DNA of 64,000 bases from Parvibaculum sp. (GTDB lineage Bacteria > Pseudomonadota > Alphaproteobacteria > Parvibaculales > Parvibaculaceae): the NCBI GenBank assembly GCA_019635965.1, contig JAHBYK010000002.1:1-64000 (forward strand), in the 5' to 3' direction. Of this stretch, positions 1-64,000 are shown piece by piece; within the stretch, counting starts at the first letter, position 1, and the number at the start of each line of letters is the position of its first letter. The position numbers and the translations under genes are program-made. The notes under the pieces are model-generated. The model saw only the letters and a program-made list of their open reading frames with translations. It was not told the DNA's origin and ran no database searches.

Positions 1-343
1 TTGAGGTCGAGCGGCCGAGAAAGGTCAGTGTTCAACGGTTTTTGCGGGAGCGCAAGCAAACCCGGACTATCCCCCGTCCAGCGCGTCAAAAATATTAAAC
101 GGCGGAATGCGGCATTTTGCAGGCGATGCAACATGACAAATTTTTCATGTGCGCCGCAAAAGATGCAGGCGGGCTGGCGCGAATCCGGGCAGGTTGACCA
201 AAGGCGATGCAGTGTGCGGTCCGTCCGCATCCCGCGCCGCGAAAATCCGCCGCCGCCGAAAGGGCGGTTGTCTTTCGCGCCCCGCTGGCCGACATTGCCG
301 TCAGGCGGCGCCGTCCCGGCGCGCCGGCCGGTCCCGGGCTTTC
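1..343. other. Upstream region of map with no convincing gene
   Basis: No frame across this stretch gives a recognisable protein. The open frames here are GC-rich, arginine-rich and unlike any family I know. The only structure I see is an inverted repeat, ACATGA-N8-TCATGT, at 131-150. It could be an operator or a small hairpin. The stretch probably holds the promoter and leader of the methionine aminopeptidase gene, but I could not pick a convincing -35/-10 pair. Confidence 0.4.
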
Positions 344-1090
344 ATGACAATCACATCGCAAACCGATTTCGAGGAACTTCGCGCCATCGGCCGCATCGTC
401 GCGCAGGTGCTGGCCGCGATGGGTGCGGCGATCGAGCCCGGCATGACGACGCGCGAGCTCGACGATCTCGGACGCAGGCTCCTCGAGCGCGAAGGGGCGC
501 GGTCCGCGCCCGAACTCGCCTACCGTTTTCCGGGGGCCACCTGCATCAGCATCAATGAGGAGATCGCGCATGGCATTCCCGGCGATCGCGTCATCCGCGC
601 CGGCGATCTCGTCAACATAGATGTCTCGGCGGAGAAGAACGGCTATTTCGGCGATACCGGCGCGAGCTTTCCCGTGCCGCCGGTGAAATCGCATGTCGAA
701 CGTCTCTGCCGCGATGGCAAGCGCGCCATGTGGGAAGGCATCCGCGCGGTGAGGCCGGGCGGGCGGCTCAATGCGATCGGCGAGAGGATCGAGCGTTTCG
801 CGCGGAAGGGCGGCTACACGCTGATCCGCAATCTTGCGAGCCACGGCGTCGGCGGCTCATTGCACGAAGAACCCGAAGGCATTTCCACCTGGGCGGACCC
901 CTCCGACCGGCGCATCATTGGCGAAGGTCTCGTCTTCACCATCGAGCCCTTCCTTTCGATGGGCGGCGAGATGGCGGCGGAAGCGGGCGATGGCTGGACG
1001 CTGCTCGCCGATCCCGTTGCCCCCACCGTGCAATATGAACATTCCCTCGTCGCCACGAAAAACGGCCCGGTGATCCTCACCCTGCCGTGA
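344..1090 (+). CDS. map: Type I methionine aminopeptidase
   Basis: Removes the N-terminal methionine from nascent cytosolic proteins using a two-metal centre. The 248-residue product has the whole pita-bread fold. Metal ligands are visible: Asp in VNIDVS, Asp in GDTGAS, His in ASHGVGG, Glu in FTIEPF and Glu in QYEHS, as in E. coli Map. The open frame reaches further upstream, but those residues are arginine-rich and unrelated to the family, so I chose the ATG at 344, which gives a normal family length. It stands alone, followed by a repeat-rich intergenic region. The family call is secure; the exact start is less so. Confidence 0.95.
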   Translation: MTITSQTDFEELRAIGRIVAQVLAAMGAAIEPGMTTRELDDLGRRLLEREGARSAPELAYRFPGATCISINEEIAHGIPGDRVIRAGDLVNIDVSAEKNGYFGDTGASFPVPPVKSHVERLCRDGKRAMWEGIRAVRPGGRLNAIGERIERFARKGGYTLIRNLASHGVGGSLHEEPEGISTWADPSDRRIIGEGLVFTIEPFLSMGGEMAAEAGDGWTLLADPVAPTVQYEHSLVATKNGPVILTLP

Positions 1091-1092
1091 TT

Positions 1093-1215
1093 GATCTCCC
1101 CCGCCCCTCAGGGGAGAGGGAAGGGTAAGGGGCGCAGCCTTTTTGCTTTCAGTCCATCCGCGCTCCCCGTGAGGGAGGGTCAAAATTCACCCCGTGAATT
1201 CTGGGGAGGGGGAAG
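1093..1215. repeat. GC-rich intergenic palindromic repeat element
   Basis: Just after map lies a purine/pyrimidine-skewed block with several short inverted repeats: CCCC-TCA-GGGG near 1104, CTCCC-CGTGA-GGGAG near 1163-1177 and a perfect AATTCAC-CCC-GTGAATT at 1184-1200. Read on the minus strand it translates to a peptide containing LTLPSPLRGGG. That is the hallmark of interspersed intergenic repeats in many proteobacterial genomes, which are often mis-called as small proteins. I treat it as a non-coding repeat. Its copy number cannot be judged from this window. Confidence 0.6.
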
Positions 1216-1309
1216 CGCGGAAGGTAGAACCGTCGCCCCGGCAAAAGTCAGCGCCCGGCTTTCCTGTTATTTCCGTATACGGAGCATGATCGGCGCTTCC
1301 GCAGGGCCG

Positions 1310-1531
1310 TCATTGCGCCGTTCCGCACCGGCTTCCTTCCAGCGCCTCAAGCCTGTCCACCAGCCCCTCGAAGCGGGCGGGCGGCACGGCATAGAACTCG
1401 ACCCGGTTGCGCGACAGCACGGCAAGCGTGTCGCCCATCGCTTCTTTCATGTGGGCGGCGGGGTTCTTGCGGAAATCGGTCACGGAAATGGTGCGCCGCG
1501 CGCGCAGGCGCGAGATGCGGGAATGGGTCAT
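1310..1531 (-). CDS. Orphan StbD/YafN-like (Phd/YefM superfamily) antitoxin
   Basis: A 73-residue protein with the pattern ISVTDFRKNP...AVLSRNRVEFYAVP...FEGLVDRLEALE. This matches the N-terminal DNA-binding part of StbD and YafN antitoxins (SVTDLKKNP, AVLNNNKPAFY, YEAMMDRLDDLE). Such proteins neutralise a RelE/StbE- or YafO-type mRNA interferase and repress their own operon. The usual C-terminal toxin-binding tail seems short, and no toxin-like frame follows on the minus strand, where the repeat block and map lie. I chose the Met at 1531 because the residues upstream are low-complexity and arginine-rich. It may be a solitary regulator or the remnant of a lost module. Confidence 0.65.
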   Translation of the reverse strand: MTHSRISRLRARRTISVTDFRKNPAAHMKEAMGDTLAVLSRNRVEFYAVPPARFEGLVDRLEALEGSRCGTAQ

Positions 1532-1752
1532 GGGCGGTCTCCGCGAAAAGGGCAGGGGCGGCAGACGGCGCATGTGCATCAGGCCCGGTCTGCGCCTTGC
1601 CCCGCACATTCCCCGTCTCCTATGCCGCCATTCTCGCCGCCTCTCGCGGGGGCGGGGACAAGTCGGGTCAGGGCCCTTCCGGCGCTCCGTGACAGATCAA
1701 TGACATTCCGGTGACAGGCATGGCGCCAGTGGCGCCTCACCCCCGCGGCCCC

Positions 1753-1782
1753 TTGACTTCCGCCTTCATTGTTTTAAGTAAT
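1753..1782 (+). promoter_or_regulatory. Candidate promoter for the DUF2061 gene
   Basis: TTGACT at 1753-1758 is followed after 18 bases by AGTAAT at 1777-1782, inside an AT-rich patch that stands out from the GC-rich surroundings. It lies about 40 bases upstream of the ATG at 1820. The -35 is good and the -10 is weak, so this is only a plausible sigma-70 promoter. Confidence 0.35.
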
Positions 1783-1819
1783 AATAAGTCGCAAAAGCGG
1801 CTTTGAGAGGACCGGCATC

Positions 1820-2044
1820 ATGCGGGACATATTGAAGACCCTGAGCTATGGCACGCTCCACTTCACGGTGGGGTTCGGCGTCACCTATGCGCTGACAGGC
1901 GAGGTGGCGATCGCGGCGGGCGTCGCGCTGATCGAGCCTGCCGTCAACACGGTCGTCTTCTATTTCCACGAGAAGGCCTGGGCGCGCTGGCCTGCCAGGA
2001 TCATGAAACCTCTAGATTTTCGCGGCCCGGCGCATAGCGCCTGA
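1820..2044 (+). CDS. DUF2061 small membrane protein
   Basis: A 74-residue protein of the DUF2061 family, recognisable from SYGTLHFTVGFGVTYALTG, the IEPAVNTVVFYFHEKAW motif and two hydrophobic segments (about residues 9-26 and 30-48). The role of the family is unknown. In other bacteria some members sit beside sulfur-assimilation genes, but nothing here repeats that context. A GAGAGG ribosome site precedes the ATG. It converges with the Nudix gene, with only 3 bases between the two stops. Confidence 0.85.
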   Translation: MRDILKTLSYGTLHFTVGFGVTYALTGEVAIAAGVALIEPAVNTVVFYFHEKAWARWPARIMKPLDFRGPAHSA

Positions 2045-2047
2045 GTT

Positions 2048-2668
2048 TCAGCCCCAGGCCCAGACCGGCTGTTCGAGGCCGGAGACGCGGGTCTCGCGCG
2101 CCCTGAGGCCCACTTCCGCGAACTGGTAGAGGAGGGCGGCTGTCGGCGCGTGGATGTGATCCTCGCCGATCAGCAGCCGGATCACGGGCCGCTCGCTTTC
2201 GGGGATGGTCAGGAAGACGGGCGAGTCGGGCCGCACCAGCTCCTTCAGCGCAATCTTGTGGATTGAGGCGACTTCGGCCTCGTTCGGCTGCATCGGCGCA
2301 AGGTCCGCCGCCCAGACCACCACCGGGGTGATGAGATAGCCTGACCGCGTCGGATAATCGTCAAGGATACCAAGCACTTGCGAAGGATGGAGGTCGAGCG
2401 CCACTTCCTCGGAGAGTTCGCGCAAGGCGGCTTCGACCGGCGTTTCGCCCTTGTCGATGCGTCCGCCCGGCAGCGCCCATTGGCCGGCATGGGCATTGAG
2501 CTTCGGCGCGCGCCGCGTCAGCAGGAAGGCTGCTTCCGTTTCGTCCGGTACAAGTGTGATGGCGACGGCTGCATGTTTCAGTCCGTCTGCATCCCTTGCC
2601 TCGCGCGGGAAACGCGCCAGCCTCTCGCTGACGGTGCCGCGCAGCCTGTCGTCGAAAATGAAAGCCAT
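2048..2668 (-). CDS. Nudix hydrolase, CoA pyrophosphatase (NudL/YeaB) type
   Basis: A 206-residue Nudix protein. The Nudix box reads GGRIDKGETPVEAALRELSEE, with the Glu residues that bind magnesium. Just before it is LLTRRAPKLNAHAGQWALPGG, which resembles the UPF0035 signature of CoA diphosphatases such as NudL and mammalian NUDT7/8. Family members split CoA or acyl-CoA into phosphopantetheine and 3',5'-ADP. Substrate is inferred from this signature only. The many acyl-CoA enzymes nearby fit a role in CoA turnover, but there is no operon link. Confidence 0.85.
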   Translation of the reverse strand: MAFIFDDRLRGTVSERLARFPREARDADGLKHAAVAITLVPDETEAAFLLTRRAPKLNAHAGQWALPGGRIDKGETPVEAALRELSEEVALDLHPSQVLGILDDYPTRSGYLITPVVVWAADLAPMQPNEAEVASIHKIALKELVRPDSPVFLTIPESERPVIRLLIGEDHIHAPTAALLYQFAEVGLRARETRVSGLEQPVWAWG

Positions 2669-2906
2669 TGCCGCGCCCTGTTATCCGCCTGTCTTAGCAC
2701 GGCGGGCCACGCCATTCGCCTGTTTAAGATAAGCTACGGCGCCATAAGTTTCGTTGATTCCGGCATTTGCAATGCGGGGAGTGCGGCGGCGTAGGCGTTT
2801 AATATCCTGAACATGTAGCCCCGATTGGCCCCATGCCCTGCCTTGGAGGGGGCGGCCGCGCGCGCTACACTTTTCGGGAAGTCTCACCCCCAGACGAGGC
2901 AGTCCC

Positions 2907-4025
2907 ATGCGCATCGGCGTCCCCAAGGAAATCAAGGTCCATGAATATCGCGTCGGCATGACGCCGTCCGCCGTGCGCGAAGCGGTGCATCACGGACATG
3001 AGGTCACGGTGCAGAAGGGCGCGGGCTTCGCCATCGGCCTGCTCGACGAACAATATGTCGCCGCCGGCGCGAAGATCGTGGACACGGCGGAAGAAATCTT
3101 CGCCTCGGCCGACATGATCGTGAAGGTGAAGGAGCCGCAGCCTTCCGAATGGAAGCAGCTCCGCGAGGGCCAGATTCTCTTCACCTATCTGCATCTCGCG
3201 CCCGATCCCGAGCAGGCGCGCGGCCTCATGGAGTCGGGCTGCATCGCCATTGCCTATGAAACGGTGACGGATGCGCGCGGCGGTCTGCCCCTGCTCGCGC
3301 CCATGTCGGAAGTCGCCGGCCGCATGTCCATTCAGGCGGGCGCGCATTGCCTCGAGATCGCGCAGGGCGGGCGCGGCATGTTGCTCGGCGGCGTGCCGGG
3401 CGTTCCCGCCGCCAAGGTCGTCATTCTGGGCGGCGGCGTGTCGGGCACCAATGCCGCGCGCATGGCAATGGGGCTTGAGGCCCATGTCACCGTGATCGAC
3501 CTCAACCTGCACCGGCTCTATGAGCTCGACCTTCAGTTCGGGCCGAGCCTCAACACCATCTATTCGACGGTCGATGCGATCGAGGAAAGCGTGCTCGGTG
3601 CCGATCTGGTCATTGGCGCCGTGCTGGTGCCGGGGGCGGCCGCGCCCAAGCTCGTGTCGGAAGACATGGTGAAAAAGATGAAGAAGGGCTCGGTGCTCGT
3701 CGATATCGCGATCGACCAGGGCGGCTGTTTTGCGACTTCCCATCCGACCACCCATGCCGAGCCCACCTTCATCAAGCATGAGGTGGTGCATTACTGCGTT
3801 GCCAACATGCCGGGCGCGGTGGCGCGGACCTCCACCTTTGCCCTCAACAACGCAACGCTCCCCTTCACGCTGGCACTGGCCGACAAGGGCTACAAGGAAG
3901 CCCTTGCGGGCAATCCGCATCTGCTCGCGGGCCTCAATGTCCATAGGGGCGACATCACCTACAAGGCCGTTTCCGAGGCTCTTGGCGTGCCCTTCAAGGA
4001 TGCGAAGAGCGTCATTGGCGCCTGA
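2907..4025 (+). CDS. ald: Alanine dehydrogenase
   Basis: Catalyses reversible NAD-dependent oxidative deamination of L-alanine to pyruvate and ammonia. The 372-residue length is standard. The N-terminal start [20 protein letters not shown] is characteristic, with Arg15 for carboxylate binding, the catalytic lysine in MIVKVKEPQ and histidine in FTYLHLAPD. The Rossmann nucleotide site is [15 protein letters not shown] near residue 175. A GAGG ribosome site lies 8 bases before the ATG. It is monocistronic, with 238 bases upstream in which I found no clear operator or Lrp/AsnC-type regulator gene. Confidence 0.95.
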
Positions 4026-4091
4026 ACAAGGTGTTGATATTGCGGGGTTATTTTTGCGGTTTCCGGCGGCGTGTCCCAGTGTGAGGCAGCC

Positions 4092-4106
4092 TTAAACGGG
4101 AATTAA
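4092..4106 (+). promoter_or_regulatory. CtrA-type binding site TTAA-N7-TTAA upstream of the SPOR gene
   Basis: TTAA at 4092-4095 and TTAA at 4103-4106 are separated by exactly 7 bases, and the second half extends to TTAACCAT. This is the full consensus for the cell-cycle regulator CtrA in alphaproteobacteria. The site lies 64 bases before the start codon of the SPOR-domain gene, where a -35-overlapping activator site would be expected. Binding is inferred. Confidence 0.65.
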
Positions 4107-4169
4107 CCATATCGCGCGAGTCTTGTTTCAGCCGCTCTGGGGGAGCGGGGAGGAACAAGAGGGCTTGCC

Positions 4170-4784
4170 ATGTTCGAAAAGGCTCAGCGCGACCGCTTCT
4201 GGCTGGTCCTTGGCGCAATCCTGATCGGGCTTTTCGTGATCCAGAAGGAACGGGGGCTGGTCGATCCCGCGCCCCGCGTCGCGCAGGAAACCCGCCAGTA
4301 TGATCGCCGCGGCATGGACCGCCTCGTCGAGCAGACCATCGAAATTCCCTACCGGGAGCCGGCCCGGAGCCGTCCGCCGGTCCAATATGCAAGCTGGGGG
4401 CACGATCCCCATGCAGGGCTCGTCACAGGCTCCATATCGAACACATGGACCGTTGCGCCGCGCCCGCTTGCCCGTCCTGCCCGTGGCGAGACGCCCGTCC
4501 AGGTCGCTTCCCTTGGCGCGCCTGCCGCTTCCGGCGGCCGCTACTATGCCCAGGTCGGCTCCTATGACCGGATCGACCGGGCGAGCCGGCGCTATTTCGA
4601 TATTCTCGGCCGCGAGCCCGATCTTCAGGGCGAGGAGCGCGTGTCCATCGACACGGTGCGGATTTCGGGCGAGGAGGTTCACAGGGTGCGGATGGGGCCC
4701 TTCGCCAATGAGCGGGCGGCCCGCGCGGCCTGCGCCAGGGCCCAGGTATCCGCCGATGAATGTGCGGTGATCCACCTCAATTGA
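4170..4784 (+). CDS. SPOR-domain membrane protein, FtsN-like layout
   Basis: A 204-residue bitopic membrane protein. Residues 1-10 are charged, residues 11-26 form one transmembrane helix ([15 protein letters not shown]), a proline- and arginine-rich linker follows, and about residues 125-203 form a SPOR domain. SPOR signs are [22 protein letters not shown] and [27 protein letters not shown] domains bind glycan strands stripped of stem peptides and bring proteins to the division septum. Topology matches FtsN-type division proteins, but it is shorter and I cannot claim orthology. The CtrA-type site upstream supports cell-cycle-controlled expression. Confidence 0.85.
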
Positions 4785-4794
4785 CGGGTCCATA

Positions 4795-4824
4795 TGGACT
4801 TTTCGTCCGGTTTCACTGTATAAG
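4795..4824 (+). promoter_or_regulatory. Candidate rpmF promoter
   Basis: TGGACT at 4795-4800 and TATAAG at 4819-4824 are 18 bases apart, about 120 bases before rpmF. A 12-bp palindrome, GTCCATATGGAC at 4788-4799, overlaps the -35 and may be a coincidence or an operator. The match is partial. Confidence 0.35.
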
Positions 4825-4945
4825 GCCCGCCAAAGGCCGTCCGGCTTCAGCCGGTCACGGCCATTATCTTGTTTTCAAAGCCTTTTTCGCGAGGGCAGGC
4901 GTTCGCCTCAGGCGGACCGCTCGCGGAGCAATCGGAGCGAAGCCC

Positions 4946-5128
4946 ATGGCCGTCCCCAAGAGGAAAACCACCCCGTCGAAGCGCGGCATGCGCCGTTCGG
5001 CCGATGCGCTGTCGCAGCCGGCCTATGTCGAGAGCCCGGATTCGGGCGAGCTTCACCGTCCCCATCATGTGGACCTGAAGAGCGGCATGTATCGCGGCAA
5101 GCAGATCCTGAAGCCGAAGGGCGAATAA
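4946..5128 (+). CDS. rpmF: 50S ribosomal protein L32
   Basis: The 60-residue product starts [20 protein letters not shown], the classic L32 N-terminus, and ends in the [11 protein letters not shown] region typical of alphaproteobacterial L32. It lacks the zinc-binding CXXC pair found in some L32 paralogues. The open frame extends upstream, but the ATG at 4946 gives the exact family start. In many bacteria plsX follows rpmF; here a strong terminator and a convergent gene follow instead, so rpmF is a single-gene unit. Confidence 0.97.
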
Positions 5129-5157
5129 GCCTTTCCGCATCGGACCGGAATTGTGAG

Positions 5158-5186
5158 ACGCCGTTCCTCCGGGAGCGGCGTTTTCT
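5158..5186 (+). terminator. Rho-independent terminator after rpmF
   Basis: The stem ACGCCGTTCC / GGAGCGGCGT (one G-U pair) has a TCCG tetraloop and is followed by TTTTCTT. It begins 29 bases after the rpmF stop and abuts the stop of the convergent DUF2817 gene. Confidence 0.9.
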
Positions 5187-6271
5187 TATGCCGTGAGGCC
5201 GGCCAGCGCGCGGGCACCGGTCAGGCGTGTGGTTTCCGTCACCTGTTCCTTCCAGTCGTCGGCATCGACATAGAAGGCATCGCGGATCAGCTTGCCGATT
5301 TCCGCCGCCTTCGGGTTGTTGCGGCCGCCATTCTGGTGAAGCCAGTTGTCCGATTGCAGCGCCACGGTCACTTCGGCAATCGGCACGGTGCCGAATTCGA
5401 GGCCGCAGGCCGTGACTTCGCGGCCTTTCAGCTCTTCGGCGAAGCAGACCGGGATCGAGCCCGGCACGTCCGATGAAATCGAGCCGCCGCCGACCGTCGA
5501 GCGTACCGACGATCCCCACCATGCGGTCATGCGTTTGTAGGCGGCGCTCGATTCCGGCTCGGTGCAGATGATTTCCGCCGCGCCGCGTGCGCCGAGGCCT
5601 GAATGAATGTCGACGAAGGCGATGCGCTCGGCCGCCGCCATTTCGGCGCGGATGATGGCGCGCAAGGTACGGTTCGACCAGACGGGTGCGCGGCCGCCGA
5701 ACTGCACGCCCTGCGGATGGGTGTATTGCCCGGCGCTCAGCGCATGCTGCATGGCGCGGGGGCCGTGGGCCGCCGCATAGGCCTTCATCCGTGCACGGCA
5801 TTCCGCCATGGTTTCGGGCGACAGGTCCGGCGGGTTGATGGCGTCCGCCAGTTCCTCATAGCCCGGATTTTCCGGGTGCGGCATCGTGTGGTCGACGAAG
5901 TTCCGGTTGAGATCGACATTGTCCTCGTTGACGCGCCGGTCCCAGGCAAAGCCGTAAGGATTGATGGCGTGAACGAAAAGGATCGCGGTGTCGTCCGGCA
6001 GGCTGGCCGCGAAGCCTTCCGTGATGAGCGCGGTCTGAACGCCCGATCCGCAATAGCCCTCGACGCCATGCGTGCCGGAGCCGATTCCCAGCACATGCCG
6101 GGCATTCTCCGGTCCGAAGCGGGCAATATCGGTCGCAAGCTCCTCGCCGCCCGGCCCCTTCAAGGGGTGCAGATGGTGCCGGATCGCAGCCCCCGCCGAC
6201 CTGGCGGCAGCCAGAAATTTCCCCCTGGCCTCGCCATATGATCCGGAAAAATGCCGAGCCGCGCCCTTCAT
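5186..6271 (-). CDS. DUF2817 protein, M14 carboxypeptidase-like
   Basis: A 361-residue DUF2817 protein. The family is distantly related to zinc carboxypeptidases (M14). Candidate metal ligands are His and Glu in GSGTHGVEGYCGS (HxxE) and His in FVDIHSGLG; NEDNVDLNRNF is the typical substrate-side motif of the fold. There is no signal peptide, so it is probably cytoplasmic. Substrate is unknown; an amidase or peptidase activity is inferred from the fold. I chose the start at 6271 because AGGA lies just before it; an in-frame ATG 33 bases further upstream lacks a ribosome site. It converges with rpmF and shares its terminator region. Confidence 0.8.
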   Translation of the reverse strand: MKGAARHFSGSYGEARGKFLAAARSAGAAIRHHLHPLKGPGGEELATDIARFGPENARHVLGIGSGTHGVEGYCGSGVQTALITEGFAASLPDDTAILFVHAINPYGFAWDRRVNEDNVDLNRNFVDHTMPHPENPGYEELADAINPPDLSPETMAECRARMKAYAAAHGPRAMQHALSAGQYTHPQGVQFGGRAPVWSNRTLRAIIRAEMAAAERIAFVDIHSGLGARGAAEIICTEPESSAAYKRMTAWWGSSVRSTVGGGSISSDVPGSIPVCFAEELKGREVTACGLEFGTVPIAEVTVALQSDNWLHQNGGRNNPKAAEIGKLIRDAFYVDADDWKEQVTETTRLTGARALAGLTA

Positions 6272-6409
6272 GTCCTGCCTGCCGAATCCTGCATTAACCG
6301 TCATCGAAAGATGATGCTTTGCCCTTGCCGGGAAGAGTTATGGTACCGGAAATTGTGCTAGTGTGGCACAGGTGAGGCCGGTTCACGGGGGCAATAAGGG
6401 GAATTTGCC

Positions 6410-6802
6410 ATGTTTCGCACTCTGCCAATGATGGCGCTTGTCATCATCGCCTACAACATCATCGTCTATCTGACCGGCCTGTCCATGGACACGCAGGTCA
6501 CCACCGTCACGCTCATTTCCGGCGCTGTCTGGTCGATCGATGTCGGTGACATCATTGTCTTCAGCGGATTGGTGCTGCTCTTCCTGGAGTTGATCAGCTC
6601 GACGCAGACCAATGCCTCCACCATCATCAATCACGCGCTGTCGATGCTCGTGCTTCTCGTGGCGCTGGTGGAATTCATCGTGCTGCCGGAATTCGGCAAC
6701 TCGACCTTCTTCGCGCTTGTCATGCTTGCACTTTTCGACGTTGTGGCAGGCTTCACCGTGACGATTACAGCAGCCCGGCGCGACTTCACCGTCGGCGAGT
6801 AA
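6410..6802 (+). CDS. Four-helix membrane protein of unknown function
   Basis: A 130-residue, very hydrophobic protein with about four transmembrane segments (near residues 6-24, 43-62, 75-95 and 100-120) and short loops. I do not recognise a named family; similar small proteins occur in alphaproteobacteria. A good AAGGGG ribosome site precedes the ATG. Upstream, TGTGC-N7-GCACA at 6354-6370 is a small inverted repeat of unknown meaning. The stop codon touches that of the convergent pabC gene. Confidence 0.7.
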   Translation: MFRTLPMMALVIIAYNIIVYLTGLSMDTQVTTVTLISGAVWSIDVGDIIVFSGLVLLFLELISSTQTNASTIINHALSMLVLLVALVEFIVLPEFGNSTFFALVMLALFDVVAGFTVTITAARRDFTVGE

Positions 6803-7651
6803 TCAATTCCCGGATGCCGCGGCATCGAGCAGCAGCTCATATGCCGCGGCAAGCCGCGCTGTCATTGGATGTGCAGAAATTTCCTGTCCATCGATGCGCG
6901 ACACGGGAACGAGTCCCATCAGACTGTTCGTGATAAAAACGCCAGTGGCGCATAAGAGCCGCTGAGGTGCGATATCATCATCGCGCGCCTCGATGCCGAT
7001 GCTGGACGTCAGTTCAAGCAGCACCGCACGCGTGATCCCTGGAAGGATTCCGCTCCGGTCCCCAGGCGTGAGCAGCAGATCGCCATCCCACAGGAATATG
7101 TTTGCGGCGCTGCTGCAGGCGACCAGACCGTTTGTATCGAGGATAAGCGCATCGTCTGCGCCTTTCTTGCGGGCTTCTTCCTTTGCCAGAACATTCTCGA
7201 GATAGGGTAGCGCCTTCAGACGGGCAGATGGCGACCACGGGTTTCTCCGCGGCGAAACGGTTGCAAGCGATACGTGATCGGGCGGCTGGCCTCCGGCCGC
7301 GGCGCTTATCAGCACCGTCGGCTTCGGGTCAGGCGGGAGCGCAAGGCCGCGAGGCCCTGGCCCCCGCGTCAGTGTGAGGCGAAGCGAGGCGCGCTCGCGT
7401 TCGAGAAGGCCGCAATCCTGCAGGAGAGTCCGGCAGGCTTGCAGCAAATCGTCTGGTGAATAGGGAAGCATGAGGCCAATCGTCTCTGCGCCTTTCGTCA
7501 AGCGCAAAAGATGTTCCTCGAAAAAGGCAATTCTGCCCTTGCGGACCAGCATGGTTTCGAAGAGCCCGTCGCCGAGAAGGAGGCCCCGGTCCGCCGGATC
7601 GATCCGTGTATCACCGGCATCGGCAATCGTGCCGTTGAGCCAGAGTTTCAT
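6803..7651 (-). CDS. pabC: Class IV aminotransferase-fold enzyme, likely aminodeoxychorismate lyase
   Basis: A 282-residue PLP enzyme of fold type IV. It starts MKLWLNGTIADAG, has GLLLGDGLFETMLV, the PLP lysine in RLKALPYLENVLAKEEA, the glycine/serine loop in NGLVACSSAANIFLW and GITRAVLLELT. These features fit aminodeoxychorismate lyase, which converts 4-amino-4-deoxychorismate to p-aminobenzoate and pyruvate for folate synthesis. Branched-chain and D-amino acid aminotransferases share this fold. The 4-base overlap with pabA, itself overlapping pabB, decides for PabC. Confidence 0.88.
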   Translation of the reverse strand: MKLWLNGTIADAGDTRIDPADRGLLLGDGLFETMLVRKGRIAFFEEHLLRLTKGAETIGLMLPYSPDDLLQACRTLLQDCGLLERERASLRLTLTRGPGPRGLALPPDPKPTVLISAAAGGQPPDHVSLATVSPRRNPWSPSARLKALPYLENVLAKEEARKKGADDALILDTNGLVACSSAANIFLWDGDLLLTPGDRSGILPGITRAVLLELTSSIGIEARDDDIAPQRLLCATGVFITNSLMGLVPVSRIDGQEISAHPMTARLAAAYELLLDAAASGN

Positions 7652-8250
7652 GCGCGTTGCCTCTCATTGGCTATCCGGGTGGCGTGGGCGAGATGCAGGA
7701 AATTTTCCAGCAGCTGGTGTCCATGTTCGGTGAGCACGGATTCCGGGTGAAACTGGACACCGAAAATCGGCGAGGTCTCATGTCTGAGCGCCATGGGAAC
7801 ACCGTCGGCGGTTTGCGCGGTGAGGCGGAGCGGGCCGCCCTGCGGTAGCTCCACGACAAGCGAATGATAGCGGCCTGCCTTGAAAGGGTCCGGAATGCCG
7901 CCAAAAAGCGCGCTGCCATCGTGATGTATCGCCGAAGCTTTGCCATGCATAGGCTGCGCTGCGCGGATGACCGCGCCGCCGAATGCAGCCGCAATCGCCT
8001 GATGGCCAAGGCAGACGCCGAGCAGAGGAATGCCCAGCTTGGCGGCGGCATGAACGAGCGGAATTGAAATTCCCGCCTTGTCGGGGCCGCAGGGGCCCGG
8101 CGAAAGAATGATTGCCTCGGGCTGCAGGGCGATTGCGTCAGCGACTGAAATTTCATCCGTGCGGATGGTGCGCCGTTCATAGCCGAGCTCGCCGACATAG
8201 CGGGCGAGATTGTGGACGAAACTGTCGAAATTATCGATGACGAGGATCAT
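7648..8250 (-). CDS. pabA: Aminodeoxychorismate synthase glutamine amidotransferase subunit
   Basis: A 200-residue class I glutamine amidotransferase. It shows the oxyanion motif SPGPCGPDKAG, the nucleophile Cys80 in GVCLGHQAI and the His/Glu pair in VQFHPESVLTEHG. It supplies ammonia to PabB. PabA and TrpG are hard to tell apart by sequence; the direct overlap with pabB on one side (8247-8250) and pabC on the other (7648-7651) argues for folate synthesis. In species with one amidotransferase it can serve anthranilate synthase too. Confidence 0.92.
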   Translation of the reverse strand: MILVIDNFDSFVHNLARYVGELGYERRTIRTDEISVADAIALQPEAIILSPGPCGPDKAGISIPLVHAAAKLGIPLLGVCLGHQAIAAAFGGAVIRAAQPMHGKASAIHHDGSALFGGIPDPFKAGRYHSLVVELPQGGPLRLTAQTADGVPMALRHETSPIFGVQFHPESVLTEHGHQLLENFLHLAHATRIANERQRA

Positions 8251-9668
8251 GACGTCTCACCCGCAAGCAAAACCTGTCTCCCTTCGAGGGCTTCACGCAT
8301 ATGCGAGGCCTTGGCGAGCGTTTCCTCATACTCGGCTGCGGGATCTGAATCGGCCACGATGCCGCCCCCTGCCTGAAAGGTGACGCGACCGTTGCTGAGC
8401 GTGATGGTGCGGATCGCGATGGCGCTGTCCATGTCGCCGTCGGCGCCGAGCCAGCCAATCGCCCCACAATAGGGGCCGCGCGCCGTCGGCTCGAGTTCCG
8501 CGATGATTTCCATGGCGCGGCGTTTCGGTGCGCCGGTTATCGAGCCGCCAGGAAAGCAGGCTGCAAGGAGGTCGGCCGAAGTCATGTCTTGCCGGAGCCG
8601 GCCGCGTACCGTCGATACGAGGTGGTGAACATTGGCGAAGCTTTCGAGCTTGCAGAGCTCTTCGACATCCACTGAATGATCGTCGCAGACCCGCGAGATA
8701 TCGTTGCGAAGGAGATCCACGATCATCACATTCTCAGCGCGGTCCTTTTCAGAGGCGAGCAACTCGGCGGCAAGGCGCGCATCTTCCTCTGCCGTCTTTC
8801 CGCGCGGTCTCGTGCCCTTGATCGGTCTTGTTTCAACTACGCCGCTCCGGCAGGAAAGAAATCGCTCCGGCGAAGACGAAACGATCGCGCCTTCGCCAAA
8901 GTTGAAGAACGATGCGAAGGGTGCCGGGCTCGCCGTGCGAAGCCGCAGGTAAAGCGCATAGGGCGTATCGCCATTGCCAAGCTGTGTCTCGAAGCGCTGC
9001 GAGAGATTGGCCTGAAAGATGTCGCCGCCATGGATGTATTCGATCACGCGCGCAACGGCCTTTTCATAGGCCTCGCGGGTGAAATTCGACCTAATGGGCT
9101 GAGGGGAGAGCGGTACTTGCGGGATCGGGGGCGGTGACGCTTGCAGCCGAGCGGTGATTGCTGACAAGCGCGCCTCCGCCCGCGCCGCCCGCGCGACGGG
9201 TCTGCTCTCCGGCAGACCGGATGAGATGGCGAAGGCGCGGCGTGCGACGACGTCAAAGGCGATAACCACATCATAGAAGCCGAGCGCCAGATCGGGGAGA
9301 TGCTGATCGTCAACAGCGAAGGGCGCTTCTTCGGGGGGCAGACTCTCGAGCGTGCGCCCGAGGCCATATCCAAGATAGCCTGCCGCGCCGCCGCAGAAAG
9401 GCGGCAGGGTATCGTCACTCTCGCTGGCAGGCAGATCCGCAAGCTTCCGCTTCAGAAAATCGAAGGGTGGTTCGATGCTGGCGCTGACGCGCAAGCAAAC
9501 CTTTTCGAACGGATCGATTGCAATGAAGCTCCAGCGTCCATGAAGTTCGGGTTCACGCGCAGGTCCCGCTGTTGCGCTATCGAGAAAGAGCGCGAAAGGT
9601 TCCCCGGCGAAGTTTGCGAAAACTTCGTGCGGCAGCCTCCATTCCAGCTCTTTTACGAGCGGTCTCAT
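8247..9668 (-). CDS. pabB: Aminodeoxychorismate synthase component I
   Basis: Converts chorismate and ammonia into 4-amino-4-deoxychorismate. The 473-residue protein has an N-terminal anthranilate-synthase-I-like region and a C-terminal chorismate-binding domain. The key diagnostic is PIKGTRPRG with Lys284: PabB enzymes use this lysine as nucleophile, whereas anthranilate synthases have a different residue there. Other signs are HGGDIFQANLSQRF, SSSPERFL and CFPGGSITGAPKRRAMEII. First gene of pabB-pabA-pabC, whose stops and starts overlap in ATGA junctions, implying coupled translation. Confidence 0.93.
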   Translation of the reverse strand: MRPLVKELEWRLPHEVFANFAGEPFALFLDSATAGPAREPELHGRWSFIAIDPFEKVCLRVSASIEPPFDFLKRKLADLPASESDDTLPPFCGGAAGYLGYGLGRTLESLPPEEAPFAVDDQHLPDLALGFYDVVIAFDVVARRAFAISSGLPESRPVARAARAEARLSAITARLQASPPPIPQVPLSPQPIRSNFTREAYEKAVARVIEYIHGGDIFQANLSQRFETQLGNGDTPYALYLRLRTASPAPFASFFNFGEGAIVSSSPERFLSCRSGVVETRPIKGTRPRGKTAEEDARLAAELLASEKDRAENVMIVDLLRNDISRVCDDHSVDVEELCKLESFANVHHLVSTVRGRLRQDMTSADLLAACFPGGSITGAPKRRAMEIIAELEPTARGPYCGAIGWLGADGDMDSAIAIRTITLSNGRVTFQAGGGIVADSDPAAEYEETLAKASHMREALEGRQVLLAGETS

Positions 9669-9692
9669 CAGGCGGTCACTTTCACGTTGCCG

Positions 9693-10781
9693 TCAATTTG
9701 CCTGCAATGCGGGCGGGGCGATTTCGGGTGCGGTGGCATCACCGCCGCAGCTTGCGCACCGACGCGATTCCATCCGGGCGAGCGGGCCCCGGGGCTTCCC
9801 TGCAGCACCTGGCGATGTCACGCGGGATTGCTGTTCGCCGAGGAAACGGAGGATCAGGCCGCTCACCAATTCAGGATCGACGACGCCGATATTGTGGCCC
9901 ATACCCGAATAGGAGCGTAGTTGTGCCTGCGGCACGAGTTCCATCAGCTTTTCCGCTTGGCCGAACGGTACGACTTCATCCGCTTCTCCCCAGACCGCGA
10001 GGACGGGAATTGACGATGCACCAACTGTTGCGTAGTAGCTGTCCGCTGTCTCGAGTGGATAGTTCCGCATGGTCGAGAGCAGGGCATCGCCATAGCCGCG
10101 ATATTGAAGCTGGCGGTTGACCGCGGCCAGGAGCGGCCCCGGATTTGGAATGTTCTTCGCCTCATCTGCGGCAGCTGCGTAGAACATCTTGGTGCCGAAA
10201 AGGCGGATGATCCAGTCTCCGATCAGCGGACGCATCAGCATTTCGGTTCGTTCGTTGGACAGCTTGCCAAGTCCCACGGGTGCGATCAGCGTCATCGAAC
10301 GGACGCGCTCCGGGTGACGCGCGGCAAAGACGGTGACGATGCCGCCGCCCATGGAGTAGCCGACGAGGTCCACGCGGCGATTGACGCCAAGCGCGTCGAG
10401 CAGACCGGAAAGCTGGTTGTCGAAGAGATCGGCGTCATAGACCGTGTCCGGCCGGTCGGAGAGGCCGCGCCCGTAATTGTCGAAGGCTAGAACGCGATAG
10501 CCCGCCTCGGTCAGCGGCTTGAAATACTGAGCCCAGATGACAGACGGCGTCGCAAAGCCGTGAACGAGAACAACAAGCTGACCGTTCTCAGGGCCTTCAA
10601 GGCGGTAGTGTACTGTGCCATCAGGCAAGTCCATAAAACTGTAGGCGACCCCTTCGGCAAGAAGCTTTTCCCGGGCTTCAGCGTCGAGCGCCGCACGCGC
10701 GCGGCCGGCTGCCCAATAGCTCATCAGCATGATGAGCGCGATGGCAATGACAAGAACGCCGAGTGCCTTCACATAGGTCAT
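9693..10781 (-). CDS. Membrane-anchored alpha/beta hydrolase
   Basis: A 362-residue protein with one N-terminal hydrophobic helix (about residues 6-24), so probably anchored to the inner membrane with the catalytic domain outside. The hydrolase core shows VVLVHGF (oxyanion hole), the nucleophile serine in LVGYSMGGG, the acid in WGEADEVVP and the histidine in GMGHNIG. A proline- and cysteine-bearing C-terminal tail of about 45 residues is not part of the fold. Substrate is unknown. The start of pabB's reading frame lies 24 bases beyond this gene's stop, so the two could share a transcript. Confidence 0.85.
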   Translation of the reverse strand: MTYVKALGVLVIAIALIMLMSYWAAGRARAALDAEAREKLLAEGVAYSFMDLPDGTVHYRLEGPENGQLVVLVHGFATPSVIWAQYFKPLTEAGYRVLAFDNYGRGLSDRPDTVYDADLFDNQLSGLLDALGVNRRVDLVGYSMGGGIVTVFAARHPERVRSMTLIAPVGLGKLSNERTEMLMRPLIGDWIIRLFGTKMFYAAAADEAKNIPNPGPLLAAVNRQLQYRGYGDALLSTMRNYPLETADSYYATVGASSIPVLAVWGEADEVVPFGQAEKLMELVPQAQLRSYSGMGHNIGVVDPELVSGLILRFLGEQQSRVTSPGAAGKPRGPLARMESRRCASCGGDATAPEIAPPALQAN

Positions 10782-10963
10782 GGAAAGATTGCCACTACCG
10801 TTTCACCTTCGCCCGGTCTTCCCCTGCGGAAGGCCCGGCCCGGCGCAGTCTAGTGCCTCGCCTTGCCGGCTACAATTGCCGCCGCAGGGTTGCGAGCAGC
10901 CAGAAATACGGGCTTGATGCGGGCAAAGCGGGTGAGACCGCAGGGTATCAGGGAGACAGAAAA

Positions 10964-11770
10964 ATGGCCGACGTGTTCAAGGAAAAGGCGCTGGCGGGCA
11001 AGGTAGCGTTCGTCGCGGGTGCATCGAGCGGGATCAATCTCGGGATTGCGCAGCATTTTGCCAGGGCCGGGGCGAAGATCGCGCTTATCAGCCGGAGCCA
11101 TGAGAAGATCACCGCAGCGGCGAGGACGATTTCGGATGAAGGCTTCGAGGCGATCGGCATGGCGGCCGATGTGCGCGACTTCAATTCCGTCGATCAGGCG
11201 ATGGCAACGGCGCAAAAGCAGCTCGGCAATTTCGATATCGTGATTTCGGGAGCGGCTGGCAACTTCGTGGCGCCGGCGCTCGGCATGTCGTCCAACGGTT
11301 TCAAGACGGTGGTCGATATCGATCTCATCGGTACCTTCAATGTGCTGCGCGCCTCGTTCCAGTATCTCAACCGGCCTGGTGCCTCCCTCATCTCGATCAC
11401 GGCCCCGCAGGCGGTGAATCCGTCGCTCTTTCAGGCGCATGTCTGCGCTGCAAAAGCCGGAATCAACATGCTGACGAAGTGCCTTGCCATGGAGTGGGGT
11501 CCGGCCGGTGTCCGCGTCAACGCAATCTCGCCGGGGCCCATCGCCGATACGGAGGGCATGGCACGGCTTGCGCCGACGCCCGAAATGGAAAAGGCAATCA
11601 AGTCGCGCATCGCGTTGCGCGACTATGGAACCAAGACCGATATTGCGGATACGGCGCTTTTCCTGTCGACCGACAATGCCAAATACATCACGGGTACGAT
11701 TGTCGATTGCGATGGTGGTTCGAAACTCGGCGATGCCGGTGGCGACGCGCTCGGCGAATTCAAGAAGTAA
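10964..11770 (+). CDS. Short-chain dehydrogenase, 2,4-dienoyl-CoA reductase-like
   Basis: A 268-residue SDR. It has the NADP-type start AFVAGASSGINLGIA and then SGAAGNFVAPALGMSSNGFKTVVDIDLIGTFN, much like the NAAGNF...K..DI..NGTF block of mitochondrial and peroxisomal 2,4-dienoyl-CoA reductases. The usual SDR YxxxK is absent: the region reads HVCAAKAGINML, again as in dienoyl-CoA reductases. The MEWGPAGVRVNAISPGPIADTEGM region supports the same subgroup. The GGGAGA ribosome site and family alignment pick the ATG at 10964. The crotonase-fold gene follows 29 bases later, so oxidation of unsaturated fatty acids is a reasonable inference. Confidence 0.82.
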   Translation: MADVFKEKALAGKVAFVAGASSGINLGIAQHFARAGAKIALISRSHEKITAAARTISDEGFEAIGMAADVRDFNSVDQAMATAQKQLGNFDIVISGAAGNFVAPALGMSSNGFKTVVDIDLIGTFNVLRASFQYLNRPGASLISITAPQAVNPSLFQAHVCAAKAGINMLTKCLAMEWGPAGVRVNAISPGPIADTEGMARLAPTPEMEKAIKSRIALRDYGTKTDIADTALFLSTDNAKYITGTIVDCDGGSKLGDAGGDALGEFKK

Positions 11771-11799
11771 GAAGCGGGCGGCGAGAGGGAGGAGAGGAT

Positions 11800-12621
11800 A
11801 TGGCACAGGCACCGAAGATTGCCCCGGCGGATTTCAACTGTCTGCTCTACGAGGTGCGCAATCATGTTGCGATCATCACGATCAACCGGCCCGACCGGCG
11901 CAACGCGCTGAACAGGCGAGCCTATGATGAAGTGGAGGCGGCGTTCCGCGCGGCTTCCGCCGATCCGGAGGTGCGCTGCGTGATCGTGACCGGTGCCGAC
12001 CCTGCCTTCTGTTCCGGCGAGGACGTGAAGGAAATGATGACGGGCGAGCAGCATGAGGCGAGTGTGATGCGGCTCACATCCGTCAGGCCAGAGCCGACGC
12101 CTGCTGCCGTCGCCGCACTTGAGTGCGACCGGCCGGTGATTGCCGCAGTGAACGGTGCCGCCGTCGGCTGGGGCATGGAGCTTACGCTGTTCGCCGATAT
12201 TCGCATTGCCTCCGAACAGGCGAAATTTGGCGAAATTTTCATCAAGCGAGGGCTCATCAGCGATGTCGGCGGGCTGTGGCGGCTGCCCGCCATTGTGGGC
12301 CCCGCCAAGGCTGCGGAACTTCTCTTTACGGGTGATGTGATCGACGCTGCCGAGGCAGGCCGTATCGGGCTCGTCAGCGAAGTCGTGCCGCATGGCGAGC
12401 TGATGGATCGTGCGCTTGCGCTTGCTGCGCGCATCGCTGTCAACCCGCCGCTTGCACTTCGTTTCATGAAGGAGGGACTTCGCCGCACGTCCTATGGCGA
12501 TTTGCGCGAAATCGGTAGCTGGGTGAGCGGAACGCTGGGTAAACTCTTCCAGACGGAAGATCACCGTGAAGGTGTCCGCAGTTTCCTCGAAAAGCGGGCG
12601 CCTGAATTCAAGGGACGCTGA
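11800..12621 (+). CDS. Enoyl-CoA hydratase/isomerase family protein
   Basis: A 273-residue crotonase-fold enzyme with INRPDRRNALNRR, the oxyanion loop in PAFCSGEDVKEM and VNGAAVGWGMELTLFADIRIA. Of the two hydratase glutamates, the first is kept (Glu127 in GMEL) but the second aligns with Phe147. Asp155 in GLISDVGG sits where isomerases such as PaaG carry their catalytic aspartate. I therefore suspect double-bond isomerase activity rather than plain hydratase activity. GGAGAGG lies just before the ATG; earlier in-frame residues have no homology. It forms a unit with the dienoyl-CoA-reductase-like SDR upstream. Confidence 0.85.
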   Translation: MAQAPKIAPADFNCLLYEVRNHVAIITINRPDRRNALNRRAYDEVEAAFRAASADPEVRCVIVTGADPAFCSGEDVKEMMTGEQHEASVMRLTSVRPEPTPAAVAALECDRPVIAAVNGAAVGWGMELTLFADIRIASEQAKFGEIFIKRGLISDVGGLWRLPAIVGPAKAAELLFTGDVIDAAEAGRIGLVSEVVPHGELMDRALALAARIAVNPPLALRFMKEGLRRTSYGDLREIGSWVSGTLGKLFQTEDHREGVRSFLEKRAPEFKGR

Positions 12622-12629
12622 CAAGGCAT

Positions 12630-12980
12630 ATGGCGCTTTTCTTCGACCAGGAATGGTTTGACACAAGGCTGAAAGAGGCAGGGCGCACACGCGACGATGT
12701 TGCTGCTGCGCTTCGCCTTTCGCGCGTGCAGGTCGATGAGATCTGGAAGGACCAGCGAGAACTGGCGCCACACGAAGTCGGCATCCTTGCCGGATTGCTG
12801 GGTGAAGCGCCTGCGGCCGTTGCCAACAAGGCCGGCGTTTCGACTCCGGTGCCTGTTGCGCCGAAGACGGGCGATGCGGCCGTACTCGCCAGACTTGCGG
12901 AGATGGAGGAGCGTCTGAAGCGCATCGAGCGAGCCTTGTCCGATCTTCAATCTCTCATTCTTGCGACCCGTAACGGCTGA
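12630..12980 (+). CDS. Small HTH-like protein with C-terminal coiled coil
   Basis: A 116-residue protein. Residues about 8-60 look like a short Cro/XRE-type helix-turn-helix (RLKEAGRTRDDVAAALRLSRVQVDEIWKDQRELAPHEVGILAGLLG). Residues about 83-112 form a heptad-like coiled coil (LARLAEMEERLKRIERALSDLQSLI) suited to dimerisation. It starts 8 bases after the crotonase gene and ends 7 bases before the GGT gene, so it is probably co-transcribed. It may regulate this unit or bind DNA elsewhere; neither is shown. Confidence 0.6.
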   Translation: MALFFDQEWFDTRLKEAGRTRDDVAAALRLSRVQVDEIWKDQRELAPHEVGILAGLLGEAPAAVANKAGVSTPVPVAPKTGDAAVLARLAEMEERLKRIERALSDLQSLILATRNG

Positions 12981-12987
12981 ACTCACC

Positions 12988-14574
12988 ATGCGTGACCTGC
13001 ATTTTCCTGGACGTTCGACCGTACATGCCGTCAACGGCATTTGCGCAACGTCGCAACCGCTGGCGGCGGAGGCTGCCATTTCCATCCTTCGCGCGGGCGG
13101 GAATGCCGTCGATGCGGCGATTGCGGCAAGCGCGGTTCTCTGCGTGGTCGAGCCGTACAATACAGGGATCGGCGGCGACTGCTTTGTGCTGCTCTCGAAA
13201 GGTGGCAGCGGCGATATCGTCGGCTTCAATGGGTCCGGCCGCGCCCCGAAGGCGATGACGCTCGACAAGCTGAAGGCGGCGGGTGGCACATTGTCGCTCA
13301 GCAGCGTTCACTCGGTCACGATCCCCGGCGCTGTCGATGCCTGGGCGCGGCTGATCGAGGATTACGGTACAATGGAGCTTGGCCGTGTCTTCGAGCCGGC
13401 CATTCGTCTCGCGGAAGAAGGGTTCGCCGTCGCACCGCGCATTGCTCAGGAGTGGGGGTTTCTCGAGGGGCATCTTGCGCATGATGCCGACGCCGCAGCG
13501 CGATATACGATCTCCGGCAAGGCACCTCGCACCGGCGACCGATTTCATTTGCCGGTGCTTGCGCAGACGCTCCGGCTTGTCGGCGCGAAGGGGCGTGACG
13601 CCTTTTATGAAGGCCAGATCGCGGAAGACATGGTGGCAAAGCTGCGTTCGCTCGGTGGATTTCATACGCTTGAGGACTTCGCGACACACAAGGGTGATTA
13701 CGTCACGCCGATACGAACGGACTATCGCGGGCATGAGATCTGCGAAATCCCGCCCAATGGCCAGGGCATCACCGCGCTCGTCATGTTGAATATTCTGTCT
13801 CGGCTCGGACTCGAAAAGCTCGATCCGCATGGGGCGGAGCGCTTCCATTACGAGATGGAAGCGGCGCGCCTCGCCTACGATCTACGAGACAGGCATGTCG
13901 CCGATCCGGCCCGTGCCGATGTGCCGGTCGATTGGATGCTGTCGGACAGGCTTGCAGATGAGCTTGCGTCCCGGATTGCGCCTGACCGGCGGATCGAGAA
14001 TCTTTCGACGCTGCGCGACCCGCTCAATCGTGACACGGTCTATCTGACGGTGGTGGACCGGGACCGGAATGCCGTGTCCTTCATCAACTCTCTGTTCTTC
14101 GGATTCGGGTCTGGCATTCTCGCGCCCGGGTCCGGTGTCATGTTCCAGAACCGCGGTTCTGGTTTCGTCATGGAAGAGGGGCATCCGAACTGCGTCGATG
14201 GCGGTAAGCGGCCGCTCCACACGATCATTCCCGGTATGATGGTTGAGAAGAGCCGCGCGATCATGCCTTTCGGTGTCATGGGCGGCGCCTATCAGGCTGT
14301 CGGCCATGCTCATGTCGTGACGAATGTCGTCGATTACGGGATGGATCCGCAGGAAGCACTCGACAGTCCGCGTGCCTTCCCCGGCGCCGATGCGCTCGAC
14401 ATAGAGCGGGGTATTTCCGCCGAAGCGCGCAAGGGGCTTGAAGCACGCGGGCACAAACTCAAGGAAGTCTTCCTGCCGCATGGCGGCGGGCAGGCGATCC
14501 TGATCGACCATGAGCGCGGCACACTTATCGGCGGGTCGGATCCCCGCAAGGATGGCGCTGCCGTCGGCTACTGA
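12988..14574 (+). CDS. Gamma-glutamyltransferase family hydrolase without signal peptide
   Basis: A 528-residue Ntn-hydrolase precursor of the GGT family. The self-cleavage nucleophile is Thr350 in RDTVYLTVVDRDRNAVS, aligning with Thr391 of E. coli GGT. Glycine-rich substrate loops are present (FGFGSGILAPGSGVMFQNR, RPLHTIIPGM). There is no secretion signal, unlike periplasmic GGT, so it is probably cytoplasmic, like the HpxW oxamate amidohydrolase or YwrD branches. Substrate is therefore open. The ATG at 12988 avoids overlap with the HTH gene; a TTG at 12961 is the alternative and neither has a strong ribosome site. Confidence 0.85.
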   Translation: MRDLHFPGRSTVHAVNGICATSQPLAAEAAISILRAGGNAVDAAIAASAVLCVVEPYNTGIGGDCFVLLSKGGSGDIVGFNGSGRAPKAMTLDKLKAAGGTLSLSSVHSVTIPGAVDAWARLIEDYGTMELGRVFEPAIRLAEEGFAVAPRIAQEWGFLEGHLAHDADAAARYTISGKAPRTGDRFHLPVLAQTLRLVGAKGRDAFYEGQIAEDMVAKLRSLGGFHTLEDFATHKGDYVTPIRTDYRGHEICEIPPNGQGITALVMLNILSRLGLEKLDPHGAERFHYEMEAARLAYDLRDRHVADPARADVPVDWMLSDRLADELASRIAPDRRIENLSTLRDPLNRDTVYLTVVDRDRNAVSFINSLFFGFGSGILAPGSGVMFQNRGSGFVMEEGHPNCVDGGKRPLHTIIPGMMVEKSRAIMPFGVMGGAYQAVGHAHVVTNVVDYGMDPQEALDSPRAFPGADALDIERGISAEARKGLEARGHKLKEVFLPHGGGQAILIDHERGTLIGGSDPRKDGAAVGY

Positions 14575-14587
14575 ATTTTCCGGAATG

Positions 14588-14920
14588 TCAGAACCGGCGT
14601 TCCCGGCGGGGCCTGATCGATTCCGCCAGAAGATCGGGAAGCATGTCCGCTTCGATATAGGCGCTGGTGGCGTAGTGGCGCTTTTCGGCCTTCTGAAAAG
14701 ACGATGTCTTCACGTTACCCTGCTGGTCGACATATTGCGCGAGAAACGCCGCAAGCGGCCGCATCGCCGTCAGGTGTGGCTGTCCAAGGCCGGCAGTGGA
14801 TGCCGGCTCTGCGATGGGCAGGGGCGCGGGGTCCATGCGCCGCGAGGCAGATGTCTCGTCCTTCCGTCTGAGTGCCGGAAGATTTGCCGTTATGCCCTGA
14901 GCTGGCCTTATGCCTGCCAT
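14588..14920 (-). CDS. Small conserved hypothetical protein
   Basis: A 110-residue protein with a variable N-terminal half and a C-terminal block (TAMRPLAAFLAQYVDQQGNVKTSSFQKAEKRHYATSAYIEADML) resembling small alphaproteobacterial proteins with an RPxAxFLAQ...R motif. No signal peptide or membrane segment. The function is unknown to me. It converges with the GGT gene, 13 bases apart. Codon use looks normal and the conserved block supports that it is real. Confidence 0.55.
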   Translation of the reverse strand: MAGIRPAQGITANLPALRRKDETSASRRMDPAPLPIAEPASTAGLGQPHLTAMRPLAAFLAQYVDQQGNVKTSSFQKAEKRHYATSAYIEADMLPDLLAESIRPRRERRF

Positions 14921-15030
14921 GTCGTGTCCCCAATCGGTGCGCGCCGCCCGCGCGATTCAACCGCATCGGAATAATCGCAAGAAGCTTGCCATGAGTTCGG
15001 GGCGATTTGGCGGCAAAAGAATTCCGGTAA

Positions 15031-15047
15031 TGTTTCGTAACGAAACA
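15031..15047. promoter_or_regulatory. Perfect 17-bp palindrome, candidate operator
   Basis: TGTTTCGTAACGAAACA is a perfect 8-1-8 inverted repeat. It sits in an AT-rich intergenic patch between the small hypothetical gene (minus strand, start 14920) and the GGDEF-EAL gene (plus strand, start 15204). Symmetry and size resemble operators of TetR-type dimers, but the regulator is unknown. Confidence 0.5.
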
Positions 15048-15203
15048 AAATCGCGGATTAACCAGATTATTTAAAGGTTTAGTGGTTACGACGCTTCTCT
15101 AAATTTTAACGGCTTCGGCGCGATCATGCAGAGACGAGCGCCAGAATAGCGCTCATTTCGGGGGCGATGAGCCCGTGTGAACAGACGCGGCAGGAGCGGT
15201 GTT

Positions 15204-16955
15204 GTGGACTCGAAGACGCAGGATGCGCGCAGAGTCGGTGTTGCGTATGGCTTCGACATCATGGAAGCGCAAGCTGAAGATGTCTTGAAGAGCGCTGTCA
15301 CGGCGGTGGGCGATGTTGCCTATCGCTGGTCGATCGACGACGACCTGCTTTCCTGGAGCCCCGGCGCGGAGATGCTTCTCGGCATTTCCGACATATCGAA
15401 ATTGGCGACGCATCGGGATTTCGCCACGCGGCTCGTGACGGAAGGTCTGAGCCGCTACGAACTCATCTGCCGCTCGCGTGAAAGCGACACGGGCGCCGGC
15501 GTTCCCTATGAGCTTGAATATCAGGTCTGCGACGACTTCGGCGGTATGCGCTGGGTCGAGGATCGCGGGCGCTGGTTTGCTGGCACAGATGGTGCTCCTG
15601 CCGTCGCGGTCGGTGTGTTGCGCGCAATCGACGAGCGCCACAAGCGCGAGTCGGAGCTCATCCGGCTTTCAACCTATGACGAGCTGACCGGCCTTCTCAA
15701 TCGCGTGCGGCTGAAGGAGGCTCTCACCGAAGCGATGATCGCCTCGCAGCGTGGCCGCCAGAGCTCCGCATTCCTGCTCATTGCCGTCGACAATCTCGCG
15801 CTCATCAACGATGCGTTCGGCTTCGACGTTGCCGATGAGGTGATCGTCAGCGTCGGCGAACGGCTGAAATCGCTGGCGCGCCGCGGGGACTCGCTTGGCC
15901 GATATGCGGGTAACAAGTTCGGTCTCGTGCTGCGCAACTGCAATGAAGAACGGCTTGGCGGCGTCTGCGAGCGGATGCTCGCCGAAGTGCGCGACAAGGT
16001 TGTGCTTACGGCGCGAGGGCCTGTCGCCGTCACTGTTTCCGCCGGTTCCATCGCCTTGCCGGGACACGCCTCGAGTGTGGATCAGGCGCTGGCGCGCGCC
16101 GAGGAAGCGCTTATCGCGGCCAAGCAGCGCCTGCGCGATAGCCATGTCGTCTATACACCGTCGCGTGAGCGCGAGAAGACGCGGCTTCGCAACATCAATG
16201 TTGCCGACGAGCTCATCACGGCGCTCAACGACAAGCGAATCCGTATCGCCTTCCAGCCGATCGTCGATGCGACGACGGGCGAAGCGGCGATCCATGAATG
16301 TCTCGTGCGTATGGAGCAGCCGGACGGAGGTATCGTCTCCGCAGGGCACTTCGTACCTGTTGCCGAAAAGCTCGGCATCATTGGGCTGCTCGATTACCGG
16401 GTGATGGAGCTCGCGGTCGATGCCTTGAGGAAAAATCCCGGAGTCACGCTTTCCCTCAATGTGTCGGGGCGCACGACCGCTGACCGCCTCTGGCGCGAGA
16501 CGCTCGCCTCTCATCTGCGCGCCGACAGCAGCCTTGCCCGCCGGCTCGTCATTGAAATCACGGAGACGGTTGCGATTCACGAAGTGCTGGAGCTGACGGA
16601 ATTCGTCGCCATGTTCCGCGAGCTTGGCTGCAAGATTGCCATCGACGATTTCGGCGCGGGCTATACCTCGTTCCGCAATCTGAAAACGCTTGATGTCGAT
16701 CTTGTGAAAATCGACGGCTCCTTCGTCATCGATCTTGCGACAAATCCGGACAACCAGTTCTTCGTTCGCACGCTGGTCGACCTGGCGCGGAACTTCAATC
16801 TGCCGACGGTCGCCGAGTGGGTGAGCAATGCCGAAGAAGTCGAGATGCTGAAGAAGCTCGGCGTTCAGTATCTGCAGGGCTTCTATCTGGGTGAGCCGGT
16901 CATGTCGCTGCCGCGCAGCGGCCCGTCACTGGTTTCGAGCCGCAACATCGCCTGA
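15204..16955 (+). CDS. PAS-like / degenerate GGDEF / EAL protein, likely c-di-GMP phosphodiesterase
   Basis: A 583-residue cytoplasmic protein. Residues about 20-145 look like a PAS sensor (YRWSIDDDLLSWSPGAEMLLG), about 155-310 a GGDEF domain and about 325-570 an EAL domain. The GGDEF signature is replaced by AGNKF (residues 235-239), so cyclase activity should be lost, although YDELTGLLNR is kept. EAL residues are mostly intact: Glu in HECLVRM, Asn in SLNVSG, Glu in VIEITET, the DD pair in IDDFGAGYTS, Lys in VKIDGSF, Glu in TVAEW and Gln in YLQGFYLGEP. Phosphodiesterase activity is thus likely. The GTG at 15204 follows AGGAG by 7 bases; a GTG 27 bases upstream has no ribosome site. Confidence 0.85.
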   Translation: MDSKTQDARRVGVAYGFDIMEAQAEDVLKSAVTAVGDVAYRWSIDDDLLSWSPGAEMLLGISDISKLATHRDFATRLVTEGLSRYELICRSRESDTGAGVPYELEYQVCDDFGGMRWVEDRGRWFAGTDGAPAVAVGVLRAIDERHKRESELIRLSTYDELTGLLNRVRLKEALTEAMIASQRGRQSSAFLLIAVDNLALINDAFGFDVADEVIVSVGERLKSLARRGDSLGRYAGNKFGLVLRNCNEERLGGVCERMLAEVRDKVVLTARGPVAVTVSAGSIALPGHASSVDQALARAEEALIAAKQRLRDSHVVYTPSREREKTRLRNINVADELITALNDKRIRIAFQPIVDATTGEAAIHECLVRMEQPDGGIVSAGHFVPVAEKLGIIGLLDYRVMELAVDALRKNPGVTLSLNVSGRTTADRLWRETLASHLRADSSLARRLVIEITETVAIHEVLELTEFVAMFRELGCKIAIDDFGAGYTSFRNLKTLDVDLVKIDGSFVIDLATNPDNQFFVRTLVDLARNFNLPTVAEWVSNAEEVEMLKKLGVQYLQGFYLGEPVMSLPRSGPSLVSSRNIA

Positions 16956-16970
16956 TCGGCTGCTCGGCTT

Positions 16971-17588
16971 CTACTTCTTGGACAGGGCTTCAAGCTGCGC
17001 TTGCATCTGTGCAAGCTGCTTCTTCAGTTCATCGAGTTCGCCGCCGGCCTTGGCAGGTTCCGCTTCAGCCTTTTCCGGCTTCGGCTGGTCCTTCGCCTCG
17101 CCGCGCGCACCCGAGGAAGGACGCCCGAAAGGCGAGAACATCCGCATGGCATTGTCGAACATCTCAATGTTCTGACGGATCTGATCCTCGAACTGAGATA
17201 GCCTCTCGCGGCCCCCCAGCGCGCTTGTCAGCCGGTGCCTCAGCTTTTCCTGCTCCTTGGAAAAGCTGTTCATGCTCATTTCCAGATAGGACGGGATGAA
17301 GCTCTGAAGGCTGTCGCCATAGAAGCGGATAAGCTGACGCAGGAAATTGATCGGCAGCAGGTTCTGGCCCTTGCCTTCTTCCTCGAAGATGATCTGCGTC
17401 AGAACGGATCGGGTGATGTCCTCTCCGGTCTTCGCATCGCGAACCACGAATTCCTTGCTCTGCTTCACCATTTCGCAGAGGTGGTCGAGCGTCACATAGC
17501 TCGATGTCGCCGTGTTGTAGAGACGGCGGTTCGCGTATTTTTTAATAACGATGACATCATCGTCCGTGGATGAAGTCTTTTTTGCCAC
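16971..17588 (-). CDS. phaR: Polyhydroxyalkanoate synthesis repressor PhaR
   Basis: A 205-residue PhaR. The N-terminal DNA/PHB-binding domain reads VIKKYANRRLYNTATSSYVTLDHLCEMV, almost the family consensus, and a second domain contains LPINFLRQLIRFYG. The C-terminal third is acidic and coiled-coil-like (GELDELKKQLAQMQAQLEALSKK). PhaR represses phasin and PHA genes, and is released when it binds nascent PHB. It diverges from phaA, and the shared 268-bp region holds two inverted repeats that could be its targets. Confidence 0.95.
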   Translation of the reverse strand: MAKKTSSTDDDVIVIKKYANRRLYNTATSSYVTLDHLCEMVKQSKEFVVRDAKTGEDITRSVLTQIIFEEEGKGQNLLPINFLRQLIRFYGDSLQSFIPSYLEMSMNSFSKEQEKLRHRLTSALGGRERLSQFEDQIRQNIEMFDNAMRMFSPFGRPSSGARGEAKDQPKPEKAEAEPAKAGGELDELKKQLAQMQAQLEALSKK

Positions 17589-17709
17589 GGCTTTCCCAAT
17601 CTCTCACTAGAGCTTTGCACCCGGCGGAACCCTTTTTCCCGTTTTTTGGCAATCGAGATTGCCAGCAGGTTCCTTGCCCCCTGTCTTTCGGCATTGTGAC
17701 GCGGTATTG

Positions 17710-17739
17710 TTGCGGTGCGCAAGCCCCGCATTGCGATGC
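17710..17739. promoter_or_regulatory. Tandem inverted repeats in the phaR-phaA divergent region
   Basis: TTGCG-GTG-CGCAA at 17710-17722 and GCAT-TGCG-ATGC at 17728-17739 are two adjacent perfect inverted repeats sharing the TTGCG/TGCG core. They lie about 120 bases from phaR and about 118 bases from phaA. Known PhaR sites are TGC-rich inverted repeats, which makes this the best candidate PhaR operator here. Binding is inferred. Confidence 0.45.
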
Positions 17740-17856
17740 ACCGAAAACCGCCCATCCCAGCCAGCCCGCTGCCGGATGGCGTGGTCCGGTGTTCCGCCTG
17801 CCCGGGCATCTCTTTCATTCGGCCCGCCGTCAGGGCCCGTTCCAGGGAGCAGACCC

Positions 17857-19047
17857 ATGAGCAAATCCGGTACTGAAGTGGTCATTGTCGGTGCGGCGCG
17901 TACGCCTGTGGGCGCGTTCAACGGTGCTCTGGCCGGTCTGCCTGCACATGAGCTCGGCCGGGTTGCCATTTCGGCCGCGATCGAGCGCGCCGGCATCGAA
18001 AAGGAAGCGGTGTCGGAAGTCATCATGGGTCAGATCCTCCAGGCCGGGCAGGGGCAGAACCCGGCACGGCAAGCCTCGGTCAATGCGGGTCTGCCGGTGC
18101 AAGTGCCTGCATGGAGCGTCAACCAGCTTTGCGGTTCGGGGCTGCGCTCCGTCGCGCTCGGCTATCAGGCGATCGTCAATGGCGATAGTGAAGTCGTGGT
18201 CGCCGGCGGTCAGGAAAGCATGAGCCAGGCCCAGCATGCCGCCTATCTCAGGGCGGGGCACAAGATGGGCTCGCTCGATTTCGTCGACACGATGATCAAG
18301 GACGGTCTCTGGGACGCCTTCCACGGCTATCACATGGGACAGACGGCCGAGAATGTCGCCGCGCGCTGGCAGATCACCCGCGATGAGCAGGATGCTTTTG
18401 CCGTCGCCTCGCAGAACAAGGCCGAGGCGGCGCAGAAGGCGGGCAAGTTCAAGGACGAGATTGCACCTGTCACAATCAAGACGCGCAAGGGCGATACGGT
18501 CGTCGACAGCGATGAGTATATCAAGCACGGCGTGACACTGGACGGTATCAAGGGGCTCAAGCCTGCCTTCCAGAAGGATGGAGGCACGGTGACAGCGGCG
18601 AATGCCTCGGGCATCAATGATGGTGCGGCGGCCGTGGTGCTGATGGATGCGGCACGCGCGGCCAGGGAAGGACGCAAGGTGCTCGGCCGGATCGTTTCCT
18701 GGGCCCATGCCGGTGTCGAACCCGCCGTAATGGGAACGGGGCCGATCCCCGCCTCGCGGCTGGCGCTCAAGCGCGCCGGCTGGACGATCGACGATCTCGA
18801 TCTCGTGGAGGCGAACGAGGCGTTTGCGGCCCAGGCGCTTGCCGTCAACAAGGATCTTGGCTGGAATCCCGATATTGTGAACGTCAATGGCGGTGCCATC
18901 GCCATCGGGCATCCGATCGGCGCTTCCGGCGCGCGTGTCTTCGTGACACTGCTTCACGAAATGGAAAAGCGGAATGCAAAGAAGGGTCTCGCCACGCTAT
19001 GCATCGGCGGTGGCATGGGCATCGCTCTTTGCGTTGAAAGAGGCTGA
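17857..19047 (+). CDS. phaA: Acetyl-CoA acetyltransferase (beta-ketothiolase)
   Basis: Condenses two acetyl-CoA into acetoacetyl-CoA. The 396-residue product is a standard biosynthetic thiolase: nucleophile Cys92 in [10 protein letters not shown], histidine in [12 protein letters not shown] and the second cysteine Cys382 in TLCIGGGMG. The ATG at 17857 follows CAGGGAG and gives the family start ([20 protein letters not shown]). phaB follows 74 bases later. The product feeds both PHB storage and the ethylmalonyl-CoA pathway, for which ccr, ecm and mcd lie further along the window. Confidence 0.95.
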
Positions 19048-19121
19048 AAAAGCCCGGGTGGCAGAACGGGGGCGATGCCGCTCCCGCAGGACTTGAACTT
19101 CAGCAACAAGGGCTTTCGGCA

Positions 19122-19847
19122 ATGAGCAAGGTTGCGCTTGTAACGGGTGGTACGCGGGGCATAGGCGCCGCGATTTCGCTCGCGTTACGCGACAAGGGAT
19201 ACAAGGTTGCGGCGAATTATGCCGGCAATGCAGAGGCGGCAGCTGCCTTCTCGAAGGAAACCGGCATCGAGACATTCAAATGGAATGTCGGCGACTATGA
19301 GGAATGTGTGAAGGGCATAGCGGCGGTCGAAGCCGCTTTGGGTTCCGTCGATGTCCTCGTCAACAATGCCGGTATCACGCGGGACGGTATGCTGCACAAG
19401 ATGACGCCGCAGCAATGGCGCGAGGTGATTGCGGTCGATCTCGACTCGATGTTCAACATGTGCCAGCCGCTCATCAATGGCATGCGTGAGCGCGGCTTCG
19501 GGCGCATCATCAACATCTCGTCGATCAACGGCCAGAAGGGCCAGATGGGCCAGACGAACTATTCGGCGGCAAAAGCCGGCGTGATCGGCTTCACCAAGGC
19601 GCTGGCGCAGGAAGTTGCGAAGAAGGGCATCACGGTGAACTGCATCGCGCCCGGCTATATCGACACCGACATGGTGGCCGCCGTTCCGGAAAAAGTGCTC
19701 GACGGCATTATCGCGACGATTCCGGTCGGACGGCTCGGCAAGGCGGAGGAAATCGCGCATTGCGTGAGTTTCCTTGCCGATGAACATGCCGGGTTCATTA
19801 CCGGCGCAACGATCACGGCGAACGGTGCTCAATACATCGCAGGCTGA
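19122..19847 (+). CDS. phaB: Acetoacetyl-CoA reductase
   Basis: An NADPH-dependent SDR that reduces acetoacetyl-CoA to (R)-3-hydroxybutyryl-CoA. The 241-residue length is typical. It shows VTGGTRGIGAAIS, LVNNAGITRDGMLHKM, the catalytic Tyr147 and Lys151 in NYSAAKAG, and CIAPGYIDTDMV, all typical of PhaB. It is downstream of phaA on the same strand and closed by a terminator. No phaC synthase gene is seen nearby. Confidence 0.95.
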   Translation: MSKVALVTGGTRGIGAAISLALRDKGYKVAANYAGNAEAAAAFSKETGIETFKWNVGDYEECVKGIAAVEAALGSVDVLVNNAGITRDGMLHKMTPQQWREVIAVDLDSMFNMCQPLINGMRERGFGRIINISSINGQKGQMGQTNYSAAKAGVIGFTKALAQEVAKKGITVNCIAPGYIDTDMVAAVPEKVLDGIIATIPVGRLGKAEEIAHCVSFLADEHAGFITGATITANGAQYIAG

Positions 19848-19869
19848 ACGAAGCGATCCCGAAATGCGC

Positions 19870-19897
19870 AACGCCCCGGAAATTCCCGGGGCGTTTT
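19870..19897 (+). terminator. Rho-independent terminator after phaB
   Basis: The stem AACGCCCCGG / CCGGGGCGTT with a 6-base loop is followed by TTTT. It lies 22 bases after the phaB stop and just before the stop of the convergent DUF882 gene. Confidence 0.9.
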
Positions 19898-19901
19898 CAT
19901 T

Positions 19902-20549
19902 TCAGCCTTGACTTGTTTCGGCTTCCGCCTGCAAGCGGTCATATTCCTCGTCGCGGTCGGGCCGCGGCATGCCGGGATAGACCCAGTTGTCGAGCGGGCC
20001 GATATCGACATGGACATAGGGTGTCTTGGTCGGGTAGTAGCCCGCGCCGCCTTTGCCGAGTTTCTTTGCCACCCGGTAGACTTCCTCCGGATCGGCAAAA
20101 TTCTGCGTCACGTCGATGGCCATGCCGCGCATGTGAAAGCTGCCCGGATCGACGCCGTGGCCACGCTTGTTCAGCCATTCATTCGTCTTTGGCGAGCGAT
20201 AGCCCGACATTGTGTAGATCGGATTCTTCGAACGCGTATGGCTGTCGATCTCCCAGAGAAGATCGAGAAGGCCGGGATGCACGTCATGCGTCTCGCCGGT
20301 GCGCAGGTCCCGCATGAACCATGTCATGCGCCTCAAGGCATCCTCGTCATATCCCTTGTCCGTCCAGAAGGTGAGGTCCAGTTTCTCGCCGGAATTGAGG
20401 CTCTGCAGTTTAAGCGATTTCCTGTAGGGCGCCTCCGCCCGCACGATCGACGGGGTGGCGATGAGTGCGGCCGCAGCCGCGCCCAGATGCAGCACATCGC
20501 GGCGTGTGGGCAACAGGGTTAATGTCTTGCGCTTTCCGGTCATGGGCAA
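19902..20549 (-). CDS. Exported DUF882 (M15-type) murein peptidase-like protein
   Basis: A 215-residue protein with a Tat-type signal (PTRRDVLHLGAAAAALIATPSIVRA). The mature part is DUF882, related to the M15 D,D-/L,D-carboxypeptidases and E. coli YcbK (MepK). Zinc ligands are visible: His and Asp in SFHMRGMAIDV and His in PYVHVDIG; MSGYRSPKTNEWL is also typical. It probably trims peptidoglycan cross-links in the periplasm. The start could be the ATG at 20549 or the one at 20543. It follows the NodB gene by 3 bases, so the two form a cell-wall unit. Confidence 0.88.
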   Translation of the reverse strand: MPMTGKRKTLTLLPTRRDVLHLGAAAAALIATPSIVRAEAPYRKSLKLQSLNSGEKLDLTFWTDKGYDEDALRRMTWFMRDLRTGETHDVHPGLLDLLWEIDSHTRSKNPIYTMSGYRSPKTNEWLNKRGHGVDPGSFHMRGMAIDVTQNFADPEEVYRVAKKLGKGGAGYYPTKTPYVHVDIGPLDNWVYPGMPRPDRDEEYDRLQAEAETSQG

Positions 20550-20552
20550 AGG

Positions 20553-21467
20553 CTAGCGGAGCTCTCCCTGAGGCTCAAGTGACGGAATTGTCAAAGCATC
20601 AAGTGCCGCCGCTTGTGCAGGCGGTTCCGCTTCCGCGTGCCGGTGGATCCGCAGCAGCGGATCGGAAGCGGCCGCTGCCATTTCGCGCGCGCCATCCTCC
20701 GGCGCTAGCTGGACGAATTCGTATCCGCGGGCGCGCAATTCGGTGATGAGACCGGAGAGCATGGCGGCCGTGCGCGGCTTCGTGTCGTGCAGGATGATGA
20801 TGCCCTGACCGACGGAGGAGATATTGCGGAGAGCGCGGCGCTTCACTTCCGCTGGGCTGATCGGCCGCCAGTCATCCGAGCCGAACTCGCAGGAGATTGT
20901 TGCGATATGGCGCTTGCCGAGCCATGCGATCAGTGCCTTGCTGTCGTTGAGGCCCGGAAAGCGGAAGAAGGGCGACAGACGTTCGCGGTGCGCTTCAGGC
21001 GCGGATGCAAGGGCGCTTTCGATCGCCTCGAAGCCGCGTCTGATTTCCCGTTGGGCGGAGGCTCCTGAAAGATGGCGCAGATTGTTCGGATGCGACCAGG
21101 TGTGATTTCCGATCGTATGGCCGCGCGCCGCCACTTCGCGGACGATCTCGGGGTGGCGCTCGGCATAGATGCCGACCATGAAGAAGGTCGCTTTAACGCA
21201 ATGCCGGTCGAGAATGTCGAGAATCTGCGGCGTCGTTTCCGGGTTTGGCCCATCGTCGAATGTGAGCGCAACCTGTTTTGGCGCGAGCTTCACCGTGACC
21301 GGATATTGCATCGTGCCATAGGCCGGGCCGCCCGCTGTCGCCACGGGCAGGACCGGCGTTTCCGCCTTTGCTGCCGGGTCCGTTGGACAGGCGGGTGCGC
21401 CTTTCGCGGGCAGGCCCGCGCAAAGAAGCGCGGCGCAAAGGCCCATAGCTCCAAATACGGATTTCAC
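20553..21467 (-). CDS. Secreted polysaccharide deacetylase (NodB domain)
   Basis: A 304-residue protein with an N-terminal signal peptide (about residues 1-23, ending AKGA). The NodB domain shows the catalytic and metal motifs VALTFDDGPNPET, GNHTWSHPN and FFRFPGLND, plus IIILHDTKPRTA. It deacetylates N-acetylated sugars, possibly peptidoglycan or another surface polymer. It lies directly upstream of the DUF882 peptidase gene. Confidence 0.9.
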   Translation of the reverse strand: MKSVFGAMGLCAALLCAGLPAKGAPACPTDPAAKAETPVLPVATAGGPAYGTMQYPVTVKLAPKQVALTFDDGPNPETTPQILDILDRHCVKATFFMVGIYAERHPEIVREVAARGHTIGNHTWSHPNNLRHLSGASAQREIRRGFEAIESALASAPEAHRERLSPFFRFPGLNDSKALIAWLGKRHIATISCEFGSDDWRPISPAEVKRRALRNISSVGQGIIILHDTKPRTAAMLSGLITELRARGYEFVQLAPEDGAREMAAAASDPLLRIHRHAEAEPPAQAAALDALTIPSLEPQGELR

Positions 21468-21571
21468 CCCGAAGCCCCCCGCGACCGGTAAATGCGATCA
21501 GGATTTCAGTCTAGCCAACTTGCTGTGACGGGCCAGAGCGGCAAGGCAACAGGGTGGATGAATTCGGCAGG

Positions 21572-22012
21572 TCAGAGAAAAGGGTTCCAGCCCGGCTCGG
21601 CCATTTCGAAGCCCGCAAATTCAAAGCCCGGTGCGACTGTACAGCCCACAAGCGTCCAGCGCCCGAGCGGTTCGGCGGCCTGCCAGATCCGTGCCGGAAC
21701 GATGATCTGCGGGCGTTCGCCGGCTTCAAGATTCTGCCCGAGGATGCGTGTTTCCGGTGTGCGGCTTTCATCGCAGAGCGAGAGCGCAAGCGGTCCGCCC
21801 GCATACCAGTGCCAAACTTCCGCCGCATCGACACGGTGCCAGTGCGAGCGTTCACCCTCCCTGAGCAAATAATAGATCGCTGTCGAGTGAGCACGCGCGC
21901 TGCCGCTCTCGTCGCGGAATGTCTCGGCAAAATAGCCGCCCTCGGGATGGGGCTGCATGTTCAGCAGGCCGATGATGGCCTCGGCGTCGATACCGGTGTC
22001 GAACGAGGTCAT
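21572..22012 (-). CDS. DUF985 cupin-like protein
   Basis: A 146-residue DUF985 protein with a double-stranded beta-helix fold. Signature stretches are LNMQPHPEGGYFAETFRD, AIYYLLREGERSHWHRVDAAEVWHWYAG and VGCTVAPGFEFAGFEMA. Family function is poorly known; some members are annotated as sugar epimerase-like cupins. Its ATG at 22012 is just past the gloB stop and has AAGGA upstream, so it is translated with gloB. Confidence 0.88.
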   Translation of the reverse strand: MTSFDTGIDAEAIIGLLNMQPHPEGGYFAETFRDESGSARAHSTAIYYLLREGERSHWHRVDAAEVWHWYAGGPLALSLCDESRTPETRILGQNLEAGERPQIIVPARIWQAAEPLGRWTLVGCTVAPGFEFAGFEMAEPGWNPFL

Positions 22013-22013
22013 A

Positions 22014-22784
22014 TCAGAAATTGTCCTTTCGCTTGCGCGTTTCAGCGAAAACCTCGACATCGGTTGCCCCTTCAAGGCCAATGGTCCGGCGCAGGCCAGG
22101 GCTGGCCGCGCGCAGGAAGGGATTTGTCGCTTTTTCGAGGCCGATGGTCGTCGGCACTGTCCATTCGCCGCGCGCGCGTTTCTCGTCGATCTCCCTCGCG
22201 CGGGCGATGAGAGCGGCATTCTGTGGCTCGACGCTGAGCGCAAAGCGGGCATTCGACTGCGTATATTCATGGGCGCAATAGACGATGGTCTCGTCCGGCA
22301 GCGCCATCAGCTTGCCGAGCGATGTCCACATCTGTGCGGGCGTGCCCTCGAAAAGGCGGCCACAGCCAAGTGCGAAAAGCGTGTCGCCGACAAAGGCAAT
22401 GCGCTCTTCATCGAAGCTGTAGGCTATGTGGCCGCGGGTGTGGCCGGGGACGTCGATGATGCGTGCGTGCGCGGCGCCAAGCTCCACGATGTCGCCCTCG
22501 CCGACGGCGCGGTCGATACCGGGAATTTTATCCTGCTCTCCTTTCGGGCCGATCACCACGCAGCCCGTTTTCTCCTTGAGTTCGAGATTACCGCCCGCAT
22601 GGTCGAAGTGGTGATGGGTATTGAAGATGTGGGTCAGCTTCCAGCCCCTGGCCGCCAGTGCGTCGAGGATCGGCTTTACTTCCGGCGTGTCGATGGCTGC
22701 CGTTGCGCCTGATGACGGTTCGTGAACGAGATAGCCGTAATTGTCGCTCAGGCAGGGAAACTGGTGGATTTCAAGCTTGGCCAT
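22014..22784 (-). CDS. gloB: Hydroxyacylglutathione hydrolase (glyoxalase II)
   Basis: A 256-residue metallo-beta-lactamase-fold enzyme. It hydrolyses S-lactoylglutathione to lactate and glutathione, the last step of methylglyoxal detoxification. The binuclear metal site is THHHFDHAGG, with His in DVPGHTRGH, Asp in FVGDTLFALGCGR and His in CAHEYTQSN. The C-terminal glutathione-binding region (TNPFLR...) is present. Length and order are typical of alphaproteobacterial GloB, which often diverges from a methyltransferase gene, as here. Confidence 0.94.
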   Translation of the reverse strand: MAKLEIHQFPCLSDNYGYLVHEPSSGATAAIDTPEVKPILDALAARGWKLTHIFNTHHHFDHAGGNLELKEKTGCVVIGPKGEQDKIPGIDRAVGEGDIVELGAAHARIIDVPGHTRGHIAYSFDEERIAFVGDTLFALGCGRLFEGTPAQMWTSLGKLMALPDETIVYCAHEYTQSNARFALSVEPQNAALIARAREIDEKRARGEWTVPTTIGLEKATNPFLRAASPGLRRTIGLEGATDVEVFAETRKRKDNF

Positions 22785-22903
22785 GAGAGCTCCTCCGCGC
22801 GCCGCGTGATTTGGTATTCCATTCGCGTGTTTGCCTTAACCTAGTGTGCTTGCGGCTTCAGGTGAACCCGGCGCAATGCGCCAAAATTTGATAAGATTGG
22901 TTC

Positions 22904-23665
22904 ATGCATATGGACGTGATCGATCTACGGGATTTCTACGGCCGGGCGCTGGGGCGCGTCGCGCAGCGCCATATTTCCGAGCGGCTTGCGCGCCTCTGGC
23001 CGAATGTGCGCGGGCTCAACGTGCTCGGGCTCGGCTTTGCCACGCCCTATCTCGGCCTTTGGCTCGGCGAGGCCGAGCGTGTCATCGGCCTCATGCCGGC
23101 GCGGCAGGGCGTGATGCGCTGGCCGGCGGAAGGGAAATGCCTCACGGGCCTTGCCGACGAGCTCGAACTGCCGCTCCCGGACGAAAGCATGGACCGGGTG
23201 CTGGTCGTGCATGGGCTTGAGGCGAGCGAGGCGATGCGCGGCATGTTGCGGCAGGTCTGGCGCGTGCTTGCGCCGGGGGGGCGCGTCATCATCGTGGTGC
23301 CGAACCGTCGCGGGCTCTGGGCGCGGCGGGATGCGACGCCCTTCGGTCATGGACAGCCCTTTTCGCGCGGTCAGATCACACAGCTGCTGCGTGAGTCTCT
23401 CTTTTCGCCGTCGGCCTGGGAGGTTGCGCTGTTTGCGCCGCCTTTCGACTGGCGGCCGCTGGTGCGTTCCGCCGGCGCCTGGGAGCGGGCAGGGCATCTC
23501 CTCTGGCCGCGCTTTTCTGGCGTCATCATGGTCGAGGCGACGAAGCAGATTTATGCCGCGACGCAGCCTTCGCTGACCGCGCGGGCGAGAGCGCGGGTAC
23601 GCTCGATCGCGCCGCTGCCTGCGCCGCTGCCTGCGCGTCAGGTCTTGCCGCGCGATGAAGGCTGA
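22904..23665 (+). CDS. SAM-dependent methyltransferase, unknown substrate
   Basis: A 253-residue class I methyltransferase-like protein. The glycine loop is degenerate (NVLGLGFATPYLGLWLG) but LPLPDESMDRVLVVHGLE and RQVWRVLAPGGRVIIVVPNRRG are clear methyltransferase strands. The C-terminus carries a short APLPAPLP repeat coded by a 12-bp direct repeat near 23616-23640. It diverges from gloB, an arrangement I recognise from other alphaproteobacteria. Substrate unknown. Confidence 0.75.
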   Translation: MHMDVIDLRDFYGRALGRVAQRHISERLARLWPNVRGLNVLGLGFATPYLGLWLGEAERVIGLMPARQGVMRWPAEGKCLTGLADELELPLPDESMDRVLVVHGLEASEAMRGMLRQVWRVLAPGGRVIIVVPNRRGLWARRDATPFGHGQPFSRGQITQLLRESLFSPSAWEVALFAPPFDWRPLVRSAGAWERAGHLLWPRFSGVIMVEATKQIYAATQPSLTARARARVRSIAPLPAPLPARQVLPRDEG

Positions 23666-23668
23666 AAG

Positions 23669-24295
23669 TCAGTTCCGGCGCGAAAGCAGGAAGACGGCTT
23701 CGCTGGCAAACAGATTGGCGAGCGGGCCGGGGTTGGAAATGCGCCATGCCCTCTCACCGGTAAGGATCACCGCATCCTCGATGTCGAGCCCGAGATCGTC
23801 GCAAAGATCGGCGAAGTCGAGCAGCGTGCAGAGATGGATGTTGGGCGTGTCGTACCAGCTATGGCCGAGCGAACGTGTTTCCGGCATACGGCCATTGAAC
23901 AGGAGCTGCAGGCGGACGCGCCAGTTGCCGAAATTGGGAAGGGAGACGACGACGCGCCGCCCGATCCGCTTCAGGGCGCGCAGCACTTCCTTCGGGTTGC
24001 GTGTCGCCTGAATGGTCTGGCTGAGGATCACATAGTCGAAGGCATCGTCGGGATAATCCGCAAGGTCGGTATCGGCGTCGCCCTGCACCACGGCAAGCCC
24101 GCGCGTCACCGATGCGTTCACACCTTCCTGGCTGAGTTCGACGCCGCGCCCATCGACGTTTCGTTTCGATTGCAGCAGCGCGAGCAGATCGCCGTCTCCG
24201 CAGCCGACATCGAGCACGCGCGAGCCCGGCGCGATCATCTCGGCGATGAGGTCGAGGTCGATGCGAGGATCGGCGTGGCCGTTCTGCGTGCTCAT
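23669..24295 (-). CDS. metW: Methionine biosynthesis protein MetW
   Basis: A 208-residue methyltransferase-fold protein. It has [62 protein letters not shown] and SWYDTPNIH, all MetW hallmarks. MetW works with MetX in homoserine O-acylation, probably as an activating partner. The ATGA overlap with metX (24292-24295) suggests coupled translation. Confidence 0.93.
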
Positions 24296-25497
24296 GCGCC
24301 GATGCCTCGCGCGCGGGCCGCGCTGTCGATAAAGCCGCGAAGCGTTGAGAACATTTCAGGCTCGTCGAGCAGGAAGGCGTCATGGCCCTTGTCGGTCTTG
24401 ATTTCGACGAAGCTGACCTTTGCCGCGACGGCATTGAGCGCGTGAACGATCTGACGGTTGTCCGACGTTGGAAACAGCCAGTCGCTGGTGAAGGAGACGA
24501 CGCAGAAGCGCGACTTCGTGCCCCGGAAGGCATTGGCGAGCACACCGCCGAAATCAGCCGCGAGATCGAAATAGTCCATCGCGCGGGTGATGTAGAGATA
24601 GGAATTCGCGTCGAACCTGTCGACGAAGGTCGAACCCTGATGGCGCAGATAGCTTTCGATCTGGAAATCCGCGTCGAAACCATAGGTGATGCTGTCGCGG
24701 TCCTGCAGATTGCGGCCGAACTTGCGGTGGAGCGCCGCCTCCGAGAGATAGGTGATATGCGCGGCCATGCGCGCGACGGCGAGCCCCTTCGCGGGGTTCG
24801 TGCCATGTGCCAGATAGGCGCCCTGCTTCCATTCGGGGTCGGCCATGATCGCCTGCCGCCCGACCTCGTGGAAGGCGATGTTCTGCGCGGAATGGCGCGC
24901 TGCCGTCGCAATCGGGATCGCGGAGAAGACGCGCTCGGAATAGGCGGAAGCCCATTGCAGCACCTGCATGCCGCCCATGGAGCCGCCGATGACGCAGAAG
25001 ATCTCGCCAATGCCGAGCTTGTCGAGCAGCATCGCCTGCGCCCGCACCATGTCCGCAATGGTGATGACCGGGAAGTTGAGGCCATAGGGCCGCCCCGTCG
25101 CGGGGTCGGTGTCACGGGGGCCTGTGGTGCCCATGCAGCCGCCGATCACGTTCTGGCAGATCACGAAAAAGCGGTTCGTGTCGATTGGCCGTCCGGGCCC
25201 CACCATATGAGGCCACCAGCCGGGCTTGCCGGTGAGGGGCTGTGTGCTTGCGGCATACTGGTCGCCGGTCAGCGCATGGCAGATCAGCACCACATTCGAT
25301 TTTGCGGCGTTCAGCTCGCCATAGGTCTCGTAGGAAATGGTAAACGGGCTCAGTTTGACCCCGCAATCGAGCGCAAGCGGTTCGTCGGGCCCAAAGGTCG
25401 CCAGTGCGCGGCGCACCCGGATCCCGGCCTCCTCGAACTCTGTGCTGTGCGGGCCGCCGGCGCCTTCGGGGCGCCCGGCCTTCTCGATCGTGTTCAT
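24292..25497 (-). CDS. metX: Homoserine O-acetyltransferase
   Basis: A 401-residue alpha/beta-hydrolase-fold enzyme that acylates homoserine for methionine synthesis. Signs are [25 protein letters not shown], the nucleophile serine in [15 protein letters not shown] and the C-terminal Asp/His in [11 protein letters not shown] and KGHDAFLLD. Some MetX-family enzymes use succinyl-CoA, so acyl specificity is not settled. I start it at the ATG at 25497, which has AGAGG just upstream; an ATG 18 bases earlier does not. A TTGACA promoter lies about 75-100 bases upstream; I found no SAM riboswitch. Confidence 0.94.
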
Positions 25498-25569
25498 AGC
25501 GCCTCTGCGCTGCATTGCGGCTGAGCGGCCCCGGAGCGGGCGCCCCGGCCCCCCGCCAAACAGGCTGCA

Positions 25570-25599
25570 TAGCTAGGGATGCACCCCCTGAAATGTCAA
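25570..25599 (-). promoter_or_regulatory. Candidate metX promoter
   Basis: On the minus strand a perfect -35 TTGACA (25599-25594) is followed after 18 bases by TAGCTA (25575-25570). The -10 sits in the loop of a hairpin (CAGG...TGCAT / ATGCA...CCTG, about 25561-25590). Expected leader is about 65 bases. Confidence 0.5.
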
Positions 25600-25702
25600 T
25601 GTTTTCTTTGATTTTAGTGGGTTGCCCTCGTATGAATACCGCTCCCGCAGGCAGGGCGAGATGCCCCGGCCCGGGCCGCATTTCCCCCTCTGGTGGACCA
25701 GC

Positions 25703-26602
25703 ATGACGAGTGAGACGACCACCCCCGAGCAGGCCCTGGCCGATGTCCGCAAGGAGATCGACGCGATCGACGATGCGCTGCAGGACCTGCTGCTGAAGCG
25801 GACGGAGCTTGTGGTCGGTGTCGCCGAGGCTAAGGCGCGTGCGGCGAAAGAGGCTGGCGAGGGCAGTTTCGTTGCTTTCAGGCCGGGCCGCGAGGCACAG
25901 GTGCTGCGGCGTCTCTCGCAGCGCCACAGGGGCCGGCTGCCGGTCCGTGTGCTGGTGCGGATATGGCGTGAAATCATGGCGGCCATGACACGCATTCAGG
26001 GCCCCTTCCGGGTCGATGTCCATGGCGGCTCGGATGGCGATGCACTCGGTTACTGGGATCTGGCGCGCAATTATTACGGTTCGGCGACGCCAATGGACCT
26101 GCATGGCGAGGCGCGCGATGTGCTGCGCCGCGTTGCCCAGGACCGGTCCGCTGTCGGCATCCTGCCGGAGCCGGGAGCCGGCGAGGACGATCCCTGGTGG
26201 GTCGCGCTTGCGACGGGAGGCTTCACCGGCATGCGCGTGGTAGCGCGGCTCCCTTTTGTCGAAGTGGGCGAGGATGCAAATGCCGTCCGAGCGCTGGTGC
26301 TGGCGCATAGCGACTTCGACAATACCGGCGACGACACGGCGCTGGTCGCGATCTCCACGTCGGAAAGCCTGAGCGATGCGCGCGTCTCGGCGATCGCCAA
26401 GGCTGCGGGCCTCGATGGGCGCCGGCTTGCAAGTGCGCGCGTGGACAATGGTCTGTCCGCACATGTCTATCTCATCGCCGTTCCTCATTACCTGGATGCC
26501 GGTGACGAGCGGCTTTCAGCGCTTGCTGCGGAGCCTGTGACCGATGTGAAGCTGCTCGGCGGTTACGCCAATCCGCTGCGTCTCGAGCGCGATGGGGAGT
26601 GA
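25703..26602 (+). CDS. Chorismate mutase with C-terminal prephenate-dehydratase-like domain
   Basis: A 299-residue protein. Residues about 10-100 are an AroQ-type chorismate mutase ([30 protein letters not shown]...[11 protein letters not shown]), converting chorismate to prephenate. The remaining 200 residues resemble a degraded prephenate dehydratase and ACT region ([37 protein letters not shown]). I do not see the TRF catalytic motif of dehydratases, so that activity is doubtful. Related fusions occur in alphaproteobacteria. It leads a unit with hisC-type aminotransferase and tyrC, which fits tyrosine synthesis. Confidence 0.8.
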
Positions 26603-26609
26603 GGCGGAA

Positions 26610-27713
26610 ATGAAACGTCCTGAGCCGCAGCGCGGTGTCCTCGAAATCGAACCCTATGTCGGCGGCCGTGCCACTGCATCCGGTGCCGGCAAGGTCTACA
26701 AACTCTCTGCGAACGAAACGCCGCTCGGTGCGAGCCCTCGTGCGCGCGATGCTTTCATCGCCGCTGCCGAAAGCCTCGCGCTCTATCCCGATGGCGGCGC
26801 GGAAGAACTGCGCAATGCGATCGCCAGACGCTATGGCCTCGCCGCCGACAGGATCGTCTGTGGCGCGGGTTCGGATGAACTCCTGCACCTTCTTGCCCAG
26901 GCCTATCTTGGCGAGGGCGACGAGGCGATTTCGACCGAACATGGCTTTCTCGTTTATCCGATCGTGACCAAGGCCGCAGGCGCGACCTCCATCGTCGTGA
27001 AGGAAAGAAATCTGCGCACGGATGTTGACGCGATCCTCGCCGCGGTGACGGAAAGGACGAAGATCGTCTTCATTGCCAATCCGAACAATCCGACCGGCAG
27101 CTATCTGCCGTCTGATGAGGTGCGCCGTCTGCAGGCGGGGCTCCGGCCGGATATCCTGCTCATCCTCGATGCGGCCTACAGCGAATATGTCAGCCGCAAT
27201 GACTATGAGGCGGGGATCGAGCTTGTTGCGACATCGGAGAATGTCGTGATGACCCGCACCTTCTCGAAGATCTATGGTCTGGCGGCGTTGCGCCTTGGCT
27301 GGATGTATGCACCGGCGCATATCTGCGACGTCATCAATCGCATTCGCGGGCCGTTCAATGTGTCGATCCCGGCACTGAAGGCGGGCGTTGCGGCGATGCT
27401 CGATACGGATCATGTCGATGCCGCGCGCGCGCATAATGACAAATGGCTCGCCTGGCTCAGCGCCGAGATCGGGAAACTGGGCCTCGAAGTCGCACCGAGC
27501 GTCGCGAATTTCCTGCTCATCCGGTTTCCCAATGAGCAGGGGCGGACGGCGCGCGATGCAGACGCCTTCCTCATGAAGCGTGGTCTCATTCTGCGGCAGA
27601 TGGTGAGCTATGGCCTGCCGGATTGCCTGCGGCTTTCCGTCGGTACGGAGGAGGCGAACCGGCTCGTCGTAGCTGCCCTTGCGGAATTCGTGAACGCGAA
27701 GGCGGGTGCGTGA
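26610..27713 (+). CDS. hisC: Histidinol-phosphate / aromatic amino acid aminotransferase
   Basis: A 367-residue PLP aminotransferase of the HisC subgroup: [34 protein letters not shown], the PLP lysine in [17 protein letters not shown] and the C-terminal [11 protein letters not shown]. HisC homologues act on histidinol phosphate and on aromatic keto acids. Its place between chorismate mutase and TyrC supports an aromatic role, perhaps both. The ATG at 26610 has GAGG six bases upstream; an earlier ATG at 26592 would overlap the mutase gene. Its stop overlaps the tyrC start (TGATG). Confidence 0.88.
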
Positions 27714-28651
27714 TGAGCGGTCAGAAGCCTCATTTCGAACGTGTCGCGCTGATCGGCCTTGGCCTGATCGGCGGCTCGCTCGGTCATGCGATGAAACGCG
27801 GCGGGCTGGCGGGCCATATCGCTGGCTATGCGCGTTCGGAAGCGACGCGGACACGCGCCCTCGAGATCGGCTTCATCGACAGCGCCCATGCAAGCGCCGC
27901 AGAGGCCGTAAAGGACGCCGATCTCGTTGTCGTTTGCACGCCGGTCGGTGCGCTTGGCGCGGTCGCGGCGGAGATCGAACCGCATCTCAAGAAGGGCGCG
28001 ATCCTGACCGATGTTGGCTCGGTCAAACTTGCCGTCATCCGCGACATGGGTCCGCATGTGCCTGAAGGCGTGCATTTCATTCCCGGCCATCCGATCGCCG
28101 GTACGGAGCAATCTGGGCCCGATGCCGGCTTTGCGGAATTGTTCGACGGGCGCTGGTGCATCCTCACGCCCGTGCCGGGCACGGATCAGGGTGCGATCGA
28201 ACGGCTCAGCGCCTTCTGGACCGCATGCGGTTCCAGGGTCGATATCATGGAGCCGAAGCATCACGATCTGGTGCTCGCCATCGTCAGCCATCTGCCGCAC
28301 ATCATCGCCTACAACATCGTCGGCACGGCGAGCGACCTCGAAACGGTGACTCAATCGGAAGTCATCAAATATTCGGCGTCCGGTTTCCGCGACTTCACGC
28401 GCCTTGCCGCATCCGATCCGACGATGTGGCGTGATGTCTGTCTCAACAACAAGGAGCCGATCCTCGAAATGCTGGCGCGTTTCTCGGAGGATCTGACGGC
28501 GCTGCAGCGCGCAATCCGCTGGGGCGACGGCGACAAGCTCTTCGATCTCTTTACGCGCACCCGGGCAATCCGCCGTTCCATCGTGGATGCCGGGCAGGAT
28601 ACGGATGCGCCGAATTTCGGCCGCACGCCGGTTCAGAAGAAGCCGAAGTGA
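27713..28651 (+). CDS. tyrC: Prephenate/arogenate (cyclohexadienyl) dehydrogenase
   Basis: A 312-residue NAD(P)-dependent dehydrogenase of the TyrA family. N-terminal Rossmann motif VALIGLGLIGGSLGHAM, then DVGSVKLAVIRDM, PGHPIAGTEQSGPDAG, and the C-terminal helical domain with HHDLVLAIVSHLPHIIAY and YSASGFRDFTRLAASDPTMW. It oxidatively decarboxylates prephenate or arogenate for tyrosine. The usual substrate-histidine region is intact. Last gene of the three-gene unit; its stop nearly touches that of the convergent DUF2125 gene. Confidence 0.92.
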   Translation: MSGQKPHFERVALIGLGLIGGSLGHAMKRGGLAGHIAGYARSEATRTRALEIGFIDSAHASAAEAVKDADLVVVCTPVGALGAVAAEIEPHLKKGAILTDVGSVKLAVIRDMGPHVPEGVHFIPGHPIAGTEQSGPDAGFAELFDGRWCILTPVPGTDQGAIERLSAFWTACGSRVDIMEPKHHDLVLAIVSHLPHIIAYNIVGTASDLETVTQSEVIKYSASGFRDFTRLAASDPTMWRDVCLNNKEPILEMLARFSEDLTALQRAIRWGDGDKLFDLFTRTRAIRRSIVDAGQDTDAPNFGRTPVQKKPK

Positions 28652-28652
28652 C

Positions 28653-29741
28653 TCAGTAAAGCGGCGCGAGCCTGGCCACGGCAAGCGGGCCGAGATAGAG
28701 CTGCCCCTTCTCCATGATGATCGGCAGCTGGACTTCGTCCGAGCGATTGCCCTGGAACTGCGACACAAGAACGAGTCCCGCCAGTGCAATGCGGGCTTCG
28801 TCCTCTTTCACAAGTCCTTCCGCCGTCATGGCGTCGACAAGTCCCTTGAAATCCGTCACTCGCGCATGGAGGCGGCCTGCGGGCCGCTTCTGCTCGTCGA
28901 GCGAGAGTTCACCATTCGCGGTCAGATCGAGCGGGCCCCATTTCACGATGAGATCGGAGATGGCGAGCGTCCCCCCTGTAGCGCGCCACGCATCGAGAAT
29001 TTCGATCGCGCTGACATGGCTCGTGGCGGGTACGCCACGCAGCCGCGCCTGCATCAGCAGGTGCGATAGATCATTGCCGAGAACAGGCACGCGCTGCGCG
29101 CTCTCGACAGTCACCCCCTCAGCACGCAGTGCGAAATCATAAGCGGCGGGGACGGGCTCGCTCTGTTCGTTCATGGCAGGCCGTGCGTGAAGCTGGAGAC
29201 GCGTGAGCTTCGCCCGGTCGCTGGTGCGGCTCGCGCCTCGAACATGCTGTGCGTCGAGATCGTTGATGTCGATGGCGAGGCGGCCAAAGGGCATGTCCTT
29301 CAGGTCGACATAACTTGCCTGTGCCTTTTCGGCGGTCGCGCGGATTTCGTTCTGCGAGTACCCGCGGCCGAGCGGCTCGCGGTAACGGATCAGATGTTCG
29401 CGGCCAAGCGTCAGCACGGCATGGTGGAGATTATAAGGAAGCAAGGCAATGGATGCGCGCTCGCTCCGCCATTCCCAGGCCTCAGGCGCGTCCGGCGCAC
29501 CGGCTGCGGGCTGAATGAAGGCCGCCTCGATCCGGTAGGGATAGCCGCGCATGGAAAACTCGCTCCAGCCGGTCACGAGGCCGTGCTGCGGATCGGCCGC
29601 AAAGGCTTCGACCTGCTTGCGAATTTCACCCGTAACCGAGAACCAGTACACGGTGTAGATGGCGACAAGAGCGATGAGCGCCAGCGACGGCCCTGCGATG
29701 CCCCAGCGGATGCCCGATCCGGATTCAGTGTCAGCCGTCAT
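28653..29741 (-). CDS. DUF2125 envelope protein
   Basis: A 362-residue protein with one N-terminal hydrophobic segment (about residues 14-36), so membrane-anchored or exported. The body matches DUF2125, an alphaproteobacterial family (WSEFSMRGYPYRIEAAF, GGTLAISDLIVKWGPLDLTANGELSLDEQKRPAG). The repeated beta-strand style recalls AsmA-like lipid-transfer proteins, but this is only a resemblance. Function unknown. Confidence 0.85.
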   Translation of the reverse strand: MTADTESGSGIRWGIAGPSLALIALVAIYTVYWFSVTGEIRKQVEAFAADPQHGLVTGWSEFSMRGYPYRIEAAFIQPAAGAPDAPEAWEWRSERASIALLPYNLHHAVLTLGREHLIRYREPLGRGYSQNEIRATAEKAQASYVDLKDMPFGRLAIDINDLDAQHVRGASRTSDRAKLTRLQLHARPAMNEQSEPVPAAYDFALRAEGVTVESAQRVPVLGNDLSHLLMQARLRGVPATSHVSAIEILDAWRATGGTLAISDLIVKWGPLDLTANGELSLDEQKRPAGRLHARVTDFKGLVDAMTAEGLVKEDEARIALAGLVLVSQFQGNRSDEVQLPIIMEKGQLYLGPLAVARLAPLY

Positions 29742-29818
29742 GTTTCCCCGATTATTCCTGGCCGCTTTGCCTGCCGTGGGAGCGCAAGACTATAGTGGCA
29801 ACGGCAAGGGAATACAGA

Positions 29819-30367
29819 ATGCAGGATTTGTGGGTCTTTGGATATGGCTCGCTGATGTGGCGGCCGGGCTTCGAGCATGAGGAGCGGCGGCCTGCGCTTT
29901 TGCGCGGCTATCATCGCTCCTTCTGCGTCTACAGCCATGTCCATCGCGGCACGCCGGAAAGGCCGGGCCTCGTATTCGGGCTCGATGCGGGCGGCTCGTG
30001 CCGGGGCGTCGCTTTCCGCGTGGAGGCGGCGCGTGCCGAGGAAACCAGGCGCTATCTGCAGGCGCGCGAGCAGGTGACGAGTGTCTATCGCGATGCGGTG
30101 AAGCGCGTCGAGCTGCTCGATGGTGGCGGCTTCGTCGAGGCGCTTTGCTTTCTCGTGGACCGGCATCACGGGCAATATGCGGGCCGTCTCGATTTCGATA
30201 CGCAGGTGCGTCTGATTGCGGAAGGCGAAGGGCAGTCCGGCCGGAACCCGGATTACCTCGAAAGCACGGTTCGCCATCTCGACGAGGCCGGCGTACCGGA
30301 TGAAGGTCTCAGCCGCCTCTGGCGCGCCGTAGAGCAGCGCCTGCGTCAATCTCCGGTGTCCCGGTGA
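29819..30367 (+). CDS. chaC: Gamma-glutamylcyclotransferase, ChaC family
   Basis: A 182-residue ChaC protein. It starts with VFGYGSLMWRPGFEHEERRPALLRGYHRSFCVYS, the substrate-binding signature. ChaC enzymes cleave glutathione to 5-oxoproline and Cys-Gly. AAGGGA lies 8 bases before the ATG at 29819, which gives the expected start. The last 59 bases overlap the 3' end of the convergent YcaQ-like gene. Glutathione turnover also links it loosely to gloB and the GGT-like gene. Confidence 0.92.
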   Translation: MQDLWVFGYGSLMWRPGFEHEERRPALLRGYHRSFCVYSHVHRGTPERPGLVFGLDAGGSCRGVAFRVEAARAEETRRYLQAREQVTSVYRDAVKRVELLDGGGFVEALCFLVDRHHGQYAGRLDFDTQVRLIAEGEGQSGRNPDYLESTVRHLDEAGVPDEGLSRLWRAVEQRLRQSPVSR

Positions 30368-31517
30368 AGCGGCCAAGCGTTTCGAGCGCGCTGCGAATAT
30401 CCCGCTCGCGTGCCTTGGTGAGTTTCACGCCAGGTTCGAGCCAGAGGCCCTTCACCTCGAGCCGTCCTTCGCTGCGATGCGCCTTCACATCGGCACGGCC
30501 GGTGAAGCGGTCGCCTTCCAGCAGCGGCAGAACGTAATATCCATAGCGCCGCTTCTTTTCGGGTACGAAAATCTCGATGCGATAGTCGAAACCGAACAGG
30601 CGTTCCGCGCGCTTGCGGTCGCGGATGGCAGGATCGAAGGGCGACAGAAAACGTGCTTCGGCGGGCGGCTCGTCGGCCGCGGCGATCCGTGCCTCGATAC
30701 CGGCGGGAGCGAACGCCGCCTTCCACGCGCCGTCGGCACCTTCCACCGAAACCTCGACGATCTCTTTCCGTTTCAGCGCCTTTGCCGTCCAGTCCTTTGC
30801 ATCGGCAATGGAAACAAGATGCCAGAAGGCGGCAATCTCCTGCGGGGTGGCAAGGCCGAGCCGGTCGAGCGCGGCGCGGCAGGCCCAGTCTTTCGTCGCG
30901 GCTTCGGATGGGCGCGCGCGTCGATGCTCCTCGGGGATCACGCGTTCGGCAAGGTCATAGACCTTTTCGAAGCCGTCGCGCCGGGCAATCGCCACCTCGC
31001 CCATACGCCAGAGCATTTCAAGCGCCGTCTTGGACGGTCCCCAGCCCCACCAGCCACCGGCACCCTTGTCCTCGAAATCGCGTGCCATCAAGGCGCCTTC
31101 TCGCCGTAGCCGTTTGCGCACATCGCGCAGTACCTTCTCGCCTTCAGGACCGGAACGCTCCTGCCAGCGCGGATTCGCCTCGATCCGTGCCTTTGCCGCG
31201 CGGAAGCGATGCCGCCAATGAGGATAGAACTCCATCGGAATCAGCGAGGCATCATGCGTCCAGTGCTCGAAGAGCGATGCCTCGTCGTGATGAAGCGCGG
31301 CAAGATGCTCGCGGCGATAGGATGGCGCACGCGAGAAGAGGATCATGTGATGAGCGCGTTCCACCGTATTCACGGAATCGAGCTGCACGAAGCCGAGGCG
31401 GCGGACAAGAGCGAGCGTGTCGGCTGCTTGATATGCGCTTGTGCTTCCGCCCGTCAGCACATGATGGTCGAGGAAGAGGCGCCGCGCATCCCTGTTGCCG
31501 ATCTTCAGCCTGCTCAT
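30309..31517 (-). CDS. Winged-helix DNA glycosylase, YcaQ/AlkX-like
   Basis: A 402-residue protein of the HTH_42 (YcaQ/AlkZ) family. Signs are ADTLALVRRLGFVQLDSVNTVERAHHMILFSRA, FEHWTHDASLIPME and FLSPFDPAIRDRKRAERLFGFDYRIEIFVPEKKRRYGYYVLPLL. The QLD in GFVQLDSV matches the QxD catalytic motif of E. coli YcaQ, which unhooks DNA interstrand crosslinks; Streptomyces AlkZ has QxQ. So a crosslink or alkyl-base glycosylase role is likely. It overlaps the VOC gene by ATGA at its 5' end and chaC by 59 bases at its 3' end. Confidence 0.85.
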   Translation of the reverse strand: MSRLKIGNRDARRLFLDHHVLTGGSTSAYQAADTLALVRRLGFVQLDSVNTVERAHHMILFSRAPSYRREHLAALHHDEASLFEHWTHDASLIPMEFYPHWRHRFRAAKARIEANPRWQERSGPEGEKVLRDVRKRLRREGALMARDFEDKGAGGWWGWGPSKTALEMLWRMGEVAIARRDGFEKVYDLAERVIPEEHRRARPSEAATKDWACRAALDRLGLATPQEIAAFWHLVSIADAKDWTAKALKRKEIVEVSVEGADGAWKAAFAPAGIEARIAAADEPPAEARFLSPFDPAIRDRKRAERLFGFDYRIEIFVPEKKRRYGYYVLPLLEGDRFTGRADVKAHRSEGRLEVKGLWLEPGVKLTKARERDIRSALETLGRFTGTPEIDAGAALRRARGG

Positions 31518-31948
31518 GGGCCGGCGTTTTCCCGCGGCTCAAAGACATATTCGAGCTTCAATCCGTCCGGGTCGGCGAACATCACGGCATAGTAGCCCTC
31601 GCCATACTCGGGATAGTCTGCGGGCGGGTCGAGCACGGTCGCACCGATTTCGAGAAGCAGCGCATGAAGCCTGTCCACATCCTCGCGGCTGCCGGCAATC
31701 CAGGCGACATGGTGCAGCCCCGGCGAATAGCGGTCGTGGATGCGGCTGGCGTTTTCCCCGCGCGCGCGGAAGATGCCAATGGTGGGAAGCCGGTCGCGCG
31801 ACGTGGCATGTTCCCAGTCGATGCCGTTTTCGTCTTCCGACCAGCGGCGATAGCCCATGAAGCCGAGCACGGCGTCATAGAAGGGAGCCGAGGACCGAGG
31901 GTCCTTCACCGTTAGGTCGAGATGATGGATGAAGCCGCGCGCGCTCAC
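31514..31948 (-). CDS. VOC (glyoxalase/bleomycin-resistance) family protein
   Basis: A 144-residue vicinal-oxygen-chelate protein with two beta-alpha-beta-beta-beta units. Metal-ligand candidates are His in FIHHLDLTV, His in GLHHVAWIA and Glu in GLKLEYVFEP. The family covers glyoxalase I, dioxygenases, epimerases and drug-binding proteins; I cannot assign a substrate. It is co-translated with the YcaQ-like gene (ATGA at 31514), so a resistance function against a DNA-damaging compound is conceivable. Confidence 0.8.
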   Translation of the reverse strand: MSARGFIHHLDLTVKDPRSSAPFYDAVLGFMGYRRWSEDENGIDWEHATSRDRLPTIGIFRARGENASRIHDRYSPGLHHVAWIAGSREDVDRLHALLLEIGATVLDPPADYPEYGEGYYAVMFADPDGLKLEYVFEPRENAGP

Positions 31949-31955
31949 GCCCTGC

Positions 31956-34271
31956 TCAACTGCATTTCGAATAGCCGCATGAGGTGCAGGTTTCGCAGCC
32001 TTCCTGCCGCACCATGCCGCGTTCGCCGCAGCGCGGGCAGCCTTTCAGCGCGCCGCCCGTGTTGTTCGGCGGCGGCGGATCGCCCGCAACGGCGCGGAGT
32101 GCCTCCGTCACCGGGCGGCCGTCCTTCGCGGCGATGAAGCCCGTGTCGATCATGTGCTGCTCGATCACTTCGCCGATGGCGGCAAGGAGGCTCGGCACAT
32201 AGCGCCCCTTCATCCATGAGCCGCCGCGCGGATCGAACACGGCTTTCAGTTCTTCGACCACGAAAGTCACATCGCCGCCGCGGCGGAAGACGGCTGAGAT
32301 CATGCGCGTCAGCGCCACCGTCCAGGCATAGTGCTCCATGTTCTTCGAGTTGATGAAAATCTCGAAGGGACGGCGTCTCCCATCCTGCACGATGTCGTTG
32401 ATGGTGATGTAGATGGCGTGGTCGCTTTCCGGCCATTGCAGCTTGTAGGTGAAGCCCGGCAGTACCGTTTCGCGCTCGAGCGGCTTCGACATATAGACGA
32501 CGCCGTCCTTCTCGTGGCGTTCGCTATGCGCAGCCGGTGCGGCGAGCGGCAGGGCCGCCTGTTCGGCAGGCGCCGGCGTGTCGTCAACGGAAAGCACAGA
32601 GCCCCGCACATCGCTCGGGCGATAGGTGGTGCAGCCCTTGAGGCCCTTCTCATAGGCGTCCATATAAACGCTCTTGAAATCCTCGAAGGAAATATCGGCC
32701 GGCACGTTGATCGTCTTCGAGATCGAGCTGTCGATATGGTCCTGCACGGCCGCCTGCACGGCAATGTGCTCTGCGGGCGTCAGTTCCTGCGCGTTGACGA
32801 AATAGTCGGGCAGGGCCGCTTCCGTGCCGAACATCTCGTGGAAGCGGTCGACGGCGAAATCGCTCACGCGCTCCTCGCGCCGCGTACCGTCGGGCAGCAG
32901 GACCTTGCGCTTGTAGGAATAGGCAAAGACGGGCTCGATACCGGAGGAGACATTGCCTGCAAAAAGCGAGATCGTGCCGGTCGGTGCAATCGAGGTCACA
33001 AGAGCGTTGCGGATGCCATGTTCGGCAATCGCCTCACGAATGTCGCGGTCAAGGCCGGAGACGGTTTCACCGGCGAGATAGGCGTCGGCGACGAAAAGCG
33101 GGAAGGGCCCTTTCTCCTTCGCAAGATCGACCGAGGCGAGATAGGCCGCGCGCGACAGGACCTTCATCCATTTCCGGATCAGCGCGAGCGAGGCATCCGA
33201 GCCATAGCGCGTGCGGCACATGATGAGTGCGTCGGCAAGGCCCGTCACGCCGAGGCCGATGCGGCGTTTCGCCTGCGCCTCATGGCGCTGTTCGGGCAGC
33301 GGGAAGCGCGACACGTCGATCGTGTTGTCCATCGCGCGTACGGCGACGCGGACGAGCGCACCGAGTTCCGACTCGTCGATATGCGCCGTTTCGGCGAAAG
33401 GCTCTTTCACCAGTGCCGCGAGATTGATCGAGCCGAGAAGGCAGGCGCCATAGGGCGGCAGGGGCTGCTCGCCGCATGGATTCGTCGCATGGATCGTCTC
33501 GGCGTAATAGAGATTGTTCCGCGCATTGATGCGGTCGATGAAGATGACGCCGGGTTCGGCATAGTCATAGGTCGCATGAATGATGCGGTCCCAGAGTGCG
33601 CGCGCCTTCAAAGTCTTGTAGACCGTGCCGCCGAAAACGAGGTCCCAGTCCGCGTCTCTCTTCACCGCTTCCATGAAGGGATCGGTCGCGAGCACCGAGA
33701 GATTGAACATGGTGAGGCGGCCTGCCTCCTGCTTCGCCTCGATGAAGGCTTCGATGTCCGGGTGGTCGCAGCGCATGGTCGCCATCATCGCGCCGCGGCG
33801 CGAGCCGGCCGACATGATGGTGCGGCACATCGCGTCCCAGACATCCATGAAGGAGAGGGGGCCGGAGGCATCTGCCCCCACGCCCTTCACCGGCGCGCCC
33901 TTCGGGCGCAGCGTCGAGAAGTCGTAGCCGATGCCGCCGCCCTGCTGCATGGTGAGCGCAGCTTCCTTCAGGCTCTCGAAAATGCCTTCCATCGTGTCGG
34001 GGATTTCGCCCATCACGAAGCAGTTGAAGAGCGTCACATCGCGGCCCGTGCCGGCACCTGCAATGATGCGGCCTGCGGGAAGGAAGCGGTAGCCTTCCAT
34101 CGCCTCGCGGAAGCGAGCCTCCCAATGGGCGCGAGCCTCCGGGGCTTCCGCTTCCGCCAGCGCCTTCGCCACCCGGGTCCATGTATCCGCCACCGTCAGG
34201 TCGAGCGGCGTCCCGTCCTCGGCATGAAGGCGGTATTTCATGTCCCAGATCTGTTCGGCGATCGGATGCAT
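31956..34271 (-). CDS. nrdJ: Adenosylcobalamin-dependent ribonucleotide reductase (class II)
   Basis: A 771-residue class II reductase that makes deoxyribonucleotides without needing oxygen. Catalytic residues are visible: Cys84 in LFNCF and the N264-P-C266-G-E268 motif of HATNPCGEQPLPP; MQQGGGIGYDFSTLRP and APTGTISLFAGNVSSGIEP are typical. The C-terminus has a cysteine cluster (CPRCGERGMVRQEGCETCTSCGYSKC) that may bind zinc or reduce the active site. This is the short form; many alphaproteobacterial NrdJ proteins are much longer. It needs adenosylcobalamin, which the PduO-type enzyme at 49.4 kb could supply. Confidence 0.95.
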   Translation of the reverse strand: MHPIAEQIWDMKYRLHAEDGTPLDLTVADTWTRVAKALAEAEAPEARAHWEARFREAMEGYRFLPAGRIIAGAGTGRDVTLFNCFVMGEIPDTMEGIFESLKEAALTMQQGGGIGYDFSTLRPKGAPVKGVGADASGPLSFMDVWDAMCRTIMSAGSRRGAMMATMRCDHPDIEAFIEAKQEAGRLTMFNLSVLATDPFMEAVKRDADWDLVFGGTVYKTLKARALWDRIIHATYDYAEPGVIFIDRINARNNLYYAETIHATNPCGEQPLPPYGACLLGSINLAALVKEPFAETAHIDESELGALVRVAVRAMDNTIDVSRFPLPEQRHEAQAKRRIGLGVTGLADALIMCRTRYGSDASLALIRKWMKVLSRAAYLASVDLAKEKGPFPLFVADAYLAGETVSGLDRDIREAIAEHGIRNALVTSIAPTGTISLFAGNVSSGIEPVFAYSYKRKVLLPDGTRREERVSDFAVDRFHEMFGTEAALPDYFVNAQELTPAEHIAVQAAVQDHIDSSISKTINVPADISFEDFKSVYMDAYEKGLKGCTTYRPSDVRGSVLSVDDTPAPAEQAALPLAAPAAHSERHEKDGVVYMSKPLERETVLPGFTYKLQWPESDHAIYITINDIVQDGRRRPFEIFINSKNMEHYAWTVALTRMISAVFRRGGDVTFVVEELKAVFDPRGGSWMKGRYVPSLLAAIGEVIEQHMIDTGFIAAKDGRPVTEALRAVAGDPPPPNNTGGALKGCPRCGERGMVRQEGCETCTSCGYSKCS

Positions 34272-34314
34272 CGATTCTCACTTGGTCGCGTTGGCAGACG
34301 CGCAGTCTAGCACG

Positions 34315-34346
34315 AGGAACGGCACAAGATGTTCCTATTTTGTGCC
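34315..34346. promoter_or_regulatory. Interleaved inverted repeats upstream of nrdJ
   Basis: AGGAAC-N10-GTTCCT (34315-34336) and GGCACAA-N12-TTGTGCC (34321-34346) are both perfect and interleave in the order A-B-A'-B'. They lie 44-75 bases upstream of the nrdJ start. As DNA they could be two overlapping operators. As RNA they would form a pseudoknot or two exclusive hairpins. The regulator is unknown. Confidence 0.5.
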
Positions 34347-34409
34347 AGCGTACTGCACACCGGAGCCTAGGCTAAATGCCTGAAATTACTCTTTAACCAG
34401 CCATGTCCC

Positions 34410-34429
34410 CGTTACCCACATGGGTAACG
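34410..34429. promoter_or_regulatory. 20-bp palindrome GTTACCC-N4-GGGTAAC, copy 1
   Basis: CGTTACCCACATGGGTAACG is a perfect palindrome immediately 3' of the plsC stop and about 140 bases upstream of nrdJ. A second site with the same 7-4-7 arms occurs at 62926-62943. It has no T-run on either side, so it is more likely an operator than a terminator. Confidence 0.5.
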
Positions 34430-35224
34430 TCAGGCGCTTTCCACAGGCCGGGTGGCCAGTGCCGCGGGGCCTCCCGCCTCGCCGGCCAGCCGGGCGGCGG
34501 CCGTCTCGACGCGGCTTTCCAGCGTCTCCATGAAGCTCTTGCGGTCGAGGCCGGGCGGGATCGGTTCCAGGAATTCGAGCACGATGGTGCCGGGCTTGCG
34601 GGCAAAGCCGCGCCGCGCCCAGAAGAGCCCGGAGTTGACGGCGGCAGGCACGCAGGAAACGCCCAGCTGGCGGTAGAGCGCGGCCACGCCGGGCTTGTAT
34701 TCGAGCTTGGTGCCGGGGGCCGCGCGCGTGCCTTCCGGGAAGATCACGACCGGGCGGCCTTCGGCGATTGCCGCCTTGCCCTGCGCCACGAGGCGGCGGA
34801 TGGCGGCTGCCGCCGCACCCCGGTCGATCGCGATCATGCGCGTCTTTTGTGCGTACCAGCCATAAAACGGGATCCAGAGAAGCTCGCGCTTCAGCACCAT
34901 GGCCGGGCGGTTCAGGATCGCGGTCATCACCACCGTGTCCCACATGGACTGGTGCTTAGAGGCGACGAGAACCGGCCCCTGCGGCAGCGTGCCCCTGATC
35001 TCGCAAGTCGTGCCGGCGATGACCTTGAGCAGCCAGAGCGTTGCATGGGACCAGAAGGCCATCGCCTTGAAGGTCAGGCTGCGTGGCAGCAGGAACAGCG
35101 GCGAGCAGCCGATCACCATGACGACAGACATGGCATAGAAGGCGAGGTTGAAAGCCGCGGAGCGCAGAAAGAGCAGCAAGCGATTTTTCCTTCTCGCTTC
35201 AGTTGTGCATCGACGCGCGGCCAT
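34430..35224 (-). CDS. plsC: 1-acyl-sn-glycerol-3-phosphate acyltransferase
   Basis: A 264-residue PlsC-type acyltransferase that makes phosphatidic acid from lysophosphatidic acid at the inner membrane. Motif I is KHQSMWDT (HX4D), motif III is FPEGTRAAPG, and TRMIAIDRGA and VPAAVNSG also match. One or two hydrophobic segments precede motif I (about residues 22-46). The first Met overlaps the upstream YdcF-like gene by 26 bases. Confidence 0.92.
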   Translation of the reverse strand: MAARRCTTEARRKNRLLLFLRSAAFNLAFYAMSVVMVIGCSPLFLLPRSLTFKAMAFWSHATLWLLKVIAGTTCEIRGTLPQGPVLVASKHQSMWDTVVMTAILNRPAMVLKRELLWIPFYGWYAQKTRMIAIDRGAAAAAIRRLVAQGKAAIAEGRPVVIFPEGTRAAPGTKLEYKPGVAALYRQLGVSCVPAAVNSGLFWARRGFARKPGTIVLEFLEPIPPGLDRKSFMETLESRVETAAARLAGEAGGPAALATRPVESA

Positions 35225-35861
35225 AGGCGAGCGTCAGCAGGAACTTCGTGTATTCGGAAATGAGAAGCCGCGTTGTTCCCGGATAGGCCCACCATCCATC
35301 GAGATGCAGCGTATCCTGAAAAACCGGAAAAGGCGTGATCTCCACATCGGGCATGGCGCGGCCAAGCTCAAGCATCGCGCGGGGCAGATGATAGGTGCTG
35401 GTGACGAGAATGATCGAGTGGTAGTCGCGGGCGCGGACCCACTCGGCGGTTTCCGTCGCGTTGCCGATCGTGTTTGCCGCCATGTAGCCGATATCGATAC
35501 AGCAATCGAATTTCGGCGCCTCGCCCGGCACGATGTTCTTGAGCGATGAAACCTTCACATCGGGGTGAACGCCTGTGATGAGCAGGCGTTTGCCCTTGCC
35601 CTGTTCGAGAAGCCGGTAGGCTACGGTGATGCGGTCGGGTCCACCCGTCAGGGCGACAATGCCGTCGGCCACCGGCACTTCCGCCGGGGGTATTCGCTCC
35701 AGGGCCGCGGTGAAGATGAAGAAACCGGCTACATAGCCTGCGGCCAGCAGCACGGCAATGCCGACCGCCATACGGATGATGCGCTGTCTTATCCTGTCCC
35801 GCAGCGTTTCTGTCGCCGCCATTGCCGGGGTCCGTTCCTTGCCGGGTTTGCTGGATTGCAT
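35199..35861 (-). CDS. YdcF/SanA-like DUF218 membrane protein
   Basis: A 220-residue protein with one N-terminal transmembrane helix (about residues 32-52) and a DUF218 domain (GIVALTGGPDRITVAYRLLEQGKGKRLLITG, NTIGNATETAEWVRARDYHSIILVTSTYHLPRAMLEL). E. coli relatives are SanA, ElyC and YdcF, linked to envelope integrity. Biochemical role unknown. It lies between ftsX and plsC on the same strand with overlap, so all may be one envelope-related transcript. Confidence 0.88.
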   Translation of the reverse strand: MQSSKPGKERTPAMAATETLRDRIRQRIIRMAVGIAVLLAAGYVAGFFIFTAALERIPPAEVPVADGIVALTGGPDRITVAYRLLEQGKGKRLLITGVHPDVKVSSLKNIVPGEAPKFDCCIDIGYMAANTIGNATETAEWVRARDYHSIILVTSTYHLPRAMLELGRAMPDVEITPFPVFQDTLHLDGWWAYPGTTRLLISEYTKFLLTLAYGRASMHN

Positions 35862-35893
35862 GATAGGTGCGCGCGAGACGAAGTTAAAGCGCC

Positions 35894-36859
35894 TCAGAGC
35901 ATGCGCTCGAGCGAGCTCAGAACCGTGAGCCGGGCCGTCATCAGGGTAACGAAGGCTGCGGCGAAGGGGACGGCAAGCAGCACCGGGTAATATTCGAGCG
36001 GAAGCCCTGAAGCGGCGACGAGAAACATGTCGCCGCTACCGCCTGCGAGGCCGAGCAGAAAAAAGGTGATGGCGCCGGCAGCCGTTCCGATCAAGCCCCC
36101 GCGAAATCCGAGATGCAGGAAATGCCGCTGCACTTCAGAAGCGATGAAGCGGTCCTGTGCGCCGATCAGATGCAATACTTCCACCACATCGCGGTTGGAG
36201 GAGAGACCCGCGCGCGTTGCGAAGACGACGATCGCTATTGTCGTGCCAGCAACGACGGCAAGGATGCCGAAGGCAAGCCATGTTGCGGATCGCGCGGCAC
36301 GGACCAATTCGCCGCGCCATTGTCTGTGCGTGTCGAGCGACGCGCCGGGCGTGGCGGCGGCAATGTCGATGGCGAGCTGAGAGAGGTCGGGCGGGTTCTC
36401 GTTGTCGATGCGGATGTCGATGAGGCTCGGCAATGGAAGATCGCCGGTGACAAGCCCCTGTCCGAGCCAGGGTTCGAGAAGCGCCGCCGTTTCCTCTCGG
36501 CGAAGTGGTGTCGCCGAGATGATCCCGGGTGTTGCTGCGAGTACGGCCATGACGGCGCCGATCTGGTCCTCCGCCACCATGTCGCGCGAGGCGCGCAGTT
36601 CCACGGTGAGCGATCCCGAGATTTCGGAACTCCATTCGCGTGCCTTGCCGCTCACCGAGAGGGCTGCACCCAGCGCGAGGCTGGCGAGAAAGCACATGGC
36701 GGCGACGACGAGCATCAGCGGGAGGCCTGTTGCACCGGCGGCCGGCATGACGCTGCGCGTCTCCACGAGCAGCGATGTCAGGCCATTGCCCTGCCGTTCC
36801 TGCTCGAAAGGCTGGGCCGGGGGGCGGGGGCGGGGAGGCTGGCGGCGGGTCTCAGCCAC
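35894..36859 (-). CDS. ftsX: Cell division protein FtsX
   Basis: A 321-residue four-helix membrane protein that pairs with FtsE and activates septal peptidoglycan hydrolases. Predicted helices lie near residues 50-75, 205-230, 255-280 and 290-315, with an extracellular domain between the first two. Characteristic text is GLSSNRDVVEVLHLIGAQDRFIASEVQRHFL. I chose the GTG at 36859, which overlaps the ftsE stop and has GGAGGG upstream; an ATG 18 bases earlier is also possible. FtsX is divergent among bacteria, but position after ftsE settles the call. Confidence 0.92.
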   Translation of the reverse strand: MAETRRQPPRPRPPAQPFEQERQGNGLTSLLVETRSVMPAAGATGLPLMLVVAAMCFLASLALGAALSVSGKAREWSSEISGSLTVELRASRDMVAEDQIGAVMAVLAATPGIISATPLRREETAALLEPWLGQGLVTGDLPLPSLIDIRIDNENPPDLSQLAIDIAAATPGASLDTHRQWRGELVRAARSATWLAFGILAVVAGTTIAIVVFATRAGLSSNRDVVEVLHLIGAQDRFIASEVQRHFLHLGFRGGLIGTAAGAITFFLLGLAGGSGDMFLVAASGLPLEYYPVLLAVPFAAAFVTLMTARLTVLSSLERML

Positions 36860-37511
36860 GGATCGTAAGCCCTCCATTGCGCAGCACGAGCTCTGGCGCG
36901 CCGGCCGCATCGACGAGCGCACGATCATGGGTCGCGATCAGGACCGAGGTGCCGAGCCGGTTCAGTTCAACGAAAAGCCGGAGCAGCCGCTGCCCCATCT
37001 CCGGGTCGACATTGCCGGTCGGTTCGTCGGCAAGCAGCAGGTCCGGCTGGGCAACGACGGCGCGGGCGATCGCGGCACGCTGTTTCTCGCCGCCCGAAAG
37101 CGTCGGCGGCCGGGCGTTCAGCCGGTCGCCAAGGCCCACCCAGGCGAGCAGTTCCTCGACATCGTTGCGGTAGCTTTCTTCCTTCCGGCCCTGAATTTTC
37201 AGCGGCAGCGCCACATTCTCATAGGTGGTCAGGTGGTCGAGCATCCGGAATTCCTGGAACACGACGCCGATCCGCCGTCTCAGCGCGGGCAGTTCCGCTC
37301 GCGGCAGGGTCGCCACATCCTGGCCGAACATGGTGATGAGCCCCCGCGAGGGGCGGTTCGCCAGGAACATGAGCTTCAGCAGCGAGGTCTTGCCGGCGCC
37401 GGAAGGGCCGGTCAGAAAGTGAAACGAGCCCGGCGCGAGGTGAAAGCTCACATCGCGCAGGACCTCCGGCCCCATGCCATAGCGCATGCCGACATTCTCG
37501 AAGCGAATCAT
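36852..37511 (-). CDS. ftsE: Cell division ATP-binding protein FtsE
   Basis: A 219-residue ABC ATPase: Walker A GPSGAGKTSLLKLM, Q-loop VFQEFRMLDHLTTYENVALPL, signature LSGGEKQRAAIARA, Walker B LLLADEPTGNVD and H-loop THD. The FRMLDHLTTYENV wording is typical of FtsE. With FtsX it couples ATP hydrolysis to cell-wall splitting at the division site. The CtrA-type site at 37607-37621 is about 96 bases upstream of its start, equally far from the divergent DUF3426 gene. Confidence 0.95.
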   Translation of the reverse strand: MIRFENVGMRYGMGPEVLRDVSFHLAPGSFHFLTGPSGAGKTSLLKLMFLANRPSRGLITMFGQDVATLPRAELPALRRRIGVVFQEFRMLDHLTTYENVALPLKIQGRKEESYRNDVEELLAWVGLGDRLNARPPTLSGGEKQRAAIARAVVAQPDLLLADEPTGNVDPEMGQRLLRLFVELNRLGTSVLIATHDRALVDAAGAPELVLRNGGLTIRG

Positions 37512-37606
37512 GGAGCGACGGTATCATGGAACTATCGGGCAGGCGCGGGCCTGCCCCGCGGCAAGGCGCCGATTTCCGTCATATTCCGGCGAAAGATGCG
37601 GCCGGT

Positions 37607-37621
37607 TTAACGCGGCTTTAA
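37607..37621. promoter_or_regulatory. CtrA-type binding site between ftsE and the DUF3426-hpt-cpdR unit
   Basis: TTAA at 37607-37610 and TTAA at 37618-37621 are exactly 7 bases apart, and the second half reads TTAACC. It lies about 95 bases from each start codon of the two divergent units, so it could control either or both. Confidence 0.65.
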
Positions 37622-37716
37622 CCACGCCCGGACTTTCAATAGGCTTGTTGGGTGCCCGTCCGCAGAGCAGCGGGTACGCCCTGTCGGACCGCTCGGAATC
37701 GCCGGATTTTCACTGG

Positions 37717-38604
37717 ATGATTATCACCTGCCCGTCCTGTGCGTCGCGCTACCCCGTCAATGCCGCTTCCTTTGCGCCGGCGGGGCGGAAAGTGCGCTGC
37801 GCGAAATGCGGCCATAGCTGGCATCAGATGCCGGAAGAGGCGGAGGCGTCCATGCTGGCGCCTGTCGTGCCGCTGCCGGCCGGCCGGAAAAAGATGTTCG
37901 GCGAAAAAACGAAGCCGGAGCCCGTTGCGGCGGAAGCCCCTTCGCAGCCACAAGCTGCCTTGGAAGCGGCGGATGACGTCGCCTTTGCAGAGACCGAAAC
38001 CTCATCCGAGGCTGCTGCGGCGCCTGCGCCTGCCACCCGGACAAGCGTTGCCGCCGATATCGGCAACAGGTTCCGGGCGGAAGTGCGCCGCGCCGCCTCC
38101 ATGCGCCGTGGCCGCGCGCTCATTGCGGCGGGCTGGGTGCTGCTTGGCATCTTCGTCACGAGCACGATCGGCGCCGGCTATTCCTGGCGTCACGAGATCT
38201 CCGCCTGGTGGCCTGCCACGACGAAGGTTTATGCAGCCGTCGGCGAGGAGATCAATCTCAGGGGACTCGAATTCCGCAATGTCGCCTATGAACGCCAGAC
38301 CGAGGAAGGGCTGCCGGTTCTCGCCATCACCGGCGAAGTGGTGAACATCACGGAGAAGCGTGTCGCGCTGCCGAGGCTGCGCGTCGGTCTGCGCGACGAG
38401 AACCAGAACGAACTCTATCACTGGACCTTTGCGCTCGATGAAACGGTGCTGCCGCCCAACGAGGCCGCGTCCTTCATCACGCGGCTGTCGAGCCCGCCGC
38501 CTGAATCGCGCGACATCGAGATTCGTTTCGCCGATATTTCGGGCATGGTGTCTGACGCAAGCCACGCCGCGCCGGATGCGGGCGATGCGCCCGCAAGCGA
38601 ATAG
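37717..38604 (+). CDS. MJ0042 zinc-ribbon / DUF3426 membrane protein
   Basis: A 295-residue protein. The N-terminus is an MJ0042-type zinc ribbon with CPSC at residues 5-8 and CAKC near residues 28-31. A long Ala/Glu/Pro-rich linker leads to one transmembrane helix (about residues 138-156), followed by a DUF3426 domain (LRGLEFRNVAYERQTEEGLPVLAITGEVVNITEKRVALPRLRVGLRDEN). Function unknown; in alphaproteobacteria it often lies next to ftsEX. The ATG at 37717 begins exactly at the zinc ribbon; the open frame upstream crosses the CtrA-type site and is non-coding. Confidence 0.88.
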   Translation: MIITCPSCASRYPVNAASFAPAGRKVRCAKCGHSWHQMPEEAEASMLAPVVPLPAGRKKMFGEKTKPEPVAAEAPSQPQAALEAADDVAFAETETSSEAAAAPAPATRTSVAADIGNRFRAEVRRAASMRRGRALIAAGWVLLGIFVTSTIGAGYSWRHEISAWWPATTKVYAAVGEEINLRGLEFRNVAYERQTEEGLPVLAITGEVVNITEKRVALPRLRVGLRDENQNELYHWTFALDETVLPPNEAASFITRLSSPPPESRDIEIRFADISGMVSDASHAAPDAGDAPASE

Positions 38605-38607
38605 GCG

Positions 38608-39153
38608 ATGAGCGGAATTGCGCCACAGGGCGCAAAGATCGCCGTTCTCTTCACCGCTGATGAGATTGCCGCCCGAGTGAAGGTGCTCGCCGCCGCAATC
38701 GCCTCGACGAGCGAGCGTGACCTGCTCGTCATACCGATCCTGAAAGGCAGTTTCATCTTTGCCGCCGATCTGCTTCGCGCATTGCATGAAGCGGGCGTCG
38801 AGCCGGACATGGATTTCATCAGCCTGTCGAGCTATGGCGCGGGCACGCAGTCGCTCGGCGAGGTGCGCATCGTGCGCGATACGGAAGCGCCGATCAAAGG
38901 CCGCGATGTCCTCGTCATCGACGATATTCTGGAATCGGGCCGGACGCTCGCTTTCGCCAAAGACCTGCTGACGGCGCGCGGCGCGAAGCGGGTCCGCACC
39001 TGCGTGCTGCTCGATAAGCCGGGGAAACTTGTGGTCGATATGAAGGCCGATTTCACCGGATTTCAATGTCCCGACAGATTTGTCGTCGGCTATGGTATGG
39101 ATGTCGCCCATGCGTGGAGGCAGCTGCCCTTTGTCGGCTATGTGGAGCGCTGA
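38608..39153 (+). CDS. hpt: Hypoxanthine phosphoribosyltransferase
   Basis: A 181-residue purine salvage enzyme that joins hypoxanthine or guanine to PRPP. The PRPP motif is DVLVIDDILESGRTL; LVIPILKGSFIFAADLLRAL and the base-binding region CPDRFVVGYGMD are typical. It lies 3 bases after the DUF3426 stop and 3 bases before cpdR, so the three form one transcript. Confidence 0.93.
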   Translation: MSGIAPQGAKIAVLFTADEIAARVKVLAAAIASTSERDLLVIPILKGSFIFAADLLRALHEAGVEPDMDFISLSSYGAGTQSLGEVRIVRDTEAPIKGRDVLVIDDILESGRTLAFAKDLLTARGAKRVRTCVLLDKPGKLVVDMKADFTGFQCPDRFVVGYGMDVAHAWRQLPFVGYVER

Positions 39154-39156
39154 AAC

Positions 39157-39528
39157 ATGGCGCGCATTCTCGTTGCCGAAGACGAGCCGGATGTTCTGAC
39201 CTTCGTCCTGCGCGCGCTGCGTGGCGCGGGCCACGAGGCCGATGGTGCAGCGGACGGGAGCGACGCGCTTGCGGCGCTCGCCCGTGCGCGCGAAGCAGGG
39301 CGCCCGCATGACCTGCTGCTGACCGATATTCTCATGCCGGTCATGGATGGTGTCTCGCTCGCGCTGCTTGCCTCGCGCGATCAGCCGGCCCTTCGCATCA
39401 TGCTGATGACGGGGTACTCGGACCAGCGCGAACGGGCACATGGTCTCGAAGCCATTATCCACGACATATTGCTCAAGCCCTTCACGCTGGACGAGCTGGT
39501 CATGCGTGTGCAATCCGCCCTCGGCTAG
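39157..39528 (+). CDS. cpdR: Single-domain response regulator, CpdR-like
   Basis: A 123-residue receiver domain with no output domain. Acidic pocket at E8-D9, phospho-acceptor Asp57 in LLLTDILMPVMDG, Thr85 in MLMTGYSDQRERAHGLEAIIHD and Lys107 in LLKPFTLDEL. The TGYSDQRERA...GLEAIIHD text closely resembles CpdR1 of rhizobia. CpdR in its unphosphorylated form takes ClpXP to the pole and promotes CtrA degradation in Caulobacter and Sinorhizobium. Assignment rests on that likeness and its length. A CtrA-type site heads its transcript. Confidence 0.8.
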   Translation: MARILVAEDEPDVLTFVLRALRGAGHEADGAADGSDALAALARAREAGRPHDLLLTDILMPVMDGVSLALLASRDQPALRIMLMTGYSDQRERAHGLEAIIHDILLKPFTLDELVMRVQSALG

Positions 39529-42071
39529 AAGCGCCGGAGCAGTCTTTCCAGATAGTCGAGTTCGATCTGCGGGCGCCCGAGATCGCGCGCGCGTTCGCGC
39601 AGTTCGTCGAGAATCTGCTGCGCGCGCTGCATGTCGATATTGTCCGGCACGCCGGAGCCCCGCATGTCGCCCGGCCCCGATTCCTGCCCCGCGCCGCGGC
39701 CATGCTGCGGCCTGCCGAAGGGGTCGGGCCTCGCCTGGCCCCGGCCTCGCCCCTTTCCGGCGCGGTTTTCCAGCAGCTTGTCGGCGAGGGCCTGTGCGCC
39801 GTCCCGCATCTTTTCGATAGCCGTTCCCTGCGAGGCCATGGCGCGGTCGGCGCGAGCCGCCTCCAGCCTGTCCTTGGCGTCCGACATCGCATCAAGGGCT
39901 TCGGCAAGTGCCTCGGGCGGCTCCTCGCCGCTTTCCCGGAGTTTCTCGAGGATCTTTTCGAACTCCTGTTTGAGCTCTTCCTGGTCGCCCGCAATATCGT
40001 TGAATGGACGCTCCCGCGATTGTTGCCCGAGCTTGCGGTCGGCGTCGGGATCGAGGCGCAGGCTTTCAAGCTCGCGGAAGGTGCGGTCCAGCAGGTCGCG
40101 TTGCGCGGCGATCAGATTGTCCATTTCCTCGACGGTTCGCGCGAGCGCCTCTTCGCCGGGCGACATGCCGGCCGATGGATCGGACAGTTTCAGATTTTCG
40201 AGAATGTTCTGAAGCTCCGCCAGCAGCGCCTGCGCCTGTTCCGTGGCGCCGCTTTCGGCAAGCTCGCCGATGGCATCGAGCATGGCCTGCAAATCCTCGG
40301 CGGCGATGTATTCCGCCTCGCCGTCCGGCAGCGTGCTCTGCATGTCGCTGCCTTCGAATGCGGCCAAGTCGGAAATCGCGTTCATGTAACGGTCGAAAGC
40401 CTCGCGCAGCTCCTGCATCAGGCGTGTGATCTCCGCCGCATCGGCGCCTTCGGCCAGCGCCTGCGTCAATGCCTCGCGGGCGGCGCGCAGGTCGCGCTCG
40501 GCAAGTGACAGATCGCCATCCTCGATCCTGAGGGCGATGGACCACAGGAGATCGAAAATGCCGGTGAGGTCGGTGTCGCGCGTTGCTTCGGTCAGGCGCC
40601 AATAGGCCGCCCGCAGCGTCAGATAGACAACCTTGTCTTCGATATAGCGGTCGGAGTCCTGCGTGAAGTTGTCGATATAGCGTGCGACGCTTGCGCCCGA
40701 GCGCGGGTCGAGCGCAAGCCGGCGTCGCTGCTCCACGATGGCGCGGGCGAGCGGCTGGGTGAATGTGCGCTCCGGCAGCACCATCGTCACGGGTTCGGAC
40801 GTGCCCTCCTGTCCGGCATCGTCCTTCACCGCAAGCGTGATCTTGACGGGAAGTCCGGCCCAGGGATGGGCTGTCAGTTCCGCATAGGTCGTGCCTTCGG
40901 CCTCGCGCGGACGCTGTGCGGGGAAATTCAGCGCAATCCCCGGTGCAGTCACGCGGGATTCCGGGGCGGAAATCTTCTCCCCTTCCGTTTCCATGCCGCT
41001 GCGATCGAGTTCGACGCGGGCTTCGCCCGAGACGACGCCGTAATCGTCCGTGACGCGATAGGAAAGGCGCAGCGCACCCGAGGCGGATTGCGTCACGGGC
41101 TGGGTCAGCTCAATCGCCGGCGGGGTATCGGGCGTCACCTCGAAGCGCCAGCCGCGGATCATCCGGCCGCCCTCGGTCAGCAGCAGATCGGCATTCTCCT
41201 TCAGCACGGCGTCGATGGAGAAATTTCCGTCGCTGACGAGTTTCAGTTCCTCGGGCTTTTCGCGTTCTCCATCGTGCCGCTCGAGAACGGGCGCGGTCCG
41301 AAGGCCATGCACCCTGATCGAGAGTGTGCTGCCCTGAGGTACCGTGATTGCCTCGCTGCGCACCGGCACCTCGGCATTGGCCTGTTCGAGATAGAGCGGC
41401 GGCTTGCGGGTATAGGCGGGTGGCGTCACCCAGGCTTCGATGCTCGCCACGCGTCCGCCCGTCGCGCCCGGCAGAAGCGCATCGGCAATCCGTGCGAAAT
41501 GGCCGGGTCCCGTGCCCGCAATCGAAACCACCAGCAGAAGCAGAATGGCAGCGCGCAGGGCGTAAGGGTCGGTGCTGGCAAGCACCGAGTCCGGCAGCCC
41601 GAGCCGCAGGCGTCCGAGCCGCTCCGCGATCCAGCGCCTGTGCGCGGCCCAGAGCGCCGCATCGCCGCTTTGGGCCGCCGGCACGTCCTCATAGGCGGAA
41701 AGCGGCGCATGGGGCAGGCCGGAGGACTTCTCGAGATGGCGCAGCGCGTCCTGACGGCCCGGCCAGCGGAAGCCGCGAAAGCCATGCCAGATCAGCCAGA
41801 CGAGGCCGGCGCCGAAGCCCGCCAGCAGTACCCAGTGGATACCGACGGGCAGGTCAGCGAAGAGCCCGAACAGCGCCAGCGATATGAAGGCCCCGGCCAG
41901 TGCGCCTGCGGGCCACAGCGCGGGCAGCAGCGCCTCGAAGCCCAGGAGGATGCGCGAGATCCGCACCCGCCTTTCGATGCGCGGCGGCAGTTTCGGCGCG
42001 GAAAGGCTGCCGCTGTCCCCGGTGCGTTTCGTCTGTCTGTCGGTCGGGCCGGTCAAAACCTCTCGCCCCAA
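39525..42071 (-). CDS. TIGR02302/DUF4175 large membrane protein
   Basis: An 848-residue protein of an alphaproteobacterial family. Residues about 45-95 form two hydrophobic segments, and a third lies near 170-190. The middle is a beta-rich exported part (VASIEAWVTPPAYTRKPPLYLEQ). The last 350 residues are Gln/Glu/Arg-rich, helical and coiled-coil-like, ending in a Gly/Arg/Pro-rich stretch. Role unknown; an envelope role is a guess. It overlaps the end of cpdR by 4 bases, tail to tail. The first Met is near a second candidate, so the exact start is uncertain. Confidence 0.85.
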   Translation of the reverse strand: MGREVLTGPTDRQTKRTGDSGSLSAPKLPPRIERRVRISRILLGFEALLPALWPAGALAGAFISLALFGLFADLPVGIHWVLLAGFGAGLVWLIWHGFRGFRWPGRQDALRHLEKSSGLPHAPLSAYEDVPAAQSGDAALWAAHRRWIAERLGRLRLGLPDSVLASTDPYALRAAILLLLVVSIAGTGPGHFARIADALLPGATGGRVASIEAWVTPPAYTRKPPLYLEQANAEVPVRSEAITVPQGSTLSIRVHGLRTAPVLERHDGEREKPEELKLVSDGNFSIDAVLKENADLLLTEGGRMIRGWRFEVTPDTPPAIELTQPVTQSASGALRLSYRVTDDYGVVSGEARVELDRSGMETEGEKISAPESRVTAPGIALNFPAQRPREAEGTTYAELTAHPWAGLPVKITLAVKDDAGQEGTSEPVTMVLPERTFTQPLARAIVEQRRRLALDPRSGASVARYIDNFTQDSDRYIEDKVVYLTLRAAYWRLTEATRDTDLTGIFDLLWSIALRIEDGDLSLAERDLRAAREALTQALAEGADAAEITRLMQELREAFDRYMNAISDLAAFEGSDMQSTLPDGEAEYIAAEDLQAMLDAIGELAESGATEQAQALLAELQNILENLKLSDPSAGMSPGEEALARTVEEMDNLIAAQRDLLDRTFRELESLRLDPDADRKLGQQSRERPFNDIAGDQEELKQEFEKILEKLRESGEEPPEALAEALDAMSDAKDRLEAARADRAMASQGTAIEKMRDGAQALADKLLENRAGKGRGRGQARPDPFGRPQHGRGAGQESGPGDMRGSGVPDNIDMQRAQQILDELRERARDLGRPQIELDYLERLLRRF

Positions 42072-42099
42072 TGCATTTTCATTGCGGCTCCGGCATGTC

Positions 42100-43374
42100 T
42101 CACGGCCGGTCTAGCCAGTCAGGGATAATATCCTGTTTCAGCATTGCGTCATAACTGGGGCGTGCGCGCACTTCCCGGAAGCTCGCATCCTTCACCATGA
42201 CTTCAGGCACAAGCGGCCGCGTATTGTAGGTCGAGGCCTGAACGGCGCCATAGGCGCCCGCCGACATGATGGCAACGAGATCGCCGCTTTTCAGCCGCGG
42301 CAGGCGGCGTCCCTTGGCGAAAAAGTCGCCCGTTTCGCAGACCGGTCCCACCACGTCGTAGATGACGGTTTCCGCGCCGGACGCGGGTTCCGTCACGGGG
42401 CGGATCTCGTGAAAGGCATCGTAGAGCGTCGGGCGGATGAGATCGTTCATCGCCGAATCGAGAATGAGGAATGTGCGGTCGTCGCCCTGCTTTTCATAGA
42501 TCACGCGGCTCACCAGAATACCCGCATTGCCGGCGATCAGGCGTCCCGGTTCGAAGGTGAGCTGGCAACCGAGATGGCCGATGGTGCGCTTCACCATGGC
42601 GGCATATTCATCTGGATGCGGAGGAACGTCGTTGTCGCCGCGATAGGGAATACCGAGACCGCCGCCGAGATCGATATGCGCGATGGGGTTGCCGTCGGCG
42701 CGAAGTGCTTCGACCATCGTTGCGACGCGGGCAAAGGCGGCTTCGAAGGGTTCGAGATCGGTCAGCTGGCTGCCGATGTGAACATCGATCCCGTCCGGCT
42801 CGATGCCGGGCAGTTCGCGGGCGCGTGCATAGACGGCGGGTGCCCGCTTCCATGAAATCCCGAACTTGTTTTCGGCCTTGCCGGTCGTGATCTTCTCATG
42901 TGTCTTCGCATCGACGTCCGGGTTCACGCGAATGGCGACATGCGCGGTCAGTCCGCGCGCGGCCGCAAGCGCGGACAGGAGTTCAAGCTCGGGCTCTGAC
43001 TCCACATTGAAGCGGTCGATGCCGGTTTCGAGCGCGAAGGCCATTTCGGCTTCCGTCTTGCCGACGCCCGAAAAGACGATCTTGTCCGGCGTCACACCGG
43101 CGGCGAGCGCCCGGCGCAGCTCGCCTTCGGAAACCACATCGGCGCCGGCGCCCTGGCGTGCAAGCGTTGCGACGACGGCGAGATTGGAATTTGCCTTTAC
43201 CGAATAGCAGATGCGCGCCGGCTGGCCCTTGAAGGCGCCGGCAAAGACGCGGTAGTGCCGTTCGAGCGTCGCGCTTGAATAGCAATAGAAGGGCGTGCCG
43301 ATAGCGGCCGCGATGTCGGGTATGGCAACGTCCTCGGCGTGGAGAATGCCGCCACGATAGTCGAAATGATGCAT
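42100..43374 (-). CDS. lysA: Diaminopimelate decarboxylase
   Basis: A 424-residue PLP enzyme (fold type III) that makes L-lysine from meso-diaminopimelate. PLP lysine is Lys60 in ICYSVKANSN; HIGSQLTD, LGGGLGIPY, FEPGRLIAGNAG, the substrate cysteine in GPVCETGDFFA and MSAGAYGAVQAS are all LysA motifs. It lies 40 bases after the lptM-like gene and before the TIGR02302 gene, which starts 28 bases later, a common alphaproteobacterial order. Confidence 0.96.
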   Translation of the reverse strand: MHHFDYRGGILHAEDVAIPDIAAAIGTPFYCYSSATLERHYRVFAGAFKGQPARICYSVKANSNLAVVATLARQGAGADVVSEGELRRALAAGVTPDKIVFSGVGKTEAEMAFALETGIDRFNVESEPELELLSALAAARGLTAHVAIRVNPDVDAKTHEKITTGKAENKFGISWKRAPAVYARARELPGIEPDGIDVHIGSQLTDLEPFEAAFARVATMVEALRADGNPIAHIDLGGGLGIPYRGDNDVPPHPDEYAAMVKRTIGHLGCQLTFEPGRLIAGNAGILVSRVIYEKQGDDRTFLILDSAMNDLIRPTLYDAFHEIRPVTEPASGAETVIYDVVGPVCETGDFFAKGRRLPRLKSGDLVAIMSAGAYGAVQASTYNTRPLVPEVMVKDASFREVRARPSYDAMLKQDIIPDWLDRP

Positions 43375-43414
43375 GTCACGGTCCGGTCAGGCGCGCCCCT
43401 GGCAGGGCGGGCGT

Positions 43415-43648
43415 TCAATAATTGTAGCGGTCGACGCGGCGGCGCGGCGCGATGTTGTCCATCTCGTTGTTGACCGGGCGGGCATCGATCGGCACTTCAT
43501 CGCCGAGGATTTCCTCTGCGGTCGGTGCGGCTGCGGGCTGTTCGGCGGAGCCGGCTGGCGCATCGAGGCTGCCCCGCCGGCCGCAGCCGCCAAGCGCCAG
43601 AACGATGGCAATCGTCAGCAGGGCGGCTTTCGTTCCATGCGTCGTCAT
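43415..43648 (-). CDS. lptM: Small LptM-like (YifL) lipoprotein
   Basis: A 77-residue lipoprotein. The signal sequence ends in a lipobox, LALGGC, with the cysteine near residue 22, followed by GRRGSLDAPAG. This is the pattern of LptM (YifL), GCGLKGPL in E. coli, which helps assemble the LPS translocon LptDE. The rest is proline- and acid-rich and variable. Gene order argH / lptM-like / lysA supports the call, since these small lipoproteins often sit before lysA or dapF. Confidence 0.78.
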   Translation of the reverse strand: MTTHGTKAALLTIAIVLALGGCGRRGSLDAPAGSAEQPAAAPTAEEILGDEVPIDARPVNNEMDNIAPRRRVDRYNY

Positions 43649-43679
43649 TCCGCTCGATCCCCCGTTTTACCGCCTGAAT

Positions 43680-45068
43680 TCATCCGGCATGGTCCAGCCG
43701 CAGGCGCCACTGTTTTGCCGCCTCGCGGACATTCGAAGGCGCCGTACCGCCAAAGCTTGTGCGGCTTGCCACCGAATTGTCCACCCCCAGCACAGAATAT
43801 ATTTCATCCGTGATGCCGGGCTCCACCTCCTGCATTTCGCCAAGCGTCAACCCGTCAAGGTCAACGCCCTTTCTTTCGGCCTTTGCCACCAGCGCCCCGG
43901 TCACATGATGGGCTTGGCGGAAGGGCAGGCCGAGCCGGCGCACCAGCCAGTCGGCAAGATCGGTTGCCGTCGAAAAACCCCGCGAGGCGGCGGCCCGCAT
44001 CGCCGCTTCGTTCACGGTCAGTGTCCGCACCATGCCGGTCATGGCGGCGAGCGACAGCGACAGCGCGTCGAGCGCGTCGAAGGCCGCTTCCTTGTCTTCC
44101 TGCATGTCCTTCGAATAGGCGAGCGGCAGGCCCTTCATCACGATGAGGAGCGAGGTAAGCGCGCCGATCACGCGCCCCGATTTCGCGCGCACGAGTTCGG
44201 CGGCGTCGGGGTTGCGCTTTTGCGGCATGATGGAGGAGCCGGTCGTGAAACTGTCCGGCAGGCGCACGAAATCGAAGCCAGGCGTCGACCAGATGACGAT
44301 TTCCTCGGCAAGCCTCGAAAGATGCGTTGCGGCGATGGCGGCGGCCGACAGCGTCTCCAGCACGAAGTCACGGTCGGACACGGCATCGAGCGAGTTGCGG
44401 GTCGGGGCGTCGAAGCCGAGCGCCTTCGCCGTCATGTGCCGGTCGATGGGGAAGGAGGTGCCGGCAAGCGCCGCGCTGCCGAGCGGCGATTCATTGAGGC
44501 GCTTTCTCGCATCGGCAAGCCGCCCCCGGTCCCGCGCCGCCATTTCGACATAGGCGAGGCAGTGATGGCCGAAGGTCACGGGCTGCGCGGTCTGGAGATG
44601 CGTGAAGCCCGGCATGATGGTGGCCGCATGCTCTTCCGCGCGCGTGACCAGCGCGATCTGGAAATCGCGGAGCTGCCCATCCAGATGGTCCAGCGTGTCC
44701 CGGATATAGAGCTTGAAGTCGGTCGCCACCTGATCGTTGCGCGAGCGCGCGGTGTGAAGCCGGCCCGCCGCCGCGCCGATCAGCTCGGCAAGGCGTGCCT
44801 CCACATTCATGTGGATGTCTTCGAGGTCCCGGCGAAACTCGAATTTTCCGCTCTCGATTTCGGCCAATACCGCATCAAGGCCTGCGACGATTTTGTCGGC
44901 ATCTTCCCTTGAGATAATTCCCTTTTCGGCCAACATGCGGCAATGCGCCTTCGAGCCCGCAATATCCTGGGCGAAGAAGCGCTGGTCGAAGCCGATGGAG
45001 GCGTTGATTTCCTCCATGATCCGGTCGGGGCCTTCGCCGAAGCGGCCGCCCCACATCTTGTTGCTCAT
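43680..45068 (-). CDS. argH: Argininosuccinate lyase
   Basis: A 462-residue enzyme that splits argininosuccinate into arginine and fumarate. It begins [25 protein letters not shown], and carries [35 protein letters not shown] and the superfamily signature [12 protein letters not shown] with the catalytic serine loop. Full length. It diverges from the tlpA gene. Confidence 0.96.
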
Positions 45069-45127
45069 TGTTGTTCTCCGGGGCGGATGCCGTTTCGCCC
45101 ATTCGGACGCCGATTAGAGAGTAAGGA

Positions 45128-45748
45128 ATGCCTCAGACAAGCCCGAAACTGCTCGCCCTGCTCGCCGGTGCGGTCCTTCTGATCGCCGGGGGGGTATATC
45201 TGATCGGACAGGGGGGCGGCAACCCGCCGGAGGGGCAGGCAACGTCCCCGCTCGAAGCGGTTGCGGTGGGCGATGTGGCCAATTTCGTGCCACGGCCGGT
45301 CCCGGCCGCCATGCCGGATGTGCCTTTCCGCGATGGCGAGGGGCGGGAGACGCGCCTTGCGGATTTCCGGGGAAAGCTCGTACTTCTGAACCTCTGGGCG
45401 ACCTGGTGTGCGCCCTGCCGCGAGGAGATGCCCGAGCTCGACCGGCTGGAGGCGGAGCTTGGCGGCGAGGCGTTCAAGGTGCTGGCGCTGAGCGTCGATT
45501 CGACCGGGCCGGAGGTTCCGGCCGCCTTTCTCGAACAGATCGGGATCGAACATCTCGCGCTCTATCACGACCCCTCTGCCAAGGCGAATTTCACGCTTGG
45601 CGCTTTCGGGCTTCCGACCACGATCCTGATTTCGCCGGAGGGTCTCGAGATCGGCCGCATGGCGGGGCCTGCCCATTGGGCAAGCGAGGATGCGAAGCAG
45701 CTCATCGGCGAGGCGCTTCGCCTCTACGGGTCCGCCCAGGAAAGCTGA
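45128..45748 (+). CDS. tlpA: TlpA-like thiol:disulfide oxidoreductase
   Basis: A 206-residue membrane-anchored thioredoxin. An N-terminal hydrophobic helix (about residues 8-27) directs the domain to the periplasm. The active site is WCAPC (Cys94 and Cys97) and the cis-proline is in FGLPTT. TlpA-type proteins reduce apocytochromes or cytochrome oxidase assembly factors. In alphaproteobacteria a tlpA gene commonly diverges from argH, as here. Confidence 0.9.
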   Translation: MPQTSPKLLALLAGAVLLIAGGVYLIGQGGGNPPEGQATSPLEAVAVGDVANFVPRPVPAAMPDVPFRDGEGRETRLADFRGKLVLLNLWATWCAPCREEMPELDRLEAELGGEAFKVLALSVDSTGPEVPAAFLEQIGIEHLALYHDPSAKANFTLGAFGLPTTILISPEGLEIGRMAGPAHWASEDAKQLIGEALRLYGSAQES

Positions 45749-45754
45749 GGCAGG

Positions 45755-46300
45755 TCAGTCCGGCGTGTCCTCGGCCCTTGTCACGAACATCGCGCCGATC
45801 GTCTGGGCGGGGTCGCTGCCACCGGCCGTCAGCGGAACGCAGAGGCAGTGGCCGATGAGATAGAGGCGGCCCGAAGCGGCAAAAGGTACTTTCACGAAAA
45901 CCGGCTTTCGGCTGAAAAAGGCCTTCTGCGTGATGTAGATCCAGCGGCGCTGAACGGCCTCCGGGTTTTCCCGTGAATAGGCACCGCCTTCTTCCGCGAA
46001 TTCGGAGAGGAGCTTGCTCGTCCGTTCCTCGCCGAGCAGTTCGACGAGTTTCGTGCCGAACAGGCGGACGCGGAAGTCCCGACCGCCATCCACCGCTTCG
46101 GCAATGATGACATTGGGCAGGAGGCGGGCAATCTCGGATGGCTTGATGTCGGCGCGGTCCGGCATTTCCCGGCCGCCGCGAATGCGTTCGAGATAGGAAA
46201 AAAGCTCGATCACCGGCGGGTGCTCGGGCACCTCGATGATCTGCGGTTCGTCGGTGATCCTTTTCGCGCGCTCGCCGGTCGCAAAACTGCCAGCCGTCAT
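45755..46300 (-). CDS. PAS-domain protein (PAS_5-like)
   Basis: A 181-residue protein resembling the alphaproteobacterial PAS_5 family: ELFSYLERIRGGREMPDRADIKPSEIARLLPNVIIAEAVDGGRDFRVRLFGTKLVELLGEERTSK. No output domain and no membrane segment. It may sense a ligand or bind a partner. I chose the ATG at 46300, which has GGAGGGTGGAG upstream; the open frame extends 63 bases further. Confidence 0.65.
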   Translation of the reverse strand: MTAGSFATGERAKRITDEPQIIEVPEHPPVIELFSYLERIRGGREMPDRADIKPSEIARLLPNVIIAEAVDGGRDFRVRLFGTKLVELLGEERTSKLLSEFAEEGGAYSRENPEAVQRRWIYITQKAFFSRKPVFVKVPFAASGRLYLIGHCLCVPLTAGGSDPAQTIGAMFVTRAEDTPD

Positions 46301-46405
46301 TGCTCCACCCTCCAGCGTTCTTGCGCCGCCGTCGTGGAACTGTCGCATGGAGGAGGTTAACAAAAATGCCCGGAAATTCGTTTCTGATGCGGAATTGACG
46401 CCGCG

Positions 46406-47281
46406 TCAGCGTGTGGGAACGGGCTTCTCGCCGCGGTAATCGTAAAAGCCGCGCTGCGTCTTGCGGCCGAGCCAGCCTGCTTCGACATATTTCACGAGAA
46501 GCGGGCAGGGCCGGTATTTCGAATCCGCCAGCCCGTCATAAAGCACCTGCATGATGGAAAGGCAGGTGTCGAGGCCGATGAAATCGGCAAGCTGCAGCGG
46601 GCCCATCGGGTGGTTCGCGCCGAGCTTCATGGCCTTGTCGATGCTCTCGACCGAGCCCACGCCCTCGTAAAGCGTATAGACCGCCTCGTTGATCATCGGC
46701 AGCAGGATGCGGTTCACGATGAAGGCCGGGTAGTCCTCGGCATGGGCGATCTTCTTGCCGAGCGAATCCGCGAAATCGCGCATGGCCTCGAAGGTTTCGT
46801 CATCGGTGGCGATACCGCGCACCAGTTCCACCAGTTCCATGACCGGTACGGGGTTCATGAAATGAACGCCCATGAAGCGTTCCGGGCGGTCAGTCGAGGC
46901 GGCAAGGCGGGTGATGGAGATCGAGGACGTGTTGGTGGCAAGCAGCGCATCCTCGCGCAGATGCGGGCAGAGCTCGGCAAAGATCTTCCGCTTCACGTCC
47001 TCGTTCTCGGTCGCCGATTCGATCACGAGATCGGCATCCTCGAAGGCTTCCATGGAATCGGCGGGGTTGAGGCGGGCAAGGGCCGCGTCGCGCTGTTCCA
47101 CGGTGATGCGCCCGCTTGCAACCTGCCGGGCCATGTTGCCGTCGATGGTGGCAAGGCCGGCCTGAATACGGTCTGCTGATATGTCGTGCAGCGCCACCTC
47201 ATAGCCTGCCAGGGCGCAGACATGCGCGATTCCGTTACCCATCTGTCCGGCGCCGATGACGCCCACCTTGCGAAACTTCAT
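46406..47281 (-). CDS. 3-hydroxybutyryl-CoA dehydrogenase
   Basis: A 291-residue dehydrogenase: NAD motif VGVIGAGQMGNGIAHVCALAGYEV, catalytic histidine in FMGVHFMNPVPVMELVE, then GFIVNR-type AFIVNRILLPMINEAV and LGANHPMGPLQLADFIGLD. Oxidises or forms 3-hydroxyacyl-CoA, S-specific, unlike PhaB. Its neighbours etfA and etfB often accompany it in alphaproteobacteria. It starts at the ATG at 47281, matching the family; a terminator separates it from etfA. Confidence 0.92.
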   Translation of the reverse strand: MKFRKVGVIGAGQMGNGIAHVCALAGYEVALHDISADRIQAGLATIDGNMARQVASGRITVEQRDAALARLNPADSMEAFEDADLVIESATENEDVKRKIFAELCPHLREDALLATNTSSISITRLAASTDRPERFMGVHFMNPVPVMELVELVRGIATDDETFEAMRDFADSLGKKIAHAEDYPAFIVNRILLPMINEAVYTLYEGVGSVESIDKAMKLGANHPMGPLQLADFIGLDTCLSIMQVLYDGLADSKYRPCPLLVKYVEAGWLGRKTQRGFYDYRGEKPVPTR

Positions 47282-47381
47282 TACTCGAAACCTGTGGCTA
47301 GCTTGTGTGCCGAGGCTCTGCCTCGATCGGGGCACATATCCCTGCAATTTGCCCAAGAATGGCGCGGAAGGCGTTCAGCGT

Positions 47382-47415
47382 AAAGAAAAAGCGCCGCCGG
47401 GAGGCCCGGCAGCGC
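47382..47415 (-). terminator. Rho-independent terminator after etfA
   Basis: On the minus strand the stem GCGCTGCCGGG / CCCGGCGGCGC (one G-U) with a CCT loop is followed by TTTTTCTTT. It lies 31 bases after the etfA stop and before hbd. Confidence 0.93.
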
Positions 47416-47445
47416 TTCTATTTTCGCCCTATATGGCGTCTGCGG

Positions 47446-48387
47446 TCAGAGGCCGGCCTTGCCGAGCTCTTCCTCGAGTTCCGGCACCGCCTTGAAGAGG
47501 TCCGCCACGAGGCCGTAATCGGCCACCTGGAAGATCGGCGCCTCTTCGTCCTTGTTGATGGCGACGATGACCTTCGAGTCCTTCATGCCCGCGAGATGCT
47601 GGATCGCGCCGGAAATGCCGACCGCGATGTAAAGCTCGGGGGCGACGACCTTGCCGGTCTGGCCGACCTGGTAGTCGTTCGGCACGAAGCCCGCATCGAC
47701 CGCGGCGCGCGAGGCACCAACGGCGGCACCGAGCTTGTCGGCGATCTTTTCAAGCATGCCGAAGTTTTCGCCATTCTGCATGCCGCGGCCGCCGGAGATG
47801 ATGACCTTGGCGGAGGTCAGTTCCGGGCGGTCCGACTTCGTGAGCTCCTCGCTGACGAATTCCGACAGGCCGGGGTTTGCGGCGGCGCCGATCTTCTCGA
47901 TCGCGGCCGAACCGCCCTGACCGGCCGCCGGGAAGGCGGTCGTGCGGACGGTGATGACCTTCTTTGCGTCGGTCGACTTCACGGTCTGGATCGCGTTGCC
48001 GGCATAGATCGGACGCTCGAATGTGTCCGGGCCCTGAACGGCGGTGATTTCCGAGATCTGCGCGACGTCGAGAAGGGCGGCCACGCGCGGCATGAAGTTC
48101 TTGCCGACGGTGGTGGCGGCCGTGACGATCGCGTCATAGCTGCCCGCAAGGCTCACGACGAGCGCGGCGAGCGGCTCGGCAACCGGGTGTGCATAAAGCG
48201 CATCGTCGGCGACGATCACCTTCTTCACGCCGTCGAGCTTCGCAGCGGCTTCCGCCACCGCGTCGCAGCCCTGACCGGCAACCAGCACGACGACATCGCC
48301 ACCGAGCTTCGCGGCAGCGGTGACGGTCTTTGCGGTCGCGTCGTTCAGCGCCTTGTTGTTGTGGTCTGCAATAACAAGCGTCGTCAT
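47446..48387 (-). CDS. etfA: Electron transfer flavoprotein alpha subunit
   Basis: A 313-residue subunit that binds FAD and takes electrons from acyl-CoA dehydrogenases to ETF:quinone oxidoreductase. The C-terminal FAD domain shows [60 protein letters not shown] and [20 protein letters not shown], the classic signature. The start overlaps etfB (ATGA at 48384). It would serve the methylsuccinyl-CoA dehydrogenase at 51.7 kb and the acyl-CoA dehydrogenase at 59.3 kb. Confidence 0.96.
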
Positions 48388-49133
48388 CCGATCACTCCCG
48401 CTTCCTTGAGCTTCGATACGAGTTCGGCAGCCGTTTCAACCTTCACACCGGCGGAACGCTGCGGCGGCTCGCTCACCTTCACGACCTGGAGGTGGGTCTT
48501 CACCTCGACGCCGAAATCGCCCGGCGTCTTTTCGTCGATCGGCTTCTTCTTCGCCTTCATGATGTTCGGCAGCGAGGCATAACGCGGCTCGTTGAGGCGC
48601 AGGTCGGTGGTGATCACCGCCGGCATCTTGAGCTTCAGCGTCTGGAGGCCGCCATCGACTTCGCGGGTCAGGTTCAGCGTGCCGCCATCGACCTCGACCT
48701 TGGAGGCGAAGGTGCCCTGCGCCCAGCCGAGCAGCGCCGAAAGCATCTGGCCCGTCTGGTTGCAGTCATCGTCGATCGCCTGCTTGCCGAGGATGATGAG
48801 GTCCGGCTTCTCGGCGTCGGCAACACCCTTCAGGATCTTGGCGACGTTGATCGGCTCGACCGAGTCGTCCGTCTTCACCAGGATGCCGCGGTCGGCGCCC
48901 ATGGCGAGTGCAGTGCGGATGGTTTCGGTGGCCTGTTGCACGCCGATCGAAACGGCGATGACTTCCGTCGCCTTGCCCGCTTCCTTGAGACGCACCGCTT
49001 CTTCAACGGCGATCTCGTCGAACGGGTTCATCGACATTTTCACATTGGCGAGATCGACGCCGCTGCCATCCGATTTCACGCGGATTTTCACGTTGTAGTC
49101 GACCACTCGCTTGATCGGTACGAGGACTTTCAT
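48384..49133 (-). CDS. etfB: Electron transfer flavoprotein beta subunit
   Basis: A 249-residue subunit: [74 protein letters not shown] and [29 protein letters not shown]. Binds AMP and forms the dimer with EtfA. First gene of the two-gene unit, behind a well-formed TTGACA promoter about 190 bases upstream. Confidence 0.96.
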
Positions 49134-49323
49134 CGAGGCGGACTCCCTGCGCGTTGCCTTGGCGGCGAGAACTCAAGGGGCGGACCCCCGGGGCCTCTCG
49201 GAAACCTTGGCGCCGGTCTTGGTGTAGATCTGGGCGGCGGCCCACTGCCTTGAAAACGGCTGTTTTCTGAGGAAAACGAGGCCAAACCCGCCCGCTGCCA
49301 CATAGCTGCTGTTGCGGTGCGGG

Positions 49324-49352
49324 AACCTAGTGGCAGACCCCCTGCCTGTCAA
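49324..49352 (-). promoter_or_regulatory. Candidate etfBA promoter with palindromic spacer
   Basis: On the minus strand TTGACA (49352-49347) and TAGGTT (49329-49324) are 17 bases apart. The spacer itself is nearly all an inverted repeat, GGCAG-GGGGT-CTGCC (49332-49346 on the plus strand), so a repressor could sit between the two elements. The predicted leader is about 185 bases. Confidence 0.55.
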
Positions 49353-49379
49353 CGAAAGGGATTCGGGCGAATTGCCGCC

Positions 49380-49970
49380 TCAGCGGGTGGCGCCGGGCAC
49401 CCATTTCACGTCGCCGGGGCCCTTGCCGTCCTCGCCCCGATTGGCGTGGCGCGCCGCGACGAAAAGGAAATCGGAAAGCCGGTTCAGATAGCGCAGCGCC
49501 GCCCCGTTCACCATCTCATGGGGCGTTTCCATGAGCGCCGTCACAAGGCGCTCGGCGCGGCGGCAGATGGTGCGGGCAAGGTGGAGATGGGCGGCGGCCG
49601 GCGTGCCGCCCGGCAGGATGAAGGAATTGAGCGGCGCGAGAGCCTCGTTCATCTCGTCGATCTCCGCTTCGAGGCGGGTCACCTGGCTGTCGAGAATCCG
49701 CAAGGGTTCGTATCCGAGATCCTCGTCCTTCGCAGGCGTTGCGAGGTCGGCACCGAGATCGAAAAGCTCGTTCTGGATGCGGGAGAGCATGGCATCGAGC
49801 TTCGGCAGGGCGGCGGTGTGAAGCCGCGCCATGCCGATCGCCGAATTGGTCTCGTCGACCGTGCCGTAGCTTTCGATGCGGAGCGCATGTTTCGGCACGC
49901 GCTCGCCCGTCGCCAGGGCGGTCGTGCCCGTGTCGCCGCTCCGCGTATAGATCTTGTTCAGCGTGACCAT
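49380..49970 (-). CDS. PduO-type ATP:cob(I)alamin adenosyltransferase
   Basis: A 196-residue enzyme that makes adenosylcobalamin. It begins NKIYTRSGDTGTTALATGERVPKHALRIESYGTVDETNSAIGMA, and has the C-terminal CRRAERLV...NRLSDFLFVAARHAN signature. Adenosylcobalamin is the cofactor of ethylmalonyl-CoA mutase (60.8 kb) and NrdJ (32 kb), and the gene lies between the etf and mcd genes, which fits that supply role. It starts 9 bases after the cytochrome b561 stop. Confidence 0.93.
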   Translation of the reverse strand: MVTLNKIYTRSGDTGTTALATGERVPKHALRIESYGTVDETNSAIGMARLHTAALPKLDAMLSRIQNELFDLGADLATPAKDEDLGYEPLRILDSQVTRLEAEIDEMNEALAPLNSFILPGGTPAAAHLHLARTICRRAERLVTALMETPHEMVNGAALRYLNRLSDFLFVAARHANRGEDGKGPGDVKWVPGATR

Positions 49971-49979
49971 GTTGTCCGG

Positions 49980-50501
49980 TCAGGATTTGGCAAAGGGCAA
50001 CATGCGCTTCAGCACATTGTCCTTGAGAATGAAGTGATGATAGAGCGCGGCCAGAATGTGAACCGCGACCAGTGCCGTCAGAATCCAGGCATTGATTTCG
50101 TGCAGTTCCCGCCCGATTGAGTTGATCGTGTCGTTCTGGGCGATCTTCAGCGGGATGACGTTGAAGGCGACCGGATCGCGCTTCGATGTCGTCACCATCA
50201 TCAGGCCGAAGATGGGCTGCAGCGTCACGCTCGCATAAAGGCTGTGATGAACGGCCTTGGCCGCTATTTCCTGCCAGCGCGGCATGGCCGGGAAGGCGGG
50301 GCGAGGCGCGCGCCCCTTGGTCGCAAGCCAGACGACCATCAGCGCAAGCACGATGAGACCGAAGCCGAAATGCAGCGTTGCCGTTTCGCGGCTGATCGTG
50401 AAGCCGCCATAAAGCATCAGCAGCACCAGCACGGCGGCCGCCCAGTGCAGTGTCTTCATCGACGTGCTGAAACCTGAATTGACCGCTGCGGTATCTTTCA
50501 T
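49980..50501 (-). CDS. Cytochrome b561 family protein
   Basis: A 173-residue four-helix membrane protein. Conserved histidines for two hemes are visible in MKTLHWAAAV, LHFGFGL, VHHSLYASV and HEINAWIL...VHILAALYHHFILKD. Prokaryotic b561 proteins move electrons between quinones and periplasmic acceptors. I chose the ATG at 50501 because the upstream residues lack homology and GGGAG precedes it. Confidence 0.9.
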   Translation of the reverse strand: MKDTAAVNSGFSTSMKTLHWAAAVLVLLMLYGGFTISRETATLHFGFGLIVLALMVVWLATKGRAPRPAFPAMPRWQEIAAKAVHHSLYASVTLQPIFGLMMVTTSKRDPVAFNVIPLKIAQNDTINSIGRELHEINAWILTALVAVHILAALYHHFILKDNVLKRMLPFAKS

Positions 50502-50570
50502 GGCACGGGCTCCCACCTTGCTCGCTATGTCCCCGCGAGAATCGCCCGTTCCGTGCCGCGGATCAAGCAC

Positions 50571-51467
50571 TCATGGCGTCTTCCAGCCCTTGCGCCATGC
50601 CGCGATCGCCTCGCCGATCTCGTGCGGGCTGTCTTCCTGCAGGAAATGGCTTCCCCTCACGGTCACTTCGGTCTGGTTTTTCCAGCCGCGGCAGAATTCG
50701 CGCTGTGCGCCTGTCAGGATGGCGCCCGGATCGGCATTGATGAAGAGCTTGGGCAGGCCGTTCTGCGACATCCAGCGCGCATAGTCGGCGGCAATCTCGA
50801 CCACATCCGCCGGTTCGCCGCCAAGCGGTATCTGGCGCGGCCAGGAAAGTGTCGGGCGGCGGCTTTCGCCTTCCTCGGCGAAGGGCCGGCGATAGACCGC
50901 CATTTCCTCTTCGGTGAGTTTTCGCAGGATGGAGCCCGGCAGCACCGCCTCGATGAAGAGGTTGCGCTTCAGGATCATCTCCTCGCCCGCTTCCGAGCGG
51001 AAGCCCTCGAAGATGCGGCGCGCATCCTGGTTCCATTCGTCCCATTCGAGCGGGCGCACGATCCCTTCCATATAGGCAATGCCCTCGACCGCGCCGCGAT
51101 GGCGGTTCGCCCAGTCGAAGCCGAGCGCCGAACCCCAGTCGTGAATGACGAGCGTGACATTGCGCGTGATGCCGAGCGTCTCGAGAAAGGCATCGAGAAA
51201 GCGGCGATGCTCGCGGAATGTGTAGCGTTCGGGGCCCGAGGGTTCGAGCTTCTCGCTGTCGCCCATGCCGATGAGGTCGGGCGCGATGCAGCGGCCCTGA
51301 CCGGCCAGATGCGGCATGACATTGCGCCAGAGATAGGAGGATGTCGGATTGCCGTGCAGAAAGACGATCGGGTCGCCTTCGCCCATTTCGCTATAGGCCA
51401 TGCGGCGGCCGGAAATCGTCACCCGCTTCTTCGGCAGTTCCGCTGCCGCTATTTCCCTGCCGGACAT
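50571..51467 (-). CDS. dhaA: Haloalkane dehalogenase
   Basis: A 298-residue alpha/beta hydrolase of the DhaA/LinB (HLD-II) type. It cleaves carbon-halogen bonds to give an alcohol and halide. The active site is complete: Asn40 in [12 protein letters not shown] and Trp111 as halide-binding pair, nucleophile Asp110 in [11 protein letters not shown], acid Glu134 in AYMEGIVRP and base His274 in [21 protein letters not shown] also matches. Epoxide hydrolases share the fold but not this Asn-Trp-Glu set. It sits between a HIG1-like gene and cytochrome b561 downstream of mcd; natural substrate unknown. Confidence 0.9.
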
Positions 51468-51500
51468 CTGTGCTGCCTCCTCCCGTTGGATCGGGGCTGC

Positions 51501-51692
51501 TCAGCGCGAGGCGAAATAAAGCCCCGTCATGATGATGATCAGCGCGAGAAATTGCAGGCCCACGCGCCAGCGCATCAGCATCTGCGAGCGGTTCGCCGGG
51601 CCGCCCCGCATCATGTTCACAAGCCCCAGTATCAGCACGATCAGTACGGCGATAAGTGCGATGGGACCAAGCCAGTTGAACAGTTCCGTCAT
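51501..51692 (-). CDS. HIG1-domain small membrane protein
   Basis: A 63-residue protein with two transmembrane helices (about residues 8-26 and 44-60) joined by a basic loop, NRSQMLMRWRVGLQF. This is the HIG_1_N (hypoxia-induced) layout; mitochondrial relatives and some alphaproteobacterial ones act on cytochrome oxidase assembly. The ATG at 51692 is four bases after the mcd stop. Confidence 0.8.
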   Translation of the reverse strand: MTELFNWLGPIALIAVLIVLILGLVNMMRGGPANRSQMLMRWRVGLQFLALIIIMTGLYFASR

Positions 51693-51696
51693 GATA

Positions 51697-53397
51697 TCAG
51701 TTCCCGCCTTCGAGCAGGCGGCGGGCGATGACCTGTGCCTGAATTTCCGCCGCGCCTTCGAAGATGTTGAGAATACGCGCATCGCAGAGCACACGGCTCA
51801 CCGGATATTCGAGCGCGAAGCCGTTGCCGCCGTGAATCTGGAGCGCATTGTCGGCCGCCGCCCAGGCGACGCGCGCGGCAAGCAGTTTCGCCATGCCGGC
51901 TTCGAGGTCGCAGCGCCGGCCGCCATCCTTCTCGCGCGCGGCGAAATAGGTGAGCTGGCGCGCCACCATGATTTCGACGGCCATCATCACGAGCTTTCCG
52001 AAGACGCGCGGAAAGGTGTAGATCGGCTTGCCGAACTGGATGCGCTCCTGCGCATAGCGAAGGCCAAGCTCGAGCGCCGATTGCGCGACGCCGACGGCGC
52101 GCGCCGCCGTCTGGATGCGGGCGCTTTCGAAAGTCTGCATCAGCTGCTTGAAGCCCTGGCCTTCCTCGCCGCCGAGCAGGTTCTCCGCCTTCACCTCGAA
52201 ATTGTCGAAGCCGATCTCGAATTCCTTCATGCCGCGATAGCCGAGCACCTCGATCTCGCCGCCCGTCATGCCTTCCGCCGGGAAGGGGTTGGCGTCATCG
52301 CCGCGCGGCTTTTCCGCGAGCAGCATGGAAAGGCCCTTGTAGCCCGGTTCGTCATTGGTGCGGCAGAGCAGCGTCATCACGTCGGCGCGCGCTGCATGTG
52401 TGATCCAGGTCTTGTTGCCCGTCACCTTGTAGACATTGCCTTCGCGGCGGCCGCGCGTCTTGAGGCTGGCAAGATCGGAGCCCGTGTTCGGCTCGGTGAA
52501 GACGGCGGTCGGCAGCACTTCGCCGCTTGCGATCTTCGGCAGCCACTTGTCCTTCTGTTCCTTGGTGCCGCCGCCAAGAATGAGCTCCGCCGCGATTTCG
52601 GAGCGTGTGCCGAGCGAGCCGACGCCGATATAGCCGCGGCTCAACTCCTCCGAGACGACGCACATGGATTCCTTGCCGAGCCCGAGGCCGCCGAATTCTT
52701 CCGGGATGGTGAGGCCGAAGACGCCGAGTTCGGCCATCTGCTTCACCACTTCCATCGGAATGTAATCATCCTTCAGATGCCATTCATGCGCGTGCGGCAT
52801 GACTTCGGCATCGGCGAATTTGCGCATCTGGTCGCGGATCGCCTCATAGGTGTCCTCAAGGCCCGCATCGCCGAAGGTGGCGGCGTCGGCATTGGCGGCG
52901 ATGAGCTCCGCGAGCCTTGCGCGCACGTCAGGCGTGTTGCCTTCGGCGGCGAGCTTCTTCACGGCCGGCGTTTCGAAGGCGGCGATGTCGGCTTCGGTCA
53001 GGCCGAGGTCGCGCGGACGCACCGTCTCGCCCTGGCTCATCGGGATGCCGCCCGCCATCTGGCTCAGATATTCGCCGAAAGCGGCCTGCACGATCAGCGC
53101 CTCGAACTCGCCGAACCGGCCTTCCCCGCTCATGCGATGCGCATAGGCCGAAAGCTGGCGCAGCGCCTCGACATAGGTGGCAGCCCAGGCAAGTCCATGC
53201 GCGGCAAATTGCTCGCGCTCGATCAGCGCGGCCGAGACCTTGCCGTCCTTCGACACGCTGGCAAGCACGCCCGTTTTCGCCTTCGCCAGCAGGGTATTTG
53301 CAGCATCCACCGCTTTTGCCGTCAGCGGCAGCAGATCCGGCAGGAGGGCACCGGCCGTTGTCGTGCCGGTTCGGGCGGTCGCAGGGGCGTGGCTCAT
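51697..53397 (-). CDS. mcd: (2S)-methylsuccinyl-CoA dehydrogenase
   Basis: A 566-residue flavoprotein of the acyl-CoA dehydrogenase superfamily, longer than normal members (about 380-400) because of a 150-residue N-terminal helical extension (LPLTAKAVDAANTLLAKAK...LSQMAGGIPMSQGETVRPRDLGL). That extension and total length are typical of Mcd, which oxidises methylsuccinyl-CoA to mesaconyl-CoA in the ethylmalonyl-CoA pathway. Core motifs include GVFGLTIPEEFGGLGLG, TAVFTEPNTGSDLASLKTR, GNKTWITHAARAD and NALQIHGGNGFALEYPVSRVLCDARILNIFEGAAEIQ. ccr and ecm in the same window support the call. Confidence 0.9.
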   Translation of the reverse strand: MSHAPATARTGTTTAGALLPDLLPLTAKAVDAANTLLAKAKTGVLASVSKDGKVSAALIEREQFAAHGLAWAATYVEALRQLSAYAHRMSGEGRFGEFEALIVQAAFGEYLSQMAGGIPMSQGETVRPRDLGLTEADIAAFETPAVKKLAAEGNTPDVRARLAELIAANADAATFGDAGLEDTYEAIRDQMRKFADAEVMPHAHEWHLKDDYIPMEVVKQMAELGVFGLTIPEEFGGLGLGKESMCVVSEELSRGYIGVGSLGTRSEIAAELILGGGTKEQKDKWLPKIASGEVLPTAVFTEPNTGSDLASLKTRGRREGNVYKVTGNKTWITHAARADVMTLLCRTNDEPGYKGLSMLLAEKPRGDDANPFPAEGMTGGEIEVLGYRGMKEFEIGFDNFEVKAENLLGGEEGQGFKQLMQTFESARIQTAARAVGVAQSALELGLRYAQERIQFGKPIYTFPRVFGKLVMMAVEIMVARQLTYFAAREKDGGRRCDLEAGMAKLLAARVAWAAADNALQIHGGNGFALEYPVSRVLCDARILNIFEGAAEIQAQVIARRLLEGGN

Positions 53398-53573
53398 GGA
53401 AAGGACTCGCTTTTCGGTACAGGCAGGGAAACGAGGCGTTCACGCAGGGAATGGCAAGCGCCGCGTATTGCCTATATATCTCGATCCCCGGGTCCCGGCC
53501 AGCGGGCGGGGACGATTCGTGGGCCTGCGGCTATCCAGCGCCGCGGCTTCCAGGGACGGCAACGGGGGCATTG

Positions 53574-55055
53574 ATGGAAGGTACCGGCGTAAAGGCCAAG
53601 GAAGCCGCCGACAGCACCAAGGTCGTGGGGCTTGTCATCGGCGCGCTGCTGGTCGCGCTTGCCGTCCTCATGGCGGTGCCGGTGCTTGCCGAGGTGGTCG
53701 CGCAGAGCGGCGACTGGGAAGCCTTCCTGTTTTCCTCGGTCATTACCGGCTTTGTCGGCGGCGCGCTGATGCTCGCCAACCAGACCGAGAACCGCGATCT
53801 CACGCATCGCGCGACCTTCATGGTGACATCGCTCGGCTGGCTGACGGTCAGCGCCTTTTCGGCGCTTCCCTTCGTCTTTTCGCAGGTCGACATGAACTAC
53901 ACCGATGCCTTTTTCGAGGCGACATCCGGTGTCACGACGACCGGCTCGACGGTGATGGTAAATCTCGACCGGACACCGCCCGGTCTCCTTTTGTGGCGTT
54001 CCTTGCTGCAATGGATGGGCGGTGTCGGCATCATCCTGACGGCCGTGGCCATTCTGCCCTTCCTGCGCGTCGGCGGTATGCAGCTCTTCCGGACGGAAAG
54101 CTCGGACCGCTCGGAAAAGGTGCTGCCGCGTCCGGGCCAGATCGCAGTCGCCATCGGCGAGGTCTATCTGCTGCTGACGCTGCTTTGCGCACTCGCCTAC
54201 ATCGTCGGCGGGATGACCCCCTTCGATGCGATGAACCATGCGATGTCCACCATCTCGACGGGCGGCTATTCCACGCATGACGCCTCTTTCGGCTATTTCG
54301 ACAGTCCGTTCATTCACTGGACGGGGGTCATCTTCATGATCTCGGGCGCCTTGCCGCTCGCGCTTTATGTCCAGACCCTGCGCGGCGTCGGCGAAACATT
54401 GTGGGACGATCCCCAGGTTCGCGCCTTTGTCGCCATGCTTGCCGGGGTGTCGGTGCTCATGGCGCTCTGGCTTGCGGCGCGGGGAGACTATGGTTTCTTC
54501 GAGGCGCTGACGCTCACGGCCTTCAACGTCACTTCCATCGTCACCACGACGGGCTTTGCCAGCACCGACTACACGCTGTGGGGGCCATTTGCCGTCATGG
54601 CCTTCTTCATCCTGACATTCCTTGGCGGCTGCACGGGTTCCACTTCCGGCGGCATGAAGATGTTCCGCTTGCAGATCCTTGCCGTGCTGTTCCGCACCCA
54701 GGTGCGCCAGACGCTTTATCCGCATGTCGCGCAGACGATCCATTATGGCGAGCGCACGGTGAGCCGCGAGATCGTGTTCTCGGTCGCGCTCTTCGTCTTC
54801 GTCTATCTCGCCTCGATCCTCGTCGTCGCGCTTGCGCTTGCCGCCTTCGGGCTCGATCTCGTGACGGCGCTTTCTTCCTCTGTGACCGCCATGGCCAATG
54901 TCGGTCCGGGGCTTGGCCAGGAGGTCGGTCCTGCGGGCAATTTTTCGAATTTGCCCGACGGGCCGAAGATCATTCTGTCCTTTGCCATGCTGCTCGGGCG
55001 GCTCGAACTGCTGACGATCCTCGTCATGTTCTCGAAGGATTACTGGGCGCGTTGA
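53574..55055 (+). CDS. trkH: Potassium uptake protein TrkH
   Basis: A 493-residue integral membrane protein with four repeated helix-pore-helix units. Selectivity-filter-like loops are visible: EATSGVTTTGST, AMSTISTGGYSTHDAS, NVTSIVTTTGFASTDY and SVTAMANVGPGLG. LLWRSLLQWMGGVGIILTAVAILP is typical TrkH. With TrkA it forms a K+ uptake system. The ATG at 53574 follows a G-rich ribosome site; the open frame upstream is antisense to mcd and has no homology. trkA is not in this window. Confidence 0.92.
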   Translation: MEGTGVKAKEAADSTKVVGLVIGALLVALAVLMAVPVLAEVVAQSGDWEAFLFSSVITGFVGGALMLANQTENRDLTHRATFMVTSLGWLTVSAFSALPFVFSQVDMNYTDAFFEATSGVTTTGSTVMVNLDRTPPGLLLWRSLLQWMGGVGIILTAVAILPFLRVGGMQLFRTESSDRSEKVLPRPGQIAVAIGEVYLLLTLLCALAYIVGGMTPFDAMNHAMSTISTGGYSTHDASFGYFDSPFIHWTGVIFMISGALPLALYVQTLRGVGETLWDDPQVRAFVAMLAGVSVLMALWLAARGDYGFFEALTLTAFNVTSIVTTTGFASTDYTLWGPFAVMAFFILTFLGGCTGSTSGGMKMFRLQILAVLFRTQVRQTLYPHVAQTIHYGERTVSREIVFSVALFVFVYLASILVVALALAAFGLDLVTALSSSVTAMANVGPGLGQEVGPAGNFSNLPDGPKIILSFAMLLGRLELLTILVMFSKDYWAR

Positions 55056-55126
55056 GGGGCGCCGGGCGGGCGAGCGGTATGCCCTATCGCAGACCGCCCG
55101 CCGCCGGGTAGAAGCGCAATTCCGGC

Positions 55127-56017
55127 TTACAGCTTTCCTTCGGCTTCTGCCGGAACGGCCAGAGGGATCTTCAGGTAACGCTTGCCGTTATCTTCCGGCT
55201 GCGGCACATGTCCGGCCCGGATATTGACCTGGATCGACGGCAGCAGCAGCGCAGGCGCGGCCAGCGTAGCGTCGCGCTTTTCGCGCATGGCCACGAAGCT
55301 TTCCTCGTCCACGCCGTCATGCACATGCACGTTCGCCGCGCGCTGTTCGGCAACCGTCGTCTCCCAGATATACTTGTCCCGGCCTTGCGGCTTGTAGTCG
55401 TGGCAGAGGAACATCCGGGTTTCCGGCGGCAAGGCCAGCAGCTTGCGGATCGAGCGGTAAAGCGTGCGTGCATCGCCACCGGGGAAATCCGTTCGCGCCG
55501 TGCCGTAGTCGGGTGCGAAGAGCGTGTCGCCGACGAACACCGCATCGCCGATCTTGTAGGAAATGCAGGCGGGTGTGTGGCCCGGCGTCGCCATCACCTC
55601 GGCCGTCAGCTTGCCGATATTGAAGGTATCGCCTTCATGAAACAGATGATCGAACTCGCGCCCGTCCACTGCTGCCTTCTGGTTGAAGACCGGGTTGAAG
55701 ATTTTCTGAACCGAGCCGATATCCGCGCCGATGGCGACCTTCGCACCCGTTTTCGCCCTGAGATATTGCGCGGCGGTCAGGTGATCGGCATGGGCATGGG
55801 TTTCGAGTATCCATTCGATCTTCGCGCCCGCTTCGCTCGCCGCGGCGAGGATGGCGTCGGCGCCCGTGGTCGAGACCTTGCCCGACTTTGAATCGAAATC
55901 GAGCACGGGGTCCACAATGGCTGCGATATGGGTCGACGGGTCCATCACCAGATAGCTCACCGTATTGGTGGCTTCATCGAAAAAAGCCCGGATTTCCGGC
56001 TTTGCTGCATCGCTCAT
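55127..56017 (-). CDS. blh: Metallo-beta-lactamase hydrolase Blh, persulfide-dioxygenase-like
   Basis: A 296-residue MBL-fold protein. Metal motif ETHAHADHLTAAQYLR, His in ATPGHTPACISY, Asp in FVGDTLFAPDYGTARTDFPGGDA and His in MFLCHDYKPQGRD. It matches Blh of the BigR operon and ETHE1-like persulfide dioxygenases, which oxidise glutathione persulfide to sulfite. It diverges from bigR, and its promoter -35 overlaps the BigR-type operator. The sulfite formed could be exported by the TauE/SafE protein downstream of bigR. Confidence 0.9.
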   Translation of the reverse strand: MSDAAKPEIRAFFDEATNTVSYLVMDPSTHIAAIVDPVLDFDSKSGKVSTTGADAILAAASEAGAKIEWILETHAHADHLTAAQYLRAKTGAKVAIGADIGSVQKIFNPVFNQKAAVDGREFDHLFHEGDTFNIGKLTAEVMATPGHTPACISYKIGDAVFVGDTLFAPDYGTARTDFPGGDARTLYRSIRKLLALPPETRMFLCHDYKPQGRDKYIWETTVAEQRAANVHVHDGVDEESFVAMREKRDATLAAPALLLPSIQVNIRAGHVPQPEDNGKRYLKIPLAVPAEAEGKL

Positions 56018-56047
56018 GGGTCTGCTCCTTTTTTTGGCCCCTCGCTC

Positions 56048-56088
56048 TTGACTAATATATAAGAAACTTCTAAATTAGCAATAGCTAA
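56048..56088. promoter_or_regulatory. BigR-type operator and divergent promoters
   Basis: An AT-rich 88-bp divergent region holds TTAGC-AATA-GCTAA at 56075-56088, a perfect inverted repeat resembling BigR/SqrR boxes. On the plus strand TTGACT (56048-56053) and TAAATT (56071-56076, N17) form a bigR promoter whose -10 touches the repeat. On the minus strand TTGCTA and TATATT (N16) form a blh promoter whose -35 overlaps it. So one repressor dimer could shut both directions. Confidence 0.75.
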
Positions 56089-56105
56089 AATACAGGAGCG
56101 CCGGA

Positions 56106-56417
56106 ATGAGGCTCAGAACAGGCGATATAGAGAGACTTGCGGCCAATGCGGGCGAGGCGGCGCGAATGATGCGCCTCCTGGCAAACGAGAATCGGCTGCT
56201 CGTGCTCTGCACCCTCGCAGGGCGCGGTGAGGCCAGCGTCGGCGAGATTGCCGCCGAAATCGGTCTCGGCATGTCCGCCCTGTCGCAGCATCTTGCGAAG
56301 CTGCGCGAGGATGGGCTTGTCGAAACCCGCAAGGTCGCGCAGGCGGTTTTCTACCGGATCGCCGACCCGAATGCCGAAAAGCTCCTGAAGACTCTCAAGG
56401 ACATCTATTGCGGGTGA
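56106..56417 (+). CDS. bigR: ArsR-family persulfide-sensing repressor, BigR/SqrR type
   Basis: A 103-residue winged-helix repressor: MRLLANENRLLVLCTLAGRGEASVGEIAAEIGLGMSALSQHLAKLREDGLVETRKVAQAVFYRI. Two cysteines, Cys35 and Cys102, match in place and spacing the redox pair of BigR and SqrR (about 66 apart), which form a disulfide or polysulfide bridge with persulfides and release DNA. It lacks the CXC metal site of ArsR metal sensors. AGGAG precedes the ATG. Confidence 0.92.
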   Translation: MRLRTGDIERLAANAGEAARMMRLLANENRLLVLCTLAGRGEASVGEIAAEIGLGMSALSQHLAKLREDGLVETRKVAQAVFYRIADPNAEKLLKTLKDIYCG

Positions 56418-56455
56418 GCCCATTGCGGCCCCGCTTGCTGGAAAGGAACCAGATC

Positions 56456-56974
56456 ATGCTCAAGACCATTTCTGCCGCCGAGGCAAAGTCGCTCGCTGCG
56501 CGCGGCGCCGTTGTCGTCGATATCCGCGAGCCGGATGAATTCGCCCGCGAACACATTCCCGGTGCTGTGAACGAGCCCCTGTCGAAGCTCGGCACGCGTC
56601 CCGCGCGCGGCGCTTCCGACATCGTCATCTATCACTGCAAGTCTGGCATGCGCACCAAGGGCAATGCGCCGAAACTTGCCGAAGCCGCGGCCTGCGAGGC
56701 CTATATTCTCGAAGGCGGCATCGATGCCTGGAAGGCGTCCGGTCTGCCCGTCGCGCGCGACGAGCGCCAGCCGATCGAGCTGATGCGCCAGGTGCAGATC
56801 GCTGCGGGCTCGCTCGTCGTTATCGGCGTTCTTCTCGGCGCACTCGTTCATCCGGGCTTCTATGCGCTGTCTGCCTTTGTCGGCGCGGGCCTCGTCTTTG
56901 CCGGTGTCTCTGGCTTTTGCGGCATGGCGCGGCTTCTCGTGCTGATGCCCTGGAACCGCGCATTGCGCGCATAA
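56456..56974 (+). CDS. Rhodanese fused to a DUF2892 membrane hairpin
   Basis: A 172-residue protein. Residues about 1-105 are a rhodanese domain with the sulfur-carrying Cys61 in YHCKSGMRTKGN. Residues about 112-160 are two transmembrane helices of DUF2892 type (GSLVVIGVLLGALVHPGFYAL, GAGLVFAGVSGFCGMARLL). It probably moves sulfane sulfur at the inner membrane within the persulfide response. The ATG at 56456 has AAGGA upstream; it lies 38 bases after bigR and 15 before tauE. Confidence 0.9.
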   Translation: MLKTISAAEAKSLAARGAVVVDIREPDEFAREHIPGAVNEPLSKLGTRPARGASDIVIYHCKSGMRTKGNAPKLAEAAACEAYILEGGIDAWKASGLPVARDERQPIELMRQVQIAAGSLVVIGVLLGALVHPGFYALSAFVGAGLVFAGVSGFCGMARLLVLMPWNRALRA

Positions 56975-56989
56975 GCGGAGGATGGGGCG

Positions 56990-57784
56990 ATGGAATTTGC
57001 CGCTGCTGACCTCATCGCGCTCGGCGCCGGCGGACTGATCGGACTGACGCTCGGTCTGGTCGGCGCCGGCGGCTCCATCCTCGCCGTGCCGCTGCTCGTC
57101 TATGCGGTAGGCATTGCATCGCCGCATGTGGCCATCGGTACCGGCGCGGTCGCGGTCGCCGCAAATGCCCTTGCCGGCGTGTTCCTCCATGCGCGGGCGA
57201 AGACGGTCAAATGGCCCTGCGCGCTCGTCTTTGCGGCAGCGGGTGTCGTCGGGGCCTTTATCGGTGCACGGATCGGCAAGATGGTCGACGGGCAGTTGCT
57301 GCTCGCCTTGTTCGGGCTGATGATGATCGCCGTCGGCATTTCCATGTTCCTGCGCCGGGGCACGGGCAGCGACCCTGATGTGCATCTCGATGCGGCCAGC
57401 GCGCGCCGTCTGCTTCCCTCGCTTGTCGGCTACGGCTTTGCGGTCGGGCTTCTCTCCGGTTTCTTCGGCATTGGCGGCGGCTTTCTCATCGTGCCGGGCC
57501 TGATCGGCGCCACCAACATGCCGGTTCTGTTCGCTGTCGGTTCGTCACTGGTTTCGGTTTCGGCCTTCGGCTTTGCGACGGCGTCGTCCTATGCGCTTGC
57601 CGGTCTGGTTGACTGGCATGCCGCTGCGCTTCTTCTCCTGGGCGGCATCGGCGGTGCTGCCATCGGTGCCGCGCTCGCCCGGCGGCTTGCGGCGCGCAAG
57701 GCGCTGCTGACGCAGCTCTTCGCCGGCCTCGTGATTGTCGTCGGCCTCTATGTTGCCGGCAAAGGCGCAGTCATTTTCCTCTGA
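56990..57784 (+). CDS. tauE: TauE/SafE-family sulfite or sulfur-anion exporter
   Basis: A 264-residue permease with about 8 transmembrane segments and two TauE/SafE repeats (ALGAGGLIGLTLGLVGAGGSILAVPLLVY and YGFAVGLLSGFFGIGGGFLIVPGLI). Family members export sulfite, sulfoacetate or related anions. As the last gene of bigR-rhodanese-tauE, export of sulfite made from persulfide oxidation is the natural reading. Confidence 0.9.
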   Translation: MEFAAADLIALGAGGLIGLTLGLVGAGGSILAVPLLVYAVGIASPHVAIGTGAVAVAANALAGVFLHARAKTVKWPCALVFAAAGVVGAFIGARIGKMVDGQLLLALFGLMMIAVGISMFLRRGTGSDPDVHLDAASARRLLPSLVGYGFAVGLLSGFFGIGGGFLIVPGLIGATNMPVLFAVGSSLVSVSAFGFATASSYALAGLVDWHAAALLLLGGIGGAAIGAALARRLAARKALLTQLFAGLVIVVGLYVAGKGAVIFL

Positions 57785-57808
57785 TCGTTCTTCTGGTGGA
57801 GGCAGCAA

Positions 57809-57841
57809 GGCCGGAAGCACCCCGAAAGGGTGCTTCCGGCC
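57809..57841. terminator. Hairpin between convergent tauE and ccr
   Basis: GGCCGGAAGCACCC and GGGTGCTTCCGGCC form a perfect 14-bp stem with a 5-base loop (CGAAA). It lies between the two convergent stops. There is no clear T-run on either strand, so it may terminate poorly or protect both 3' ends. Confidence 0.6.
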
Positions 57842-57845
57842 ATGT

Positions 57846-59111
57846 TCATGCCGCCTTGTTGCCGGACTCGATCGCATCTTCCACGGTGCGCAGGCCCGGC
57901 CGCGCCGCCGAGACGAGCACCGCCATGTTGCCCGGCAGGTGTTCGTTCTTCCACATCTTGGTGTGGGCGAGCGGAATGTCGCTCCAGGGCAGAACTTCCG
58001 ACATGCACGGGTCGATGCGCCGCTCGATAACGAGCTTGTTCGCTTCCGACGCCTGCTTCAGATGCGCGAAATGCGATCCCTGAATGCGTTTCTGCCGCAT
58101 CCAGACGAAGCGCGCGTCGAAAGTGAGGTTGAATCCCGTCGTCCCGGCACAGAAGACGACCATGCCGCCGCGCTTTGCCACCATGCAGGAAACGGGGAAG
58201 GTCGACTCGCCGGGATGCTCGAAAACGATGTCGGGGTCGATGCCCTTGCCGGTGATGTCCCAGATCGCCTTGCCGAATTTCCGTGCCTCTTTCATGAAGT
58301 CGTTGAATTCGGGCGAGTTCACCTTCGGCAGCTGGCCCCAGCAGTTGAATTTCTTGCGGTTGATGACGCCCTTCGCGCCCATCGACATGACGAAATCATG
58401 CTTTGAATCGTCCGAGATGACGCCGATGGCGTGCGCGCCCGCCGTCGCGCAGAGCTGCACGGCGAAGGAGCCGAGGCCGCCGGAAGCGCCCCAGACGAGC
58501 ACGTTCTGGCCCGGCGAGAGAATATGCGGCGTGTGGCCGAAGAGCATCCGGTAGGCGGTGGCAAGCGTCAGCGTGTAGCAGGCGCTTTCTTCCCAGGTGA
58601 GATGCTTCGGGCGCGGCATGAGCTGCTGCGACTGCACGCGGCAGAACTGGGCGAAGGAACCATCCGGCGTCTCGTAGCCCCAGATGCGCTGGGTGGGCGA
58701 GAACATCGGGTCGCCGCCATTGCATTCCTCGTCGTCGCCATCGTCCTGGTTGCAATGGATGACGACCTCGTCGCCCACTTTCCAGCGCTTCACCTTGGCG
58801 CCCACGGCATAGACGATGCCGGACGCATCCGAGCCTGCAATGTGATAGGGCTTGTCGTGAACGTCGAAGACGGAAATCGGCGTGCCGAGGCCCGCCCAGA
58901 CGCCGTTGTAGTTGACGCCCGCCGCCATCACGAGAACGAGCACCTCGTTCGAGTCGATCTCCCAGGTCGGCACGACCTCGACCTGCATCGCCTGCTCCGG
59001 CGGACCGTGGCGCTCGCGCCGGATCGCCCAGGCGTACATTTTCGGCGGCACATGGCCGAGCGGGGGGATTTCGCCGATTTCGTAGAGATCTTTCTTTTCC
59101 ATCTGAGTCAC
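57846..59111 (-). CDS. ccr: Crotonyl-CoA carboxylase/reductase
   Basis: A 421-residue MDR-superfamily enzyme that reductively carboxylates crotonyl-CoA to ethylmalonyl-CoA with NADPH and CO2, the key step of the ethylmalonyl-CoA pathway. It is near-identical in pattern to the Rhodobacter enzyme: KKDLYEIGEIPPLGHVPP, MYAWAIRRERHGPPEQAM, HCNQDDGDDEECNGGDPMF, VLVWGASGGLGSFAVQL, GVINRKKFNCWGQLP and FEHPGESTFPVS. The GTG at 59111 has GAGG seven bases upstream; an ATG three codons later has no ribosome site. CO2-fixing function follows from close likeness to characterised enzymes. Confidence 0.96.
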   Translation of the reverse strand: MTQMEKKDLYEIGEIPPLGHVPPKMYAWAIRRERHGPPEQAMQVEVVPTWEIDSNEVLVLVMAAGVNYNGVWAGLGTPISVFDVHDKPYHIAGSDASGIVYAVGAKVKRWKVGDEVVIHCNQDDGDDEECNGGDPMFSPTQRIWGYETPDGSFAQFCRVQSQQLMPRPKHLTWEESACYTLTLATAYRMLFGHTPHILSPGQNVLVWGASGGLGSFAVQLCATAGAHAIGVISDDSKHDFVMSMGAKGVINRKKFNCWGQLPKVNSPEFNDFMKEARKFGKAIWDITGKGIDPDIVFEHPGESTFPVSCMVAKRGGMVVFCAGTTGFNLTFDARFVWMRQKRIQGSHFAHLKQASEANKLVIERRIDPCMSEVLPWSDIPLAHTKMWKNEHLPGNMAVLVSAARPGLRTVEDAIESGNKAA

Positions 59112-59261
59112 CGGAAATACCTCGCTCGCCACGGTTGCTGCGGTCTTTGCGCCGCGCCGGGGCGGATCATTGGCATTTGACGTTGCGGAAGCAACAATTT
59201 TTTGCGGTGCAGCATGAAATGGCCGCAAGCCTTGAATTCCGGCCGGGCCGGTCGGGGGCGC

Positions 59262-59304
59262 CGCAAAACAGAACCGCCGCAGGGTGTTTTCTCCCTGCGG
59301 CGGT
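59262..59304 (-). terminator. Rho-independent terminator after the acyl-CoA dehydrogenase gene
   Basis: Minus strand: the perfect 12-bp stem ACCGCCGCAGGG / CCCTGCGGCGGT with an 8-base loop is followed by TTCTGTTTTG. It isolates ccr from the upstream acyl-CoA dehydrogenase transcript, so ccr needs its own promoter. Confidence 0.85.
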
Positions 59305-59337
59305 CATGGTCCGGGTCAGATCGGAGGCAGCCGGGCC

Positions 59338-60585
59338 TTACCAGAGCCCGTATTTCTGTACTTCGGCGCGGCCGACCACCATGTGATGCACCTCGTCCGG
59401 CCCGTCGGCGAAACGCAGATGGCGCATGTCGGTGTACATGTCGGCGAGCGGTGTCCATTGCGAGATGCCGGCGGCGCCATGCATCTGGATCGCCTGGTCG
59501 ATGATGAGACAGACCCTCTCGGGCACCATCGCCTTCACCGCGCTCACATAGACGCGGGCTTCCTTGTTGCCGAGCACGTCCATCGCTCTCGCGGCCTGAA
59601 GCACGGCGAGGCGCATCGCATTGATCTCGATGCGGGCGCGCGAAATGATTTCGAGATTGCCGCCGAGCTTTGCGATCGGCTTGCCGAAGGCTTCGCGCGT
59701 GGCGGCGCGCTTCACCATCAGTTCCAGCGCCTTTTCCGCCTTGCCGATCGAACGCATGCAGTGATGGATGCGGCCGGGTCCAAGGCGCACCTGGCTGATT
59801 TCGAAGCCGCGGCCTTCGCCGAGCAGGATATTTTCCTTCGGCACGCGCGCATTGTTGAAGCGGATATGCATGTGGCCATGCGGCGCATGGTCCTTGCCGA
59901 AGACCTTCATCGGTCCGAGAATCTCGACGCCCGGCGTGTCGATCGGTACCAGAATCTGCGACTGCTGCTTGCTGGGCGGGGCGTTGGGGCTCGTCTTGAC
60001 CATGACGATCATGATCTTGCAGCGCGGATCGCCGGCGCCGGAGATGTAGAACTTCTCGCCATTGATGACCCATTCGTCGCCGTCGAGCACGGCGCTGGTG
60101 CGCACATTCTTCGCATCAGAGCTCGGCACGTCCGGTTCGGTCATCGCATAGGCCGAGCGGATTTCACCGTTGAGCAGCGGCACCAGCCATTTCTTCTTCT
60201 GCTCGGGCGTGCCCACGCGCTCCAGCACTTCCATGTTGCCGGTGTCCGGCGCGCTGCAATTCAGGGATTCGGACGCGAGCGGCGACTTGCCGAGTTCGGC
60301 GGCGATATAGGCATAGTCGAGATTGGAGAGGCCGGAGCCGATTTCGGAGTCCGGCAGGAAGAAGTTCCACAGGCCCGATTCCTTGGCCTTGTTCTTCGCG
60401 CCTTCCAGCAGCTCGAGCTGGCGCGGATGCCAGGACCAGCGGTCGGTCTTTTCGTCGTTCAGCCGGAAGAATTCCTCGGTGATCGGCTCGACATTCTCGG
60501 CAATGTGCTTCTGCACGGCGGCCATCAGCGGCCGCGCCTTTTCCGACATGGCAAGCTGAAACAGGTCCTGGTTGATATCTGTCAT
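59338..60585 (-). CDS. Acyl-CoA dehydrogenase, ACAD10/11-like
   Basis: A 415-residue flavoenzyme. Core motifs are YAMTEPDVPSSDAKN, INGEKFYISGAGDPRCKIMIVMVKT, GPGRIHHCMRSIGKAEKAL, ATREAFGKPIAKLGGN and QMHGAAGISQWTPLADMYTDMRHLRFADGPDEVH. The HHCMR...G pattern and length place it with the ACAD10/11 group, some of which act on long or 4-hydroxylated acyl-CoAs; substrate here unknown. The start is the ATG at 60585; one at 60597 is also possible. It diverges from ecm. Confidence 0.88.
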   Translation of the reverse strand: MTDINQDLFQLAMSEKARPLMAAVQKHIAENVEPITEEFFRLNDEKTDRWSWHPRQLELLEGAKNKAKESGLWNFFLPDSEIGSGLSNLDYAYIAAELGKSPLASESLNCSAPDTGNMEVLERVGTPEQKKKWLVPLLNGEIRSAYAMTEPDVPSSDAKNVRTSAVLDGDEWVINGEKFYISGAGDPRCKIMIVMVKTSPNAPPSKQQSQILVPIDTPGVEILGPMKVFGKDHAPHGHMHIRFNNARVPKENILLGEGRGFEISQVRLGPGRIHHCMRSIGKAEKALELMVKRAATREAFGKPIAKLGGNLEIISRARIEINAMRLAVLQAARAMDVLGNKEARVYVSAVKAMVPERVCLIIDQAIQMHGAAGISQWTPLADMYTDMRHLRFADGPDEVHHMVVGRAEVQKYGLW

Positions 60586-60758
60586 GGGGTCGTCCATCCC
60601 TCGTGTTGTCATTTTCGATCCCGGCAGCCTAACGCGTCCGGCCGCGGCGCGGTATCCATTGCAGCCCGCTCCGGCCTCGTTTGGGAAACAGCGCCTTTTG
60701 CAGCGCAGCAATGGCTGTGATATTTCCCTCGCAACGGTTTGATGACGCGAGGTCAGGC

Positions 60759-62762
60759 ATGAGCGGGGCAGGGGACAAGGGCGCAGGCGGGGCGAGGCGG
60801 GACCAGCCCTGGATTTTCCGCACCTATGCCGGCCATTCGACGGCAAAGGCTTCGAACGAGCTTTACCGGACGAACCTCTCGCGCGGCCAGACCGGCCTTT
60901 CCATCGCCTTCGACCTGCCGACGCAGACGGGCTATGACAGCGATCATGTGCTGGCGCGGGGCGAGGTCGGCAAGGTCGGCGTGCCCATTTCGCATATCGG
61001 CGACATGCGGGCGCTCTTCGAGGGCATTCCCCTCGAGCAGATGAACACCTCCATGACGATCAATGCGACGGCGCCCTGGCTCCTCGCGCTCTATATCGCG
61101 GTGGCGGACGAACAGGGCGCGGACCGCGCGAAACTTCAGGGCACGGTCCAGAACGACATCATCAAGGAATATCTCTCGCGCGGCACTTATGTCTTTCCGC
61201 CCGCGCCCTCCATGCGGCTTCTCACCGACGTCATTTCCTACACCTACCGGGAAGTACCGAAGTGGAATCCCACGAATGTCTGCTCCTATCACCTGCAGGA
61301 AGCGGGCGCGACGCCGGTGCAGGAACTGGCTTTTGCGCTCGCCACCGCCATTGCCGTGCTCGATCGTGTGAGGGCGGGCGGTCAGGTGCCGGAAAAGGAA
61401 TTTCCGCAGGTCGTCGGCCGCATCAGCTTTTTCGTCAATGCCGGTGTGCGCTTCATCACCGAGATCGCAAAGATGCGCGCCTTCGTCGATCTCTGGGACG
61501 AGATCTGCCGCGAGCGATATGCCGTCGAGGACGCAAAGCTCCGCCGCTTCCGCTATGGCGTGCAGGTGAATTCGCTGGGCCTCACCGAGCAGCAGCCGGA
61601 AAACAATGTCTATCGCATCCTGCTCGAGATGCTCGCCGTCACGCTCTCCAAGAATGCCCGTGCCCGCGCCGTGCAGCTTCCCGCCTGGAACGAGGCGCTC
61701 GGCCTGCCGCGCCCCTGGGATCAGCAATGGTCGCTCCGCGCGCAGCAGATCCTCGCCTTCGAAAGCGACCTTCTCGAATATGACGACATTTTCGACGGCT
61801 CGAAGGTGATGGATGCGAAGGTCGAGGCGCTGAAGGCGGAAGCGCGTGAGGAGCTTGCCCGCATTGAGGAGATGGGCGGCGCGGTCGCAGCCGTCGAAAG
61901 CGCCTATATGAAAGAGCGCCTCGTCGAATCCAATTCGGCCCGCCTTGAGGAGATCGAGGCAGGGCGGCAGATCGTGGTCGGCGTCAACAAATATGAGGAA
62001 TCGGCGCCCTCGCCGCTCTCGACAGGTGCCGGCTCGATCCATGTCGTCGATCATGGCGTCGAGGCCGAACAGATCGCCGCGCTGAAGAAGTGGCGCGAGA
62101 CGCGCGATGCGGCGGCGGTTTCTGCCGCGCTTGCCGATCTCCGCGCCGCCGCGAAGGATGGCCGCAACATCATGGAGCCCTCCATTGCCTGCGCGAAGGC
62201 GGGCGTGACGACCGGCGAGTGGGGCACGGCGCTGCGCGAGACCTTCGGCGAATATCGCGCACCGACCGGCGTCTCGCGGGCCGCGCGCAATGCGCCGGGC
62301 GATCTCGACCGGGTGCGCGACATGGTCAATGCGGTGTCGGCAAAACTCGGCCGCCGTCTCAAATTCCTGGTCGGCAAGCCCGGCCTCGACGGTCATTCCA
62401 ACGGTGCCGAGCAGATTGCGGTCCGCGCGCGCGACAGCGGCATGGATGTCGTCTATGAGGGCATCCGCCTCACGCCCGAGCAGATCGTGAAGTCGGCGCA
62501 GGAGGGCGAGGTGCATGTCGTCGGCCTCTCCATCCTTTCCGGCAGCCATGTCTCGCTGGTGGAAGATGTGATGAAGCGGATGCGCGCGGCGGGTCTTGCC
62601 CATATTCCGGTCGTCGTCGGCGGCATCATCCCCTCGGACGACGAGGAAAAGCTCCGCGCCGCCGGGGTCGCCGCGATCTACACGCCCAAGGATTTCCAGA
62701 TCAACGACATCATGGCCGAGGTCGTCCGCCTCGTGGACTACAACACGGACGAGGCGGCGTAA
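60759..62762 (+). CDS. ecm: Ethylmalonyl-CoA mutase
   Basis: A 667-residue adenosylcobalamin-dependent mutase, related to methylmalonyl-CoA mutase and MeaA. It converts (2R)-ethylmalonyl-CoA to methylsuccinyl-CoA. N-terminal catalytic barrel: RTYAGHSTAKASNELYRTNLSRGQTGLSIAFDLPTQTGYDSDH, and PAPSMRLLTDVISYT. The C-terminal B12 domain has LDGHSNGAEQIAV (DxHxxG). The single-subunit size and MeaA-like N-terminus favour Ecm over methylmalonyl-CoA mutase; ccr and mcd nearby support it. The ATG at 60759 has GAGG upstream. Confidence 0.93.
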   Translation: MSGAGDKGAGGARRDQPWIFRTYAGHSTAKASNELYRTNLSRGQTGLSIAFDLPTQTGYDSDHVLARGEVGKVGVPISHIGDMRALFEGIPLEQMNTSMTINATAPWLLALYIAVADEQGADRAKLQGTVQNDIIKEYLSRGTYVFPPAPSMRLLTDVISYTYREVPKWNPTNVCSYHLQEAGATPVQELAFALATAIAVLDRVRAGGQVPEKEFPQVVGRISFFVNAGVRFITEIAKMRAFVDLWDEICRERYAVEDAKLRRFRYGVQVNSLGLTEQQPENNVYRILLEMLAVTLSKNARARAVQLPAWNEALGLPRPWDQQWSLRAQQILAFESDLLEYDDIFDGSKVMDAKVEALKAEAREELARIEEMGGAVAAVESAYMKERLVESNSARLEEIEAGRQIVVGVNKYEESAPSPLSTGAGSIHVVDHGVEAEQIAALKKWRETRDAAAVSAALADLRAAAKDGRNIMEPSIACAKAGVTTGEWGTALRETFGEYRAPTGVSRAARNAPGDLDRVRDMVNAVSAKLGRRLKFLVGKPGLDGHSNGAEQIAVRARDSGMDVVYEGIRLTPEQIVKSAQEGEVHVVGLSILSGSHVSLVEDVMKRMRAAGLAHIPVVVGGIIPSDDEEKLRAAGVAAIYTPKDFQINDIMAEVVRLVDYNTDEAA

Positions 62763-62775
62763 GACGCCGCCTTTC

Positions 62776-62835
62776 CCGTCTGCCGATTCCCCGTCTGCCG
62801 ATTCCCCGTCTGCCGATTCCCCGTCTGCCGATTCA
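62776..62835 (+). repeat. Four perfect 15-bp tandem repeats
   Basis: The unit CCCGTCTGCCGATTC occurs four times in a row without a single mismatch, starting 13 bases after the ecm stop. It is intergenic and could vary in copy number between strains. Confidence 0.95.
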
Positions 62836-62836
62836 A

Positions 62837-62860
62837 TGGGCAGGCAGAAGGCTGCCCATC
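62837..62860 (+). terminator. Hairpin after the tandem repeat, possible ecm terminator
   Basis: ATGGGCAG / CTGCCCAT form an 8-bp stem with an 8-base loop right after the repeat array. There is no T-run, so it may be a weak or processed 3' end rather than a true intrinsic terminator. Confidence 0.4.
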
Positions 62861-62925
62861 ACAATCCTGCCATATTCCCATAATGTTTCCGCCGCATTGG
62901 AGTCCTCCAATGACACAGATGAAGA

Positions 62926-62943
62926 GTTACCCGGCTGGGTAAC
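62926..62943. promoter_or_regulatory. Palindrome GTTACCC-N4-GGGTAAC, copy 2
   Basis: The 7-4-7 arms are identical to those at 34411-34428 while the 4-base centre differs (GGCT against ACAT). It lies 117 bases upstream of the start at 63060 and 76 bases before the CtrA-type site. Confidence 0.5.
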
Positions 62944-63018
62944 GGGCGGCGGTCTCAATCATGATTTGAATTTCTCCTGCTTTACAGGACTCCGCGACCG
63001 CCACCCGGACTGTTAGAG

Positions 63019-63033
63019 TTAACACCTCGTTAA
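63019..63033 (+). promoter_or_regulatory. CtrA-type binding site before the right-edge gene pair
   Basis: TTAA at 63019-63022 and TTAA at 63030-63033 with exactly 7 bases between. It ends only 26 bases before the ATG at 63060, so if CtrA activates here the leader must be very short; repression is the other option. Confidence 0.6.
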
Positions 63034-63059
63034 TTCGGGCTGTGAGGATGAGGCTCCTG

Positions 63060-63353
63060 ATGAGCAACGGTTTCGAGACCAATGGCGGGCAGGGCGGCGC
63101 GCAGGCGGACAAGGGCCAGACGGCCTGGTCCTATGGGCGAAATGCCGAACCCCTCCCCGAACTTCATGTCTTTTCGCGCCTGTCCGAGCTTGATGCGGCC
63201 TATGCCGCGGAGCTGGCGCGCCGCCGCGCCCGGCAGGAAACGCTGGAGCGCGAAATCGGCGAGCTGGCGAAGCGTCTGGCGGCGCCGCTCGACGGCGTGA
63301 GCGAGGAAGCGCCGAAGAAAAAAGGCTTCTTCAGCCGGAGGGCGAAATCATGA
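63060..63353 (+). CDS. Small coiled-coil protein of unknown function
   Basis: A 97-residue soluble protein. The first 45 residues are Gly/Gln-rich (NGGQGGAQADKGQTAWSYGRNAEPLPELHVFSRLSEL). Residues about 45-80 are a helical, coiled-coil-like stretch (AYAAELARRRARQETLEREIGELAKRL) and the end is basic. I do not recognise it. The ATG at 63060 has GAGG six bases upstream; two earlier starts do not. It overlaps the next gene by ATGA, so the two are translated together. Confidence 0.7.
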   Translation: MSNGFETNGGQGGAQADKGQTAWSYGRNAEPLPELHVFSRLSELDAAYAAELARRRARQETLEREIGELAKRLAAPLDGVSEEAPKKKGFFSRRAKS

Positions 63354-64000
63354 GCCTTTCGGTTTCCCTCATCTCCGAAGAAATGCGCGCGCAGATCAGC
63401 CGCAACTATGTGGCGAGCGAACGGCAGGCGCGCTTTGCGAGCTTCTATTTCCTCACCTTCATCACGGTCGCGCTCGTCGCCGCCGGCGCGCTCGTCGTCG
63501 ATTACATGATCGTCAGCGAATTCTGGACGCGCGCCCTTGCCAATGAGTTCCTCGAGCTGCCGGGCGCGCTCGGTTCTTCGGTCGCCTTCAAGTCGATGCA
63601 GGTTCTCTTCGCAACGGTTGCCGCGCATATCCTCTATGAGCAGCTCAGCGCCTTCGGCAAGGCGGTGTTCGTGCGCATCGTCTTCGTCCTCGCGCTCACC
63701 ATGCTGCTTGGCGTTGGTGTGCTGCTGGCGCTGATGTCGCTGCCGAACGGCATTGCGGCCACGAGCGACGGATCGGTCGGCTCCTCGCTCGGCAATGCGC
63801 TGGCGGGTCTCGGCATTTCGACCGAAGCGACGCAGGAAACGCAGCGTGCCGCAAGCGAGATCGACCAGATGCGCGGCTGGCAGCCGCTTGCCTGGCTTGC
63901 CTCGCTCGGCATCGTCTTTCTCGTCGTCACCGGCGTTGCCGCGCTCTGCGTTCATTATGCGGTCGACTCGTTGCGCCGCGTCTTTCATGCCCGCGATTTC
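63350..64000 (+). CDS. Multi-pass membrane protein, incomplete at the right edge
   Basis: Starts at ATG 63350, overlapping the stop of the previous gene, and stays open to the window end (217 codons seen). It shows at least three hydrophobic segments: about residues 29-52 (FYFLTFITVALVAAGALVVDYMI), 100-125 (VRIVFVLALTMLLGVGVLLALMSL) and 181-204 (LAWLASLGIVFLVVTGVAALCVHYAV). The loop between the last two is about 50 residues. No family recognised; the C-terminus is missing. Confidence 0.7.
   Translation, partial: MSLSVSLISEEMRAQISRNYVASERQARFASFYFLTFITVALVAAGALVVDYMIVSEFWTRALANEFLELPGALGSSVAFKSMQVLFATVAAHILYEQLSAFGKAVFVRIVFVLALTMLLGVGVLLALMSLPNGIAATSDGSVGSSLGNALAGLGISTEATQETQRAASEIDQMRGWQPLAWLASLGIVFLVVTGVAALCVHYAVDSLRRVFHARDF

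Follow-up and report, generated by a model that had tools for sequence, protein, structure and literature searches.

A LexA-type direct repeat precedes the class II ribonucleotide reductase gene nrdJ in Parvibaculum and other Alphaproteobacteria

The intergenic region upstream of nrdJ, a Parvibaculum gene for a class II ribonucleotide reductase, carries an imperfect direct repeat of the LexA (SOS) type, GCAC-AAAATAG-GAAC (34331-34345, minus strand), which differs by one mismatch from GAAC-N7-GAAC, matches the SOS boxes of the organism's own genome and is conserved in nrdJ leaders of the genus, of its family and, outside Rhodobacterales, of much of the class. From the sequence we infer, with a probability of about 85%, that LexA represses this accessory reductase gene and that DNA damage releases it from repression.

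The repeat region and its LexA-type box

In the stretch of DNA analysed here (64 kb; hereafter the window), nrdJ occupies positions 31956-34271 on the minus strand and encodes a 771-aa adenosylcobalamin-dependent (class II) ribonucleotide reductase, which matches TIGR02504 with 584.9 bits (cut-off 399.95) as well as PF02867, PF00317 and TSCPD. The repeat region (34315-34346) is intergenic, plsC (34430-35224, minus strand) being the gene on its other side. Three reductases are encoded in complete or near-complete genomes of the genus (G001 and G013, for instance): class I NrdAB, a long class II NrdJ of ~1250 aa and the short class II NrdJ considered here, which therefore looks like an accessory reductase. 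A class I small subunit was not found in the source genome G000, which is 75% complete. At some loci (L215, L216, L218-L223, G019:C5 and G009:C95) the short nrdJ frame extends over ~965-1217 codons and its match is split or cut, resembling an intein insertion.

A preliminary description of this DNA had reported interleaved perfect inverted repeats upstream of nrdJ, and these are present exactly: positions 34315-34346 read AGGAACGGCACAAGATGTTCCTATTTTGTGCC, with all four arms exact and in the order A-B-A'-B' (plus strand: AGGAAC, 34315-34320; GGCACAA, 34321-34327; GTTCCT, 34331-34336; TTGTGCC, 34340-34346; spacers of 10 and 12 nt). Read on the nrdJ strand, the two left arms together give GCAC-N7-GAAC, in which one half-site is perfect and the other mismatched: GGCACAA (34340-34346, minus strand) holds the weak upstream half-site GCAC, and AGGAAC (34331-34336, minus strand) holds the downstream half-site GAAC, which is kept in 25/25 genus leaders. 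The right arms on this strand, TTGTGCC (34321-34327) and GTTCCT (34315-34320), lie between the box and the predicted −10 element and are unconserved. On the opposite strand, the pattern GAAC-N7-GAAC reads GTTC-N7-GTTC, given as the SOS box of Caulobacter crescentus in the relevant passages of two reports (PMC9578287; PMC12907096).

The assignment as an SOS box was assessed with a position weight matrix averaging the boxes of lexA with the sites of recA, imuA, ssb/uvrA and comM, nrdJ being excluded from the training. The nrdJ site ranked first among all window positions on both strands, scoring 16.05 as compared to 12.91 for the next site when the methylase site (see below) was excluded from the matrix, and 18.54 as compared to 13.66 when it was included. 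The first lexA box and the recA box, when left out, scored 13.25 and 12.09, respectively, and thus lower than the nrdJ site. In 24 of the 25 genus leaders the box was the top-scoring place of the leader, the exception being L226; best scores were poor in L007, L010 and L226, where 13, 4 and 3 window sites scored higher, respectively. The bare pattern GNACN7GAACA was barely selective in the source genome, with 47 matches versus 41 for the reversed control.

The source genome carries the SOS pattern before lexA (G000:C1:39243-39950, with the box GAACTAAACTAGAAC upstream), recA, imuA, a comM/yifB-type gene and a cytosine methylase gene, and also between ssb and uvrA; the imuA assignment relies on a match to NF033429 (E value 1.8e-14) that falls short of the family cut-off. 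Throughout the genus, GAAC[CT]AAA[CG]TAGAAC is present at 22/22 lexA loci used (L060, a partial gene at a contig edge, was left out), and a second box with one mismatch, GTT[TG]-N7-GTTC, follows a few bases on along the opposite strand, likewise in 22/22. GAAC-N7-GAAC is also found at 17/17 genus recA loci used, L098 and L110 having been left out because of contig edges. Class-wide, the box of lexA is perfect at 29/30 loci and has a single mismatch at the remaining one. Presence or absence of lexA itself is uninformative as a test of a link to the nrdJ box, since the gene is nearly universal (detected in 79 of the 80 genomes searched, out of 92 first listed).

Some boxes of the source genome deserve mention individually. 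The gene for the cytosine-5 DNA methylase (PF00145) has a perfect box, GAACAAAATAGGAACA, ~67 nt before its start (L121:1780-1795; G000:C101), one base different from the nrdJ box. Besides the imuA box, two overlapping boxes, GAAC-N7-GAAC-N7-GAAC, are found on the opposite strand at L122:3107-3133 (G000:C106), at the 5' end of a frame that weakly resembles Y-family polymerases (imuB by eye). Another perfect box (L090:1501-1516; G000:C58) stands ~45 nt before a 118-aa frame that had no Pfam or NCBIfam match at the thresholds used.

Conservation of the box in nrdJ leaders

To follow the box across relatives, leaders were taken from 131 nrdJ loci (30 plus 101 fetched later), of which seven were dropped for want of an unambiguous N-terminal anchor (L184, L207, L208, L212, L213, L230 and L231). 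Since leaders are related by descent, the counts given below are not independent of each other. The pattern [AG]NAC-N7-GAAC occurs in 25/25 genus leaders, 76 to 113 nt upstream of the anchor, and at up to one mismatch to GAAC-N7-GAAC the box is found on the gene strand in 22/25, as compared to 3.9 in shuffled leaders. Outside the genus, all nine leaders of the family carry the box at this threshold, each of them in perfect form (shuffles 1.6). Over the class, the box is present at up to one mismatch on the gene strand in 69/90 leaders versus 12.8 in shuffles, 22/90 having the perfect GAAC-N7-GAAC and 21/90 lacking the box.

Perfect half-site pairs peak at a spacing of 7 nt (9/9 family and 22/90 class leaders), whereas other spacings from 2 to 13 nt yield 0/9 and at most 4/90, respectively. 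In the genus set alone, this spacing is not sharply distinct: at up to one mismatch, N7 is found in 22/25 leaders versus 19 for N3 and 18 for N9, and perfect pairs number 2/25 at N7 and likewise 2 at N13. The two half-sites also differ in conservation. Among 74 family and class boxes (74 were counted instead of 78, as boxes near leader ends were filtered out), the second half is GAAC in 74/74, and the first is AAAC in 34, GAAC in 31 and something else in 9. In the 25 genus leaders the first half-site reads GTAC (9), GCAC (7), GGAC (4), AGAC (3) or GAAC (2), that is, it is imperfect in 23/25, the source genome included, and has two mismatches in 3/25. Such a weak first half-site suggests that LexA would bind with intermediate affinity.

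Leaders of the other genus reductases rarely matched the box on the gene strand, in 1/16 (long NrdJ) and 1/15 (nrdA) cases, and counting either strand gave scattered matches in 3/16 and 5/15, respectively; these controls comprise 16 of the 30 long NrdJ loci and 15 of the 17 nrdA loci, which were placed by a fixed N-terminal motif (L388 and L404 could not be placed). An auxiliary tally, in which 78 of 80 leaders were read (L276 and L302 have too little upstream sequence), contains a group labelled 'other' with 42 leaders, 7 of them perfect, 32 with one mismatch and 3 with two; it is not a main count and includes matches within coding sequence (L298) and far upstream (L267, L295). A phylum-wide search returned 11 matching genomes outside the class, all of them more distant, and the leader counts cover the class.

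Rhodobacterales depart from this picture, as their nrdJ leaders have the box in 2/56 cases versus 4.5 in shuffles. This set combines 35 leaders assigned by record titles with 21 from family f22 and includes one duplicate (L407 = L331). Family f22 would belong to Rhodobacterales, judging from its BLAST neighbours and from one of its loci, which is identical to a Frigidibacter albus record (L407 and L331, 100% over 5250 bases). The three f22 genomes examined nevertheless have a lexA gene with a normal box. Among the Rhodobacterales leaders (members of L278-L341 and L407-L430), 37/56 share the sequence GGCCACAT and 12/56 carry a DnaA box. Close Parvibaculum nrdJ leaders share a further element, AATTTCAG...TTAG (34372-34387, minus strand), upstream of the LexA-type box; its CAG and TTA are invariant in an alignment of nine genus leaders.

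Predicted promoter, DnaA boxes and proposed control

A predicted extended −10 element, TGC-TAGACT (34304-34312, minus strand), is found downstream of the box and recurs as TGCTAGACT or close variants in the alignment of close relatives. The end of the box and TAGACT (34304-34309), which follows TGC, are 21 nt apart; at a spacing of 16-17 nt the −35 place would fall at 34326-34332 on the minus strand and share 1-2 nt with the end of the downstream half-site. Hence, the box abuts the predicted −35 region, and transcription is predicted to start downstream of the repeats. TTGA-like hexamers follow the box in 61/74 family and class leaders, a count made without a control, and an exact TTGAC is present within 30 nt 3' of the box in 41/74. 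A strict sigma-70 scan gave no match to this promoter.

Upstream of the box, many leaders carry the DnaA box consensus TGTGGATAA. On the gene strand, exact copies were counted in 9/25 genus leaders and copies with up to one mismatch in 20/25, as compared to 0.0 and 0.25 in shuffles, respectively, and 20/90 class leaders have an exact copy versus 0.1 in shuffles. The control leaders of the other reductases have no exact copy (long NrdJ 0/16, nrdA 0/15), and in the family leaders from outside the genus it is missing even when one mismatch is allowed (0/9). The source genome itself carries a single-mismatch copy only, TGTGGGTAA (34412-34420, minus strand). Since many leaders of the class have TGTGGAAAC merging into the AAAC half-site, DnaA and LexA sites may overlap there. 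The DnaA-box-like site of the source genome is included in a perfect 9-bp inverted repeat at 34410-34429, which follows directly on the plsC stop, has 2 nt between its arms and lacks a T run. It folds better than the repeat region (z −2.15), but was set aside because visual inspection did not show it to be retained in G002.

Mechanistically, we propose that the imperfect direct repeat GCAC-N7-GAAC (34331-34345, nrdJ strand) is an operator for LexA, which, when bound, would cover the −35 region of the predicted extended −10 promoter. As the downstream half-site touches this region, RNA polymerase would be blocked. Upon DNA damage, RecA filaments would elicit self-cleavage of LexA and thereby free the nrdJ promoter, and the extra class II reductase could then supply dNTPs for repair synthesis. 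The upstream DnaA boxes would probably add control by replication status.

Whether LexA and DnaA act jointly, through overlapping or neighbouring sites that let nrdJ track both replication status and damage, is a refinement of the LexA explanation that we regard as tentative and somewhat short of even odds. It draws on the enrichment of TGTGGATAA in genus and class leaders but in none of the controls as an exact copy, and on the junction of TGTGGAAAC with the AAAC half-site. It is weakened by the single imperfect copy in the source genome and by the lack of this element in the other genera of the family.

An extension of this idea to the class is speculative to a similar degree. Outside Rhodobacterales, the short class II reductase of Alphaproteobacteria might generally be an SOS gene with a composite LexA/DnaA operator, in which selection would maintain a weak upstream LexA half-site and thereby match dNTP supply to replication initiation as well as to DNA damage; Rhodobacterales would have rewired nrdJ out of the SOS response. 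SOS regulons are known mostly for genes of repair and mutagenesis. If the proposal is true, damaged cells in much of the class would boost their own dNTP supply, and would do so via an oxygen-independent enzyme that requires cobalamin. The loss of the box in Rhodobacterales offers a natural comparison.

Alternative readings and known systems

The preliminary description had suggested that the inverted pairs could be two competing operators or, in RNA, a pseudoknot or hairpin switch. It is true that both pairs are exact and that the window has no second interleaved pair that spans 32 nt or less with arms this long (6 and 7 nt or more); shuffles contain 0.15 on average. The woven repeat is thus uncommon, yet it is within chance for 64 kb, since at least one such pair also arises in 9/60 dinucleotide shuffles of the window; relaxing the span to 45 nt gives 8 interleaved pairs versus a shuffle mean of 5.2, and arms of 6 and 6 nt with a span of 32 nt give 2 versus 1.05. 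When the box was located by one uniform rule across all 25 genus leaders, neither right-hand arm was kept within 30 nt 3' of it in any of the 24 other leaders, those of the close relatives G002, G011 and G021 included. The complement of each relative's own left arms was likewise absent from this interval (0/24), so that the leader alignment that had been suggested as a check for covariation revealed neither a right arm nor a compensating change. The single-strand fold of the repeat region is ordinary (z −0.9 and −1.5), and the predicted transcription start lies downstream of it. Functional inverted repeats of either kind are therefore very improbable. Among the leaders compared, the inverted symmetry is private to the source genome, and what is conserved is the direct repeat of the two left arms; what stands from the earlier reading is a probable operator region before nrdJ, in the form of this LexA-type repeat.

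A regulator other than LexA could instead recognize the conserved motif [GA]NAC-AAAANNN-GAACAT, its resemblance to an SOS box being just that. This possibility gains from the deviating first half, which is AAAC in 34/74 family and class boxes and GNAC or AGAC in 23/25 genus leaders; by contrast, the first lexA box and the recA box retain GAAC. However, a one-mismatch half-site of this sort is also found in the second box of the genus lexA genes (GTTT-N7-GTTC), perfect GAAC-N7-GAAC copies occur in 9/9 family and 22/90 class leaders, and the nrdJ site ranks first in the window by the SOS matrix. Hence, we consider a different regulator improbable, although less so than functional inverted repeats, and favour LexA.

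Regulators known from other reductase genes were also considered. The preliminary description had stated that the layout is neither a consensus NrdR box nor a recognisable B12 riboswitch, and the data bear this out. The NrdR box, which is AT-rich, close to ACACWATATATWGTGT and usually paired, was sought by its core pattern, which occurs in 0/25 genus, 0/9 family and 1/90 class leaders. For cobalamin (B12) riboswitches, Rfam covariance models returned no match at the gathering threshold in the whole 64-kb window. Patterns for FNR and CtrA were found at chance level in the leaders, and across the leaders examined neither FNR nor NrdR patterns were commoner than chance.

The nrdJ site shares with the alphaproteobacterial LexA box the direct repeat and the 7 nt between half-sites, and in the source genome that box stands before lexA, recA and imuA; it differs in having one mismatched half-site and in the gene that it would control, a class II ribonucleotide reductase. 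The words 'nrd' and 'ribonucleotide' are absent from the main texts of PMC9578287, an SOS review, and PMC12907096, and 'nrd' is absent from those of a paper on LexA in Dinoroseobacter and one on damage in Caulobacter. Among the literature matches listed, a scope that leaves da Rocha 2008, Modell 2011, Erill 2004, supplements and regulon databases outside, none describes this enzyme as controlled by LexA.

Partial precedents exist in other bacteria. According to the sections of PMC8203912 that deal with it, the promoter region of Escherichia coli nrdAB has DnaA boxes; like nrdJ, it is thus a reductase gene with DnaA boxes, but it is of class I and these sections describe no LexA box. Co-regulation by DnaA and LexA is described for E. 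coli uvrB in the pertinent part of PMC6015884, and the presence of both sites in one promoter region is shared with nrdJ, whereas uvrB serves repair rather than dNTP synthesis and the LexA motif of E. coli is different. The nrdZ reductase of Sphingopyxis granuli is reported, in the portion of PMC7713065 concerned, to be under control of Fnr and anoxia and not of the SOS response, which is a point against the LexA reading. It resembles the present case as an O2-independent alphaproteobacterial reductase with a regulator site over the −35 region, but depends on Fnr, of which the nrdJ leaders examined carry no pattern. In Mycobacterium tuberculosis, LexA control has been inferred for the Rv2719c-nrdR-Rv2717c operon, as far as the relevant passages of PMC4181829 go. 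This also links LexA to dNTP synthesis, but via the regulator NrdR instead of the enzyme, and in an actinobacterium.

Elsewhere in the window, positions 39157-39528 encode a single-domain response regulator (PF00072) that is CpdR-like by eye.
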